DNA of 64,000 nt, taken from Paracyclopina nana (lineage: Eukaryota > Arthropoda > Copepoda > Cyclopoida > Cyclopettidae). Location of the stretch: assembly GCA_019096065.1 (NCBI GenBank), contig JAGUCH010000006.1:3430001-3494000 (forward strand), in the 5' to 3' direction. Each line of letters opens with the position of its first letter. Position 1 is the first letter of the stretch. Below, piece by piece: positions 1 to 64,000 of this stretch. Below the pieces are notes generated by a model that saw only the letters and a list, made by a program, of their open reading frames with translations, was not told where the DNA came from and ran no database searches. The position numbers were made by a program, and so were the translations under genes.

Positions 1-1013
1 TGGCAATTTGTCTGTTTTTGTGGCAATCAGGTTTTTATTCTTCTGTGGAACTCTCTTTTGAGGGAAAGGGGTTAAAAATGGCACACGTCTCACTGCGTGG
101 CTCATAGAGCAAAAGATTAAGCCAACTCATTGAAGCTTCAAGACTGACTGAGATCAATTTGATGCCATTGCTTAGTGGAGCAGGAAATTGTAGCCTACTT
201 GAATTTATTTGATTATAGTCTGGATCACGCTTCAAAATGAAGAATTGAACTGACACTGAAGAAAATTATTCATGACTTTGTCATAAAAAGCTATTTCTCA
301 TTGAACGCATTATTCGATTGTGTTGGCAATGTATGCGAGGTTTTATAAGGCAAAGTGTACCTAATCTAGTATTTTGGTCAAGGTTGTTATGGCTAAATTA
401 TAATTACTGCTTGCTGAAAACACATTATTAGTAGACACTTTTTGCGCAGTCTCGAGTTTAGCAAATTTTGAGCACACTTTGCAAATGCCAAGAATAATTT
501 TTCAAATTGGCTTCAATATTTGATTGACAACCATTTCGTTGCTTCATCGTAGACTTACTTGACTGTGATATTTACCACTCTCTTTATTCGCTCTCTTCTC
601 AAAAGAGACAATTAAAGAGTCACTAATTAAACCAGATTACCGATTCTTGATCCAGCACTTGGGTCGCCAAAAAATGCACTATTTAGAAAAACAAACGGAT
701 GAAATGATAAAACGATAAGTTGTCGCGTTTGCTGAGCTTGCCCATTCATTATCAACAAAGTGAGGTTTTTAAAAAATGATTGTCCCTGAATCGACTTTGA
801 GTCATTGGATCGACAAGACGGGAATGTACTTGGATCGTCTGTTAGAGCAAACTGTCCCTGGATTGACAAGAACTATCCGGAACTAATAGGAATTTATTCT
901 ATCTATTCTATTCTAATTTGAAAGGCTTGTGTGCGATGGCTTTTTAGCTTTTCGTGGAAAGTATTGCTATAGCTTGGGAAACCAAGGAAAACTTACCAAG
1001 CAAGAATGACTAA
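1..1013. other. Intergenic, no gene recognised
   Basis: AT-rich sequence with only short open frames. None has splice context, a domain or composition like the real exons further on. I see no RNA gene or clear repeat here. Confidence 0.5.
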
Positions 1014-1150
1014 GCATGACTTGGCTGACAAACAAGACAATCAAAGTTACACAAAGCTCGACTTGGGTGACCAAGAAAAACTTTCCAAGTTGTACTTGGG
1101 TGACCAAGCAAGACTTTCCGAGCTGGATTTGGGTGACCAAGACTTTTGGG
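1014..1150. repeat. 33-bp tandem repeat, about 2.5 copies
   Basis: The motif ttgggtgaccaag recurs at 33-bp spacing, starting near 1062, 1095 and 1128. A degenerate related unit precedes it. Because 33 is a multiple of three the array stays open on both strands, which creates spurious reading frames here. Confidence 0.75.
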
Positions 1151-1530
1151 CAAGGGAAGCAGTATCTTTAGCCTTGCTTCGGCAAGACCTTAAAGGCATT
1201 GAAAGACTTACCAAGCAAGAGCTACCAACGCCTGAATTACATATAATATACCAAATATGCAGGCGAACCAGGCAATCGCCCCCAAAAACACTATGTTTCC
1301 CTAGTCGATCCAAGGACGATTCGTTTTGTCGATCAAGGGACTAAGCATTGTCATAGTCGATCCAAGCACGGTTAGTAGTATATCCGCGGACGAGCCGTTG
1401 TCTATCCTAAGGCAGGAGTCCGATTAAGATAACCGTGGCCGTGGTGATATTTAAAAGATAACTTTTTTTGATGAATCATAACGCAAACTTTTTAGATTTC
1501 ACTTTAGAAGGCTTGACCGTGTACGAGTTA
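1151..1530. other. Intergenic, nothing recognised
   Basis: No gene, tRNA or clear repeat seen between the 33-bp array and the foldback element. Confidence 0.4.
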
Positions 1531-1918
1531 ATAGCTTGTTCTCATAAAACTCAGTAAGGCAGGCGGTAAGCAAAGCAAGGCACTTTGGAAGCTCATAACT
1601 CAGTAAGTATTGAGCCGATTGGAACCAAATTTGGAGAGATTCGTAAGAGCGTATTGAAGAATCTTCATGCCAATTTTCATCCGGATCGGAGGTCTCTAAG
1701 GAGGTGGCTGATTTTTCTCCTTTGCTTAACTGATTTGCCTCACTTTCAGTAAGGCGACCTTAGCGGCCTCCAATCCGGATGAAAATTGGCATGAAGATTC
1801 TTCAATACGTCCTCATGAATTCCTCCAAATTTGGTTCCAGTCGGACGAGTAGATGTTGAGATATAAGCGCGCAAAGTGCCTTGCTTACCTTATAGAAATG
1901 TTTATGAGAACAAGCTAT
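1531..1918. mobile_element. Foldback-type MITE with long inverted arms
   Basis: The left end atagcttgttctcataaa (1531-1548) is matched by its reverse complement at 1901-1918. The complementarity continues inward with indels for much of each arm. Both arms carry a GGAACCAAATTTGGA motif and the sequence GAAGAATCTTCATGCCAA. The loop is a short segment around 1705-1745. No coding capacity is visible. Sequence at 28378-28880 shares the internal motifs, so this is a dispersed family and not an isolated palindrome. Confidence 0.8.
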
Positions 1919-2213
1919 AATGAAAGTACGTACACGAACTGAAGTCATTTATTTCGCCTGACAAATGTTAACACCACTTTTCGGAGTCACATGATTATAT
2001 TGACCTAAAAATAAACAGAAAATCAATTTTGTGCCGATGGAGTCAATGTTAAATATTTTTTATTAGGAGGTTGCGTGATTTTCCGCGTAATCATTGCGCC
2101 CGTCAACTGTAAACAAATTCGGCTTCTCTCTGTTTGTAACTTTGTGTTCTAAGTCTGTGCTCGGCCAGACTCGACTCAAAATGAAGCATTGAAGGCCACA
2201 TAGACGTGAAACC

Positions 2214-3248
2214 ATGGACAGCAAAAAGTCACCCAAAGGGTAAGTCATTTTAAGCCATTTCCCCGGCTTTCTCGCTCATCTTGTTGATTTAGGCGAAAAC
2301 GAAGCTCCAAAGGCGGAGCAGAAGAAGGCGCTTGGGATTGCTCTGTGTGCACGTTTAAAAACAATGCAGAAGCCTTCAAATGTTCCATGTGCGACGTGCG
2401 AAAAGGCACATCGACGCGGAAACCGAGATTGAATCCGGATCTGGTCGCGGCCCAACAAGCCCAAGCTTTGACACCTCCGCCGCCGCCATTTCCCGGCGCT
2501 CCAGGATCCTCCTTTGGAACGCCCTTGCCTTCCTCGTCCAAGTCACCTCCATTAGATCCAGATGAAGATGACGAGATGCCAGAGAGTCCTGCCGAGGCTT
2601 CTGCGTTGCCTTCCGGCTCGGCAGCTTCGTCTCCCGCTGTGGCAAGCACACCTTCGGGATCATCCACAACTGCAACCCCTTCAAGCTCTGGACCAGGAGT
2701 CAAAGGTGCCAAAAAGACTCCAGCTACGAAGAAGGCAGCCAACGAAACCAAGCGAACGCCCAACAAGTAAGTCCCATCAATTAGTTAAACGCAGAGAAAT
2801 TATGTTGTTTCTCACTCTCTTTTTTAGGGCTCGCTTAAAGAATGTGGATAGAAACTCAGCCACGTATCATAGCGTCACAGTGGACGACTTTACCGTAGTG
2901 ATCACCGAGTTTAAGCCCAAGGTGAAGAAGGAGAAAAAGGCTGCCGCCAACAACAATGAGGACACCAAAAGTGCGACTTGCAAGAACGGCAGCGGAGATC
3001 AGGGGCCCAGTACTAACAAATTTGTCAAGAAACTGGAGGCGAACTCGCCAGTCAAAAAAGAACCTGGTGAAAGTGCTTCAAATGCACCCATAAAGCCTTC
3101 GCTCCTTCCTGGAGGAGCGAAACACCCAGAAAATGGGCAGCCCAAAGTTGAGCCCAATGACACTTGTACTACCACAGCATCATCCACGACGACTACGACG
3201 ACGACCACTTTATCATCGACTCCTGTCAATTCGACGAGCTCTTCGTAA
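2214..3248 (+). CDS. RYBP: RING1 and YY1-binding protein (RYBP/YAF2 family)
   Basis: Three exons, 2214-2239, 2293-2766 and 2828-3248, joined by GT-AG introns with matching phases, give 306 aa. The N-terminus holds a RanBP2/NZF-type zinc finger beginning [20 protein letters not shown] and followed by [12 protein letters not shown], which is nearly diagnostic for RYBP/YAF2. Exon 3 carries the second conserved block, [10 protein letters not shown] then [13 protein letters not shown], the C-terminal region that binds RING1 and Cbx proteins in known family members. The middle is Pro/Ser/Ala-rich and the C-terminus is a Thr/Ser tract. The family acts in the nucleus as the ubiquitin-binding adaptor of variant PRC1. 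The start ATG has a good context (accATGG). The stop is only 190 bp from the stop of the convergent protease gene. Confidence 0.95.
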
Positions 3249-3437
3249 AGTAGACCTACTTCTGCTAAGTTACCACAGTATTTCTATTTGTTAGGTAGCC
3301 TGTCATTGTGTATAAAGATTCATATAATGTGCGGGTCTCTTATCACATGTTCAGTTGTTGGGACTCAAGAAGCGTTGCTCAAACCTGCAAGAGTAGAAAA
3401 TGTGAGCGGAAAGAAACATGGCTGCGCGAATGCTAGC

Positions 3438-5546
3438 TCACTTCATTCTCAGCTCGATGAAGACTTCAGTGAAAATTGGGTCATACCACGCGGGCCGACC
3501 ATCTATCAACGCGTCAATTTTGCTTGCACCTCGAGGCTGATTGGCCACAATGCCTTTGGTGTCAATTGAGTTGGTGTCAGCCTCATCTTCGCCATTGCCA
3601 GTGATGGGCTTGACGTCATCTGGATAGAAGGGCACGCACTTGCCCTCGATGCAAAACTGGAAGAAGTGAGAGTGGTAAAAATGATTCCACGCATAGCACA
3701 ATATATGTATAGTATGATGGCTGGAGGGCAACAAGAGAGAAATTGATTGATTTCCTCTTACCGATCCGTAGGGGTAGGGCTTCGCACTGCAATCTGTGCC
3801 CTCAAGCGCGGGATGGGCCCGAAGTGCATGCGTGGAATTGGAGCACCACAACTCACGACACAAGTCCTACAAATGCAAATGGAAGATGGATGATGATGGC
3901 CTGTTGTTATTATTGCTCATACCTCGAAGGGAGCCTGATTTTCCTTCACATGAGGAATAAAGTCAGGCCCGAAAGATTGCTGGCATTGTTCATAAGCGTT
4001 AAATTGCTCCCCAGGCCTGAGGCCATCCTTGAGAAAATTGTAGTGGCTCACAGTGACCGGCATATCGGTGAGACAAATAGCCTGGTCACGAGTTTCTCTA
4101 CGAAAAAAACCCATTAAATGTTCATACTTTAATTCTAGCCAACGGGAAAAATTACGGGTTGGTGAGGAACTTGTTGATTTCGACATTAGAACATGCTGAC
4201 CACGTGACTTTGCCAGGCCCCAATATGGGCGACATGAGGTACTTGTCCGCATCACAGCTATTGCCCACATCCGTTTCACCATCGTGATTCATGCCCAAAT
4301 TATGCCCCATTTCGTGGGCAATCACATAGACCGACTCAAAGTTGTTGCCCTCGTTGATGGTGCAGCTGTACTCTGGATGACACATGCCAGACACCCATGC
4401 GAGGCCAATGACACTGTTGTGCTTTGGCAAGTTGTCAAAGAGGTCAATGCCAGTGAGGAGCAGCCCGTGATCCCAATGGTCAGGGTTGGTGGAGAGTTTG
4501 TCCCAGAATTCGGGATTTTTGCTGGCTTGCCACCTGCAAAAGGACTCGAGGTAGCCCTCAATATTTCCACCTCGTTTGTCCATGCTCTTCTCGGGGCTCT
4601 TGAATATCTCCAACCGCACGAGGACAATATTGAATTTGGTATCTAAAAGGTTGGATCTGTAGAGGAGTTGCACCGAGTTCAAGTAGGCAAATACGAGGCT
4701 CTGTATGGCAGCTATCGGATCTTGGGCACCAGAAGAGACCGTTTTGGCATACAGATTGTCATCGACGAAAACAGCAATTTCGATTGTCTTGTCAGCAGCC
4801 ATTTGTGACTTGCTGATGGCTCGCTTCTTCCTTTGGAATTCAGACGCGCGTTCACTTTTGTCTTCTTTTGGCTCCAGAAGTTTGACCCGCTCACTCAAGT
4901 CTGGAACGTTGAGCCTTTTTCGGTTCTTTTTCTGAAGGCCGCAGCGGCCTCCAGAGGCCTCGTAAATGAGCACCAGATCATCGTCCTCTATGTCAGTGGC
5001 CTTCATATCAGCCTCTCTTTTGAGTCTTCTGTACTCTGGATGCTTTTCACTTAACGACTCTATCACAAAGTTCCTATTCAGCTTTGAGTCCACCAACGTT
5101 CCTACCTAGAAAATTGATGTTTTTATCATTTCCATGTTGTTTAGATTTCGCGAAATATTTACTAGTTTGTTGTCATTGCTGCACCGAGAAATGGCAACTT
5201 CTACATGATGATTATCACTTAATGAGCCATTGTAAAGGCATGTGGGTAAAGGTTGATTATTCACAACTTGTGTGTCATCGTCTCCGTCGTGAATAACGAG
5301 TTTGTAATTGGGTCCAATTAACGGGAAATTGGCTGGTGACAGCTGAAAAACCAGTGGTTTTATCACGTGGTCGCCATTCTGGTCCACATCATTTTGGTGC
5401 TGAAAAATTGCCTTTGGTGTCTCGATGTGCATTCGTTGTACTTCTCGTTTTTGTCTACAATGAATGCCTTGCTCATCGCATGAAGAGGACGTTGACACAC
5501 GGCCGACAATTCTGATAGGGTTTTCTGAAATAATATTTGCCCACAT
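3438..5546 (-). CDS. ADAM/ADAMTS-like (reprolysin) secreted metalloprotease, 5' end uncertain
   Basis: Minus-strand exons 5524-5163, 5105-4156, 4097-3923, 3866-3762 and 3656-3438 join in phase. In order: a propeptide, a probable cysteine-switch (GGRCGL), a furin site RKKR, and an M12B catalytic domain with zinc site HEMGHNLGMNHD followed by a Met-turn-like segment (YLMSP). A Cys-rich stretch comes next (CLTDMP, QCQQSFG, LCRELWCS, FCIEGKC) as in ADAMTS spacers. No thrombospondin repeat follows, so it resembles the short MIG-17/ADAMTS-like proteins expanded in arthropods. Exon 5524 needs one base from an upstream exon. An ATG at 5546 would read straight through but gives no signal peptide, so the first exon is probably missing from this model. 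It should be exported and act outside the cell. The gene is divergent from the TRPA-like gene. Confidence 0.88.
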
Positions 5547-5786
5547 TAATTGCTAGCAATAAAGAGTGGGATTTCCTCCCAACAACAATGAGCCCTATTA
5601 AACTGCTAAAGCCCCACAAAAACAAGCCAAGGCCTTCTCTTTGAACAATTTCAGTGCCAAAAAAATTACAATAAAGAAAGAAAGGCAACCTTCACCCCTA
5701 TATGTATATATAATATATCCTGCTTTCACTTGTAGTACATTTGTAAAAGCAATGTATCTGTGTAATTAGGACATTTAGATAAGAGA
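5547..5786. promoter_or_regulatory. Short divergent intergenic region between protease and TRPA-like genes
   Basis: Only about 240 bp separate the known 5' ends of the two head-to-head genes. It contains a TATA-rich run (tatatgtatatataatat, near 5700). The missing first protease exon may lie in or beyond it. A shared promoter is inference from spacing only. Confidence 0.35.
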
Positions 5787-8242
5787 ATGGGAAAAAGGCT
5801 CAGTTATCTTTTTATGATGGCCATGAATGTTGCAGAGGACCAAGACAAGTTTTTGTCAGCCTGCAAATACGGCAAAAATGAAGACTTGCGAGACTTTTTG
5901 GCCAAGACGAAGCCTTTCAATGTCAACCAGGCAGACTATCAAGGCAATACTGGCCTTCACTTTTCGGCCTCGTCAGGGGAGCAATCGTGTCTCAAGGTCG
6001 AACATTTGATGGGCTTGGGCAGTAATCCATCAGCCAGGAATGATTTTGGTGAAACACCAGCCCATATGGCAGCCAAAGCTGGCAACTTGGACTCACTCAA
6101 GTTTCTGGTGGACAACGGAGGCCTCAGCGGCATTTTGATGGGAGGCAATTTCTTCTGCAAAGACAACATGTCTCGACACAACTCGAGAAACTCCAGATGG
6201 CCTTCAAAGTCGACCAAAGGCCCATGCGAGTTGGCCTGCAAGAACATCATTCAAACTGCCTGCGAAGCCAGGAATACTGAATGCGTGGAGTATCTTGTTG
6301 ACGAGATTTTGAAGGCGAGAAGAAGTTGTCTGGGTCAAGGCCTTGAAGGCTCCGAGGAGAATTTGGCTCCCTCGTCAACGAGAAGCAGGCACACTTTGGA
6401 CATCAAAGAATTCCTTAGTTTCACAGTTCCAAGGCAGGTGGTTTTCTTTGAGCTCGGATTTGACTTGGCTTCCAGCAATTTGGCTCTCACCATGGACCAA
6501 TTAGAAAAGAGCCTTTATGGCATCATGCTGAACAACACTCCACGGTAGGCGGCACACACAAAAATATTAAAGAACATTTTTTTAGTAGCTGCATATTTGC
6601 TGCATTGCGTAGCAGCTCCTGTTATTCTCCTAATAATGGTTTTTAGCATGATACGCTCCTTCAATTATTCTTTTTTAATGGTGAGTTGTCACTTTTAGGG
6701 CCTTTCTTCACTTGCTGAACAGCTGCATATTCACCGTTGGAAAAACGACCTACGTGGACTTCCTGCCGTTCTACAACCCCGAGGGGGGCTCGGAGCTGAG
6801 CATTCTCAGGGTGATAATTCACCTGAAGAAATTCGAGCTGTTGACCCACCCGTTATGCGAGCTTTTTCTGCACCTCAAATGGCTACGCGCCAGAAGCCTC
6901 TATTGGATTGTGCTCGCCTTGAACCTGATCTTCACCTTCCTCACAATCGCCTACGTTTTGTTCAGCTACGGCAACATGGTCAACTACTTCCAATGGGTGC
7001 CCAAGAATGAGACGTGCCACTTTGACGACAGCCTTGATTTCGGCCAAGTGGGGCCGAATGCGAGCTTGTTTCTCGACAACAACTACAACTGCTATGGGAA
7101 AAAGTTCAAAATTCCCCTCTTGGCGTGCTCGTCCATTTTGGCGCTGGTCCTCCTGGCCAAAATGTCCCAGGATCGAGCCTACCTATGCAACATCAACAAT
7201 TGGAGGCACCGGCCCGAAGATCTGATGAACATGATCGTGTACGTCCTCATCATCGTTGACCAGTTTGATTTGGACTCGTCGTTTCACCGTATCATTGGAG
7301 CCTTTTTGGTGCTGGGCTCGTGCCGTACACTGATGCACACGATAGCTCGAGATCCTGACATTGCCATTTTCGTGGAAATGGTGGACCACATCAAGACATC
7401 CATGTTCAAGTTTTTCATCAGCTACGTCTGGCTCTTTTTGGCCTGGGTGGTTGCGTTTCACGTCGTTCTGGGCACCGACGACGAGTCCACTTTCAGGGAT
7501 TTGGGCTCATCGGTGGCCAAAGTGCTCACCATGTTCACTGGGGAACTTGGCTTCGAGTCCACGTTCAGCAAGCACACGAGGCTTGATATCGACCCGTGGA
7601 AGCGCAACATATGGATCCTACTCATGTACTCGTTTTTCATCATAGAAATGTGCGTCATACTCATGAATTTGACCATAGGGCTGTCTATCAGCAACATCCA
7701 GGTATAACGCTGAACTAATTCAACTTTTAGTTAAATGTATGATTATTTGGTGATTTTTTTTGCGGAAATAGGATTTGCGAAAAAATGCTGATGGTCTGAG
7801 ATTGGTGAAAGAAGTGCTACTGCAACGGTATCTCGAGTCGCTGCTTCACCTGACCAAAATTCCATTTTTTGGAGCCTGCTGTAGCTGGAGGCATTGCCCA
7901 GCGCCCAATTTAGGCCAACTGGTTGTGCCTGACATATATAATTGCAACGCTATCTACACGCTTCAAAACATCAACCGAGCCTTTGATTACTCGCCCACCT
8001 TGAAAATGATTCAGAATGAAAACCAACTACCAGGCCCCATCAAGTGCAGCGAAATTGAGGTGCCCTCGACTGTTGTGATCAAGCTGAAGCAACTTTTGGA
8101 GTCTAGACAAGAGAAGGACACTCAAGAGTCCCAAGGGAATTCGGACTTGAAAACGACCCTGGAGGAACTCAAGAGTATGGTAGCCTTCTTGCAAAAGCAA
8201 GTTTCCTACATGAGCAAGACCAACCGAAAATGTAAGCAGTAA
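5787..8242 (+). CDS. TRPA-family cation channel with short ankyrin region
   Basis: Exons 5787-6544, 6699-7701 and 7772-8242 join in phase to give 743 aa. The N-terminus has about three to four ankyrin-like repeats (for example DYQGNTGLHFSASSGEQ and FGETPAHMAAKAGNLDSLKF). These are followed by a linker and six hydrophobic segments (for example YWIVLALNLIFTFLTIAYVL and FFISYVWLFLAWVVAFHVVL). A pore-loop-like stretch, VAKVLTMFTGELGFE, comes before the last one. The S6 and post-S6 sequence CVILMNLTIGLSISNIQDLR closely follows the TRPA1/painless pattern. A short coiled-coil-like C-terminus follows. The family forms plasma-membrane channels for heat, chemical or mechanical stimuli. The ankyrin region is much shorter than in TRPA1, so upstream exons may be missing or this is a short painless/pyrexia-like member. 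The ATG at 5787 follows a possible acceptor, which keeps the start uncertain. Confidence 0.87.
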
Positions 8243-9900
8243 CCAATTTATAAATACCTTCATTTGGTCCCCTGCTTTCCTCTTCTTTGGGGTCGGCAAA
8301 AAAGCCACCGTGTGCCTGGAATGCAAAGCATGGTAGTATATATATATAGGTCAAATGAATGTACATGTGTTGTAAAAAATAAACTACAATGTCCTTACTG
8401 TATTAATAATCACTGACCTACATCTAAGCTGATAATTAATTTTTTTCCTGCCACTTTTCCAAAAATGATATTGGAAACTTGTATTACAAGACTGTTGTGT
8501 AAGCAAGTCCCGCTAAATCAATAGAAACTTCAAGTGTATTTGCTCAGTGAGTGCCTTATACCAAGGCATTCTTGAAATTATTGATTATTGCAGAGTTATC
8601 TGAGATGACTCACGATTGTCTAAGGTGGCCTTGGTCTACACTGACCTTCAAATTCACTGAGGCTGTTATTTTCCTTACCTTTGACTCTCCAACATGGTAG
8701 CCACAAAACAAAGAGGAGAAAAGGCCAATGAAAATAGAGCTCTTCATATTTTAATATTGTTTCAAGCACAAGTTATAAATTAATGAAGGCCTTGAGCTAC
8801 ATTTTGTGCTCATGATTGTCCTCAAAGGCTGAAGGCCATGTTTCAACTAAACCACACAACGAAGGCCAGCGCAAGGCCAATTTCGAGGCTGCTTTCTCCT
8901 GGTGGCCTTTTTAAACACAGTGACTGTATGGCCAGTGAGGGAGCGCCATTAATATTTACTTAACTACAAGTAAAAAGCCATGACAATGGCCTTTATGCAA
9001 AAGGCTATAAAAGGCTTTTTCGGTTTTTAAGCACCATAGAACTGTATATGACCTTTTTCAATGCCAAATTTTTTGCCTTATAAATAATTGATCATTCGTG
9101 GACTAATTTCACTTTTCACAAATTAGCCATAATATAATGTATGCAGTAATCGTGAAATTGATCTGATTTTGTGAACAAGCGCCATTAATTATTTATTACC
9201 GCTCAGAGGCAACAGCGCAACAATTATCTGGCGCTCAGTATGTAAATCGTTTCCCTTAATTGTTTTCTCACATATCGCAGAGTGCCAGATGCAATCAAAA
9301 CTCGAAGAAGAAGTGGCTTGGTTTCTTCCCATCATCTGCGTGCGACGTTTGTCGTTCTATACACAACTATGCGTAGATTTTCCGTGAAAAATGCCGGGAA
9401 TTAGATGATCTGCGCGGATAATCACATGCATGAGACTCTTGTTCCCGTTCGTTTTGGATCTCCCTCAACATTTGTGTATTCAAGCTACCTTACAGCTTGA
9501 TTCCTCAGCTGCTATTGAAATTGAGTATCTATGGGAAAAAGGCTAAGTTAACCAGTCGTAAAAAGCATTTGAATTTGGTAGACCGCACGAAGCAGGCTCG
9601 TCTGAGGCTTGGAAAAACGACCCATATGTTAGTTTACATACATATATGCCTGGCGCAGGTGAAGAAGCAGTGCGTGGTGTCAGGCTCTGAAAATTGGCCA
9701 TAAGAAGAGCTGGAGAGCCAAGCTGGCGACTTTGAGCAGTTTATACATATATACACTGCTAAGTAAGTAACGGGACCGCGTTAGCTGCATGCTGCTGCTC
9801 TGTAGGTAACCTATATACCCAAAACCTGCAGGCTGTTGCGCCTTCGCATGGCGCTGCTGCCTGCCGCGCCCCACCAGATATACCTACAAATAAAGTGGGC
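8243..9900. other. Intergenic, rich in AGGCC/GGCCT words
   Basis: No gene recognised. Between about 8560 and 9010 the pentamers AGGCC and GGCCT and the related AGGCT recur many times without forming a regular tandem. The rest is ordinary AT-rich sequence with poly(A)-signal-like words after the TRPA-like gene (aaaaataaac near 8377). Confidence 0.45.
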
Positions 9901-10097
9901 TGTTTTTCATTACTTTTATTTATTGTTTATTTTCTGATAGATGCCCATTCACGTCACAGTCGCATATGTACTTTTTCACACTCTCTCGCAAAAGTCATCA
10001 TTTTCTCGTAATCGCAATTACTTTCCATTTTCACACTGAGCTGAGCACTTGTCTTCTTCTTCTTGGTGGATCATTCGTCACTTTCTGTTTGGCCTTC

Positions 10098-10518
10098 TCA
10101 AAGGCCATTCGATAAGGGAGAAATCATATGCAAAATGTACAGTATCACAACCAATAATAGTATTTTGTGTATGTAAAAGTGGGAAGGAGAAGAGGCTAGT
10201 AAAGAGAGGAGGACGAGTAGGGAAACAAATTGGACAGATGCTGTAGCACGTTGCATGGAAAACTGATAAATAGCATGTTGTTGTTGTTCTTGAATTAACC
10301 CGACCGGATCAAATGACACAAATTTGGCACCTTTGAATTCGTCACAGATGCAAGTACGCACAAATATCCAATAAAGTAGCAGAAGACGTGAGGGAAAGAA
10401 TATGAAGAATATTCTATAGTGGCCATGTTTCATATTACTTTTGAGAGCCGTCACCTGCAAAAATTAAAAAAAGAAAGAAAATTAAGCATGATAAATTGTC
10501 AATTGCGGCGGTGCTTAC
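10098..10518 (-). other. Probable 3'UTR exon and 64-bp 3'UTR intron of the YGSP-repeat gene
   Basis: Downstream of the stop at 10590, the minus strand has a strong donor (ttttag|gtaagc, junction at 10519/10518). A strong acceptor with a pyrimidine tract and gcag follows (intron 10518-10455). The exon after it carries only short frames. The intron therefore appears to sit in the 3'UTR, about 70 nt past the stop codon. No transcript evidence is available here. Confidence 0.5.
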
Positions 10519-10589
10519 CTAAAATTTTTGCAGCTGTAGAAGCGAAAAGTGGTAGGAGTAGTTTTTTTGGTGAGAGGTAGGAGATAACT

Positions 10590-11276
10590 TTAGTAGAGCT
10601 CTTTCACGAGCTCGATGGCCTCGTAGACCTTGAAGGCCATGTCGTCCAGGTCAAAGCTATCCATCCACGATCTGCCAGTGGTTGTGGTGGATGTGTTGCC
10701 AGTGAAGCTGATCACGATTGCAGCGAGGATGCCAAGCATGAACAGAGCAATGAGGGCCACAGGGATGATCCCAAGGCCGACTCCGGACAAGAATCCCCCA
10801 CCGGACGTGCCTTGCTTCGATGGAGCGTTGTAGGATTGAGCAGCAGGGGACGAGTACGAGTTGGCTACTGGGTAGTAGTAGTAGTAGTAGCCCTGGGAAG
10901 CACCTTCGCCAGGAACGGGCTCAGGGCTGGCATACGAGCTTTGCACTGCAGCAGTGGGTGACCCGTACGAGTCTTGAACTGGGGCTGAAGGCGATCCATA
11001 AGAGTCCTGTTGAACTGGGGCTGAAGGGGATCCATAAGTGTCTTGAGCTGGAGCTACTGGAGAGCCGTAGGTGTCCTGGGCGGCATAGCCGCTGGGAGCT
11101 CCATACGAATCCTGGCGTCTCTCAGCCTTGTCCACGACGACGGCCTTTTCGGCCGCTTTGGCGGCCACGACCGGCTTCACAACAGCCTTGGCTGCTGTTG
11201 CGGCCTTTGTCTTTTCGTCAGCCTCGGAAAAGGCCAAGGCCGCGAGGAGGACGACGAGTGTCAACGTTCTCCGCAT
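10590..11276 (-). CDS. Signal-peptide, QDSYGSP-repeat single-pass membrane protein, function unknown
   Basis: A 228-aa frame in one coding exon. It starts with a typical signal peptide (MRRTLTLVVLLAALAFSEA) and then an Ala/Lys/Val-rich stretch. Five to six imperfect repeats of the form Q-D-S/T-Y-G-S/A-P follow (about residues 55-115), then a six-tyrosine run. A long hydrophobic segment lies near residues 160-193 (GVGLGIIPVALIALFMLGIL), with a short acidic tail after it. The repeats resemble low-complexity YGAP/YGSP motifs of arthropod cuticle-associated proteins, but I recognise no named family. The ATG lies directly after a splice-acceptor sequence (ttcttgcag|aATG), so a 5'UTR intron is likely. 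Strong codon bias and GC-rich third positions support a real, well-expressed gene. Confidence 0.8.
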   Translation of the reverse strand: MRRTLTLVVLLAALAFSEADEKTKAATAAKAVVKPVVAAKAAEKAVVVDKAERRQDSYGAPSGYAAQDTYGSPVAPAQDTYGSPSAPVQQDSYGSPSAPVQDSYGSPTAAVQSSYASPEPVPGEGASQGYYYYYYPVANSYSSPAAQSYNAPSKQGTSGGGFLSGVGLGIIPVALIALFMLGILAAIVISFTGNTSTTTTGRSWMDSFDLDDMAFKVYEAIELVKELY

Positions 11277-12205
11277 TCTGCAAGAAAAAAGGCACTACAA
11301 GTTACACACATATGTTGCTGCTGCTGCCTGGTGGGGATTCATGTGTAGGAAACTTTCAAGTTGCTAAGCCGCGCATTGCGGAATGTGGGTCACGCGAATT
11401 CTCCCAATATCTTGGCACTCAATGAAGCCTCGTTTCCCTCATGGTTTTGCCTACCTGTAGAATTTGGGAATTTGAAGGTATGGTCGCGGCCTGCAACTGT
11501 AGAATCGCAATTATGCCTGCTGCGTTCTATTATATGTACACGTTGTGCAACGGTAGTGGCCACAAAAGGACTGGGTCCACACTTGGCTGAAGTTTCTCGG
11601 CAACTGGATTCATGTCTGAAGATCCCGTACGTCTTCGGAGAAACCCGGCAACGGGCGTTGGCCGATCGCACGCCTCCCTCGGGCCCTCTCAGGTGAAGGA
11701 GGAATTTCTAAAAGGGAACCACTTGGACCCCTACCCTTTCCAAGCGTTTTTCACCTCAGCATATAAAAGAAACAAAGCAGCACATTCTTCCCTATTTTCA
11801 AATAAAAAAGCTAATTTCAGCCATGCATGAAAATTTAGCGTTTGATTAAATGATGGCCTTTTATACCTAAAAAACATCTCTTCAACTGCGGTATGGTCGA
11901 TTAGAGTAGAGGCGAATATTGGAGACTTCAACGCGTGTCAAGATCTCGGTCAAATGTGAATGTAGGTCAACCTCTATGCTACGATGCAGCCTGTGTAAGG
12001 TGGTTTGTGCGCATGCAGAGATATTTCGAGTCGGAGCGACGCGCAAAGCAACTCGGTGATTTTCGGCCGGAATTCCCCCATGTGCAACGACGTCGCCGTC
12101 GTACTCGTACGGTTGGTGGGGAAAGAAGCAAAGCTGAAGCAATGAACTCGATTGACTTTCTCTAGGCGTGGAGCATTGCAATGAATGAAGTAAATTCGCT
12201 ATATT
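11277..12205. other. Intergenic, nothing recognised
   Basis: Contains the presumed 5' exon and promoter of the YGSP-repeat gene and the 3' flank of the MFS gene. The reading frames on both strands overlap each other and show no domain. Confidence 0.4.
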
Positions 12206-14164
12206 TCAGTCGAGGCTGCTGTATTCCTGGTGCCTCCGACCTCGCACCGAGGTCATCACAGCCTCTATCGAGTCCACAATGATCATGAGAACGTACAGGC
12301 AGAAGAAGACCAGTGTTGTGGAACGGAAGCCCTCAGATTGAACCAGAACTCCGGCCACAGTGGGCCCCACAAAGTTGCCCAACGAAAAGGCACTCAGCCA
12401 CACTCCTAAAATCATGCAAATATTTATTGCACATCGGGTTTTTTTATTTTATCATTTCACCTGAAATCATGACGTATGTGTTGATGTCGTCAGCAAAACC
12501 CATATCGAGAACTCTTCGTTGGGCCCGGCTGAAACTGGAGACCACCATGCAAGAATAGGCGAAACCTGCCAAAGCCATCATTCCCTATAGGTAGATATTG
12601 TGCTGTAGAACGCAAGCATGGTGAAATTATGACCAACACAGTTCATGGGAAACGACCGAAATAGTTTTACCAGGAAATAGGCACGATAAGTGAAGCAGGA
12701 ACCAAAGAAGAATGCAAGGGAAATATATATATTGAGAAGTGGTTTTTGGAGGTGGTCATCGTCATGCATTTTACTTTTGCCACTTGTTTTTCTTCAACGT
12801 GATAATTGCAGAAAGAGAAACAGCATTCATCAGAGCTAGACCAGTTTTCTTTTTTGCCTCGTCCACAAGAAATTGGAAGAAGAATAGATTTCCCACAGCT
12901 AAAGCTGAATATTTTGCAGAAAAGTGAAAATGTCTGATTCAAGCACAAAGCATAATACCTCGGTAATTTGCACTTGCTGGCTTTGCAAAAAAGTTTAGCA
13001 GCTTTTAGTTTTTGGCTGGCACTATACAACTATCGAGGCGGGCAAGATTGTGAGTGCGGTTTTTTTTGGCTTACCTGAACCAGGCTCTTGTAAGGCTCCA
13101 GGCCTAAAAATGGGAGGGGTCCAATGAAGAAGAAAGATACGAGGAAAAGTGTGTTGCCCAGCAGTGAGAACAAGATGGGGTGGCCAAATTTGTCGATGGA
13201 CTGAAAAGGCAAATCGCAACATTGTTTATGATTGGGGTCACGCGCAACCTCCCACGCAATATTTTTTTTTTTTCGATGCTTACCGCTCCAAAAAGAAGAT
13301 TGCCAAGCATGTAGCAGCAACCAAAGACCAAAAACGACACTCCAACGTCCACTGTGGAAGCCCCTGCAAATTTTAAATGAGGCTCCAGCATCGATTCAAG
13401 CATTCCATTGCCACACAGTGCAGCAAAAAGGTCTGCAAATGGCAGCAGTAGGGTCAACGATGTAAAAATGGACCTCATTCTGGAAGTAATAGCAAATACA
13501 TAAAAAGGAAAAATTACAGTTTCTTAAGTGCAGACCTTAGCTGAGTGTCTGATCCAGGCTCTTCGTTGTTGGGAGTGACTGGAAGATCAGGAATGGAGAA
13601 TGCAAGGCAAATCGACAATACAGTGCTGATACTGCCAACCACCAGAAAGGGCAGCATGAATCCTCCACCTTCATAAAGGGCAGCTCCCACGCCAGGGCCA
13701 AGCATGTACCCCAGTCCAAAGCAAGTTTGAGTCCACGACATGATTTTGGCCACTTTGTTTGGGAAAATCTTCATAAGTATGCCAAGTGCTGAGCTCCAGG
13801 CCATCGAAGTGCCCAGGCCTTCGAGAAACCTGAGCAAGTAGGACAGGCCTATAAAGGCCCCAGTGGTCGTGAGGTAGGGTAGGAAGGCAAATAGGAAGCC
13901 AGAGACACCTTGTAGCACAGCTCCACAGTTGAAGCACAATTTGGGCCCAATTTTGGGCCCGTACTTGCCGAAGAGCGGGCTGAAGAGGAACAGGGAGAGA
14001 TTCGCGATTCCAAACACGAACCCGTATTCTGCTGGGGTGGCCCCCATTTTTTCAGCCTCCGAGGGGTAGAAGGGAGGCTGGAGTGAGATGAGCAGGCCCA
14101 AAGCTATGTACACCGCAGATATGTTGACTGACAGGGTGATGTAGTGACATTTGGAAAGCTCCAT
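12206..14164 (-). CDS. MFS transporter, SLC18B1-like
   Basis: Five minus-strand exons, 14164-13536, 13479-13284, 13200-13075, 12584-12461 and 12405-12206, join in phase to give 424 aa, a normal MFS length. Exon 1 encodes six hydrophobic segments, including the motif-A-like loop SPLFGKYGPKIGPK between TM2 and TM3 and the motif-C-like GYMLGPGVGAALYE in TM5. The remaining exons supply the second half (FGCCYMLGNLLFGA, LGNFVGPTVAGVLV). The pattern, including the opening ALGLLISLQPPFYPSEAEKMG, is that of SLC18B1 (VPAT-like) transporters, which export polyamines or amines from cytosol to vesicle. The substrate here is inferred from family only. The start is the first true ATG, giving MELSKCHYITLS. 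Neighbouring genes are unrelated. Confidence 0.9.
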
Positions 14165-15627
14165 CCTCAACTCCAGCTACGAATAGGATACTCTAGCTTG
14201 TTTTATAGCACCCGCACTTTCGTATTGTACTGTAGTAGCGTGATGCAGATTGTTGCCTAGAATCTATATACCCTACATTTATTGCAAAAAGTGTTTTGAT
14301 GCATCTCTAAGGATATGGCATGAAACAACGTCATAGATGAAAATGTACCAATATTTCAAAGCTTTTTATTTAAAAGGCTTGGAAAAATGCGATGAATGGG
14401 TTTCAATATCTGAGCTTTTAGCAATATCAAGTGGCGACAGACTGCATTTTTTTAAGGCCACGTCAATCAAGCATGATTTTGGCAGATTTGGAAGAATCAA
14501 GTTTAGCTGTGGAAAATCCAAGTGCGTTACTACGACGTACTTACAATAAATCCTCTGCATTTGAACCAGGTTATTTCGATAATTTTTTCTCTCCCATTTT
14601 TAAACGGATTCTTACTGGTACAAAATAATTAAGGAAATATGTATCAAAATAACATAACTTTTTTATCAGTAAAAATCAGTCTCTAATTCATTGCAAATGA
14701 ACGGTAAGTGCTAAAATTAATTCTTTGGTTAGCCAAAAGTTTTGAAACGGCTCATTTTTCGCTGATAATCAATTAGCCCTATCATTGCTTAAGTCAGTTG
14801 CGGTACTTACAAATTAAACGATTGGCAGCACACGACTGACACAGTAATTTTTTTCCTTCTCGTCTTTTCGCTGCTTTTTGAGCAAAACTTGAAACTCTTC
14901 TGGCCGAGATCTATTATGGACATTGTTTACAACAAGTTTTGTGTCAAACTGCTCAAATGTTTCACAATTCGCCGCGTCTGCTGGAGGGGAAACAGTTCCG
15001 GTTTTTCTGACTACATTTACATAAATAGAGAAAATCCCAAGTGAAAGCATCTTGCGAAAATACTCGATGGATTGGCGAATTGAGAATGAATGGCAGCTTA
15101 GTTTTTTAGGGGAAATTTCAACTTGAAAGACAACTTGAAAGTCACGTGACCAGATCGATAACACTGAATTTCTTTTTGAAATTCACACACATCAACATCA
15201 TGAAACGTCAAATTTCAAATCCTGTACGCAAGAAACTTATATCTCTTTTTGTGCGAGTGCCAACAGAGAAAAAGTGGAATAATGGCCAATGAAAAACACA
15301 CATCCAGGCATTTGATACGTGTTTTTATTCATTTCATTTGCCAGAGAGAATTCATGTTAAGTGTGTTTAAAACAGCATTATAGTCATTCATAATAATAAT
15401 AATAATAATAATAATTGATTTTTTTGATAGATCACAGCAACACACTGATATTAAGTGGGGGATTGGTTGTAGTAGAAGTATACGTACATGAAGCGTAAGT
15501 CGTCAGGCTGATAATCTGATACTTTTCTGTTCTCAAAAAGGCACGATTTTCCCTTTTCTGTTATCTTGAAGTCGAAAGAACTTGGCTTGTAATAATATAG
15601 GATTATTTGTGTGTGTGTAGTAGCCCT
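14165..15627. other. Intergenic, possible unidentified minus-strand exons
   Basis: A minus-strand frame at 15164-14814 (116 codons) is followed by a consensus donor (gtaagt). A terminal-exon-like frame ends near 14366 just before an AATAAA-like signal, after an acceptor ttttccacag. I could not join them into one frame or assign a family, so I do not call a gene. Confidence 0.3.
15391..15415. repeat. (TAA)n microsatellite
   Basis: An uninterrupted run of about eight TAA/AAT trinucleotides downstream of the phosphatase gene. Confidence 0.9.
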
Positions 15628-18600
15628 CTATAAGTACTCTTGCTTTCGCTGAAAATGTGGGGGAGGATCTCGAGCTCCAACAGGCTTCAAATCGAGTCTT
15701 TCAGGGTATCCTGAAAAATAATAAATGCTCATAGCTTTTTTTCTTCGATTTATCAAGAAATGAATCTCAGTTTTATGTAATGGCGTCAATTTTTGACAAT
15801 GATGTGTCACAGTACGCATATCAATTTCACATGTCGTTGAATTAAAAATAATACGGTCATGCGAACAAATGAACTGTCATAAGAAACGTAAACAGTGGAC
15901 AAAAACTTTGAAGTCGTTACATATGAAAAAAAGGAAGTATGTAACAACACAACATACAAGTTACGACGAGTGGCAATGAGGGTAAAAAGCAATCATACCA
16001 TATGGAAAGGAAGATCGATTCGTGTCAGCTCCAGGTACTGTCAAAGGTATCAGAGCAGGTGATTGCTCACCAAGGCTAGGCCTTTTGGAGCTCATCACGG
16101 CCTCATGTTTGGGCGAGGTGCGTATGTACCCTGAAACCACTCTCGGAGGCTCTTGATGAGCCACAACTGAGGTCAGCCTTGACTTGAGGTTGGTGGCCAC
16201 TCCAGAGATCACACCCATGGCTCGCGTTTTCAGAGGCCGCGGCATTTGAGGTGAGGCCACGGCAGAACTGCCAGCGCTTCCAGACACTAAAAATAGCAGA
16301 AAAAATGCAATTTAAAACCGTGAACATAATGTTATGGAAAAGTTACTATTACATCTAGCGGTGTGGCCCTGCATTGTGGCCGCAATGGCATCCACGTCTA
16401 CGTCAAAGTCACGGCCTAGCCTCACCGAGGTCACGTTTCTCGTGGGTGGAGATGACTCTGCAAGAATGATACAAAATGCACAAATTGAGCACGGTGAAAC
16501 CTATTATAAAAGTATGCTGTGGTATTGCAAGAAAAAATAATTGAACCAACCTGTGGCTAGGGGCTCGCTAAAAGAATGCGAGTGCTTGAATTCCGACAGC
16601 CGCGAAAAATCACCGCAGCTATATCGGTTTGAGGCCATTTTAGTGGAGGTGCGTGTCCTTGGCATTACCAGGTCGTCTGTAGAGTGTGCAGTTAGTAGTA
16701 GTATGAAAAGCAATATATGCATTAAAAATAGAAGGAGGTGGAGGAAAAAGATCACATGCAGCTGTGTGTGTGTGTGTGACGAAAATCCCCATTAGCTGTG
16801 AAAAATACTGTATGGATTCTGGGCTCAAAAACCAGGTCGCATGCTCTTAAGCACTTTAATAAAAAGTCAAAGATTTTACCTTTGATCCTGAATTGAACAT
16901 TAGCATAGTCGTGAGAGGAGGAAGCAACTTTCATCGATGATGGCGGAGGAGGCTGAACATAGGGAGGCGGAGGCCCTTTGCCGTTGCTCGAGAGGCTGCT
17001 TGTGAGGCTGCTACTCGAGTTCTGCTTTCGCAAAACCTGGCTGACCAGACTGACTGACTGCAATTGCTCAGAAGCTCTTTTGACATTTGCGTACACCGGA
17101 GATTCAAACCATATCGACTCGTAAGCCTTTTTCTCCTCTTCGGCATCAGTGGCCTCGAAAGAGGCCGAGGACTTCTTTTCAACAGCCTCACGAAAACTGT
17201 TTCTCCTTTCACGAGTAGGCTTGACATTATTTAACGAGGCTTCGCTCAGCTTCCTCTGGGCTAAAGCTACCATGTCTCCAATTTTGCTGGCCTCACGCTC
17301 AGCCTCGTCAAATGAGGCCATCATGAGGCTGCTCGCTCTATTCTCGTCACTGGTGCTAGATGTACTCGAGTTTTGATGCACGATCGACCTTTTAGGCTTG
17401 GGAGGCGGAAGTTGCACATCATGCTGCTGTTGCGGTGGCTTCTGGAGCTGAGGAGAACCTTTGACCTCGAGGTCCTCGTTGGCGATTGACTTCATTGATT
17501 TACTGCGTTTGATGGGTAACAAAGGCTTGCTCAACTTCTCTGGAGGTTTCTCCAGGCTGTTGAAGTTAAACTGAGGCTCACTTGATACGGCACGGCTGAT
17601 TTTTCGGTCAAGTGAGCTGGGAACACTTTTAGAGGACGACACCTCGAGCAGGTTGACTTCGAGGTCAGCGGAGGACGACTTATTTTGCTGGAAGAATGCC
17701 TTTATCTTTTTTATCGACGGTCGCCTAAGCAACTGAGAGGTGGTCGTAGGAATTGATGCCACTGAGGTTGCCACAGCGGCAGCAGCCTCGTTGTTGTTCT
17801 CGTTGCTTTCCAGCTTCCAGTTTCCTCTTTCGTCCTGGGTGAGCTTAAGAGCTCCTCGCTTAAACTTTGGAGGCTCGAACAATTTGAACTCAGTCTGGGG
17901 CTGCTTGGGTGACAGCTTCGGTGGAGGCTCAGGGGGTTTCTCCTCAACTACTTCAGCCTCCTCGTGCTTCTCATCTTTCACTAAGACGGTTTCGTAGTCA
18001 TTGTTGTCATCATTGAGGATTGGGTGGCCGTCATCGTCGACGTTCTCATAGGGATGCGAGTCGATGACTCGAAGCTGCTCAAGGAAAAGCTCCTTCACGG
18101 CCCTGTAAAACGAACTTATGTGAGAATTCTTGCTATAGGTTGTGTTGGCAAATCATTTACCTGTGAACAAGGACGTACTGATCTACAGTTTGCACCATGG
18201 CTACGCGTTGCCTTCGCATATCTTTCACAAGCTCGAAGAGGCTAAAATCCGAGGTCAGCTTGCCAGTCCTCAGGAGGCCCCAAATGAAGTCGATAGCACA
18301 AATGGTCCCCGTTCTCCCACACCCGGCTGAACAATGGACAAGAACGGGAAGGGTCTCCGAGGCCTGGCAGTCGCGGATCAGCCTGACCATTTCAAGCAGA
18401 GGCTTCACTTGGTTGGGAATGCCATGATCGGGCCATGCACCATAGTGAAACTGGCACACGGTGCGCTCGTTCTCCACGTCGTTTTCCTTCCACTTGAGCC
18501 TCATTGTGCGCACGAGGAAATCCGGACAAATGTCCCTCGACTTCAGGAGCTGGATGAAGTATTTGCCAAACTGAGCCTCAACTTCCGGATCATCGGGCCA

Positions 18601-19314
18601 GTACTTCTCGCACTTGTGCTTGCCGGCCTCTTGCTCGTTGCACGCCATAACGATCACTTGCACTTCGGTCTCGACAATCATCCGCCAGAAATCGTTGACG
18701 GTGTGCGGTAGCGGGCCTTGGCTGGCAATGTACGCGTTGCTTCCAGAAGCTCCTTTGATGTAGTTGGCGTTGATGTAGTCCGAGCCTGGAACGCCCGGAT
18801 ACTCGGACAAGAGGACGCGGCTGTAGTCGAACGGCAGGATATCCTTGTATCTGTTTTTCTTGCGGTTGACCTCCTTCTCGCCCTCCGAGCTGGCGTACTC
18901 TGACCTGAGGCTGTCACTGAAGCTCTTGAGAGCGGCGAACTCCTTATCATAGGCGTCATCCTTCTCTTCTTTGCCCTGTAGTAAACAAACCAATACATTT
19001 CCGCCAAATGAGAGGGCGTCAAACCCAGTAATAAATAAACACTTGAAATTCCGCCAAATGAGCGAGCGCAATAAAAAAGTAAACAGATCGAGCAATAGAC
19101 GCGGTTTTCGTACCCCGAGCGCGTCGTAGCTCGCGAGTGAAAATGTAAACAAAGTTTATACCCAGGGCCCCTTGTCGTTGACAATTGTGTCGAGGTGGAG
19201 GTCGTTGTTGATCCTCCTGGCCTCGAGATCCTCCACGTGGTTGAGGAAGTTCTGTAGCACCGTTTTCAAGGGGAGGCGGCCGCTGGGGCCATCCTCGTCT
19301 TGAGTGTCTCTCAT
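15628..19314 (-). CDS. PTP-PEST family cytosolic protein tyrosine phosphatase (PTPN12/18/22-like)
   Basis: Seven exons, 19314-19162, 18975-18161, 18102-16880, 16676-16551, 16457-16353, 16286-15999 and 15710-15628, all with consistent phases, give 930 aa. Exon 2 holds almost the whole catalytic domain: KNRYKDILPFDYSR and the substrate-binding DYINANYIKG. The WPD loop is WPDHGIP (about residue 229) and the active-site loop VHCSAGCGRTGT (about 262), with the Q-loop VQTVDQY after it. CSAGCGRTG, with Cys where most PTPs have Val, is characteristic of the PEST subfamily. A long Ser/Pro/Lys-rich tail follows. The last exon encodes LKPVGARDPPPHF, matching the C-terminal homology (CTH) motif through which these enzymes bind PSTPIP-type adaptors. 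Known relatives dephosphorylate Cas and other adhesion and immune adaptors in the cytosol. YENV and YETV motifs in the tail may be phosphotyrosine sites. Confidence 0.94.
16765..16781. repeat. (TG)n microsatellite in PTP-PEST intron
   Basis: About eight TG dinucleotides within the intron between coding exons 3 and 4 of the phosphatase gene. Confidence 0.8.
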
Positions 19315-19720
19315 GTTAGGTCAAAGCGGCCGTCAAAGTCATGCTTTTCACGAGGACGTCGAGGTAAAAAACCTAAAAAGTAGTGTTGTCTTCTCTCTGA
19401 ACAGTGTTAGCTGCTGCTGCTGATTCCAAAATGCTACGGCCGCTAAATTCACCTGCCAAAGCCTTAGCCCAACAAGAGTTCACCTTTGCTGCTACTGTAC
19501 TGTGTTGCAGCTATCTGGAGAGCTCCGAAGTAGAGGAGCGACCCGGCATGAACTTGGACCAAGCCGACCTGGCACGACGCTTGGAACCGGCGCGAAATTT
19601 CAAAGCATAGCATCAGCTCTTTTTTCGAGACATTGAAATTGAATACTTTAATCTGCAATCCTTGCGTGTCATGTTCAGCTAAATTTGTCGTATTTTCGTG
19701 GCATTCACCGATCATTTTTT
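19315..19720. other. Intergenic, presumed phosphatase promoter
   Basis: Separates the start of the phosphatase gene from the end of the next minus-strand gene. It is locally GC-rich near 19430-19590. No gene or repeat recognised. Confidence 0.4.
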
Positions 19721-21121
19721 TTACAGTTTATTCCACCGTGTTGAGATGAGATGAACGCCAGCCCAATCGATGATGAAGTCAATGACAGATTTGGCACTGT
19801 ATCCAAGTAAAAGTCCCATGAAGCTACCAGCATCAGCTAATACTTTGGAGAAACCATGAATGAAGTACGAATCAATGACAGTTACTTGCGAAGTAGGAAC
19901 GAAAAAACATATCATCAGAGGCTCTAAAAAAGGAACTGCTGTTATAAGCCATTTTCAAAGGGGTACGTTAATTCATCAAGTAAAGGAGACCTTCAGTGGT
20001 AAGTATGGATTGTCCCAAGCTTTTCGACCTATTCATTCTTCCTGTATGCATCGTATCGTAGAATTGACGCTTGACATCAAATGTGCGCAGTTTGCATGGC
20101 ATCTCACATTCGCTCTTTTTCAAAAGCTTCAACTCTCCGGATTCGGACAGCTCTTGAAAAAACGTTAGGAACTTTTCGTAGTCCTCATCAGCGAGACAGG
20201 CTCTAAGTGATAGATTTACGCTGTTCCAGGGCAATTTGCAACCGACTTGCCGTTCCATCCAACTATGCAAGCAAGTGTTAAATTCTTTGGGACTTGTATT
20301 TTTAGAACAGGGCTTTCTGTGAGACGAGACTTCGGTTATCACTTTCCTATTCATTGCAAAGCTGTGAGCTGGTGCTACATCGTCCATACGAATCGGTTTA
20401 ACCTGTTACTCAAATTAAAAATAGTAGCAATATACTTTCCATTTGATTGTTTGCTTCACTGACCTCCTTCCCAATGAGCAAAACCGTCTTTCCAAGAATG
20501 TCTTTATCCGTATTAAAAGTTAAATTCGGCGGTGATACCGATATAGTTAGGAAATGGAGCTCGGACATGTCCACTAAAAAGTAAGCCGCGTACTTGAATC
20601 CAATTCGTGTCTGTTTTTGTGGCGTGTAAGACACACATGTTGAAATTGTTTTAAAAGTTTCATCAGCGTCAATCATCAAGGAATTTTCAATTTCCGCATC
20701 TTGGCCAATGCCTCCATCAACTCCTGGAACATGCGTTATCCTAGGATACGATGAAACCAATTTTGGCCTCCATTTATTTTTTAGAAATTGCAAAATACGT
20801 GACATTCTCTGTGAGCTGATGAAGAATTCCCTTGAGAAAGGGTCGCTCAAGGGAGTTTTGGTATGCTTTTGTGATATTAATGTCACTGCTATTAATGCTG
20901 CGAAGCCCACAAAATGTTAGAGTAGGAAAATCGAAACTGGAGCTTTCTTCCGTTTTCATCGCAACTCCCACTGAAAAATTCCTAGCTTTATCATTTGAAA
21001 AAAAGTATTTCAGCGGTTGTAAATTACCTTCACCCAATGTGTAGCTTGCAAAGGATTCTGAGCAGGCATACACAAACAGACCACCTAGAAAAATAGCAAA
21101 AAAAATTTTGAGGCCAAGCAT
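19721..21121 (-). pseudogene. Divergent degenerin/ENaC-family channel with a one-base frameshift
   Basis: Exons 21121-20464, 20402-19991 and 19923-19721 have good splice sites but sum to 1273 nt, one base too many for a continuous frame. The frame changes at a run of six A on the minus strand (20777-20782 on the plus). Before it the protein reads HQLTENVTYFAISK, and after it NKWRPKLVSSYPRITHVPG in another frame. Start features are a hydrophobic segment (LKIFFAIFLGGLFVYACSES), then FPTLTFCGLRSI as in ENaC extracellular starts. The end, AGSFMGLLLGYSAKSVIDFI, carries the G-x-S filter and TM2 of the ASC family. Family members are trimeric sodium channels. The shift may be a real null allele, an assembly error or a polymorphism. 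An upstream exon for the cytosolic N-terminus (His-Gly motif) was not found. Confidence 0.72.
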
Positions 21122-21782
21122 TTAGAGTTTATTTTGACAATGAATGCGGCTTTTTGCTTAGTAATGATTCAGTTGATAACAATAATTCACTGGTTTAACA
21201 ATGAGCAAAGGCGATTCCTCTTGGAAAGGCATATTTGGTTACGCCTGCGGAAAGTCAACACTCGAGTTCCAATGCCATTTATTTCTTAATTATGCTCATT
21301 CAACATTGAAGAGAAGTTGAATATTTGAATATTACAAGATCGCATGCAGGCTCCTATCAATTTTTACAAGTTTAAGAATGCTAAAAAACATATGTGTACA
21401 TTTTCCTATCATCGAGAATCATGCGAAGAGTTTTTGTTCGGTGAGAAATATAGGAAAAAATGTTTTTGTTGAGGGGGCTATGCCTCTTTTTAAAATTCGT
21501 TCGTGGCTTAAAAAAGCGCTCTTTTCTTTCTATTTTTAAAAATCCTCTCTTTGCTATTTAACAACCTGCTGTGCTAGCGCTAGAATTAATTAAACACTAA
21601 TCATTAAAACGAACCTGCAACATTTTAAGGCTTGTTACTGACTACATCTTGCCTTCGATCATTCATTAATAAGAAAACCAATTCAACTGATTGTTCTTAC
21701 GGCATAAGTAAGTATTTTCAATTCATACTGCTCATCAATCAATATGTGTAGCAATGTAATTTATTTCAAAAACAGAAGGGAC

Positions 21783-22012
21783 TAAGGCCCTACCCAACTG
21801 TGACATTATTAACAAAATATCGTGCGGTATCATACTGATATTTGCAAATATCAGGAATTTGTAAATTAACTTTCCTGATTTTGACTTCGGAATCGGTCTA
21901 ATGGCGCCAAAAGCCATCCTACACTATTGTCAATATAATTAGTTTTTCGGCATTTCTCGCCAATATTTTGCCAAAATATCAGTTATAATAAGCAGGTGAA
22001 CCCAGTCCTAAC
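21783..22012. mobile_element. MITE family C (TTA-type), degenerate copy
   Basis: About 230 bp, strongly similar to 62276-62500 and to the reverse of 29166-29387. All share gatatttgcaaatatc, ttttgacttcggaatcg and gccaaaagccatcc. The inverted ends GGCCCTGTTCAC/GTGAACAGGCC have diverged here (ggccctacccaac, aagcaggtgaaccc). It carries no coding capacity. Confidence 0.8.
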
Positions 22013-22118
22013 AATCAAGTGTTTTTTTAAATTCACAGACGTTTGCATATTGCTGAAATAGAAAAGCAATGGAGATTACAAATACGATACATGCATATTT
22101 CGCAGTTACCTCGGCATT

Positions 22119-23584
22119 ATGGAAAATAATAGAAATACAAACCTTATACCTCTAGTTTTGATGATGGTTTTAGTCTTATTTTTAACATCCAGCGTTACAA
22201 GACGAGACGACCAATTCATGTACTTAATTAGATCTACATTTCAAAATTATAGTGTAGCTTTACAGGCAAAGACACATTATCAAGAGGTAAGCATTCAATT
22301 TGATTCTTTACTTAAAAACTTTACCCAACTCCCTACAGACAGCTTCTTGGACAGCTAACAATAGCAACCAGCTGAAGGATATAAAACAAAGCACATCAAC
22401 AAAAGATCAAGGCTTGATAAATGAAGCCAAATCATCACATCCAGATTCTAAAGTTTTATCAACATCAGATTCACTTAATGCGGAGGTAACCGGTACAGTT
22501 AGTTGTAGTAGTTGTAAAAGCACACTTATTATTGTTCCAGATGAAATCTTGGATAGAAAAGAAAGATAAGCAGCAGCAAGAACTCAGGCAACATATTCAT
22601 GATGTTTGCAAAACACTAAATCTTTCAAATGAATTAACTTGGCCACATCCAATATTAATTGATAACTGGCACAACATATTTGCTTGCATGAATGCTAAGG
22701 TAATACTAATGAGTAGAAATAGTTTTTCAAAGAGTTCTACAATTCCTCCTTTACAGGTAGGCACTAATGGGTAAAAGTAGATTTTTTTAAAGTGTTCATC
22801 AATCTCTTTTTAATAGGTTGGCACAACTTCATGGATGTTCCATTTTAAAACTCTCATTGGAAAAAAAGCATCTTTGCCAAAAAATGCTGAAATTCATGGT
22901 GCAATTTATTCTTTATTATCAAGGCGGCACTTTTTCCCCCATGACAAAAGTGACTGGCTTACTTTTTTGAGTAATCACAGCTTTTTCTCCTTTTCTTTTG
23001 TAAGACATCCATTTGACAGAATAGTGTCAGCATATTTGAACAAAATTGTGGATAAGTATATTCCAACAGCCGATAATGTAAAGCATGCAGAGCCTTGTGT
23101 CAGAGAAATTTGGAGAATGACAAAAGGGAATGTAACTTTTCCCAACTTCTTGAAAGGGATCATTGATCAAAGAAAGGCAAAGAAATTCAACAGACATTGG
23201 GCCCGCTATATTGACAAATGTCATTATTGCCATATAAATTATGACATTATTGGAAAGGCTGAAACATTTGCCGAAGATGTTCAGTAAGCCATTAGAGTGA
23301 AATATCCCTTGACCGAAAATTTGACTCAGTCAACACAATATTTTAGGCATGTTTTGCTTAAGGGAAATCTCACCAATGACATACCGGTAGAAGCTGCTGA
23401 CCTGCACTTTCAGCAAAGCTCATTGAGTAAATCTAATGAAAAACCCAAACTTCATGGAAAGCCATTGGAAAGAACAATAAGTTATTTCAAAGAAAATAAC
23501 ATAACCCAGAACACAATTGATGCCCTTTTTGAGGTCTACAAGCCGGACTTTCTCCTTTTTAATTACTCACTTGAGGGATTCTGA
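22119..23584 (+). CDS. HNK-1/CHST-type carbohydrate sulfotransferase, copy 1
   Basis: Exons 22119-22286, 22339-22485, 22541-22699, 22817-23283 and 23347-23584 join in phase to give 392 aa. A short cytosolic N-terminus is followed by one membrane anchor (LIPLVLMMVLVLFLTS), the type II Golgi topology of this family. The PAPS-binding 5'-PSB loop spans an exon junction (K|VGTTSWMFHFKTL) and the 3'-PB motif is FSFVRHPFDRIVSAY. CHYCHINYDIIGKAETF is the conserved Cys-containing block before the C-terminus. It belongs to the Sulfotransfer_2 family (HNK-1ST, CHST8-14). It should transfer sulfate from PAPS to a glycan in the Golgi, but the acceptor is unknown. It is near-identical in its core to the minus-strand copy at 36.6-38.7 kb, with the same exon lengths except the first. 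Codon use is AT-rich. Confidence 0.92.
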
Positions 23585-23920
23585 GCAGAATTGACGACAA
23601 AACTTTATGAATGAGAATTATAAATCACTTTTCACCAAGACATACTGTCCACTGAATCTCATTTCTCATCTAAAGTGTTAGTAAGTAAGCGAGTAGGTCC
23701 TCAAATTTTTTTTTTCTGACAATTACATTCATATTTATATTTTTGGCCTCTACTAGTTTTCCTGGAGCTATGTGAAAAGGAGCAAAACTGCTAAGGGTTT
23801 CTCGATACTTAAGGGCCACTGACTGGCTCCCTTGAAGAATCCATTCAGTAGACCCGAGAGCTTTCTGAAAACGTTATGGGCCATTTGGAAGGTCTACCCT
23901 TAGGTAATAACTGTACCTAA
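23585..23920. repeat. 3' flank of sulfotransferase copy 1, arm of an inverted duplication
   Basis: The sequence downstream of the stop (for example ttcttcaagggagccagtca read in reverse, ending near 23915) reappears inverted at about 36305-36623, next to sulfotransferase copy 2. The duplication unit therefore included at least 300 bp of 3' flank as well as the gene. Confidence 0.85.
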
Positions 23921-23929
23921 GGGTTTTGC

Positions 23930-24460
23930 CCTCGGGCCCCTGGGAGGGGAGATACAGGCCCTCAAAGTTTGGGGAAATTCTTATGTAGTAAAACTTTGGA
24001 CCCCTCTCACTGCCACATGAATCAACTTTTATCTACCCATTTTTTGTGCATTGTTAGGCCCCTATGGGTGTCTCAGAGAATGGACTAAAAGTTGTGCTCC
24101 AGGGGCTAAAATAAAAAATGACAGAAATAAATATTGTTCATGTGTCTCTATAATTATAATAAAATTTCTTTTTCAGCTCTTATATTCAAAGTCTGTTTAA
24201 CAAAGTTATTAGGGCCAAAATTGGCTAACTTTGACAGAAAATATCTGCCCTCAAACAAAAAAAAATATTTTTTAAATTTTTTTATTTGAAAGTACTAATC
24301 TTTGGCTGACTCTGTGCAAAAAAAGAAAAAAATTCCAACGGGGGAAGGTTGCTCAATTTTGCTCCAAAGTTACCCCCTAAAAACACATTTCAGCCCCTGG
24401 AGCACAGTGGGCATGCAGGACAACTTTTAGCCCATTCTCTGAGACACCCATATGTATTTG
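23930..24460. repeat. Interspersed repeat with internal inverted segments
   Basis: Segment 24062-24112 (ggtgtctcagagaatgg, then ccaggggct) is repeated inverted at about 24378-24452. The region also resembles 39700-39960 (gggaaattcttatg followed by agtaaaact, and tttttgtgca followed by atgttag). No coding frame is seen. A degraded foldback or non-autonomous element is likely. Confidence 0.6.
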
Positions 24461-24489
24461 CGTATTACCGGTTTGCGGAGTTGATAATC

Positions 24490-24567
24490 ACGGAACGGAT
24501 TTTTACGGAACGGAATATAACGGCGCGGATTTTACGGAATGGAATATAACGGCACGGATTTTTGCGG
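24490..24567. repeat. Short tandem repeat with the word ACGGAACGGA
   Basis: Two to three imperfect copies of a roughly 36-bp unit containing ggaatataacgg and cggattttacgg. Upstream of ENaC copy 1. Confidence 0.6.
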
Positions 24568-25876
24568 ACACCGATCTGAACAGTACATTCTTTTGAGCTA
24601 CTCGAACTGTTCTCCTTTAGTGCTATTAAGTCCGACTTCAAAACTTTAATCTTTGCTAATGGCAAGCCTTTTGGAATTGATTAAGAGCATATAGAGAGCA
24701 AATAAAAATGTTGCCTGGTTAGAAGGTGCTTTGTTAGAATTTTTTTCCCAATATATGAATAAAGGGAGGAGTCCTCTTTTTCCTGTCATTTTCCATGATC
24801 ATGCAGTCCATTATGCATGTAAAAAGCAGAAAAATGTTACAAAACTATTGCTTGAAAATTTCTTGCAAGAGAAGATTGGAAAGCTTTTGCAAGGTGACTA
24901 ATAAGTATACCAAAGATTAATCATGGCAACCAACTAATTATTGAAAAATCAAGGAGACTTCTTTGCATGGATGGAAATATCTATCAAAATCGCAATCAGG
25001 AATTCGGAGCATTTTCTGGTTTTTTACAATTTTATCAATGTCAGGTCTCGGAATTGGATTTGTAGCTATCAGTACTCAAGCTTACATGAACTCATACATT
25101 GTCACTACAATTGAGTCTACTACAGCTTCATTAGATGTAATTCTTAAAGATTTTCCCATACTTGCAGACTAAGCAATAATTTAGTAATTTTTACAGGAAG
25201 TACTTTTTCCCTCCATAACAGTTTGCAATCTGAATCAGATTGAGGCATCATTTTTGAAGCAAATAGGGATTCATGGGAATCTGTCCCAAACGAATGCTTT
25301 GCTTGATGAGTTCATTGATGGGGCTAAAGACAAGGGCAATTATGAGATCACTGATGAAAGAGGAAAAATCCTTGATGCCATAGAATGGCTAAATACAGCA
25401 TATAAATTGAAGAAAAGACCGCTGCAATCTTATTCTAGTCAAAATTGCAAACATAGCATGTTTCTTGAAGCCAGTTTTCAGCAAAATATTATCATCTTTA
25501 GGGAGATGAATGAGTCTATGGGCCCTACTAAGTACGGCACTGATTATGGCCTCTGTTGCTTCTTTAATGGGGTTGTTAATATGAAAACATGGCAAGATGG
25601 AGCAACTTTGTCTGATGTAGTTATAATTAATTATTTTATGATTAAAAACTGTTTTCATTAAGCAATTAGAAATTCCACTCAAGTGTTTCACTTGGAGCCA
25701 ACAATGGAGAAAAGAGAGGCATGTCACTTCTTATTGATGTTGAGAAATTTAACTATGCTTATCATGGCATTGGTTCAGTTGGATTTAAAGTCTCAGTTCA
25801 TGATCACAGGGATAAAGCTATGATAGGACACTCTGCAGTATCCATCAGCCCAGGAACTGAAACTCAAATAGCTGTG

Positions 25877-27405
25877 CCCAACCAGGAAAAATTTTCCCGT
25901 GCTGTATCGCTTTTCGCGAAACAAGAACTACTTTTCGATCCGACAAGGTTTACCAAGATAGTGCATCGAAAAGTAGTATAATGGTGAGACCACTTTTGAG
26001 TACATTTGATGTGCAAAGTAATGTCAGCCTAATTTCCTTAAAGTAGTCTCAAACTTGTATTTGTTTTCAACAAATATATTTTTTCCCCTTATATTAGGTT
26101 TTGATGATCCTTCTGCAAATGGGTTTTGGCACAAGGAGTTGCAGATGTCAGAGTGATCGGAAGAGTTCTTTTTCTACAATTCTTGGGACTACTTTAGAGC
26201 AATTCGTGATTGAAAAATGAAAGTTAAAATTGCTCATGAACTTTGTTTACAATTTTGTCCATTTCCGTTTCCCCTTGGCCACTACGAGCTCGGCGCTGCC
26301 GAAATCGACTCGGGAGCCGGCCAATTTTGGATTCGAATTAGACAAGCTCAGGGGGCTTGGACTTGGCAAAAACTCAGGCTTGAAGAGTACGCGGGCTCGG
26401 CGCTGCTGAAATCAACTCGGAGCCGGCGATTTTGGACTACCGGAAAGACAAGTTTGGATTCAAATAAGACAAGCTCGATCAGGGGCCGAGCTCAACGCTG
26501 CCGAAATCAACTCGAAGAAGTGGGCCATTTTGGACTACGGGAAAGACAAGTTTGGATTCGAATAAGGCAGGCTCTGGGGCCTTGGACTTTGGCAAAAACT
26601 CAGGCTTGGCTTGGAGACTACGAGCTCGGCGCTGCGCTGCCGAAATCGACTCGGGAGCCGGCAATTTTCGACTATGGGAAAGACAAGTTTGGATTCGAAT
26701 AAGACAAGCCTTGGACTACGAGCTCGGCGCTGCTGAAATCAACTCGAAGAAGCGGGCCGTTTTGGATGCGGGAAAGACAAGTTTGGACCAAGGTTTTGAA
26801 GGTATTGTTGCCAAGGACGAGCATCCCGGATGAGCTGCTGACTGGTTCGTCCTCCTCGGAGACTGAACCCTCGACTTCTAAGCAATGAATGCATTGTTGC
26901 AGATGAAATATTATATTAACCATTTCGAGTGTACATAACTAAGTGCAAATTTTATTGTGATAATAACAGCAACAAATAAACATAAATGGCAGCCAAAAAT
27001 GCATCCTCGTGAGGCCATGCAGACGCCGTACTGAGGTCGTGGCCGGAATGACTGTTTTGTGGCAACTACTAGTTTTCGACCTTCACCACTCATATTTCAG
27101 TTCGGTACTAATTGTTTTCGATACCAACCATTCCAAACCCAACAAAGAATGTAATAGTCAAAAAACAAGCAGCACCGGAGCCACTGCAGCAGTTGATCGA
27201 CATCTCCAGGCATGCTGACAAGTTTTTGAGGCTGAAAGCATAAAAAAAATGTCAGCATATGAGACTTCGCATTAACAAGGCATGCTGACTAGTTTGGCAC
27301 ATACTGAGAGATGTTTGCTAAGAACTAGTCGTAGATGAGCATCGAAAACTACTACTAGTTTTAGGTCCAACAGGAACAATTGAAACTTCATTTTTCCTGG
27401 TTGGG
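25877..27405. mobile_element. Non-autonomous DNA transposon, CCCAAC ends, 2-bp TG target duplication
   Basis: The left end CCCAACCAGGAAAAAT at 25877 is matched inverted at the right end (ATTTTTCCTGGTTGGG, ending at 27405). The dinucleotide TG flanks both sides (25875-25876 and 27406-27407). Removing the element and one TG restores the exon-4 frame shared with two paralogues, which fixes the boundaries. Inside is a GC-rich block of five imperfect units of about 100 bp (26280-26780), each carrying gagctcggcgctgc and cgaaatcaactcg. No transposase frame is present. The first six bases of the ends and the 2-bp duplication match the autonomous element at 49-57 kb. Confidence 0.88.
26280..26780. repeat. 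Internal tandem array of the 1.5 kb transposon
   Basis: Five degenerate units of roughly 90-130 bp. Each has GAGCTC(GG/AA)CGCTG, a GAAATC(G/A)ACTCG word, then a TTTTGGA-like stretch and GACAAG(C/T)T. The block is distinctly more GC-rich than its surroundings. The open frames here are by-products of the repeat. Confidence 0.8.
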
Positions 27406-28377
27406 TGACTCCAACAATTATTTACACAACTAAAGATGCTATAGGCAATTTCAAACCTTCTGAAAGAAATTGCTATGATACTTTTGAAGCAAATTTGACT
27501 TACCTTACTCATGAAAATGGTTATCATTACAGCATGAATAATTGCTTATTTCAAAAAACTATTGAGCGAATTGTTTGGGATTGCAAATGCCGACCTTTTT
27601 TTCACAAACGCCATGAACATCCTGTTCTGGAAAAATTGCCTATTTGTACAGGAGTGCAATTGACATGCATGCATACAAAGCTTTCTAATATTTCACTTGG
27701 AGAGAAAAACAGTGCAGTAATTTTAGATGAAAATCAAGGTGACTTATCCAAAATCAGCAAATACTCCAAGCCTGTTCAAGTTGAATGCCTGCCTTCATGT
27801 CTTATTCAAGATAACAGCATTCAATTATCCTCTTTAATTTATCCAAACCCTAATTTTTTCTTCACAAGATCATTTTGTGAAACAGCCTGTAAACTTCGCC
27901 AGAGGACTTGTCAAAACCCAAACAGAAAATTCTTCTTAGATATAAGTTATCCAGATTTGTGCAAAGTTTTAGATGCCAATAATGTATATTTTGGAAATGG
28001 ATTTAGTTGTGAGAGATGGCCTGATGTGTACTTTGAGAGCAACAATACAGTTGTAAATGCTGAGCTGAAAGAAGCAGTATTTCAATATGCATCTGAAAAT
28101 CTTGCTAGGGTAAAGGTGTTACTGACAAACCCATATGTCACCAAGTTTAGGAGGGATCAAGCTATGACCTTTACAAACTATGTGGCAAATACTGGAGGAC
28201 TATTAGGATTGTGCCTTGGCTTTAGCTTAATTTCTCTGCTTGAAATACTTTATCACTTCTTGTTAATTGTTTTGGCGTGACATTCAATGTAAAAATTATA
28301 AAGTGAACCCATAATTACTGCCAATAAGAATAAATGTATATTTGCAGTTCTTCAGAGAGTTGAGCTCTTTAAACTTT

Positions 28378-28880
28378 AGCCCGTTCTCACTTAAGTTAAG
28401 CCAAGCTCTATGAAGATAAGCAAGGCTCTTTGGAAGCGAATAGCTCAGCAATTGCTGAGCCTACCTATTGGAACCAAACTTGGAAGGATTCCTCAGTAAG
28501 ACTATCTACGACTGTGTGCCAAATTTGATTGAGATCCAAGGCCCCCAACTGGAAACAATTAAAAATGTGGAGCAAGGCAGCTTCGCTTAACAGTTAGGGA
28601 GGAAAAAAATGGCCTTGCCTTGACTAATCGGCCTTCAATCCTGATGAATTTTGGCATGAATATTTATTAGGGTTTACTGATGAATCCTACCAAGTTTGGT
28701 GCCGATCGGCTTTGTAGTTAATGAGATTTTCACCTCCAAATACCCTTGTTTAACAGGAGCCTAGCCATGGAAATACAGGATGCGGCTCCGATATTACAAT
28801 CGCGCTACATCCGATTTATTTACTTCTTCAAAGCAGCGTAACGTGCAGCATCGGAGCCGCATTCAGTATGAGAACGGGCT
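28378..28880. mobile_element. Foldback-type MITE, same family as 1.5-1.9 kb
   Basis: The ends AGCCCGTTCTCA (28378) and TGAGAACGGGCT (to 28880) are exact inverted repeats, flanked by TTT on both sides. Internal motifs such as attggaaccaaacttgga and caaggctctttggaagc match the element at 1531-1918. Confidence 0.8.
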
Positions 28881-28978
28881 TTTATCAGATTCGTCTTACT
28901 TTAATATGCCAAACCAATAGGGCGTCCTCATTTCGCATTTTAGCCAAAACTGATACTGGTTAAACCAAACTGACTTTA

Positions 28979-29130
28979 TGCTCTGTTCATCTACAAACTC
29001 CTTAAGGAATCGGAACCCGAAATTCCTTTGCGCAAAGGAGTTCTCACTTCTCAGTACATAAACTAGCTGCGTAGAGTTGTCATTCTGCATGGTTTCGTCA
29101 TTCCTTAAGGAACGGTAGATGAACAGAGTA
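28979..29130. mobile_element. 152-bp nested MITE (family E), TTA target duplication
   Basis: Ends TGCTCTGTTCATCTAC and, inverted, TACTCTGTTCATCTAC. Both ends also have a CCTTAAGGAA palindromic word. Flanked by TTA at 28976-28978 and 29131-29133. The element at 37655-37830 shows the uninterrupted target. TTA duplications are typical of PIF/Harbinger elements. Confidence 0.8.
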
Positions 29131-29165
29131 TTAGTCCAGACAAAAGTCAGCATTCTTGTAGTGTT

Positions 29166-29388
29166 AAGGGCCTGTTCACCAGGTTATTTTGGCCGATTTT
29201 TTGGCAAAATACGTATTGGAGAGAAATACTGAGAATTTTTTTATTGGTGTAGGATGGCTTTTGGTAGCAATAGACTGATTCCAAAGTCAAAATCTGAAAA
29301 ATGATTTTTCAAATACCAGATATTTGCAAATATCAGCAAAATATCGCGCATTATTTTGTTGATATTATTGCAAGTGAACAGGGCCTTA
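29166..29388. mobile_element. MITE family C, nested copy, TTA target duplication
   Basis: Inverted ends AGGGCCTGTTCAC and GTGAACAGGGCC flanked by TTA on each side, about 223 bp. The interior matches the copies at 21783 and 62276 in reverse orientation (gatatttgcaaatatc, gactttggaatc equivalents). Confidence 0.85.
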
Positions 29389-29520
29389 GTTCAACCAAAA
29401 TCATATTTATTTTCAAAATTACAATATGAGCCATTTCATGTGTAACGTAGAACCTTTCATTGATCATGTAACAAGGCCACATACAAAGGGGTAAAGGGGA
29501 CAGGGCAAATGTTCAAAATG

Positions 29521-29570
29521 GCAAATGGGAAAAGGGCAAATGGGAAAAGGGCAAATGGGAAAAGGGCAAG
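29521..29570. repeat. 15-bp tandem repeat, three exact copies
   Basis: Three perfect units of gcaaatgggaaaagg (29521-29565), with related G/A-rich sequence around them. Confidence 0.95.
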
Positions 29571-30042
29571 AGTCGATGAAGGCAAAAGGTAGAGGGGCTA
29601 CAGGGACTGGGGCATTTTTTCAGCAAGAAAATCAAAAAACACATTTTATGGATACTTGATCTACCTCAAATGAGCAAGGTTAGTCTTACATACCTATATA
29701 ATAGAAAGGAAAGATTCTCAAGGTTACAAATAAACACACCTTGACAATTCATGTAGAAAAACGGTGTGAAGGTCTTTTATATGAAAACACTCAGGAATTG
29801 GTTTTGATTGAATGTCCAACATAGGTCTTAAAACGATGATCGTAGGTAGTAAAACCCAGGTATGTAGGCCTCAAAACGTAGGTATTAAACATACCCTATT
29901 TTAGACACTGCTACCCAAATGCCATTATTTCGGATTGCCACTATAATAGCTTCTGTATGGCAGAAAAATCATAACGAACGAAAAAAAGCGTTACTGGCCC
30001 CGTAAGAGGTGGCAAAAGAACAGCTTTGCCTTGGACACTTAT

Positions 30043-30452
30043 GCCCTGTTCATGTATTAAGAATACCTTTTAGGTATGGAAAAAATTGTCATAAGGAAAA
30101 GTGAAAATGTTGCTGCCTGCCACTCGACGAGTTCAGCTTGGGGCCGAGCACCGTTATCAATGGCAATTTTTGCTATTTTGTCTCATGGTTTTCAGCATAT
30201 TTCCAAACAAACTAACTTTCATCACGTTTCTTCAATAAAAGATGAAATTTAACTTTTGATTTTGCTCAAAGGGCTAAAATGTTGAGCACTTAAATAGCCA
30301 AAATTAGATTTGTTTACTTTCAAGATGGCTTAAAGTCGATCAGATTTTTTTTAGTATCAGCTGGCTCTTATCAATTTATGACATTTTTTCTCCTTTCCTT
30401 GAGGTGTTTTTCGTGCATTTTCCTAAGGAGTTTGGGGCGTACATGAACAGTG
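30043..30452. mobile_element. Putative MITE with CCCTGTTCATGTA ends
   Basis: gccctgttcatgta at 30043 is matched by tacatgaacag near 30440-30450 in inverted orientation. The interior is AT-rich with no frame. Only the outer 11-13 bp clearly match, so boundaries are approximate. Confidence 0.5.
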
Positions 30453-30523
30453 TTGGGGAATCGAGGAACTTCGCCCGAATCTATCGAAAGGAATCTCCAG
30501 ATTGTGCTTCAGCTTTTGAAACC

Positions 30524-30772
30524 TCAGAACTCTGTACTCGAATCCTGATAATAAAGATGAACACAATGAGTAGTCACTAAGATGTCAGAGAGAAAGACTT
30601 GTATTTCGCCTGTATCCAATGAAATCTCAATAGTAACTGAATAAAAACCGCGGGTAAAACTCTGTTGTTTTCCGCGTCGCTCAAGCTGAGTTTGACAGCC
30701 GTTCGCACCCTCGTATGGAACCAAACAGTCCCCCTTGCGAATGATGTCAATCAGGCTTGTGAGCTCGAACAT
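30524..30772 (-). CDS. Small unidentified ORF downstream of the CCHC gene
   Basis: An 82-aa ATG-initiated frame on the same strand as the zinc-knuckle gene and 65 bp after its stop. It could be a second cistron, part of the same retroelement relic, or chance. No domain recognised. Confidence 0.25.
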   Translation of the reverse strand: MFELTSLIDIIRKGDCLVPYEGANGCQTQLERRGKQQSFTRGFYSVTIEISLDTGEIQVFLSDILVTTHCVHLYYQDSSTEF

Positions 30773-30837
30773 ATCTTAAATTTTCTTATGTACAATACAC
30801 GAATATATTAATTTTTTCTCGCAATGCTTCCTCCTCT

Positions 30838-31788
30838 TCACTTGTCCACTCTTCTGTAGCAGTAGCTCCCATCCCTGTGCACGACTCGCAGCAACAGGTT
30901 CCTGTTCAGCGACATAACTCCCATCGCATGCACCCGAGCCACCATCCTCTTGAAAACATGCAATTGCACCAGATCCAGCGACTTGTGCATTGGGTAGTGG
31001 TGGCCATAGCTATTGCAGACTTTGCACTTCGTCACATAGTTCGGACATGCAGCGACTTCGTGGTTTTCTGAATTGCAGACCATGCACCTTTTCTTTGGCT
31101 TGTTTGTGCAGTCTTTGCCGTGATGTGTTTTGCTTCCACACTTTCTACATGGATGTGGTGTGAACACTCTCGCTCCTTCGTCGTCCAGTTCTCTTGGAAG
31201 TACAATCGAGTCTATTTGCTCATCCACGATGTCTTCTCCGTGCCACTCCTGCACTTGGCTGAGCAACTCCGTCTCCCAATCATCCACGCAGTTATTTGGC
31301 ACATTCTTGACGTACCATTTCTCCAACAGTATTTCCTTGTCAAAGTCCTTGAAACTTTCGACTATTTCTCTTTCGCTGGTGTAGACGGGATCAGGTCGCT
31401 TCAGTATCTCCAGCCTGGTGTCGTCCACTGCCTTCTCGATGCTACCGGGGCTATCGAGAAGGCCTTTGTAGACTCTAATCATTTTTCCACCCATCAGTGA
31501 CCCTCTATTTTTCAGTGCAGCCATGATGAATACCATATATCCTCTGCAGTCGTCTTCTGGGCCTGCACCTGCTGCTCTCGCCATAAGTGCTCCCACCAGC
31601 ATGAGTAGTGCATGTGGCAGAAATTGGTCGTATCTGTCGTAGTACACTGTTCTACTGTCGTATTGATCGACCTCCATCGCTCGGTATTCCTTTCTCCAGT
31701 CCGTTTTTCCAGCTCTCCACTGCACGCCCATCCATCTGCAGGCTTCCTCTTTCGATGTTCTTGGGTCTACTTTGTCGAAACAGGACAT
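30838..31788 (-). CDS. Gag-like CCHC zinc-knuckle protein, single exon
   Basis: 316 aa without introns. The N-terminal two thirds is a helical, charged domain of the kind seen in gag-like proteins, with no motif I recognise. The C-terminal region has a clean zinc knuckle CRKCGSKTHHGKDC (C-X2-C-X4-H-X4-C). A second follows (CMVCNSENHEVAAC), and then a third variant (CKVCNSYGHHYPMH) with His in place of the last Cys. Such arrays bind single-stranded nucleic acid. No reverse transcriptase, protease or long terminal repeats are visible nearby. It is therefore either a lone gag remnant, a domesticated gag, or a non-viral host protein. The frame is intact and more GC-rich than its AT-rich surroundings, which suggests either constraint or recent arrival. 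Confidence 0.6.
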   Translation of the reverse strand: MSCFDKVDPRTSKEEACRWMGVQWRAGKTDWRKEYRAMEVDQYDSRTVYYDRYDQFLPHALLMLVGALMARAAGAGPEDDCRGYMVFIMAALKNRGSLMGGKMIRVYKGLLDSPGSIEKAVDDTRLEILKRPDPVYTSEREIVESFKDFDKEILLEKWYVKNVPNNCVDDWETELLSQVQEWHGEDIVDEQIDSIVLPRELDDEGARVFTPHPCRKCGSKTHHGKDCTNKPKKRCMVCNSENHEVAACPNYVTKCKVCNSYGHHYPMHKSLDLVQLHVFKRMVARVHAMGVMSLNRNLLLRVVHRDGSYCYRRVDK

Positions 31789-32689
31789 TAGTCATTTAAT
31801 CACTGAAAGTTATATTGCCGCAAAAAGGCCTCTGAATACAAAATAGCGAGTCTTAAAAATAGTTCATTAATGGATCAATTTATTTCATTATGTGCAAAGA
31901 TTTTACGCATTTTTATGGTCGTGATTTTACACGATCCTTTAGGCTTATCTACATTATGATTATTCGAAGGTTTTGTCTATAATCATGTTTTATTACTGAC
32001 GCACGTCAGAAAGAAAGTCAATATTCATTAAATTCCTTTTATAAGAAAATTAGTTATGTACACACCTGTTCACAAAATGAGCGCACAGCATGCTGACAAC
32101 CAAACTAGCCAAAGTTAATTCAACAACCGCACAGTGGTTCAAAATGCCGCTTTCGCGCTTATACGTAAAAGTTACAAAATCAACGCAGCATCTCTTTCTT
32201 AGGCCCCGAGGGCTAATTGATTTTCAGTACTGACGTTATTCGCTTCTGGAATAAGGTGATGAAAATAAGAATTGTCCTTTCCTTAATATTTGAACACCAC
32301 ATAAAAATGGTTGCTCTGTTGTTTTCTTTGTTCCTTACTAATTGAAAAACAAAGGCTCATTGATGGTAACTTCTATTCCACATCCATTTGAACTAAAAAG
32401 TTACTTTAGTAAAAAATTATGCTACTAGCCTTATTGTTGTGCAATTACTTCGCTTTTATGTGATTCACAGCTTAAGTGAATTGGTGTTTCATTTGATGAG
32501 TTTGAAAGCTTAAAGCAGCTTATAAACCTTGTGCTGTTACCGCAATGAATGGTCTTTTGAAAGAAAAATTCTTGGTTAAATTTGCCACCACCATACTGTG
32601 AGGGCCTTTCATAAGATCGTTAAATCGCTTGTTCTCTGTCCTTAGTTTATTGAGTAAGTTGACATTTGCCCATATTTCAGAGCTTTAAC
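31789..32689. other. Intergenic, nothing recognised
   Basis: AT-rich, short frames only, with the presumed promoter of ENaC copy 2 at its right end. Confidence 0.4.
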
Positions 32690-34608
32690 ATGGAAAGCAG
32701 GAATTATTTTGAAAGAAGATTTGAACTCTTCTGCAAGGTGTCAGATAATTGAAATACTTACTTTTATCGATAGAAACTTTCTGTTTATGTATCCGTCATT
32801 CAGGAGACTTCTTTGCATGGTTGGGGTTACTTGGTTAAACCACAACCAAGAATTTGTCAGTACGTGTGGCTAGTTATTATTTTAGCTATGTCTGGAGTTG
32901 GAATAACATTTGTGGCAATCAATACTCAAAACTACATGAATTCCTTTATTGTAACTACAATTGACACAACTACTGGTTCATTAAAGGTATAATAAATTCC
33001 TGGTTACCATAAATTATCAGTTTAACGTTGTTTTTGCTAAACAGGAAGTCTATTTTCCATCAATAACAGTTTGCAACCTAAATCAAGTTGAGGCATCATT
33101 CCTTAAGAAGATTGGAATTTATGGAAATTTGTCTCAAACGAATGCTTTGCTTGATGAGTTCATTGATGGTGCATTGTCTGATAAGAGAAATGTGCTTGAC
33201 AGTATAAAATGGCTTAATTCAACAGATCTATTGCAGAATTATTCTCTCACAGAACACTCTGTCCAGAAATGCAATAACATGTTTATTGAGGCTAGCTTTA
33301 AGGGAAAATCTGTCTTCTGGAACAATATAAACGAGTCAATTGGTCCCTTTTTATCTTCAACTGACTATGGTAAATGTTGCTTTTTTAATGGAATTGTTAG
33401 CTTGAATGTTTGGCCCAATGGAACTTCATTAGCAGAAGTAAAAACTTAGCTAAATGAGAACATGAATAAGAGTCATAAATATTACTTCCAATTAGCAATA
33501 TCACTCAGGAGTTCCGATTGGAGCTGAAAATGGAGAGAAAGGAGGCATGTCTTTGCTCCTAGATGTTGAGAAATTCAACTATGCTCATCATGGAATTGAC
33601 TCAGTTGGATTCAAAGTCTCTGTACAAGATCATAGAGATAAGCCATGGATAGGGCACAATGCTGTATCCATTAGTCCAGGAACTGAAACCCAAATACTGG
33701 TAACTCCTGAAATAAGTTTCACAACTCAAGCTGCAATTGAAAATTTTGCCCCAACTGAGAGAAATTGCTACAATGATTTTGAGGCAAACTTGACCTACTT
33801 ACCTTATGAATATGGCTATCATTACAGCCTGAACAACTGTTTGTTTCAAAAAGTTTTTCAGCAAATAATTTGGGAGTGTAGATGCATTCCTGACATTCAA
33901 GAATATTATGACGATCCTATCTTAGATATGCCTTATTGTAGCGGATTGCAATTAAAATGCATGCTAACCAAGCTTCATAGCTTAGATAGTGGAATGAAGG
34001 AAAATAATGATACGCTTAATATTCAGAGAGATCTTTTCAATATGAGCATCTTTGCAAAGGATGACGGCATAAAATGCTTACCCTCATGCTTGATTCAAGA
34101 TAACAAAATCCAATTGTCCTCATTAGTTTACCCTCACAAGAATAACTTTTTCTATAGAAGATCTTTTTGTGAAACAGCCAGTAAAATTTATCTAGCAACT
34201 TGTGCAGTGCCAGAAAAAAAACACTTTCTAGACATTAGCTTTCCAAATTTATGCGATATTTTGGCAGCAAATGAGAGATACTTTCGAAATAAGGAAAATT
34301 GTGAAAACTGGCCTAGTACTTATTTTCAGCAAGATAATGGCAGCAAAAATTCTGAATTGGTAGAAGCTCTGCATCACTATGCTTCAAAAAATCTTGCTAG
34401 GGTAAAGATTATGCTGAGAAACCCTTACGTAACAAAGTATAAGAGAGATCAAGCCATAACTTTTACTAGTTATGTGGCAAATACAGGAGGCCTGCTAGGA
34501 CTATGCCTTGGCCTAAGTTCTATTTCTTTAGTTGAAATTATGTACAACTTACTAATCTATGTTCCGGACTTGATAGTTCACCTGAAAAATGTGCTATCAA
34601 AGAAATAA
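32690..34608 (+). CDS. Pickpocket-type ENaC/degenerin channel, copy 2 (intact)
   Basis: Exons 32690-32737, 32804-32986, 33045-33437 and 33496-34608 join in phase (578 aa). The short first exon ends FELFCK and runs into ETSLHGWGYL, the conserved cytosolic gating region with its His-Gly pair. TM1 is WLVIILAMSGVGITFVAINT. The extracellular domain carries many Cys (RNCYNDFEANLTYLPYE, NNCLFQKVFQQIIWECRC, FCETASKIYLATC). TM2 has NTGGLLGLCLGLSSISLVEI with the G-x-S selectivity filter. The product is a plasma-membrane, probably sodium-selective, trimer subunit; ligand or stimulus is unknown. Exon structure is identical to copies 1 and 3, which points to tandem duplication. The first exon is supported by phase and the family motif only. 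Confidence 0.9.
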
Positions 34609-36300
34609 ATAATCAGAATAAACTCATTCTAAAATTAATTTCGTTTTTTGTAACTTACGTTTGAGCCAATGAGCGATAATGCTGAAGTATGTGTATTACA
34701 AGAAAGCGCACCTTTCCCCAAAATATTTTGATTATTTTTAAAAACTGCTTAGAGGCTCATGCTGTGCAGTGCAAGCAGTCAAGTATAAGTCCTTACGCTC
34801 CTCGCAGTCCTCACAGTCCTCACAATCCGCACAAAACTCACGCTCGTCACAAACATCACAGTCCTCACAATACTCACAGTATATACATAATTTTGATTTA
34901 TTATCGCTTTCTAGGGGTGAATTGTGTACCATCTTCACTACAATAATAATCTATAATAATCTGAAGATGGTTAATTGATGACAAAGACCTCAATGGGCCA
35001 TTTGATTCCGAAAAAAACCCTCAAACAGAGTTATTTCTGAATGCAACTAACGCCATCTGACCCGACTTTGTAGCATCAATCTAAGCTCAAGACAAGTTTT
35101 TCGCAATTGAAAAAGGATGCAGAAAAAGCTAAGAAAGATCTATATGAGTTGATCGGTAAATATCTATCGCTACATTTGCGCTCCTTCTGAGCAACTTACT
35201 CCCGGGGGACCTCAGAGCAATGGATTTTGATGAGCGTAGGGTACTGGAAATCGGCCCATATTTCGCCTAGCGGTCAGCGCGTAAATTCTCAGATGGCTGA
35301 AAGCGGCCTGCGTGTGCCATCGAGTTGGCAACATGCTTAGTTCTGCCTAAATTTATTTAGAAAAGAGGCATTTTTCAAGCCCAATTTAATTATGGCTCCC
35401 AAAAAATACGATTTTGTTATTATCTTACCATTTTGCAAGGTCTTGTTTGCGAAATAATCAACTTTTTAGCCAATTTTAAGGCTGGCGATTGGGCTTGCTT
35501 TTGGGCCTGCTTGTGCATCAATTAAAAGTACTATCAGATCAGCCTAGGCAATAAAAGTGGCTGCTTTAATTTATTCAGCTGGCTTTTATTGAGATCAAAT
35601 TCTGGCAACGACTCCGATCCAAAATGGCCGATGGGGCATCTGCGATCACGCGAACATGACATCAAGCCATCTGAATTTAACGCCATCTAGTGCACAGTGC
35701 TTTGCTCCGAGTCCCTATAACGTTCTCAAAACTCAGTTCCCAAAAACAGCCTAAAGGTGGCCGGTAAGCTATGCTATTTTTTATTCGGTATTTGGTAATT
35801 TTATTGAGAAACAATGAGCACCTCAAATTTTTGTTCCGATCGGAGCTTAAGTTTGAGCTGTACTTTAGTTAATCTTTTGTTGAGAACAAGATACTCATCA
35901 AAATCCACTAGCCTCAGTATTCTTAGGTTTTACACAAGCTGTCAGCTTGCCGCTAAATAGATCAATTCATGAAGGTTTTTCACATCGTTTAGTCGTTTAT
36001 TTCAACGCAACGTTTCCAAGTTAATATCCAGGACTTGGGCTATACTCTTGTACAGGGAAAGCTTTCCATCAACTTAGTAATGCGCGGTCTTTCCATGAGT
36101 TAATTTTCATCCCCGCTTGACGTTAAGTTTGCACCTGAAATCGACTCTAGCAAAAACCCGCAACATATAATTTAAGAATGACATATTTTCGAGAGTTTGG
36201 TAAGTTATGGCATGTTGCTTCTATTCTAAAGGCCTTTTAGTGAATAGTTAAAAAGCAGAAAATCAGGCATGTACACTTCAAATAGGGCATCAATTGTGTT
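34609..36300. other. Intergenic, contains a 9-bp repeat, no gene recognised
   Basis: Frames between 34689 and 34978 on both strands are by-products of the CCTCACAGT repeat. The remainder has no domain-bearing frame. Confidence 0.45.
34790..34880. repeat. Degenerate 9-bp tandem repeat (CCTCACAGT)n
   Basis: About ten imperfect 9-bp units (cctcacagt, cctcacaat, cgtcacaaa and so on). A multiple of three, so it reads open in several frames. Confidence 0.8.
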
Positions 36301-36304
36301 CTGT

Positions 36305-36623
36305 GCTAAGGGTAGACCTTCCAAATGGCCCATAACGTTTTCAGAAAGCTCTCGGGTCTACTGAATGGATTCTTCAAGGGAGCCAGTCAGTGGCCCTTAA
36401 GTATCGAGAAACCCTTAGCAGTTTTGCTCCTTTTCACATAGCTCCGGGAAAACTGGTAGAGGCCAAAAATATAAATTTGAATGTAATTGTCAGAAAAAAA
36501 AATTTGAGGACCTACTCGCTTACTTACTAACACTATTGATGAGAAATGAGATTCACTGGACAGTATGTCTTGGTGAAAAGTGATTTATAATTCTCATTCA
36601 TAAAGTTTTGTAGTCAATTCTGC
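36305..36623. repeat. 3' flank of sulfotransferase copy 2, second arm of the inverted duplication
   Basis: Reverse complement of 23585-23920 with few differences, including agctctcgggtctactgaat and the sequence just past the stop codon. Confidence 0.85.
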
Positions 36624-38659
36624 TCAGAATCCCTCAAGTGAGTAATTAAAAAGGAGAAAGTCTGGCTTGTAGACCTCAAAAAGGGCATCAATTGTGTTCT
36701 GGGTTATGTTATTTTCTTTGAAATAACTTATTGTTCTTTCCAATGGCTTTCCATCAAATTTGGTTATTTCATTAGATTTCCTCAGGGTACTTTGCTGGAA
36801 GTGCAGGTCCCCAGCCTCTAGGGGTAAGTCATTGGTTAGATTTCCCTTAAGCACAATGTATCTAAAAAGAATTTGCAATTTAATATGTTTCCTTTTTTAT
36901 CAAGTAGGATCTAATAACTCACCCAAAATCTTCCACAAAAGTTTCAAGCCTACCAATTATGTCATAGTTTACATGGCAATAATGACACCTATCAATGTAG
37001 CGGGCCCAATGTCTGTCAAATACATTTGCCATTCTTTGATCAATTATCCCTTTCAAGAAGTTGGGAAAAGTTATGTTCCCTTTTGTCATTCTCCATATTT
37101 CTCTGACACAAGGCTCTGCTTGCTTTACATTCTCAGCTGTTGGAATGTATTTATCCACAATTTTGTTTAAATATGCCGAAGCTATTCTGTCAAATGGATG
37201 TCTTACAAAAGAAAAGGAGAAAAAGCTGTGATTACTCAAGAAAGTAAGCCAGTCACTTTTGTCATGGGGGAAGAAGTGCTGCCTTGATAATAAAGAATAA
37301 ATTGCACCATGAATTTCAGCATTTTTTGGCAAAGATGCTTTTTTTCCAATAAGAGTTTTAAAGTGGAACATCCATGAAGTTGTGCCAACCTATTAAAAAG
37401 GGATTGCAGAACACTTTTAAAAACTATTTCTACTCATTAGTATTACCTTAGCATTCATGCAAGCAAATATATTGTGCCAGTTATCAATTAATATTGGATG
37501 TGGCCAGGTTAATTCACTTGAAAGATTTAGTGTTTTGCAAACATCATGAATATGTTGCCTGAGTTCTTGCTGTTGCTTATCTTTTTTTTCTATCCAGGAT
37601 GTGATCTGGAACCAAAGTAGCAAATAAAATAAAACAAATGTAAGAATTAAAAGGGCGTTCTCATATCGCAGTTTGGTCTAACCAAAACTGATTTTAGTTC
37701 AATCAAACTGATTTTGATTAAACTTTTAACACTACAAAAATGCTGACTTTTGTCCGGACTTAAGTCAGTTTGGTTCAGCCAATATCAGTTTTGGTTAAAC
37801 TAAAATGCGATGCAAGAACACCGTCTAGGGATGACACATTTTGTAAAGTACTACTGTCAAGGTGCTCTGGTGTGAAAAGTTGTGCGGTAAGTTTATACTT
37901 AGGGAACTTTAATTATAGCAATTCAATATTTGCAAAAAGTTATGCCTTCCCCTCTGATTCATCAAATGTCCATGTCAAGAAAATTCATAAATATAAATAT
38001 ATTTTTACTAAAGTGCTTAAGTAGAAAAACAAGTGGGGCTAAGCAAAAATTTTTTGTTTGCTAATCAGAGAGGAGGGAAAAAATGGTTGATGAGTTGGCA
38101 TTACCAGAAAAAACTAAAATCTGTGTGCAATGCAAGCGTTCGGCTTATTTGGGGTACATTTGAATTTGCGAATGTTGGCTGAATAGGAACTTTTCCCTTT
38201 TTCTTCTTCCGCATAAAATCAGCTATACTGTAACTTGCATTGGCGCCATCTACTTGGATTTTTAAAATCAGTCCTTATACCTCTGCTTTTGGTGAATCCG
38301 TTGTTGATAATACTTGAATTTTTGGCCGTGAAGATTCCATTCTCTTTATCGAGTCTGGATATTTCATGGCTCCACTTTGTTTAAAGCCTGGTTGCTCCTC
38401 TTTTTTTTTGGTAATCCAAGAAGTTGTCTTGAATATTTTTTATGAATATGAATATTTTTTATCAGAAGAATTAAAATTAAATAATTACCTCTTGATTTTT
38501 TGTCTTTGTCCTTAAAGATGCACTATAATTTTGAACTGCAGATCTTATTAAGTTCATAAGGTTTTCATCTTTTCGTGTTTTGCTGTAGGTTAAAAATAAA
38601 GCTAATGCGACCATAAACATAGCTGTAATAAGGAGGGTACTATGTCTATTACTCTCCAT
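36624..38659 (-). CDS. HNK-1/CHST-type carbohydrate sulfotransferase, copy 2
   Basis: Minus-strand exons 38659-38489, 38427-38281, 37605-37447, 37389-36923 and 36861-36624 give 393 aa. The last four exons have exactly the same lengths as in copy 1 (147, 159, 467, 238). The membrane anchor is MFMVALALFLTY and the PAPS loops are K|VGTTSWMFHF and FSFVRHPFDRIASAY. Exons 3-5 are almost identical to copy 1, while exons 1-2 have diverged clearly (for example KVLSTSDSLNAE against QVLSTTDSPKAE at the end of exon 2). The intron between exons 2 and 3 contains a MITE (family D) absent from copy 1. The start chosen matches copy 1; an in-frame ATG at 38686 would add nine residues. Same Golgi role as copy 1; acceptor glycan unknown. 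Confidence 0.9.
37655..37830. mobile_element. MITE family D inside sulfotransferase copy 2 intron
   Basis: The two halves are imperfect inverted repeats. The left starts agggcgttctcatatcgcag followed by tctaaccaaaactgat. The right contains atcagttttggttaaac and then atgcgatgcaagaacac. It is uninterrupted here and so serves as the empty-site reference for the nested insertions at 28.9-29.4 kb. Confidence 0.75.
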
Positions 38660-40128
38660 GCTGCTGAGGTGACTGCAAACATTCATTTATCTTATTTGAA
38701 ATCTGTTCGTTGAATGTATCCGAAATATTCAAATGTTCAATTCTAGTACGTCATGGTAGAATTTAAAGCACAAATGATGGTGAAAGGTGCTCGGATTTTT
38801 GCAAAACTGAACTCATCTGTATGCGAACTAAATTCATCGAAGTAGCCCTCCTTTGCTTTGCTTGTATAATACTATTAGCTGCCCCCTGGCGTCTAGCTAA
38901 AATTCATTTAAGGAAGGTTTCTAGCGCATTTGGGCTGGGGCCAACTTTTGGTTGCTCATACCTCTTAAATGAGTCCGTTTTGCCAAAATATGGGCTCATT
39001 ATCTTCCGCGTCTTGGATTGGTTGCGGTTGTTACCGATAACAACCGCAACCGTGCTACGATCAAAGACGTGCGCGGAAGATAATGAGCCTAAGTCCTAAT
39101 TTACTAGCTGCTTAATTTTTTCAGCGATGTTTTTCTTTAATTGCTTGCGACACAGCTTAGCCGGTTCCAACAAGGAAAATCAGCATAGCCCCATATCGTA
39201 TGGCAAATGTTGACGGAAATTTTTGGCAAGCCGGCTAATCTTACGCTTTTTCTGTTGAGCTACCAGATATGTTAAAAAAAATCAAACTCGAAGCCCAATT
39301 GGCATTTTTAGCCAATATCTGGCCAAATTCTTAAATGTGAAGATGCATAATCCACAGTACTCTATTAAAATTTCGTCTAGAAGCTTACCACAGCATAATC
39401 AGACGCAGTGCTATTTAGTAAAGCTGCGGCACGAGCTCACCTTATACTATAGATCATCTTGTTATTAGCATATTCTAAAGAACTCCATCGGCCGATGGAG
39501 ATCTTTAGCATAGTCAGATCACAGACAGGTCGCGCGCTCAGCTCAACCTGACTTAACTGGTTTACCGTACTACAATGCTGATATCCCGTGTTGGAACCGG
39601 GCTTATACTATGCTGATATCCCGTGTTTGGACCGGGCTAGTATGTAGTGTTTTGTAGTGTCTTGTAGTTGTTTAGCTTAACCAAACTCAGTATCAGGGGG
39701 TGTACAAAGCTAAAGGGTTTTGCCCTTGGAATCTTGAACACCCAAAGTTTTGGGAAATTCTTATGCAGTAAAACTTAGGACCACCTGGTGTCGATATTAG
39801 GCTACATTTATGAGCTTTTTGTGCAATGTTAGACCCCCTAAGGATTTCTCCTGAAATGGCTAACAAGTTGTCGTCATGAATGCCCATTTTGCTCCATGGG
39901 GCAAAACATGATTTTAGGGGGTAACTTTGGAGCAAAATTGAGGAACCTTCCCTCAGCTATGTAAGTGCCATTTTACTACATAAGGTGTGTATTCAAATAC
40001 CCGTCAACTGGTAACGATGAAAAAACCTGCAAAGGATCGGGCCATTATTTGGTAGAATGAAAAGCTTATTTCTATGCGACTAAATGAAAGCTGTCCCATA
40101 AAAGTCTATCATAATTTATTTCCTAGCA
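38660..40128. other. Intergenic, repeats only
   Basis: Contains the hairpin at 38993-39089, a two-copy tandem near 39570-39643 (gctgatatcccgtgttgg) and a repeat related to 23930-24460 at about 39700-39960. No gene recognised. Confidence 0.45.
38993..39089. repeat. Large palindromic hairpin
   Basis: The outer arms ggctcattatcttccgcg and cgcggaagataatgagcc are perfect inverted repeats of 18 bp. The inner arms ggttgcggttgtta and taacaaccgcaacc are also perfect. A few unpaired bases separate the two stems. Transcribed, it would fold into a near-complete hairpin. Confidence 0.85.
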
Positions 40129-42314
40129 ATGGAAAGCTTTGAAAATATTGACTCTCAGAAATGCTGTTCTTACGTCAATAAGGCCAATTTGGATAATGCC
40201 TATTCTAACAACAATGGAGAAATTAGCTTTGTATGTGCTTGCTTCAATTATTAGTTTATTTAGGGAGGGCAGGTTATACATTTTTTCATTCCCCATAATT
40301 GTTCTTTAACTTCATCATGATGGGCATTATGAACCTCAGAAAAAGTAGAAAACTGTCCAAAAATGGTTTCAAAATAAGACTTGAGACTTTCTGCCAGGTT
40401 TAAAGTAAGATATGACATAAAGCAATTATATTGACCCATCAATCATTTAGGAGACCTCTCTGCATGGTTGGAGATATTTGGTTAAATCACAGCCTAGAAT
40501 AATCTGCCTTCTTTGGTTTATTGCTATTTTGGCAATGTCTGGGCTCGGAATTGTATTTGTAGTTATCAACACACAAGCATATTTGAATTCATTCATTGTA
40601 ACAACAATAGAGTCTACAACTGCACCATTAGATGTAACGCAATTGCAAATTCCTTGCATTAACTTTTGGTGTTAAAATGTATTTCTTCCACAGGAAGTTA
40701 TATTTCCAACATTATTAGTTTGCAACATAAATCAAGTAGAGTCATCATTTCTGAAACAAATAGGAATCCATGGAAATTTATCTCAAACAAATGCATTATT
40801 TCATGAATTCATTGATGGCATTAAAGACGGATTGCCTCCGGAGAGAAGAAAAATCCTTGACACAATTTCGTGGCTAAATTCCTCAGATCCTTGGCATAAA
40901 GAGCCTTTGAAGTTTGCTTCTAGTCAGAAATGTCATCACATGTTTATTAAGGCAACCTTTAAGAAGAAATCCATATTTTGGAGGGAGATGAACCAATCTA
41001 TAGGGCCAATTACATTTGGAACGGATTACGGTATCTGCTGCTCATTCAATGGTGAAATTAATATGAAAGTTTGGCCACTAGGAGCTACTGAAGTTGAGGT
41101 AAGTACTTAGCAGCAACATCATCAAGTTATCATGACACATATTCATAATTCACATTTTTTAGAAATATCACAATGGTGTTCCAAATGGTGCAAAAAATGG
41201 AGAAAAGAGAGGTATGACAGTTCTCATTGATGTTGAAAAATTCAATTATGCTCATCATGGCAACAGTGCTTTTGGATTTAAAGTCTCTATCCAGGATCAT
41301 AGAGATAAACCAGTAGTAGGCCACACTGGAATTTCAATTAGGCCAGGAACAGAATCACAAATAACTGTCACTCCTGAAATCATATTCACTACCCAACAAG
41401 CTATTGATAATTTTGAACCGACTGAGAGAAACTGTTATCAAGATTTTGAGGCAAACTTGACTTTCTTTCCATATGAAAAAGGTTACCATTACAGCTTGAA
41501 CAATTGCTTGTTTCATAAAGCAATTGAGCACATAGTTTGGAAATGCCAATGTTGGCCTAATTTTTACAAACATGCTATTCTGCCAGCGTTGCCTATTTGT
41601 ACAGGAAAGCAACTTAGATGCATGCAATCTAGGCTATCTAGTATGGCTATTGGCGAGGAAGAATCACATAAGGATGCTTTGAACATTGGCATCAGCATGC
41701 AGGCATTGGGAGAGAGGGAAAAAGCCATGCTATCTAGTAAGGGTCCGTTCAGAATTGGTAACCTTATTGAGCCATCTGATATTGAATGCCTACCATCCTG
41801 CAAGATTCAAGACAACAGAATCCAATTGTCGAGTTTAGGTTACCCTAACAAGATTAACTTTTTCTATGAAAGGTCATTTTGTGAAACGGCTAGTAAGGTG
41901 TTGCAAGTGACTTGTCAACTTCCTGAACGAAAATATTTTTTGGATGCAAGTTTTCCAGATTTGTGCACAATTTTGGCAGCAAATGAACGATACTTTGCTA
42001 ATCATAGCAGTTGCGAAAAATGGCCTGAATTGTACTTTCATGATAACAATAGCCTTGAAGACTCAGAATTGATAAATGCTGTGTATGAATATGCATCAGA
42101 AAATCTTGCAAGAGTTAAAGTCATGATGAGAAATCCATATATGACCAAATATAAGAGAGACCAAGCCATGACTTTTACAAGCTATGTGGCCAATACTGGA
42201 GGCTTACTTGGATTATGCCTTGGTCTAAGCTTTATTTCTATGCTTGAAATTATCTACCATTTCTTTTTCTATTTCATAGGTTTGATATTTAATACGTTGA
42301 TCAATTGTCATTGA
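40129..42314 (+). CDS. Pickpocket-type ENaC/degenerin channel, copy 3 (intact)
   Basis: Exons 40129-40230, 40451-40633, 40694-41098 and 41163-42314 join in phase to give 613 aa. Exon 1 ends EISF and continues ETSLHGWRYL. TM1 is ICLLWFIAILAMSGLGIVFV. The Cys-rich extracellular domain includes RNCYQDFEANLTFFPYE, EHIVWKCQCWPNF and SFCETASKVLQVTC. It also holds an extra loop of about 15 residues (IGISMQALGEREKAML) absent from copies 1 and 2. TM2 and filter: NTGGLLGLCLGLSFISMLEI. The product is a sodium-channel subunit at the plasma membrane. It is the longest member of the cluster; different first exons may mark functional divergence between paralogues. Confidence 0.92.
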
Positions 42315-42504
42315 TTTGGATTAAACGCAAGTTATTCTATGTGATTCAATGGAAAAATTCTAGGTTTAGTGAATAAATTGAAATTGTTCCGAAAAATGAG
42401 CATAAGATCCCTTAGGGCATGTCAAAAAGTAAACGATTCCAAAATTGCATTGAGAAAAAGTTGTAGCGATAGAAAATCAGAATTCAATAAAAAATAAAAA
42501 ATTA

Positions 42505-42590
42505 TCCCTCGAGCCGGATTCGAACCAGCGACCTAAGGATATCTGACCATCATCTACAGTCCTCCGCTCTACCAACTGAGCTATCGAGGG
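42505..42590 (-). tRNA. trnY-GTA: tRNA-Tyr (GTA), with 13-bp intron
   Basis: Read on the minus strand from 42590 it has acceptor stem CCCTCGA pairing with TCGAGGG, D-arm TAGCTCAGTTGGTAGAGC, and T-loop GGTTCGAATCC. The anticodon GTA is at 42557-42555. Between position 37 and the anticodon 3' stem (42553-42541) lies a 13-bp intron, as expected for eukaryotic tRNA-Tyr. Internal A and B box promoters are intact. The discriminator base is A at 42505; CCA is not encoded, as normal in eukaryotes. Confidence 0.97.
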
Positions 42591-45500
42591 GTTCTTATTT
42601 ATTAAGTCTGCATTGTAGTATAAATAGTAACTTTTGTTGAGCAATTGCTTTCCCTTGATGAGGAGTGCCGCTTTAAGGCTCTCCGCTGCTTTTATTCAAT
42701 TCTACCTCACACACAGCCTTGAATGAATTCATTAAGCCTGTTGTACAATACACATACCACTACAATAGTTACACACTTCTCAGACTGTAAACCAGTTACA
42801 AAATTGCTTTAGGCACTCAATCTCAGCTATGCTACTTTTGCAGCTTCTCTCAAAAGCCTCAAATATGCCTCCAACTGAGTTTGCGAAGTGTGGCAATTAT
42901 TCTCGTGAATGGAAAAGCTAAGCTCATATAATTCAGAATAAAGTCCATAAATTCCTTTTGCGGGAGTTTTTGCTATGCAGCTCCCTGTTGAGCTGCCCAA
43001 TTGAAACTGTACAGAATCCATGGTTCTTATCAGGCTAGGGTCAGCTAGCCTGGCTTTGCCTTCATTTTTCATCAAGTGGCAAGAGCTTTAACTAGTACCA
43101 TGGTGCACCTAGAATGTTTGATTGCTTAGGTAGGAAGGGGGTATGAAATTTATTCCTGCATTAGATTGCAGGATCACGTCAAACTGTGACTTCTGGCACC
43201 CCACAGAACGAGACGAAATGTCTTGAAAACCGTTCAACTTTAAGCCAAGACCTTACACATTCACCTACTTACATCTGATGTAGTACTATGTGCATGCCTA
43301 CTTTAATGCAGAGCCATCATATCTATAAAGTCATAACTTCTTATGTAGGCAGTTGTTGGCAAAATAAAAATGCTACAGTCCAACAAAGCTCGTTGTGTTG
43401 TTTTATTTATTGGTCACTTCATTTTTAAGGCCTCTGCTGCAGCACAATAACATATTGTTGTAATAGGCAACAAGCCATTTTGGCACTTGATTGTAAGCCC
43501 TCCTGCTTGAAATCCATATCACCAGCCCTGTTGCAATCTTGTTGAAGCGTGTTAAAATGGAGTACTTGCTGAGATTGTGTCACTGATAGCAAGCCCCGAA
43601 AGTGGTAACAACAGAATCACCATGATTATTATTACCATCTGCTTCTAAAGAGCGCTAACAACCAAGGATTTGGGTAATAAATGATCTAAGAAAGGATTTT
43701 TGGCTTAGAAACTCAAAGCCTTGTAAAGATATATGGTTGAATTAAAAGGGTATAGATGAATGAATGAGTACAAAGTAGATGGCAATTAATGCTCATCTCT
43801 CTGCATAAAAGGCACTTAACAAAAGAAGGAATGCAATAACACGGTTAAATCTCCTCGTTCGAAATGGGTTGTGGTGGCCACCCAAATCAGCAGGTGGCAA
43901 ATATACTTAAAAATTCACACTTATTGTGCAGAATGTGTTCCGCAAATTTACCTTCCTCACACGCGCGCGTCAAAGGTTGCGTGATTGTTGCTTAATGATC
44001 GAGTTGCGTGTTTTTTACCCAGTCATGGTCTTTTTCATTTACTTAATGTTGCCAAGATGTGGGCAATTCGTCGCGCATGTCAGAAGAATTTTAAATGGCC
44101 ATCTCGAGGTAAAACTGAAAAACCATGCAAAGTATGCCACATGTATTCCCACATACGAGCCAAAATTCCCCACAACAAAAAAGGGTGAAACAATTGAGCT
44201 ATGCCAACAACTGAAAAATCCTACTTTTTGCGTCAGCTTGACTTTTGACTTTTTTGGCTTCGATTCTACCCAGTGTGAGCCTTGCCCATGTTGTGGTTAT
44301 GGGAATATAGATAAAGCACGTGTTGCACACTGCATTCCTCGATCCGCAGGTCTTGTCATCACGTTTGGAAGAGATCACACTGAGGCATTTTGCCAAAACC
44401 CTATTCAACTTCACATATCTCGAAAACTACAAAGGGAAAAAGATCAAAAACACGACGAGTACACTTTCATGTTCAATTAGAACACTTGAGAGTATATTTT
44501 TTCCTTTTTTCTGTGGTATAAAAATTATTTTATTCTGACTTGCCAATTTATGGCAGATGTTATCTTGGATCAGAATTGAATTTATCACTGCAGCCAATTT
44601 ATGTTATTTGAAGAGCAGCCCGCATTCTCCTTAAGTTTGGTCCACTTTTGGACAACTGACCATTTATATCATTTCATGTTGGGATAATTGATATGTCCAA
44701 TATTATCTCAACCTGACAGCAGCAAATCTTTTTTGCAGCTCATGCCACTGACCATTCTCATACTACTATTTTTTACAATTTCTTCGGATGGAAACGATCA
44801 ATCAGCTCTCATCCAAGCAGGATTTTCACTGACATGCATCGCTCGTTGGTACGATCCCAGACTTCCATAGTACGGTGCTTAACGATAAAGCCTAGAAATA
44901 ATGGAGGGATCAGCAAGTTCAAAGCTGAAAGTCATGAAAAATTCCTTGCTAGCTGGCTGGCACCACTATCATTTTCTCATTCATGAATCGGCAAATTGGC
45001 CTCACTTCGGCACATTAGCAAGAGTGAGTCAAAGGCCTTAAAAAACGCTGCTCCGTCTTGCGCACTGGGTAAATTCATAAACAACAACAAAAGTGCACGC
45101 ACCGTTATCTCCGAGCCTTTTGCAGACAAATTGCCAAACCTGTCATGGGCCCATTTTGAGAGTTTATGATATGAAAGGTTGAAGATCTCCATCTTTTTTC
45201 TCACGTAAGGCAAACGGCGCCATATTTGCCAAAAGTCTCATCTGGAGATGGAGTTGTTTGCTGCCCATGGCATACCAATTTTTCGCCATAGCCCGTTTCT
45301 TCTTTATGAGTGGTGGTGCCCTGCAGGGCCAAGAATTTGGGCATAAATATCTGCAGCAACGATGTTTCAATCCAGCCCCAACTTTTATATACTGCCTTCT
45401 TCAAATTCTGCACGTGGCCCCTTAAGCATTTTGAGAATTTCGCCTAGCATTATTACCTTCTAAAAATTAATGGCTCTTTCTTGAAACCATGGGCTATTTT

Positions 45501-48500
45501 TGGTGCGCCAACCGTGAAAACGTTAACTCACCTTCACAGAATGCATTTGACACCATTTCACAGGAATACTATTTTGCCAACATGAATGGCATGTATAAGG
45601 AATTTGCTGCAATTTTGCATAAAAAAGTCTAAATGTTTTTTTTTAATTCCGCCATTTTGACCACTTATCTTTTATGACTGTTGGAATTGATGGCGCAGAC
45701 AAAAATGAGTGATTTTCCTTGAGTATATTGCTACTTTTTGAGGCTTGCCGACCCCAATCATTTCCACTGTGTGGTATGATAGACTCCTCACTATACTTTA
45801 AATTCTTCTTTGTTCAGATAGTAAAAAGCCGGTCAATTTGGGAAAAAGCAGTAAAACTACCACCTGCAAACTCCAAATTGAATTAGACCCCAGTTGTAAT
45901 TTCGAACATTTCAGCAAACATTCCAGCAGCGAACTTTTTTAAGCTGATCGGTTCTTCATGCAAGTGGTCAATCGCTGCGCGATCTGCTACAATAATATCC
46001 CACTGTGCGCGAAGGCTCTTGTACTACATCGTTTGAATTTCAATGCAAAGCTCAACAAGTGATCATCACATCTGGGCAGAAAAAAAGCAGTATGTGGTCT
46101 TTTGCACATTGCCTTTGCTTTGTGCTAACGTTCCATTATGTTCACTATTTTTTTTTGCCAAATTCGTGACCGTATTAAAAATGTCAACCTATAACGTATG
46201 GCGATAGAAGCCACGGGAGACCCCAACTTTTCACCACTTTGAGGCTCGAAATTTATTGCTGTGCATAATTTTGCCCCAATCAAATTTGTCACTGATTCCA
46301 CCCAAAAGCGGCCATTTCCTTTTTTTGCCACGAGATAGGTATTTTCGTGACCATATAGCCCACGCGCATGCATGCGATGGAATATGATGGAAGTGTCGCT
46401 GCAAATAAAATATTTTATAAAGTACGGGTCATGTAGGGTCACCACCGCATGCATGCCATCTTGTCACCAGCATTGGAAAAGTCCTTCGGCACGCAACAAA
46501 GATTTTTGATGACAAGATGTCGTGACCGCACATTTTTGCATCACACGCCCAAAATGGTGATCCGGATCATCATCAGCTTTTCCTTGGCTGCTGCTGCGCG
46601 AATTAGCAACACCTCATAAATCGAAAGGCTGGTTAAGCCGCCAACACTGTACGAGGTGGAAACACCCTTTATGCAGCCATTTATTTCAATTGTTCAAGCC
46701 CCATTGGGAGAAATCAACCTGGAACGAATTTCGGAGAAAAGTCATTGCTCTCTCCCCTTTTCTCGTGCCTTGTGGATTAGCAGAATGTTATTCATATTGA
46801 GGAATGTTACTATATTTCATGGCAGGAGTAGAACAAGGAGAAATCTGACGGAGAGTTCCATGAACCATTTCCATAAAACTGTCACACTTGGCCCGCAAGA
46901 GGCGAATCGCATATGTGGTGGTCAATTTACCAGGAATTTTGCACCCCGCCAGAAATGTGCTGAGGCAATATGCCTTGCCATGATTTACTATTATGCAAGC
47001 TAGGCTGAATGCATTGTTTTTATTGCCTGTCAGCATTATTATTGTCTTCTTCTGAGAACCTCTAATTTATTATCTCAAGCCCATACACAATTGCCAATAT
47101 GGAATCAACCCCACCGACCAAAAAAATAACATTAGAAGTCATGCGCGCCTGAGATTTAAAATTACAGCCTCAAAAACGCGGCGGTTCCACAAATTAACCC
47201 AAATGAAGGCCAAGGTTCTACCTCAGCCACGTGAAGCATTCATAAGCTTTAAATTCATTTTTAGTTGGAAAATGATGCCATAAAAATGATGGACATGCAC
47301 GCAGGTGGACCTCAAGCTGACCCAAAGATGCTCGTTAAAAGAGCTAGGGAGGAATACTTCTATCTGTTTGGGCAAAGGGTCATTCCCAGGAAAACTTAGA
47401 CCTTGAATAGAGATATTATTATTGTTCTTGACGAACCGGGAGGTCTCTCAGCACCCCACCGCCAATGAGGCTTATTCCAGCCCAAAAGTTGATGAGTTTG
47501 GAATACGTAATTTTGGTGGGAACCTCTTAATTGGCCAGTCATTCTGAAAAACAGCCAGCTTTGCTGGCTGCTTTTTGTCTTTTAAAGGAGGCCTTACTTA
47601 ATCTTCGAGGCTTAGCAGGGGAGCAATTTGATGCCATGACTTTGCGATCTTGCCATTATGCTATTCCATTTTTTATGCCAAACAGTCTTCCTGCTCTGAC
47701 GCTGCCATACAGTGACATGACAGCCCAAAAAAATGGCACGATCACTTCTTCTAGGTCACCAGATCAAGTAAATCAAGCCAGCTGAAAAATGACCACCAGG
47801 CTTTCCTTTTTTCATGAGTATCTAATTGCCCTCCTGCCAAGAAAGGGTGAGGTGCCAATTTATGATTAGGGATCAACATCAGCGATGATATGCTCAATTT
47901 GAAAAGTAATTTACTATGAAGTGAGAAGATCGAGAGTGATGAAACGAGCGGGTAAACTATACATACATGACTCTCCAGTTTTGCAGCTCACAGCCGGTTT
48001 ATTGCTCCGTAAAAAAGGCGAAAATGCAAAGCAGAATGAATGTGAGAAATATGGGTTTTCTTCCTCCACCACCACCAAGAAGAGCTGGTTGCCAAGAAAA
48101 AGCGCAAAAGGTGCAACATCATGATTGGCGAGCCGCTCGCGCGCAGATCTTCTAAGGTGACGTAGAACAATAGCTTTGTCTTGTCAAGATCGAAATTTTA
48201 GATTTGGAGCACTAAATCAAGCCTCTACAGAGAGAGTAAGGCATCTAGGCAGCCCAACAAAGACATTCTTGAATAATTGCTAATGATCCGCGCGAGGATC
48301 ACATTTCAACTCGTTTTATTTGGCCAGGCAGCCAAAAATTTGCACTTGCCTCCTATACTGCAAATAATTGGCTGGTTTTGTAATCGGACTTGTGCCCGCT
48401 ATCTTGACAGGTAATAAGAAAACCAGAGCAACAACCTAGCTGCTACTGCAAATAAATGCATCATGTTTGCAATCTAAATTGAAAAAAACCGGCAATGTAA

Positions 48501-48794
48501 TTATTTCTTCTTCAGCTTTGCTTCTGTTGGGTACTTTTGCGATTTCAAGCTCAATTTTCATTTAGTTGTGAATGTTAGACTCATGCAGCTTCCCTCACAG
48601 TAGAGCTTAATTGCTCTCCCAGTAGGTAGCTTTCAATAACTACCCGAGCTTTCTGTGAAGGCAAGAGACCGATCATACACGACTTAAATTCAATATCAAG
48701 CAAGCAGCCATTTGTCGCAGCAAGCTCATCACTTACTTAATATGTACATCGCAACGCTCAGTCATCCTCTGTATTATCAGAAGGCTGGCTTAGC
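42591..48794. other. 6.2 kb without a recognisable gene
   Basis: Many short frames occur on both strands. The longest (43926-44480, plus) has no true ATG at its start, no splice context and no family resemblance. I see no tRNA or clear element ends. It may hold decayed elements. Confidence 0.4.
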
Positions 48795-49043
48795 ATTTAG
48801 CATAGCTGACTTGGATCTCAGCCGACTCAAATCTCAGCTGATTTGTATCTCAGCTGAGTCGGATCTCATTTCTCAACAGACCAAGATCTCAATAAATCAG
48901 CTAACTCAGTTCACAGCGATCTCAGCTCTCATTTATCAATAAATGTAGCTCCTTGATGACTCAGACCTCTCATAATTGATTCAATAGAGACTCAGCTCAA
49001 AGTTGACTCAGTTCTCAACGGACTCAATTCTGTTCTCAGATGA
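48795..49043. repeat. CTCAG-type tandem array, left part
   Basis: Degenerate units with atctcagctga and ctcaattc-like words pass into two clean 16-bp units (ctcagctcaaagttga, ctcagttctcaacgga) at 48991-49022. The same units resume in the same orientation at 57156, so the array has been split by the transposon. Confidence 0.8.
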
Positions 49044-49796
49044 CCCAACTACGCAAATATTTTTTAGGCTGGAACTTGATCTCGTGTGCCAGCCCCTTGA
49101 TCTTAATGTCAGCGAGACTCATTGAGAACCACTCTCTCACAGCTAGCTATATCACGCAAGAAATCTTAATTTTAACACAGAGTGACGTAATCAAGTATTA
49201 CATCTCGGCTGAAAGCACACATGTGATTGTGATAAGATTTTCTCATTACTTATAGTACTTTATAAGCGCTACATCTCACATGAACTTTATTTCGCTCGTT
49301 AAACTGTACCTTAATCTTTACAGATAAACACGTTGAGTGATCCTTAAGAATCTCGAGTGCAAAATATGCGAGGAAAGCACCAAAAGCACACTTTGGCCAC
49401 AGTGAAATTGGCAAATTTGGTTTGCGATGAAGAGATCGTCACTTTATGCTGTTAGATATCACTTAACGTACGCGTAATTACTGCTGCTAAATGGCAATTA
49501 AGGCAAAAATACAACTTATTTGATCTAAGTTGACGGCACGAAGTTTGTTCTTTATTGTCTTCCCTGAATTGTCGCACAAAATGTCATAAGTTTCCAAAAC
49601 ATGAGTAGTAGTAAGTATTACACACAAGAAATAGTCGTGTTACATTAAGCATAGAGAAAATTATCATAATTGTCACATGTTCGCGCACGAGAGAGCTGGA
49701 ATTTGCATCAGCTATAAAACAAAGCCTATGTTGCAATGACGATTGCAAACAAACTGCTAACTTTTTCTAGGACATGTTTCACAAGATCAAGGAGTT

Positions 49797-52757
49797 TTAG
49801 GTAAACATGGCATCGAGGGGAACTGCAATGATGACTCTTTTCCCATGGTCGATAACAGCTTTGCCGACAACATCCTGCTTATCAACGATAAGGCTTGCAT
49901 CCTCCAATCCAAAGACTCTTTCAATTCCAGCGTAGCGCCAAACCAAGTGTGGGAAATCTCGCGTGTGAAAGGGCTTTGTCACATATCGCTTGCAGAAGAA
50001 AGAATCGCCAATACTGGACAGGACTTTGTAGAAATGCCGTTTGTTCGTGTAGATCAAGTTGTCAGTGGTTCTCTTGAAATCTTCATACGTGTACCTGACA
50101 AGATTGTCGCAGTCGTGATTCTGTTTGATGCCTCTGAACAATCGGTTGATCACTTGCTTCGGGAAGCTTGGCGTTTGCGGCTTCATAAACTTCTTGACTA
50201 AACCAAGGTTGCCTTCAAATTGCAAGGCACTGAGTGGAGGCATGCGAGAGAAACCTCTGATTTCCAAAATGTGTGAAAATTCATGCACATTCCATGTGCA
50301 ATTTTCAACTCCAAAGGTTTTCTCGAATGCAACGTAGAATTTCTCCATCGTTTTATTCAGCCTGCACTTCTCAAATACTTCTTGAAAGAGTGCGTTGTCA
50401 AACAGCACAGCCCTGACAATGAAGCAGAATGTCAGCCAAACCTCATGATGTCCCGAGTAGCAAGACTTCGATTCGAACCCATCACCAAAAGCAAAGAGGC
50501 CAATGACAACAATTGACAGGTACTCTTGCGTCTTGTATTGGGGCAAGGATGACTGCATTGAACGCGTGTGACGATTGAATTCGCGTGGAATCTTCATTTC
50601 GATCCATCTCTTGTCAAATTCTGTCATGATCTCCAATTGGGCAGCCGAGAAGTTTTGCTGGTTCTTTCCAAGAGACAACATCAGTCGGATCAGTAGCTTA
50701 GAGCATCCTCCAAAGTTGTGCATGGGATCTAAGACAAACTGCGTCGCCATGTTGAATTCCGGAATGCAAAAGAGTGGAGAAACGCCCATCATTCCATGCA
50801 ATTCATCTTCCGTCATGTTTTCAAAGCCACGCTCAGTAATTGCTTCAGAAGTTGAGCGCCACCAAAAGTTGGTGCGTCTTTCCTCATTCATGGAATCGCT
50901 TGGAAAAACAGTGCGACGGCCAATTCTTACTCCTTTAACATGACAGAACTCGCAAGAGTAAGCGCCATTAAATTGCTTTAAGCACTTCAATTTTGCGCGA
51001 ACAGGCCCGTCACCGATCACCCTTCGAATGCCCAAGCCGCAAGCTAGAATATCATCTACGAAACCTCGCAAGATTTTGACTGGGGTCAATCCACTTTGGC
51101 GGCGGTACACGTGCATTCCAATGACGTACACCATCTTGCAAGGAGGAATTCTGCAAGACATCACGTTGAGCTGGTCCACGCCAGATTTTGAACAAGGCAA
51201 GCCATCAAAAAATACATCAAGTTTGCGTGATTGCTTGTAGTTGTTGCAGCCAACACAGTTTTCGTGCACATACATGGCGTGGTTCCAAACATCAGCAATG
51301 TCGACCTTAGCATATTCGGAAATCTTTGCCCACTTGTTACGCGGAAACTGGCCTTTTGGATAAACCTTGGACTCGATCTTGACTACTTCACCCGTTTCAA
51401 GGTTAAGAAACTCGTAGGCCATTTGAACTTCTGGATACTTTTGCTCAAATCTCTTCTTGCTTGACCTGAGTCCACGTAGTTGTCGATCAGGCATGTAGGC
51501 TCTAAGCAATTCCCACATGTCATTTTCTTGGCCTGCAGTCATGCCTCGTTGTTGCGAGATAGTGGTGAACAACTCATAGAGACTCTTGTTCCTCTCAGAC
51601 AAGGTTCCAAGCTTCGATTCCTTCCGCAAATACCTCATCACTGACGTTGCTGTGAGGCGATAGTTGGCACCAAATACTTCAACGAAGTCATCGCTAAAGT
51701 CATCGCCAAAGCCTTCACCTTTGTCAATGAGAAATTCATCCGCTACCGAGTCCGATTGACCAACATCAGGACTTGCTGCCGCTCCAAGATGAGCTAAGTC
51801 GTCATTGATCTTCAGTGTCTCTTGCGAGAGAATGTCTTGCATGTTGCCAACGCATTCTTCTTCTTCTTCATTGGCAAAACATTGAGAATGGTCTTCATTG
51901 CTAACAAACTCATCGTCAACTTCATGAACCAAAGGCTCCTCGGGCAGATTTTCATTTGCAGCATTGGCACCCTCGTCCTCGGCTTCATCTTCAGAAATCA
52001 ACCAGTCATTGATCCACTCATCGACATCATCAAATACAGTTTCGTTGTCGCTGCTCTCTGGGTGATCGTCATCCGTGATTTTCAACTTAGTCAAGTCAAA
52101 ATCGATTAGTTGTTCGCCTCGGTACATAGCTCCTTCAGTCAATGGTACAATGGACTCGGTTGATATTGTCATCAAGTTGTGCCCAGACTCGTTCGAGCTA
52201 TCAAAGGTGTTGACTGACACATTGCTGCTAAGCTCAACAGTTCCAGATGTAAGCGACAAAGATGGAGTCGGAGTTGGCAAAGGGGACGGCGTCCTAGCCA
52301 TTTCCAGAGGTGACCTTGATCCATTGTTGCTCGAAACATTCGCTGAAGCTGTGCTCCTCTCGCTTTCATCTTGAGTGACAGAGGAGTCGTTTGACCCATT
52401 GTCCATGTCAGAATCAGAGTTAGACACGTCAGCTTCCAAGGCCTGGTCGACCACATTTTGGCAGGCTAGCAATTCTCCCTCAGTTTTGAACAAGTTCGTT
52501 ATTGGATTGCCCTCGTCTTCGTCCCAATCACGATTCCTGTGGAAAGATGTAATGAATAATTACATAGACATGAGTTGGCGAGCAATGTAAAAAACTTACA
52601 TGAATGGCTCGTTCCTCGTCAAGCGATCCAAACGAACAACATTTGCGTGCACATTGAAGCGGATGTCACTCAAACCTGTGCTCAAGGACGATAAAACGCG
52701 TGATTGTCTTCGTCGAGAGCTTGAGCTCATCTTTGGCCGTTTTCTTACAGGCGCCAT
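49797..52757 (-). CDS. Transposase, animal EnSpm/CACTA type
   Basis: Exons 52757-52600 and 52536-49797 give 965 aa from a well-placed ATG (gaaATGG). A further exon-like stretch upstream (52946-52846) is open in frame and may be 5'UTR or extra N-terminus. The first third is acidic and Ser-rich. The core follows the order seen in animal members of this family: DVFFDGLPCSKSG (about residue 496), VIGDGPVRAKLKC (about 565), CEFCHVKGV (about 582). Next come the hallmark FVLDPMHNFGGCSKLL (about 655), with the D-x-MH motif, and a C-terminal WNVHEFSHIL region. The Asp residues in GDGP and LDPMH are candidates for the DDE catalytic set. It should bind the element ends and cut and rejoin DNA in the nucleus. 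Confidence 0.85.
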
Positions 52758-52946
52758 TTCACGAGAAGGCGGTTCACGAGGCTAAATGCATAAGCAGTAT
52801 TAAGTATTTGAAGGGAAAAATGAAATTAGCGCTTCAGAAACTTACTGGTGTACCGAACTCTTCTCGCGTAGTAAATCTTGCAGACCAAAAAATGGTGAAT
52901 TCAGTTTGTCGTCTTTCTTGCAAAAATTCAAACTTGCGAGAGTTGG

Positions 52947-53296
52947 CTAAAGTGTAACAGGAAGCGTCGAGCTGAGTATTTCCCGTTTAGCTTTGCATTT
53001 CAAACTTATTGCGTCTTACATAAAATTCACGTCAATCATGCAAGAATACGCGAGATCAAGGTAGTGACCAATCGCAAAACTGAGACAGCGACGCTGCGAC
53101 GCAGTGACTCAGCAGCTACTGAGACTTTCTGTTAACTCGGTGTATAGCCGCTTGGTTACGCGTGTTTTGTTGTCACAACAATTAAGTGACAACTACAAGA
53201 ATAACCGTTAGTTGAATTTTTCAACGTAGCTATTTTCCGCCAAATCACAAAGCGTCAAATTTTCGAATTGTTCAGCCGTGCCCGAAATTATTCAAA
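52947..53296. promoter_or_regulatory. Divergent promoter region inside the transposon
   Basis: About 350 bp between the upstream transposase exon and the ATG of the plus-strand gene. The two genes point away from each other, so both promoters must lie here or in adjacent introns. No TATA box is obvious. Confidence 0.45.
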
Positions 53297-56200
53297 ATGA
53301 CGACCGAGGGATCCGAGAAGAAGAAGAGGCCTGGCGTGTACGATAGGATTATTGTGGCGATCGTGGAGGATGAGCCAGTCTTTTCGGCGCTTCCCATGAC
53401 GTTTATCACTCAAGATGGAAAGTCGATCGCCGACATTTTCTACCCGTTTGAAGTTCAAAAGCGTTTGAACAATTTGAACCGGAAGATCTCCCACTCAATC
53501 CTTCTGGACAATCAGGACAAGACCATTTGCGTGTTTACACGCATAGAAAAGGGTAATATCTTTAAAGATGTATTACATTTTCTTAGTTAACGACAGCATC
53601 AATTTCAGGAATGCCTCAGTACCGCGTCGACAAGGCCATCCGAGAGTTGAACGAGGACTTCGTCGCTAATTTGAAGGACAGCAGAAAGGCCACTTATGAC
53701 GAAATGGTTGAGAACTGGTATGAGAAGTTCATCATTGACTACGACTACAGGAAGAAGAACCTGAAGACGAACAACTTTGAGATGGTGCCGTTTGAGCAAA
53801 AGTGGATGCGAGGTAAAGGCAAGAGTCAAGCCAACATTGACAGCATCATGACCGATGAAGCCTCCGCTAGCGATGCAGCTCCCGACAAAGGGCCATCTGT
53901 GGCGATGATGAAGAAGGCAAGGACTGCTTTGCCTAGTCAAGACTCCTCGACTGCTGCACACGACATGCCACTGAGAACTTCTCAAAGGATTCGTGGTAAT
54001 GCACCTGTTTTGCCAACGCTTCGCCAAGAAAGCGTCGAGTCTGACAAGGAGCCTCCATCCTCCCAGGACTCTGTCGTAGAGCCGGCCAACATTGGCTTCA
54101 TTGACGATTCCTCTCAAGAAGAATTAGAGACGGAGGCAGTCCAAGCTGTTGAGGATATAACCTCTGCATTTGCCAGCCAATCCTCCAGTCAGCCTGTCCT
54201 GACATCGCCAGTCGCCAATGTCCCAATGACATTGCCAAGTCCACCAGTCTCTTTATTGTCCACTACTGCTAGTCAACCTGCGACAACTGCACCAGTTGCT
54301 GTATCGAGCTATTTATCGTCGGTAGTCACTGCCGAAACTTTAAACGTTCTTGCGAGATCCACAGCTCCAGAGCTGTCTTCATCGTCGATGCATGTGCCTG
54401 CTACCTCCGCCGCTCCAGTTACTCAAGCAGCGTTCGTTTCAACCTCAATTGGTACTTTGCCTCCAGTTGGTCTCGGTAGATCAAGCCTCAGCGCTTTCAG
54501 TGGCACTGTTGGCCAAGAAGTTCTTGGCTCATTGATGTTGGTGAGACGCCACATTGCTCTGCCTTAAATTAATGTCATCTAATGCAATAATGTTTCATAG
54601 GATGTAGCTACTCCTGCCACGACGCAGTTTGTGACGAAGGAATTCCTCGACCAAAAATTGACCGATCTCTTCTTGGCATTGCGAGAAGCAGCCAAGGCTG
54701 ACATGAAAGAGATCAATGATGCTCGCGCAGGAGAGATGGCGGCTGTCTTAAAGAAAATTGACAACAAATTTGGCAAAGTTAACGTAAGTATTGCAATATT
54801 TATGAAGTTCTTAAGATTATTTGCCATAAACATTGCTTTTTATTGTAGGATGTGAAGAAAATTTGCGAGGACATTAACAGCCGAACCATCAACCTGTCTA
54901 ATAAGACTTATGCGCCGAGTCCACTGAAGACTTTTCGAGGCAACATGGAGCTGAAATCCAAAGGACGCTCAATCTTATTCAGACCGACACCATTCAATCG
55001 AATGGGGAAAGCATGCGACGTATATTTCTCCTTCCCTTTTGTACAAGTAAGTTTGTTTGCAGGCAATGTCCAAATTTCTTGTGAGAAACATTTTGCATTC
55101 ATCGTAGGAGCAATGCGCCGACCTCATTGGCCCATATCTCAACAAGATGCAATTAGTTGGGATGAATTCCATCCTTGCCAAGACTCTCCTCCACACTCTC
55201 TTTACTCCGTTGGCTAGGTCTCACATGATCTATGGCAAGAACAAGAAGTAGGTTCTTCTTTTCCTCTTTTGATTTTTTGGTCATAAGCAAATGTCACAAT
55301 TTGCATATTTCATATTTTAGTTCCACGAAAATGCAGTATTTCTACAAACGCCCGATTCCGCCCGGTCTGTTCACAATGGTGGACAAGAATCTCATTTTGA
55401 AGATCCAAGATGCTTTGGCACTTGCTCCAGGAGCGGATCTTTCTCACGTGTCGGAGATGCGAGATCCATGCGCATCAGCGTTTAACATTGATCGCACAGC
55501 ATTCATCAATTGTGCGATCAAAAATACGGCGACTGTGCAGGAAGCTGCTGAGGCCTGCGTTGACATGGATTTTGAGTTCTACAATTGGAACAAGCACACG
55601 CTGCCGACTCATAAGAAGAGCAAGTTGTTGTCGCGTGAAAAACACCTGGAAGGCATCTTGTCCAGAGGTGAAATGATTGCCGCCACCAAGAGCACCGAGG
55701 TGAACCCTGGACCATTTCCTCCGAAAGATCGCATCTTTGATGAGATGAAGGGCAAGTGCGTTTATGAGACAGATGATTGCAAGGAGATCATAAAGCTTGT
55801 CTGTGCTAGCGCACACGTAATGGGCGTAGACTACAAAAATCTTCAAGTGGATTTCAACGAGAAAATTCCTGAGGTAAAGATCTTGTAAGATAAAGTTGTA
55901 ACCAATTCATGCAACTTTCACACTTTCAGCTGCCTGCACTCTTTGCCGAGGTGATTGACGAAATTGAAGACATCAACGCTCTCGTACGCCTCTACTCAGC
56001 AGATGCTGCTGATTACCTGCCCGACGTTGTCATACCACAGGAACCTAAGAGGAAGCGAGCTACTCCTAGCAAGAGGCCAAGAGATGTCTTCCCTTTTCAT
56101 GGCGTTGCAAAAAGGACTCGAAGGGAATTGCAAGAATCGTTCGAGAGAGAAATGGCTGACGAGGAAGTCGAGGTGCCACATGTCATCGAAGATAGAGGCC

Positions 56201-56568
56201 AAAATGAGGAAGTGGCTGGACCATCAGGCCGTCAATTGGTAAGCATTAAAAGTTCAGGGGCACTTATTATCGACATGTAAACAATGGTGTACTTATGTAG
56301 GAGGATCCAAATCTTATGTCTGACTATGAAGACGAAGATGACGAGTACATCCCTCGTCCTGGCCCCGGGCTCAGTGTGGTGCAAGGACAACGTGCAACCT
56401 CTTACGACCCCCCAGTGAGTCCTTCACACTCCTCTACATTTTTTTTGCAACCTTTATTCAAAACAATGTCCTTTTTAGGCTGAAGCCACGTTGGCCCCCA
56501 GGCTCCCGGATGGATTCATGACCGACTCCTCCTCAGGCAAGTCCGGATCTGCAACTCCCAAGAACTAG
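53297..56568 (+). CDS. Second transposon-encoded protein, unrecognised, nine exons
   Basis: Exons 53297-53552, 53609-54540, 54601-54783, 54849-55046, 55108-55247, 55321-55873, 55930-56238, 56301-56414 and 56479-56568 all have GT-AG junctions and matching phases, giving 924 aa. Parts: an N-terminal folded region (GVYDRIIVAIVEDEPVF), then a charged block rich in Tyr and Lys. A long Ser/Thr/Pro/Ala-rich linker and a probable coiled coil (KEFLDQKLTDLFLALREAAK) follow. A second folded region contains FYKRPIPPGLFTMVDKN. After it come a basic nuclear-localisation-like patch (PKRKRATPSKRPR) and an acidic tail. I recognise no domain. Its position opposite the transposase suggests an accessory DNA-binding or regulatory role, as with TnpA-like partners in plant elements, but this is inference. 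Confidence 0.85.
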
Positions 56569-57153
56569 AAGAGAAAAAGCAAGAGTCAATTCGATTTCTT
56601 CAGTAACACATGAATTTTCTGGCTATTGCGATACATGATATTTTTTTGGCTCAATATAATATATGAATTATTATCTTGTTTAACATACATTAGCAATGCT
56701 TCGTGAACTAAGCATATGCAGGTTCGAGGCCTAGGTGTGAGGCCTAGGGACGGGCCCAAACGGGGCAGGCCCTGTACGGTGCAGGGTGTGTATCTCAATA
56801 AATGCATGAGTTATATCTTGTCAGTAAAAGACAAGAAAATATGAAACAATGTCGTATCGTTCATAACAAATCTATCTTGCGTAATGTAGCTCTATTTCTT
56901 GCATGCTACAACGACGAAGGCTTGCGCCCAGAAATGGCGCACTTACTGCATCTCGGTCCTTTCACTACCTTTATTGTGTGTTTATCATACGAGATTCACT
57001 AAAGCGTTAAAGGATGATTCTTACCGGCTAGGCTTACTTTACAGCCACTTTATTGGCACATAAGAGAGAGTAAAATTTAAGATACAGTCAAGAAATTCAT
57101 GCAAGAATCTCGCCCCAATCTTAACGTCGGAAATTTTTTTTTGCGTAGTTGGG

Positions 57154-57290
57154 GACTCAGTTCTCAACGGACTCAGCTCAAAGTTGACTCAGTTCTCAAC
57201 GGACTCAATTCTCAACGGGCTCAGTTCTCAACGGGCTCAGTTCTGAATGGGCTTAGCCCCCATCTGACTGTTAACGACTAACTCAGTTCT
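57154..57290. repeat. 16-bp CTCAG tandem array, right part
   Basis: Six consecutive 16-bp units from 57156 to 57251 (ctcagttctcaacgga, ctcagctcaaagttga, ctcagttctcaacgga, ctcaattctcaacggg and two more), then degenerate sequence. Same strand and phase as the left part. Confidence 0.92.
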
Positions 57291-60200
57291 CAGCAATTTT
57301 CCTACGAGCTTTATATGCGTGCATTTAAATTAGTTTGAGGAGGCCTCATTCCATGCCAAATCCAGCGTCATCAATAAAGCAAGTTTCACTACCTTCACAC
57401 TAATTTATTGTTGGCACCACGTGAAAACATGAAGATCGACGTGGCCTGGCTAGGAATATAGTTTTGAGCTCGCAGACCAACATCGTGATTAAACTTACTG
57501 GGCTCTGAGTGATGAGAGAATGTTTTAGGCTGGGCCATTTTCACTGAGGAGGAGAAAATACACTGCGATAACGCTTCCTTCAACACTTTGCAATGGCAGC
57601 AATTGCTCCTATCAGCATATAAACTGCCTGAATATTGCCAACGACTGGCATATTATTCTCTGTGGCCTGCAGATGTCAACGTGACGAAGATAAAATGCTG
57701 AAAGGGGTTTGAATATCTGGGCTGCGAATCTAGCCACTCATGTTCTGATAGGACAATGGAGAAAGTATTCAAAAACTGAAGGGGCACACGATTGAAACTC
57801 GCAGCATGCAGCAATTGAGCCTCCAACTGGTGCTGCTGTTGCTTATAGGCAGCCTTTTAAACCCATCAAAATTCCAATCGGAGAGTTGTTCACTGCTGAA
57901 AAAATCATGCAGGTGATAACAGCTGGCTCGCAAGAGAACGTACTGCTATAACGTGAGATTTGGCCAACAACGGCGATTTGCCCCCTGAATTGACCCCGCA
58001 GATGTTACTTCTTCTTCTTCTTCAAAGTTTTATGCATTTCTGCTGATTATAGACATTCGGGTCACGCCATTTTGTTCATATCTCACGAAAAAGCACTCCA
58101 GCCACTCCTCTTTAGCCAGCAATTCCCATCTGCTGGATTCTGCCCTAAAGTCATTTAAAGATGACCAAGCCAGCTTCATCATCATATGGGTGAATTAATC
58201 GAATTATCGTGCATTTTTGATAAATGATGGCTATATTAGGCTCGTTGCGCTCATCACAGTCAGAAATGCATTCACATGCTCGAAATACTTACGCTACATC
58301 CTGCTCTGCTCATACTTTTTGGGCACAAGCTAATTTTGAATGGCGAATTTTCTTTCTTCTTCGACAATTAACAACAACATCATGAGCAAATTCGTGACAT
58401 GCTGTGTGCCCCCACATTCTCAGAAGATAAAGTAGATGATCTCATGCATTATGATTTGAGAGATCTTTCATTACTGATCAATATTCCACCCCAATTTGAT
58501 GATGGGCAGGAGAAAGTGATATCTTGAGCCGCCATCATCCACTCCTCAAGTTGCTGCATGTCATCGCATCCTTCTCTTGCATCGCATAAACCATCGTGGT
58601 GACGTGTTTTGATGCAAAAACCACGTGGGCAGATAGTCGGGAATTTTGATCGCACCGCGGCGGCGGCTTCGCGTCAATTCCACTAGAAAATTGGTGGATG
58701 CGATCATAAAGTGTCAGATTTCGGATCACTTTTTGTCCTTGACTCAAGGATAAACAATTTAGCAGCCATGATGATGGACAAGCAGCTGGATAGATTTAAA
58801 GCTCATTAAGCATATCTTATTTCCATAATAGCTAGTATACTGAGCGCGCGCACGTTTAGGGTGTCTTCTCATCCTGGCGTAATTGTTTTCTAAGGCCAAA
58901 CTCGGATATCTATCAGAATCACGTGATGGCTTATAATTTATGAATTATTCTGCCCAAAACTCTCAAGTTTCAAGTTGGTGGCACGTTGTTATAACAAACA
59001 AATGACAAAATGATCCTCCTTCATTTTTAGAAAGCTCCCTAATGTCAGCCCATTTGCTTGAAAGTATGCTTTAAAAGTCATTAAAATATGCTCAAATTCA
59101 AGTTGTCAGAGAAATGCTCAGCAGCATATTAGGGCCAATATCAATTATAAAATATACTTTACTTACAGCATTTAGAAATGTTCCTTATTGAAACCGAGGT
59201 AAGAAGCACTTATAAAACTCCGAGAGCTCGAAAAACGAATAAAGAATTGCTGCACTACGATCACAATATCAGGTCGACTTGAAGTCAACTACCGAAACTG
59301 TAGTATAAACAATCATAATTTTTGTGCTAATTTGTGTACTCAGCCAAGATATTTTTATTAAATCATGCATAGAGTTTATAAGTATGCTGACACAAACTAG
59401 CAAAGCTAGTTTTTGGATGCGAAAAATGTTGATAAAGATGAGCAAAATTATCCAAATTTGCCCGTTAAAACATTGCTCGGCATCAAGCTAATCTTGTTGA
59501 GAGCTTCTTTCCTAATTAGTCAGCCAGCAGCAGATTCACGAGTCAATTTTTTCCTCAGAAAAAGTCATTGGAGATGAGCATGGCTGCATGTCAAAATATA
59601 TGTCAATGTACCCTAGCTTTATCTCCTGAGAAATTTTGCACTCTCCACGTGCACCTACGGTATGTCATTCCTTGTGGCAAAGTGCACCTTTTCATGGAAA
59701 AAATATCTCCATATATCCCCGATGCATAATTACGATGGAATCTTCGCAAGAGAGTGAGAGAGAGAGAAAAACTTTTGAAGGTGCCGAAAACAGGCTCCAG
59801 GAAATGGGCTGTATGGAATTTAAAAAGGTTGAACGGCGATTTGCGCCGCCATTCGCCGTTGGACTCATTTGCACGCTCGGAAGATCCAGAACCGCGAAAA
59901 CTCCCAAAACTCCGGCTAAACACTCAGACGAAAGCCTCAGTTGGATTTTGGTCCCGGATCAGATCGGATGGATACCATCGATAATATTTAGGGTAAGAAT
60001 CTCGCACATCATCATAAGTAGGAGTCGTTGCTTTTTGTGAGCATTGCTCACTGTCAATTCATGGCTAAGGAATCTTCATTGTCTCGTTTTTTTGTTGCCG
60101 AAAGTGTGATGTCGTCGATCACGACACAAAGGCTCGTGCTATACATCTTCATTGGCACTGAATTCAGTCACAGTGGGAATTATGGAAGACTCAAAAAGTT

Positions 60201-60678
60201 TGTCCTCCAGATAGGAAGGCTCTTTACAAAAATGTAATCTCCTAAAAAATTGAGTTAATTTCAAAAATTAAAAAACCAATCAATGCAATACATGTCACAT
60301 TGTTTGCAGATGATCTTTTTTATTCTCCCATTTCTTCTTTTTTCAAAGGGTTGGGGCAAAATTGAAATGGGCTATTTTTATTAGCATAATTCAGCAGTTT
60401 TCGAATTCGTTGACGTTTTATGGCTTAATATTGTAGCTTATGGAATTATGGAAATGCGCTTAACGTTAGTGAAGGCACCATTTAAGCTTTTCCCACACTC
60501 GCGTAAATTGGCTTTCAACAATGATCTTAATAGACCGGTCGCATTCCACGTAAAAAAACCCAGAGTCAATCAGTGATCCAAAGCTGTCAATCTAATTTTC
60601 AGTCCTTTTTCAGAAGGGCAATGCCGACGACGCGACCACGTGATTGTCATCTCTAGGGCCCAAAATCAGAAGAAAAGA
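57291..60678. other. 3.4 kb without a recognisable gene
   Basis: Only short frames; a few homopurine runs such as (GA)n near 59755. The right end is presumably the ephrin promoter and 5'UTR. Confidence 0.4.
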
Positions 60679-61569
60679 ATGGATAAATCAATTTTGGTCG
60701 TCCTCCAATTGCTCGTGTTCGTGGCCTCGGCCTCGGAGGCCGTCAAGGAGACGCACTACATCCATTGGAACTCGAGCAATCCCATCTTCCGGATCGACAA
60801 CACCGACCACATCATCGACGTGAATCGCGGCAATAAACCCTGGGAATACGACCAGGTGAACATCATCTGTCCAGTCTACAGGCCAGGCTCGAATTTCGAG
60901 GCCGAAAAGGAGACCTCCATCATCTACAGTGTGACCAAAGACGAATATGAGACGTGCAGGATTACCCAGTCTCATCCCAGGGTGATCGCCATTTGCAACA
61001 AGCCTCACGAACTGATGTACTTCACCATCACCTTCCGCTCGTTCACGCCCACCCCAGGAGGAATGGAGTTCACTCCAGGCCAGGATTACTACTTCATATC
61101 GACCTCGTCGAATGACGACCTCTACCAGAGGGTCGGAGGCCGCTGCTCGAGCCACCACATGAAGGTGGCCTTCAAGGTGGCAAATAATAACGATGAACAG
61201 CAAGAAGTGACTTTTCAGCAGAAAACTGCAGTGAACAATCCTCGCAATGCGAATTCGAGGCCGCCCGCGGCCTTTCCTCCGGGCGGAGGCCACGATTTTC
61301 ACGGCCATCATAGCGGAGGAGAATCCAGTTATAAGGACTCGGGTGGTTTTATGTTCCGTCATCCCATCTCGTCGAAAAAGCGCGAAGAGTTTGATGTTCA
61401 TCCCAATGACGTCGTAAAACACGAGGCCTCGAGGCTGGCCTCCATTTCCGCCGAGGCCGCCGAGGCCAGCAAGGCTAGTAGCGAAGTGAAGACGCAGTTT
61501 TCTATGCTTTTATGTGGTGCCATTTTCGCAGTGCTGAGGATCACCGACGTTTTTTTCACTCTAGCATGA
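60679..61569 (+). CDS. ephrin: Ephrin (Eph receptor ligand), single coding exon
   Basis: 296 aa from the ATG at 60679, which gives a signal peptide (MDKSILVVLQLLVFVASAS). The receptor-binding domain follows at once. Diagnostic segments are THYIHWNSSNPIFRID, DHIIDVNRGNKPWEYDQVNI and CPVYRPG, then CRITQSHPRVIAICNKP, FTITFRSFTPTPGGMEFTPG, YYFIST and GGRCSSHHMKVAFKV. The Cys residues of the conserved disulfides are present. A linker rich in His, Gly and Pro leads to a C-terminal hydrophobic segment (MLLCGAIFAVLRITDVFFTL) with no cytosolic tail. This predicts a GPI-anchored, ephrin-A-like protein. It acts at the cell surface in contact guidance. The reading frame has no introns, although ephrin genes usually have several. 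GC-rich codons match the genes at the left of the window. Confidence 0.95.
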   Translation: MDKSILVVLQLLVFVASASEAVKETHYIHWNSSNPIFRIDNTDHIIDVNRGNKPWEYDQVNIICPVYRPGSNFEAEKETSIIYSVTKDEYETCRITQSHPRVIAICNKPHELMYFTITFRSFTPTPGGMEFTPGQDYYFISTSSNDDLYQRVGGRCSSHHMKVAFKVANNNDEQQEVTFQQKTAVNNPRNANSRPPAAFPPGGGHDFHGHHSGGESSYKDSGGFMFRHPISSKKREEFDVHPNDVVKHEASRLASISAEAAEASKASSEVKTQFSMLLCGAIFAVLRITDVFFTLA

Positions 61570-64000
61570 GAAGCTTTATATATACGTACGATGTGCCAAT
61601 TGAGGCTTGAGCTTGCCACCTCGTGCCACAGATAAAGCACCACACCTCCTTAGAAGAGCTGGAAGAAGAAGTGGTGGGAGTTGTTGGAAAATATGCAATT
61701 TTTGCACTTTGAGTGCCAAATGAGCAGGTGTTGCAGTATTATACTATGTGTAACAACTAGCCAACTTTTTACCCCCTAAAGTTGCACTACTATTTGGAAA
61801 CTTTGTATCCCATACTATATTCATTTTTGGGCTTGAAACACCTTTGAAATATGCCATGCAGGTGTGCGTGCGTGTGGCAAAAGGGAGCGAGAGGTCAAAC
61901 CTCAGCTGAAGAACCTCACTTTTCTTCGAGAGATTGGACTCTAATATAATAATAAGAAGAATATCTTGATAGCTGTGATATATAATCCATCTTCCTACTA
62001 GCTCGATCAGTGCGTGATCGATGAAAGATTTTTTGTGCATTGTTCAACATCATTTGATTATAAATGACTCTTTCCATCCTGTGATATGTCTTGCTATATT
62101 AAGAAATAAACCCATACGCGGTCAAAACTTTAAAATATGCATGCAGCAGCAGCCTTAAAAAAATGCATTCGCCACCTTCCTTGTAATCGCTCGTTCTTCT
62201 GTGCCAAATGACCTCAGAAGCCTGCATCGAGAACTTTGACTATTTTTCTCCTTGCTTCTGATGCAATTTCAATTTAGGCCCTGTTCACCTGCAATATTAT
62301 CAGCAAAATAACGCACGATATTATGCTGATATTTGCAAATATCCGGTATTTGTAAAATAATATTTCAGATTTTGACTTCGGAATCGATCTATTGGTGCCA
62401 AAAGCCATCCTGCACCAAAATAAAAATTTTCAGTTTCTCAGTATTTCTCTCTAATATTTTGCCAAAATAACGGCTATAATAAGCAGGTGAACAGGCCCTT
62501 AAAAGTTGCCTCCGCAGTAATCATTTAGAAAGCCATCAATCCTTAAGAAAAGTATTACTTTTCCGACAAAGAGGAAACACTCGTTTTATTCCACAGTTTC
62601 TTCCTTCTTTTTTTAAGTGTGCACTAATGCGATGATTTATAGCTTCCCGCGCTTTAGAGCTGTTGTTGCTTTACAGGAATAAAAAGCTTTTTGCTTTGGT
62701 AAATGCACTAGAATTAAATCTAGATCATCCCTTTGAAAAGAAACCTTTTCAAGCCTGCTTCTAGAGTTTTTACGCTTTTTTCCCCCCCAACCGACATTAT
62801 ACCCACTGTGCAGATAAATCCAGATGCACATGTGGAATTCTTTAAAAGGATTGGGATTCGTGCAACCAGCAAATTACAACTTCAGTTATAGGCCACCAAA
62901 AAGTAAAGCCTACCTACCTGCCTACCACTTTTTGTGCCAGAAAGCCAAAAAAATTGATGGATATCAAGGGCAGTTATTATGCGTCAAAATTAGCCCGTAT
63001 TAATTTGACTAAACGGGCTGCACTCCTATAAAAGTGCTAATACGCTAGTAAATTATGGTAGCACATTCATTCTCCTTTTCACGAGGCTCTTTCTCGATAT
63101 TGGCAGTAAATAAACTGGAGGGAGACGTAAAAAAGTTGGAGAGAGACATGTATAATAAATGGAAAAAGACATTTATATTGTCAAGATTTGCTGAACAATT
63201 ACTACATCGTGGAAGGACACTCGTATTTTGCTAATCATCGCGAGCGCTCGCGCAGCATTGCGCAATTTCAATTCTGAGCTTTTCCCAAGAAATTCAATAA
63301 GTTCATGTTGATGATCAAATCTTTTTACTATGCTTTGTTGGCAACCCCGTTCCGTGATCATTTTGCAAAGCTGATCATCATCATCCAAGGCTGAAAAATT
63401 GAATATGCTATGGTTAGGGCGACAGAATAATCGTAACACGATACCAATCAGAGTAATCACATATGTGAAGCCCATCTACCATGCACAATGAGAAATTACT
63501 TGCTACATCAAAATTACTCTTATGTATAGCAGACTGTTGTTCAGAGCTAAAAAATATTTGATTAATATTTAAGAAATGTTAATTGTGCTCGAGAGAAGAA
63601 AAGTGTCCAGATGCTGAGATTTCCTGCAACTTGAGAAAGGTCGAACGTGATCTGCCTTTAAAACTACAGAAGCCTCGAAGTAGGAAGTTTTAGCATGAGC
63701 CTTCTAAAAGGGGATGACAATCTAAAAAAGATGGCGGTAGCTGTTGTTTTAACACGGCCGTTTTTTAAAGTGTAATCATGCCTATTAAGCATGCGCTCTT
63801 CTTCCGCACGAAAAACGCTCTCTTTGATCCTGACCTTGCATTTTGACCCTCTGGAGTAGTGCAATCATGTCAGTAGCTGATTTTATTTTAGCATCCGTTA
63901 CGAATTTTGGAGGACCTCACGAGATATCGTGTTCCACGCCCTCAAAATTCAGCCTTAAAAGTTTAATTAATTCCATTGTGTTGTGGGTTTTGGTAGCAGC
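61570..64000. other. Intergenic, one MITE, no gene recognised
   Basis: Apart from the MITE at 62276, only short frames. The longest (63475-63173, minus) has no family match that I know. Confidence 0.4.
62276..62500. mobile_element. MITE family C, well-preserved copy, TTA target duplication
   Basis: Inverted ends GGCCCTGTTCAC and GTGAACAGGCCC flanked by TTA on both sides, about 225 bp. The interior matches 21783-22012 directly and 29166-29388 in reverse. Palindromic words gatatttgcaaatatc and ccaaaataacgg occur near the ends. Confidence 0.88.

Follow-up and report, generated by a model that had tools for sequence, protein, structure and literature searches.

A two-gene transposon with CCC ends

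The 64,000-nucleotide window of Paracyclopina nana DNA analysed here contains a complete transposon of 8110 bp, which is bounded by perfect 14-bp terminal inverted repeats and carries the dinucleotide GA on both sides (Table 1). The element has the terminal form CCC..GGG, and its outermost bases read CCCAAC, not CACTA. Two predicted genes are oriented divergently around a central region that, judging from its position between the two start codons, probably serves as a two-way promoter. One encodes a transposase of 965 aa and the other a partner protein of 924 aa. The original prediction, made from the letters of this stretch, had described the repeats, the GA duplication, an undamaged transposase and an undamaged, divergently transcribed nine-exon partner. 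All of this was borne out at the sequence level, with the addition of an intron in the transposase gene that the prediction had lacked. The eight introns of the partner gene are all of the GT..AG type and leave its frame uninterrupted.

Table 1. Features of the transposon, with positions given in the window
Feature	Position	Strand	Remarks
Whole transposon, 8110 bp	49044..57153	.	exact 14-bp inverted ends and second copy
Left target-site duplication GA	49042..49043	.	
Right target-site duplication GA	57154..57155	.	
Left terminal inverted repeat	49044..49057	+	CCCAACTACGCAAA
Right terminal inverted repeat	57140..57153	-	reverse complement of CCCAACTACGCAAA
Candidate cis-acting left end, ~237 bp	49044..49280	+	kept in 2 short copies, 92-93% identical
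Candidate cis-acting right end, ~295 bp	56859..57153	+	kept in 2 short copies, 88% identical
Divergent intergenic region, 539 bp	52758..53296	.	between both start codons
Transposase exon 1	52600..52757	-	
Transposase exon 2	49797..52536	-	stop at 49797-49799
Catalytic core, residues 347-965	49800..51656	-	invariant columns and AlphaFold model
Partner exon 1	53297..53552	+	
Partner exon 2	53609..54540	+	Ser/Pro-rich middle
Partner exon 3	54601..54783	+	charged; coiled coil possible, judged by eye
Partner exon 4	54849..55046	+	conserved region A
Partner exon 5	55108..55247	+	conserved region A continued
Partner exon 6	55321..55873	+	conserved region B
Partner exon 7	55930..56238	+	
Partner exon 8	56301..56414	+	
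Partner exon 9	56479..56569	+	contains stop

Copies of the element in the genome

A genome search for further copies yielded a second full copy and two short copies that share the ends of the window element. In the 92-Mb genome the exact 14-mer CCCAACTACGCAAA has eight occurrences, which all belong to exactly four inverted pairs spaced 1.7-8.1 kb apart; its backwards control pattern gave a single match. Two pairs delimit the full copies, namely the window element and an 8111-bp copy with other flanks at C6:2486451-2494561, and two delimit internally replaced copies of 1.7-1.8 kb at C2:9098074-9099863 (1790 bp) and C7:777468-779206 (1739 bp). The target-site duplication is GA for the window copy and TA for each of the other three, and the flanks are unlike one another. 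The original prediction had named a CACTG motif as a possible alternative site of the true ends; this was ruled out by the copy breakpoints, as no copy comparison places the ends there. No empty site was found when the genome was searched with the joined flanks, which matched the two occupied flanks only.

The full copies are 99.9% identical and differ at 11 places in 8110 bp, that is, by 10 substitutions and one 1-bp insertion. The insertion breaks the transposase frame in the C6 copy, while the window copy is open in both genes. The two copies differ at four amino acids in the partner, where silent changes are absent; in the transposase there are one amino-acid change and two silent ones in addition to the frameshift. 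Purifying selection is therefore not visible at such a short scale. In the short copies the two retained ends enclose an unrelated tandem-repeat middle, which is the anatomy of putative non-autonomous derivatives.

The transposase and its relatives

Searching the genome with the transposase returned at least 53 matches representing at least 50 genes, including the two full copies of the window family. The other relatives are 30-57% identical to it and mostly have open frames of 650-1060 aa, with a stop inside the match in 2 of the 53 rows. Adding the matches of P0002, a distant EnSpm-like protein used as a second query, raised the number to at least 91 transposase genes over both searches. For alignment A1, which contains 22 catalytic cores, six of the 27 relative cores were omitted as damaged or cut (L023, L040) or as near duplicates (L026, L033, L036, L044). 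The D, D, CxxC, HxxxH and E columns are invariant in 22 of 22 rows and correspond to D497, D562, C581/C584, H804/H808 and E827 of the window transposase (D151, D216, C235/C238, H458/H462 and E481 in core numbering). The FDGLP, GDGP and DxMH landmarks reported in the original prediction are all present, the last as DPMH. The AlphaFold model of the core is confident (mean pLDDT 85.8, pTM 0.80). Its best structural matches (Foldseek, VIA) were RAG1, BbRAGL and HzTransib, with sequence identities of 8-14% in the matched rows, and there was no EnSpm-labelled structure among the structure matches listed.

Neither protein of the element gave a Pfam match near the curated cut-off, and the 22 cores produced scattered single hits at best, one of them to the rve integrase core with an E value of 0.06. 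Transposase_21 (PF02992) had no match to the window transposase at E <= 1. It had none over the genome either, but that scan is uninformative, since its control likewise remained without any match. By sequence, the transposase matched nothing in the PDB. A single-sequence search over 5.8 billion proteins found none, and the profile built from A1 retrieved three EnSpm-like proteins from the same collection. As far as each extends, these share with the window family the blocks DGxPxxKS, (G/C)DxPxR, CERC, FVLDxxH, NVHxxxH and SAxxFE; the two of them that were scanned had no Transposase_21 match. In an unrooted FastTree of 27 rows, the three outside proteins group with two distant relatives (support 0.96).

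The partner gene and its linkage to the transposase

The partner was without a match in Pfam and the PDB, and none was found for its residues 440-800 in the protein database. Its predicted fold is poor (pLDDT 49.5), so that any function can only be guessed from where the gene lies and how well it is conserved. Basic stretches were noticed by eye. In 12 relative loci, similarity to the partner is interrupted at about residue 457 in four and at about residue 755 in seven, as the exon model predicts. It runs unbroken through residue 755 in L055 and L056 and through residue 457 in L059, which indicates that not all introns are common to the relatives.

Residues 490-788 of the partner have 141 exon-sized matching places in the genome. 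For 40 of 50 close transposase genes such a match lies upstream, on the opposite strand and no more than 9 kb away; the corresponding figures are 0 of 50 for upstream on the same strand and 2 of 50 for downstream on either strand. Over both transposase searches, divergent pairs account for 58 of 91 detected transposase genes and 58 of 86 partner clusters, where random placement expects 0.3. This divergent arrangement persists even where the transposases share only about 30% identity. Among the 33 transposase genes and 28 partner clusters that are unpaired, some perhaps have a counterpart that is too diverged or absent from the listing. The partner represents a conserved predicted protein family without a match in Pfam, the PDB or the protein database searched.

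The ends of the relatives

The ends of relatives were placed by breakpoints between copies and by pattern matches in single copies. They read CCCCACTACG in L023, L024 and L025/L026, CCCCACTACC in L031/L033 and CCCCACTTC in L043/L044; further left ends are CCCCACAAAC, CCCCACCAA and similar. Eight relatives in which both ends could be read measure 7.67-8.12 kb, and each has a 2-bp duplication (AC, AT, TA, CA, AT, AA, TT and GG); one short relative has CG. With the window family included, a 2-bp duplication of varying bases was present in 13 of 13 elements with both flanks. PiggyBac elements also have CCC ends and duplicate TTAA; they were ruled out, the duplications here being 2 bp long, varied and not TTAA.

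The 14-mer CCCCACTACGCAAA has 15 occurrences (control 0), of which 14 form seven inverted pairs and one stands alone. A more distant clade has the ends CCCAGCGAACCC, for which 63 matches were found (control 2). Nine of these are unpaired, and the others make up 27 adjacent inverted pairs, of which six are short and 21 span 7.9-8.8 kb. Of the 21 long pairs, 18 enclose a listed transposase gene, which lies 450-890 bp from one end, and 4 enclose a partner match (places compared by eye, the four checked). Every placed end among the CACTA relatives of this genome starts with CCC. The CCCAAC of the window family is a one-base variant of CCCCAC, and in the nearest relatives a CACTA-like motif stands 3 bp inside the end (CCC-CACTACG).

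Counts of 6-mers in the window copy and five relatives, compared with 200 Markov shuffles, revealed no subterminal repeat array clearly above the shuffles. The commonest 6-mer count was reached by 42 of 200 shuffles for the window copy and by 7 (L023), 13 (L024), 17 (L025), 8 (L031) and 43 (L043) of 200 for the relatives, in four of which the commonest 6-mer was poly-A.

The window copy, L023 and L024 each have the motif ATCTCG at +36 and again 47-52 bp inside the right end.

Nature of the element

We interpret the window element as probably an autonomous cut-and-paste DNA transposon that moved recently and belongs to the animal TRC type, the CCC-ended CACTA/EnSpm relatives within the CMC clade, and assign this reading a probability of roughly 0.85. 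It rests on the exact CCC ends, the 2-bp duplications, the near-identical copies, the open DDE transposase with CMC zinc-site motifs, the RAG1/Transib-like predicted core and the second divergent gene. The central proposal of the original prediction, an intact two-gene transposon of the CACTA/EnSpm group with a conserved partner, is thereby supported. The transposase would cut the element out and insert it at a 2-bp stagger, and the short copies could be mobilised in trans via their retained ends of ~240 and 295 bp. Present activity is possible and consistent with the identity of the full copies.

The partner may be an accessory protein akin to TNPA and would then bind the transposase or subterminal DNA and act in synapsis or in expression control. 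Its linkage, conservation, possible coiled coil and basic stretches give such an accessory role about an even chance. Since no subterminal array rises clearly above the shuffles, the TNPA analogy stands without its usual DNA site. More tentatively, the CCC-ended CACTA relatives of this genome might form a two-component lineage in which a divergent partner of an undescribed family is required for transposition, as an independent animal counterpart of plant TNPA, with many intact, mutually diverged elements coexisting in 92 Mb. The partner could instead be a captured host gene or a passenger dispensable for transposition, in keeping with its lack of a known domain, with the 33 of 91 transposase genes that have no recognisable partner and with the passengers, for example TET/JBP dioxygenases, carried by fungal transposons (PMC12730594). 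This seems rather unlikely, as a functionless single capture is expected to decay, whereas the same divergent linkage recurs across transposases that are only about 30% identical. Moreover, the CCCAGCGAACCC elements agree in size and transposase position, and those long ones in which no partner match was seen are roomy enough for a diverged partner.

It is improbable that the element belongs to a separate, non-CACTA superfamily with a RAG1-like DDE core, closer for instance to Transib, Mirage or Chapaev. Transib elements make 5-bp target duplications, and the ends of Transib and RAG1 are unlike those of the window element. The A1 profile retrieves EnSpm-like proteins with the same motif blocks, and CCC ends with a 2-bp duplication are the published TRC signature; these observations outweigh the missing Pfam match, the ends that are not CACTA and a structural ranking headed by RAG1 in which no EnSpm-labelled structure was listed. 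That the element is dead, and intact by chance or through a recent segmental duplication, is very improbable even though exact 14-mer ends occur on four copies only and the transposase frame of the second full copy is broken, because the copies sit in unrelated flanks, each with its own 2-bp duplication, and similarity ends at the element ends.

Animal CACTA relatives are poorly characterised next to plant ones. Read as a TRC-type transposon, the window element is otherwise ordinary for its group. An intact copy with exact ends, the dozens of diverged relatives whose transposases are open and the conserved second gene linked to them offer a direct way to learn whether two proteins are required by animal CACTA-type elements, as they are by En/Spm. 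The CCC-CACTACG ends of its nearest relatives, with CACTA three bases inside, bear on a question left open by DeMarco et al., whether CCC and CACTA ends are related.

Comparison with known systems

The window transposase most probably belongs with CACTA/EnSpm within the CMC(T) clade. The CMCT motifs are set out in PMC12730594, where CA..TG ends apply in most cases and are thus usual, not required, and ten Daphnia CACTA families have been classed by their ends (PMC2884549). The original prediction had held that animal CACTA-type elements normally end in CACTG or CACTA and had taken the ends seen here, together with the partner, as suggesting an uncharacterised lineage. The argument from the ends fails: in 2006 such CCC ends and 2-bp duplications had already been described for animal CACTA relatives, termed TRC (Schistosoma, Tribolium and Aedes; PMC1636069), and a Hydra EnSpm element named TRC has them as well (PMC4298943). 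The window ends are therefore not new. The claim of an uncharacterised lineage may hold for a sub-lineage with ends CCCCAC.. or, in the window family, CCCAAC.. and a linked partner that matched nothing in the databases searched; it does not hold for a lineage defined by CCC ends.

Like the window element, the TRC elements of Schistosoma mansoni (SmTRC1), Tribolium (end CCCTAGTAGCACCG..) and Aedes aegypti (end CCCAGTCAAC) combine a CCC start of the inverted repeat, a 2-bp duplication (in 7 of 14 SmTRC1 copies), a CACTA-related transposase and truncated copies, and the Aedes element is of similar size at 9.2 kb (PMC1636069). SmTRC1 differs in having ~4.5-4.7 kb, one main ORF with several alternatively spliced transcripts and a Transposase_21 domain, and no divergent partner is described for it in the accessible text of PMC1636069. 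The inverted repeat of the Hydra element Spongebob_HMa / EnSpm-4N1_HM (CCCAGCCAACATTGAC), whose exact transposase was not recovered, much resembles the CCCAGCGAACCC ends found here; the window family has CCCAACTACG and its nearest relatives CCCCACTACG (PMC4298943). No animal CACTA element with a divergent partner gene was found described in the titles and abstracts searched or in the accessible text of PMC1636069, PMC4298943, PMC2884549, PMC12730594, PMC4592977 and PMC4007536.

For the two-gene plan a precedent exists in fungi: Sly1-1 of Neurospora crassa (11.5 kb) pairs a CMC transposase bearing C(2)C and H(3)H with a second gene of unknown function; in Chaetomium the homologues of this pair are adjacent and divergently transcribed, like the window genes (PMC4592977). 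Sly1-1 duplicates at least 3 bases, and the likeness is one of gene layout. Plant CACTA En/Spm elements belong to the same clade and share the DDE motifs. They also encode two proteins, TNPA and TNPD (PMC1636069), although from one transcription unit via splicing and not from two divergent genes, and they end in CACTA with 3-bp duplications (PMC4158355) instead of CCC and 2 bp. The window element is unlike the plant type in having no CACTA at its very end and no Transposase_21 match. It appears to be new as a member of the known TRC type, and what goes beyond the TRC papers is its linked, conserved partner family.

Insertion site and related copies

Period-16 minisatellites flank the CCC-ended element on both sides, at window positions 48804-48868 on the left and 57153-57244 on the right, where the repeat unit is GGACTCAGTTCTCAAC. 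To judge from the sequence, the period-16 array appears to have been the target of the insertion, which would have occurred at GA within GACTCAG.

The two short non-autonomous copies, L006 and L007, one on contig C2 and one on contig C7 of the source genome (G000), are 94% identical, the C2 copy carrying many small insertions relative to the C7 copy. Both have in common a middle part of about 1 kb composed of imperfect tandem repeats and unrelated to the full element.

A further relative of the transposase (32% identity) lies about 43 kb past the window element, at C6:3530148-3532082, and the genome search for the partner gene detected no match to accompany it. The 14-mer end of close relatives, CCCCACTACGCAAA, forms a pair 9.1 kb apart at C9:2017027-2026163, and the genome searches gave no transposase in its interior among the matches listed. 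The same was true of three full-length pairs of CCCAGCGAACCC, the end of a more distant clade (C1:369499-377601, C7:2952627-2960682 and C7:5766966-5775028); their transposases are possibly present but outside the matches listed.

Other genes in the window

By eye, the tandem ORFs look like DEG/ENaC sodium channel genes, and the zinc-knuckle ORF is perhaps gag-like or a retroelement remnant.

Other features in the window
Feature	Position	Strand	Basis
Tandem ORF, first of three alike	27405-28280		by eye
Tandem ORF, second	33547-34608		by eye
Tandem ORF, third	41214-42314		by eye
ORF bearing CCHC zinc knuckles	30838-31788	minus	by eye
tRNA gene, 86 bp	42505-42590	minus
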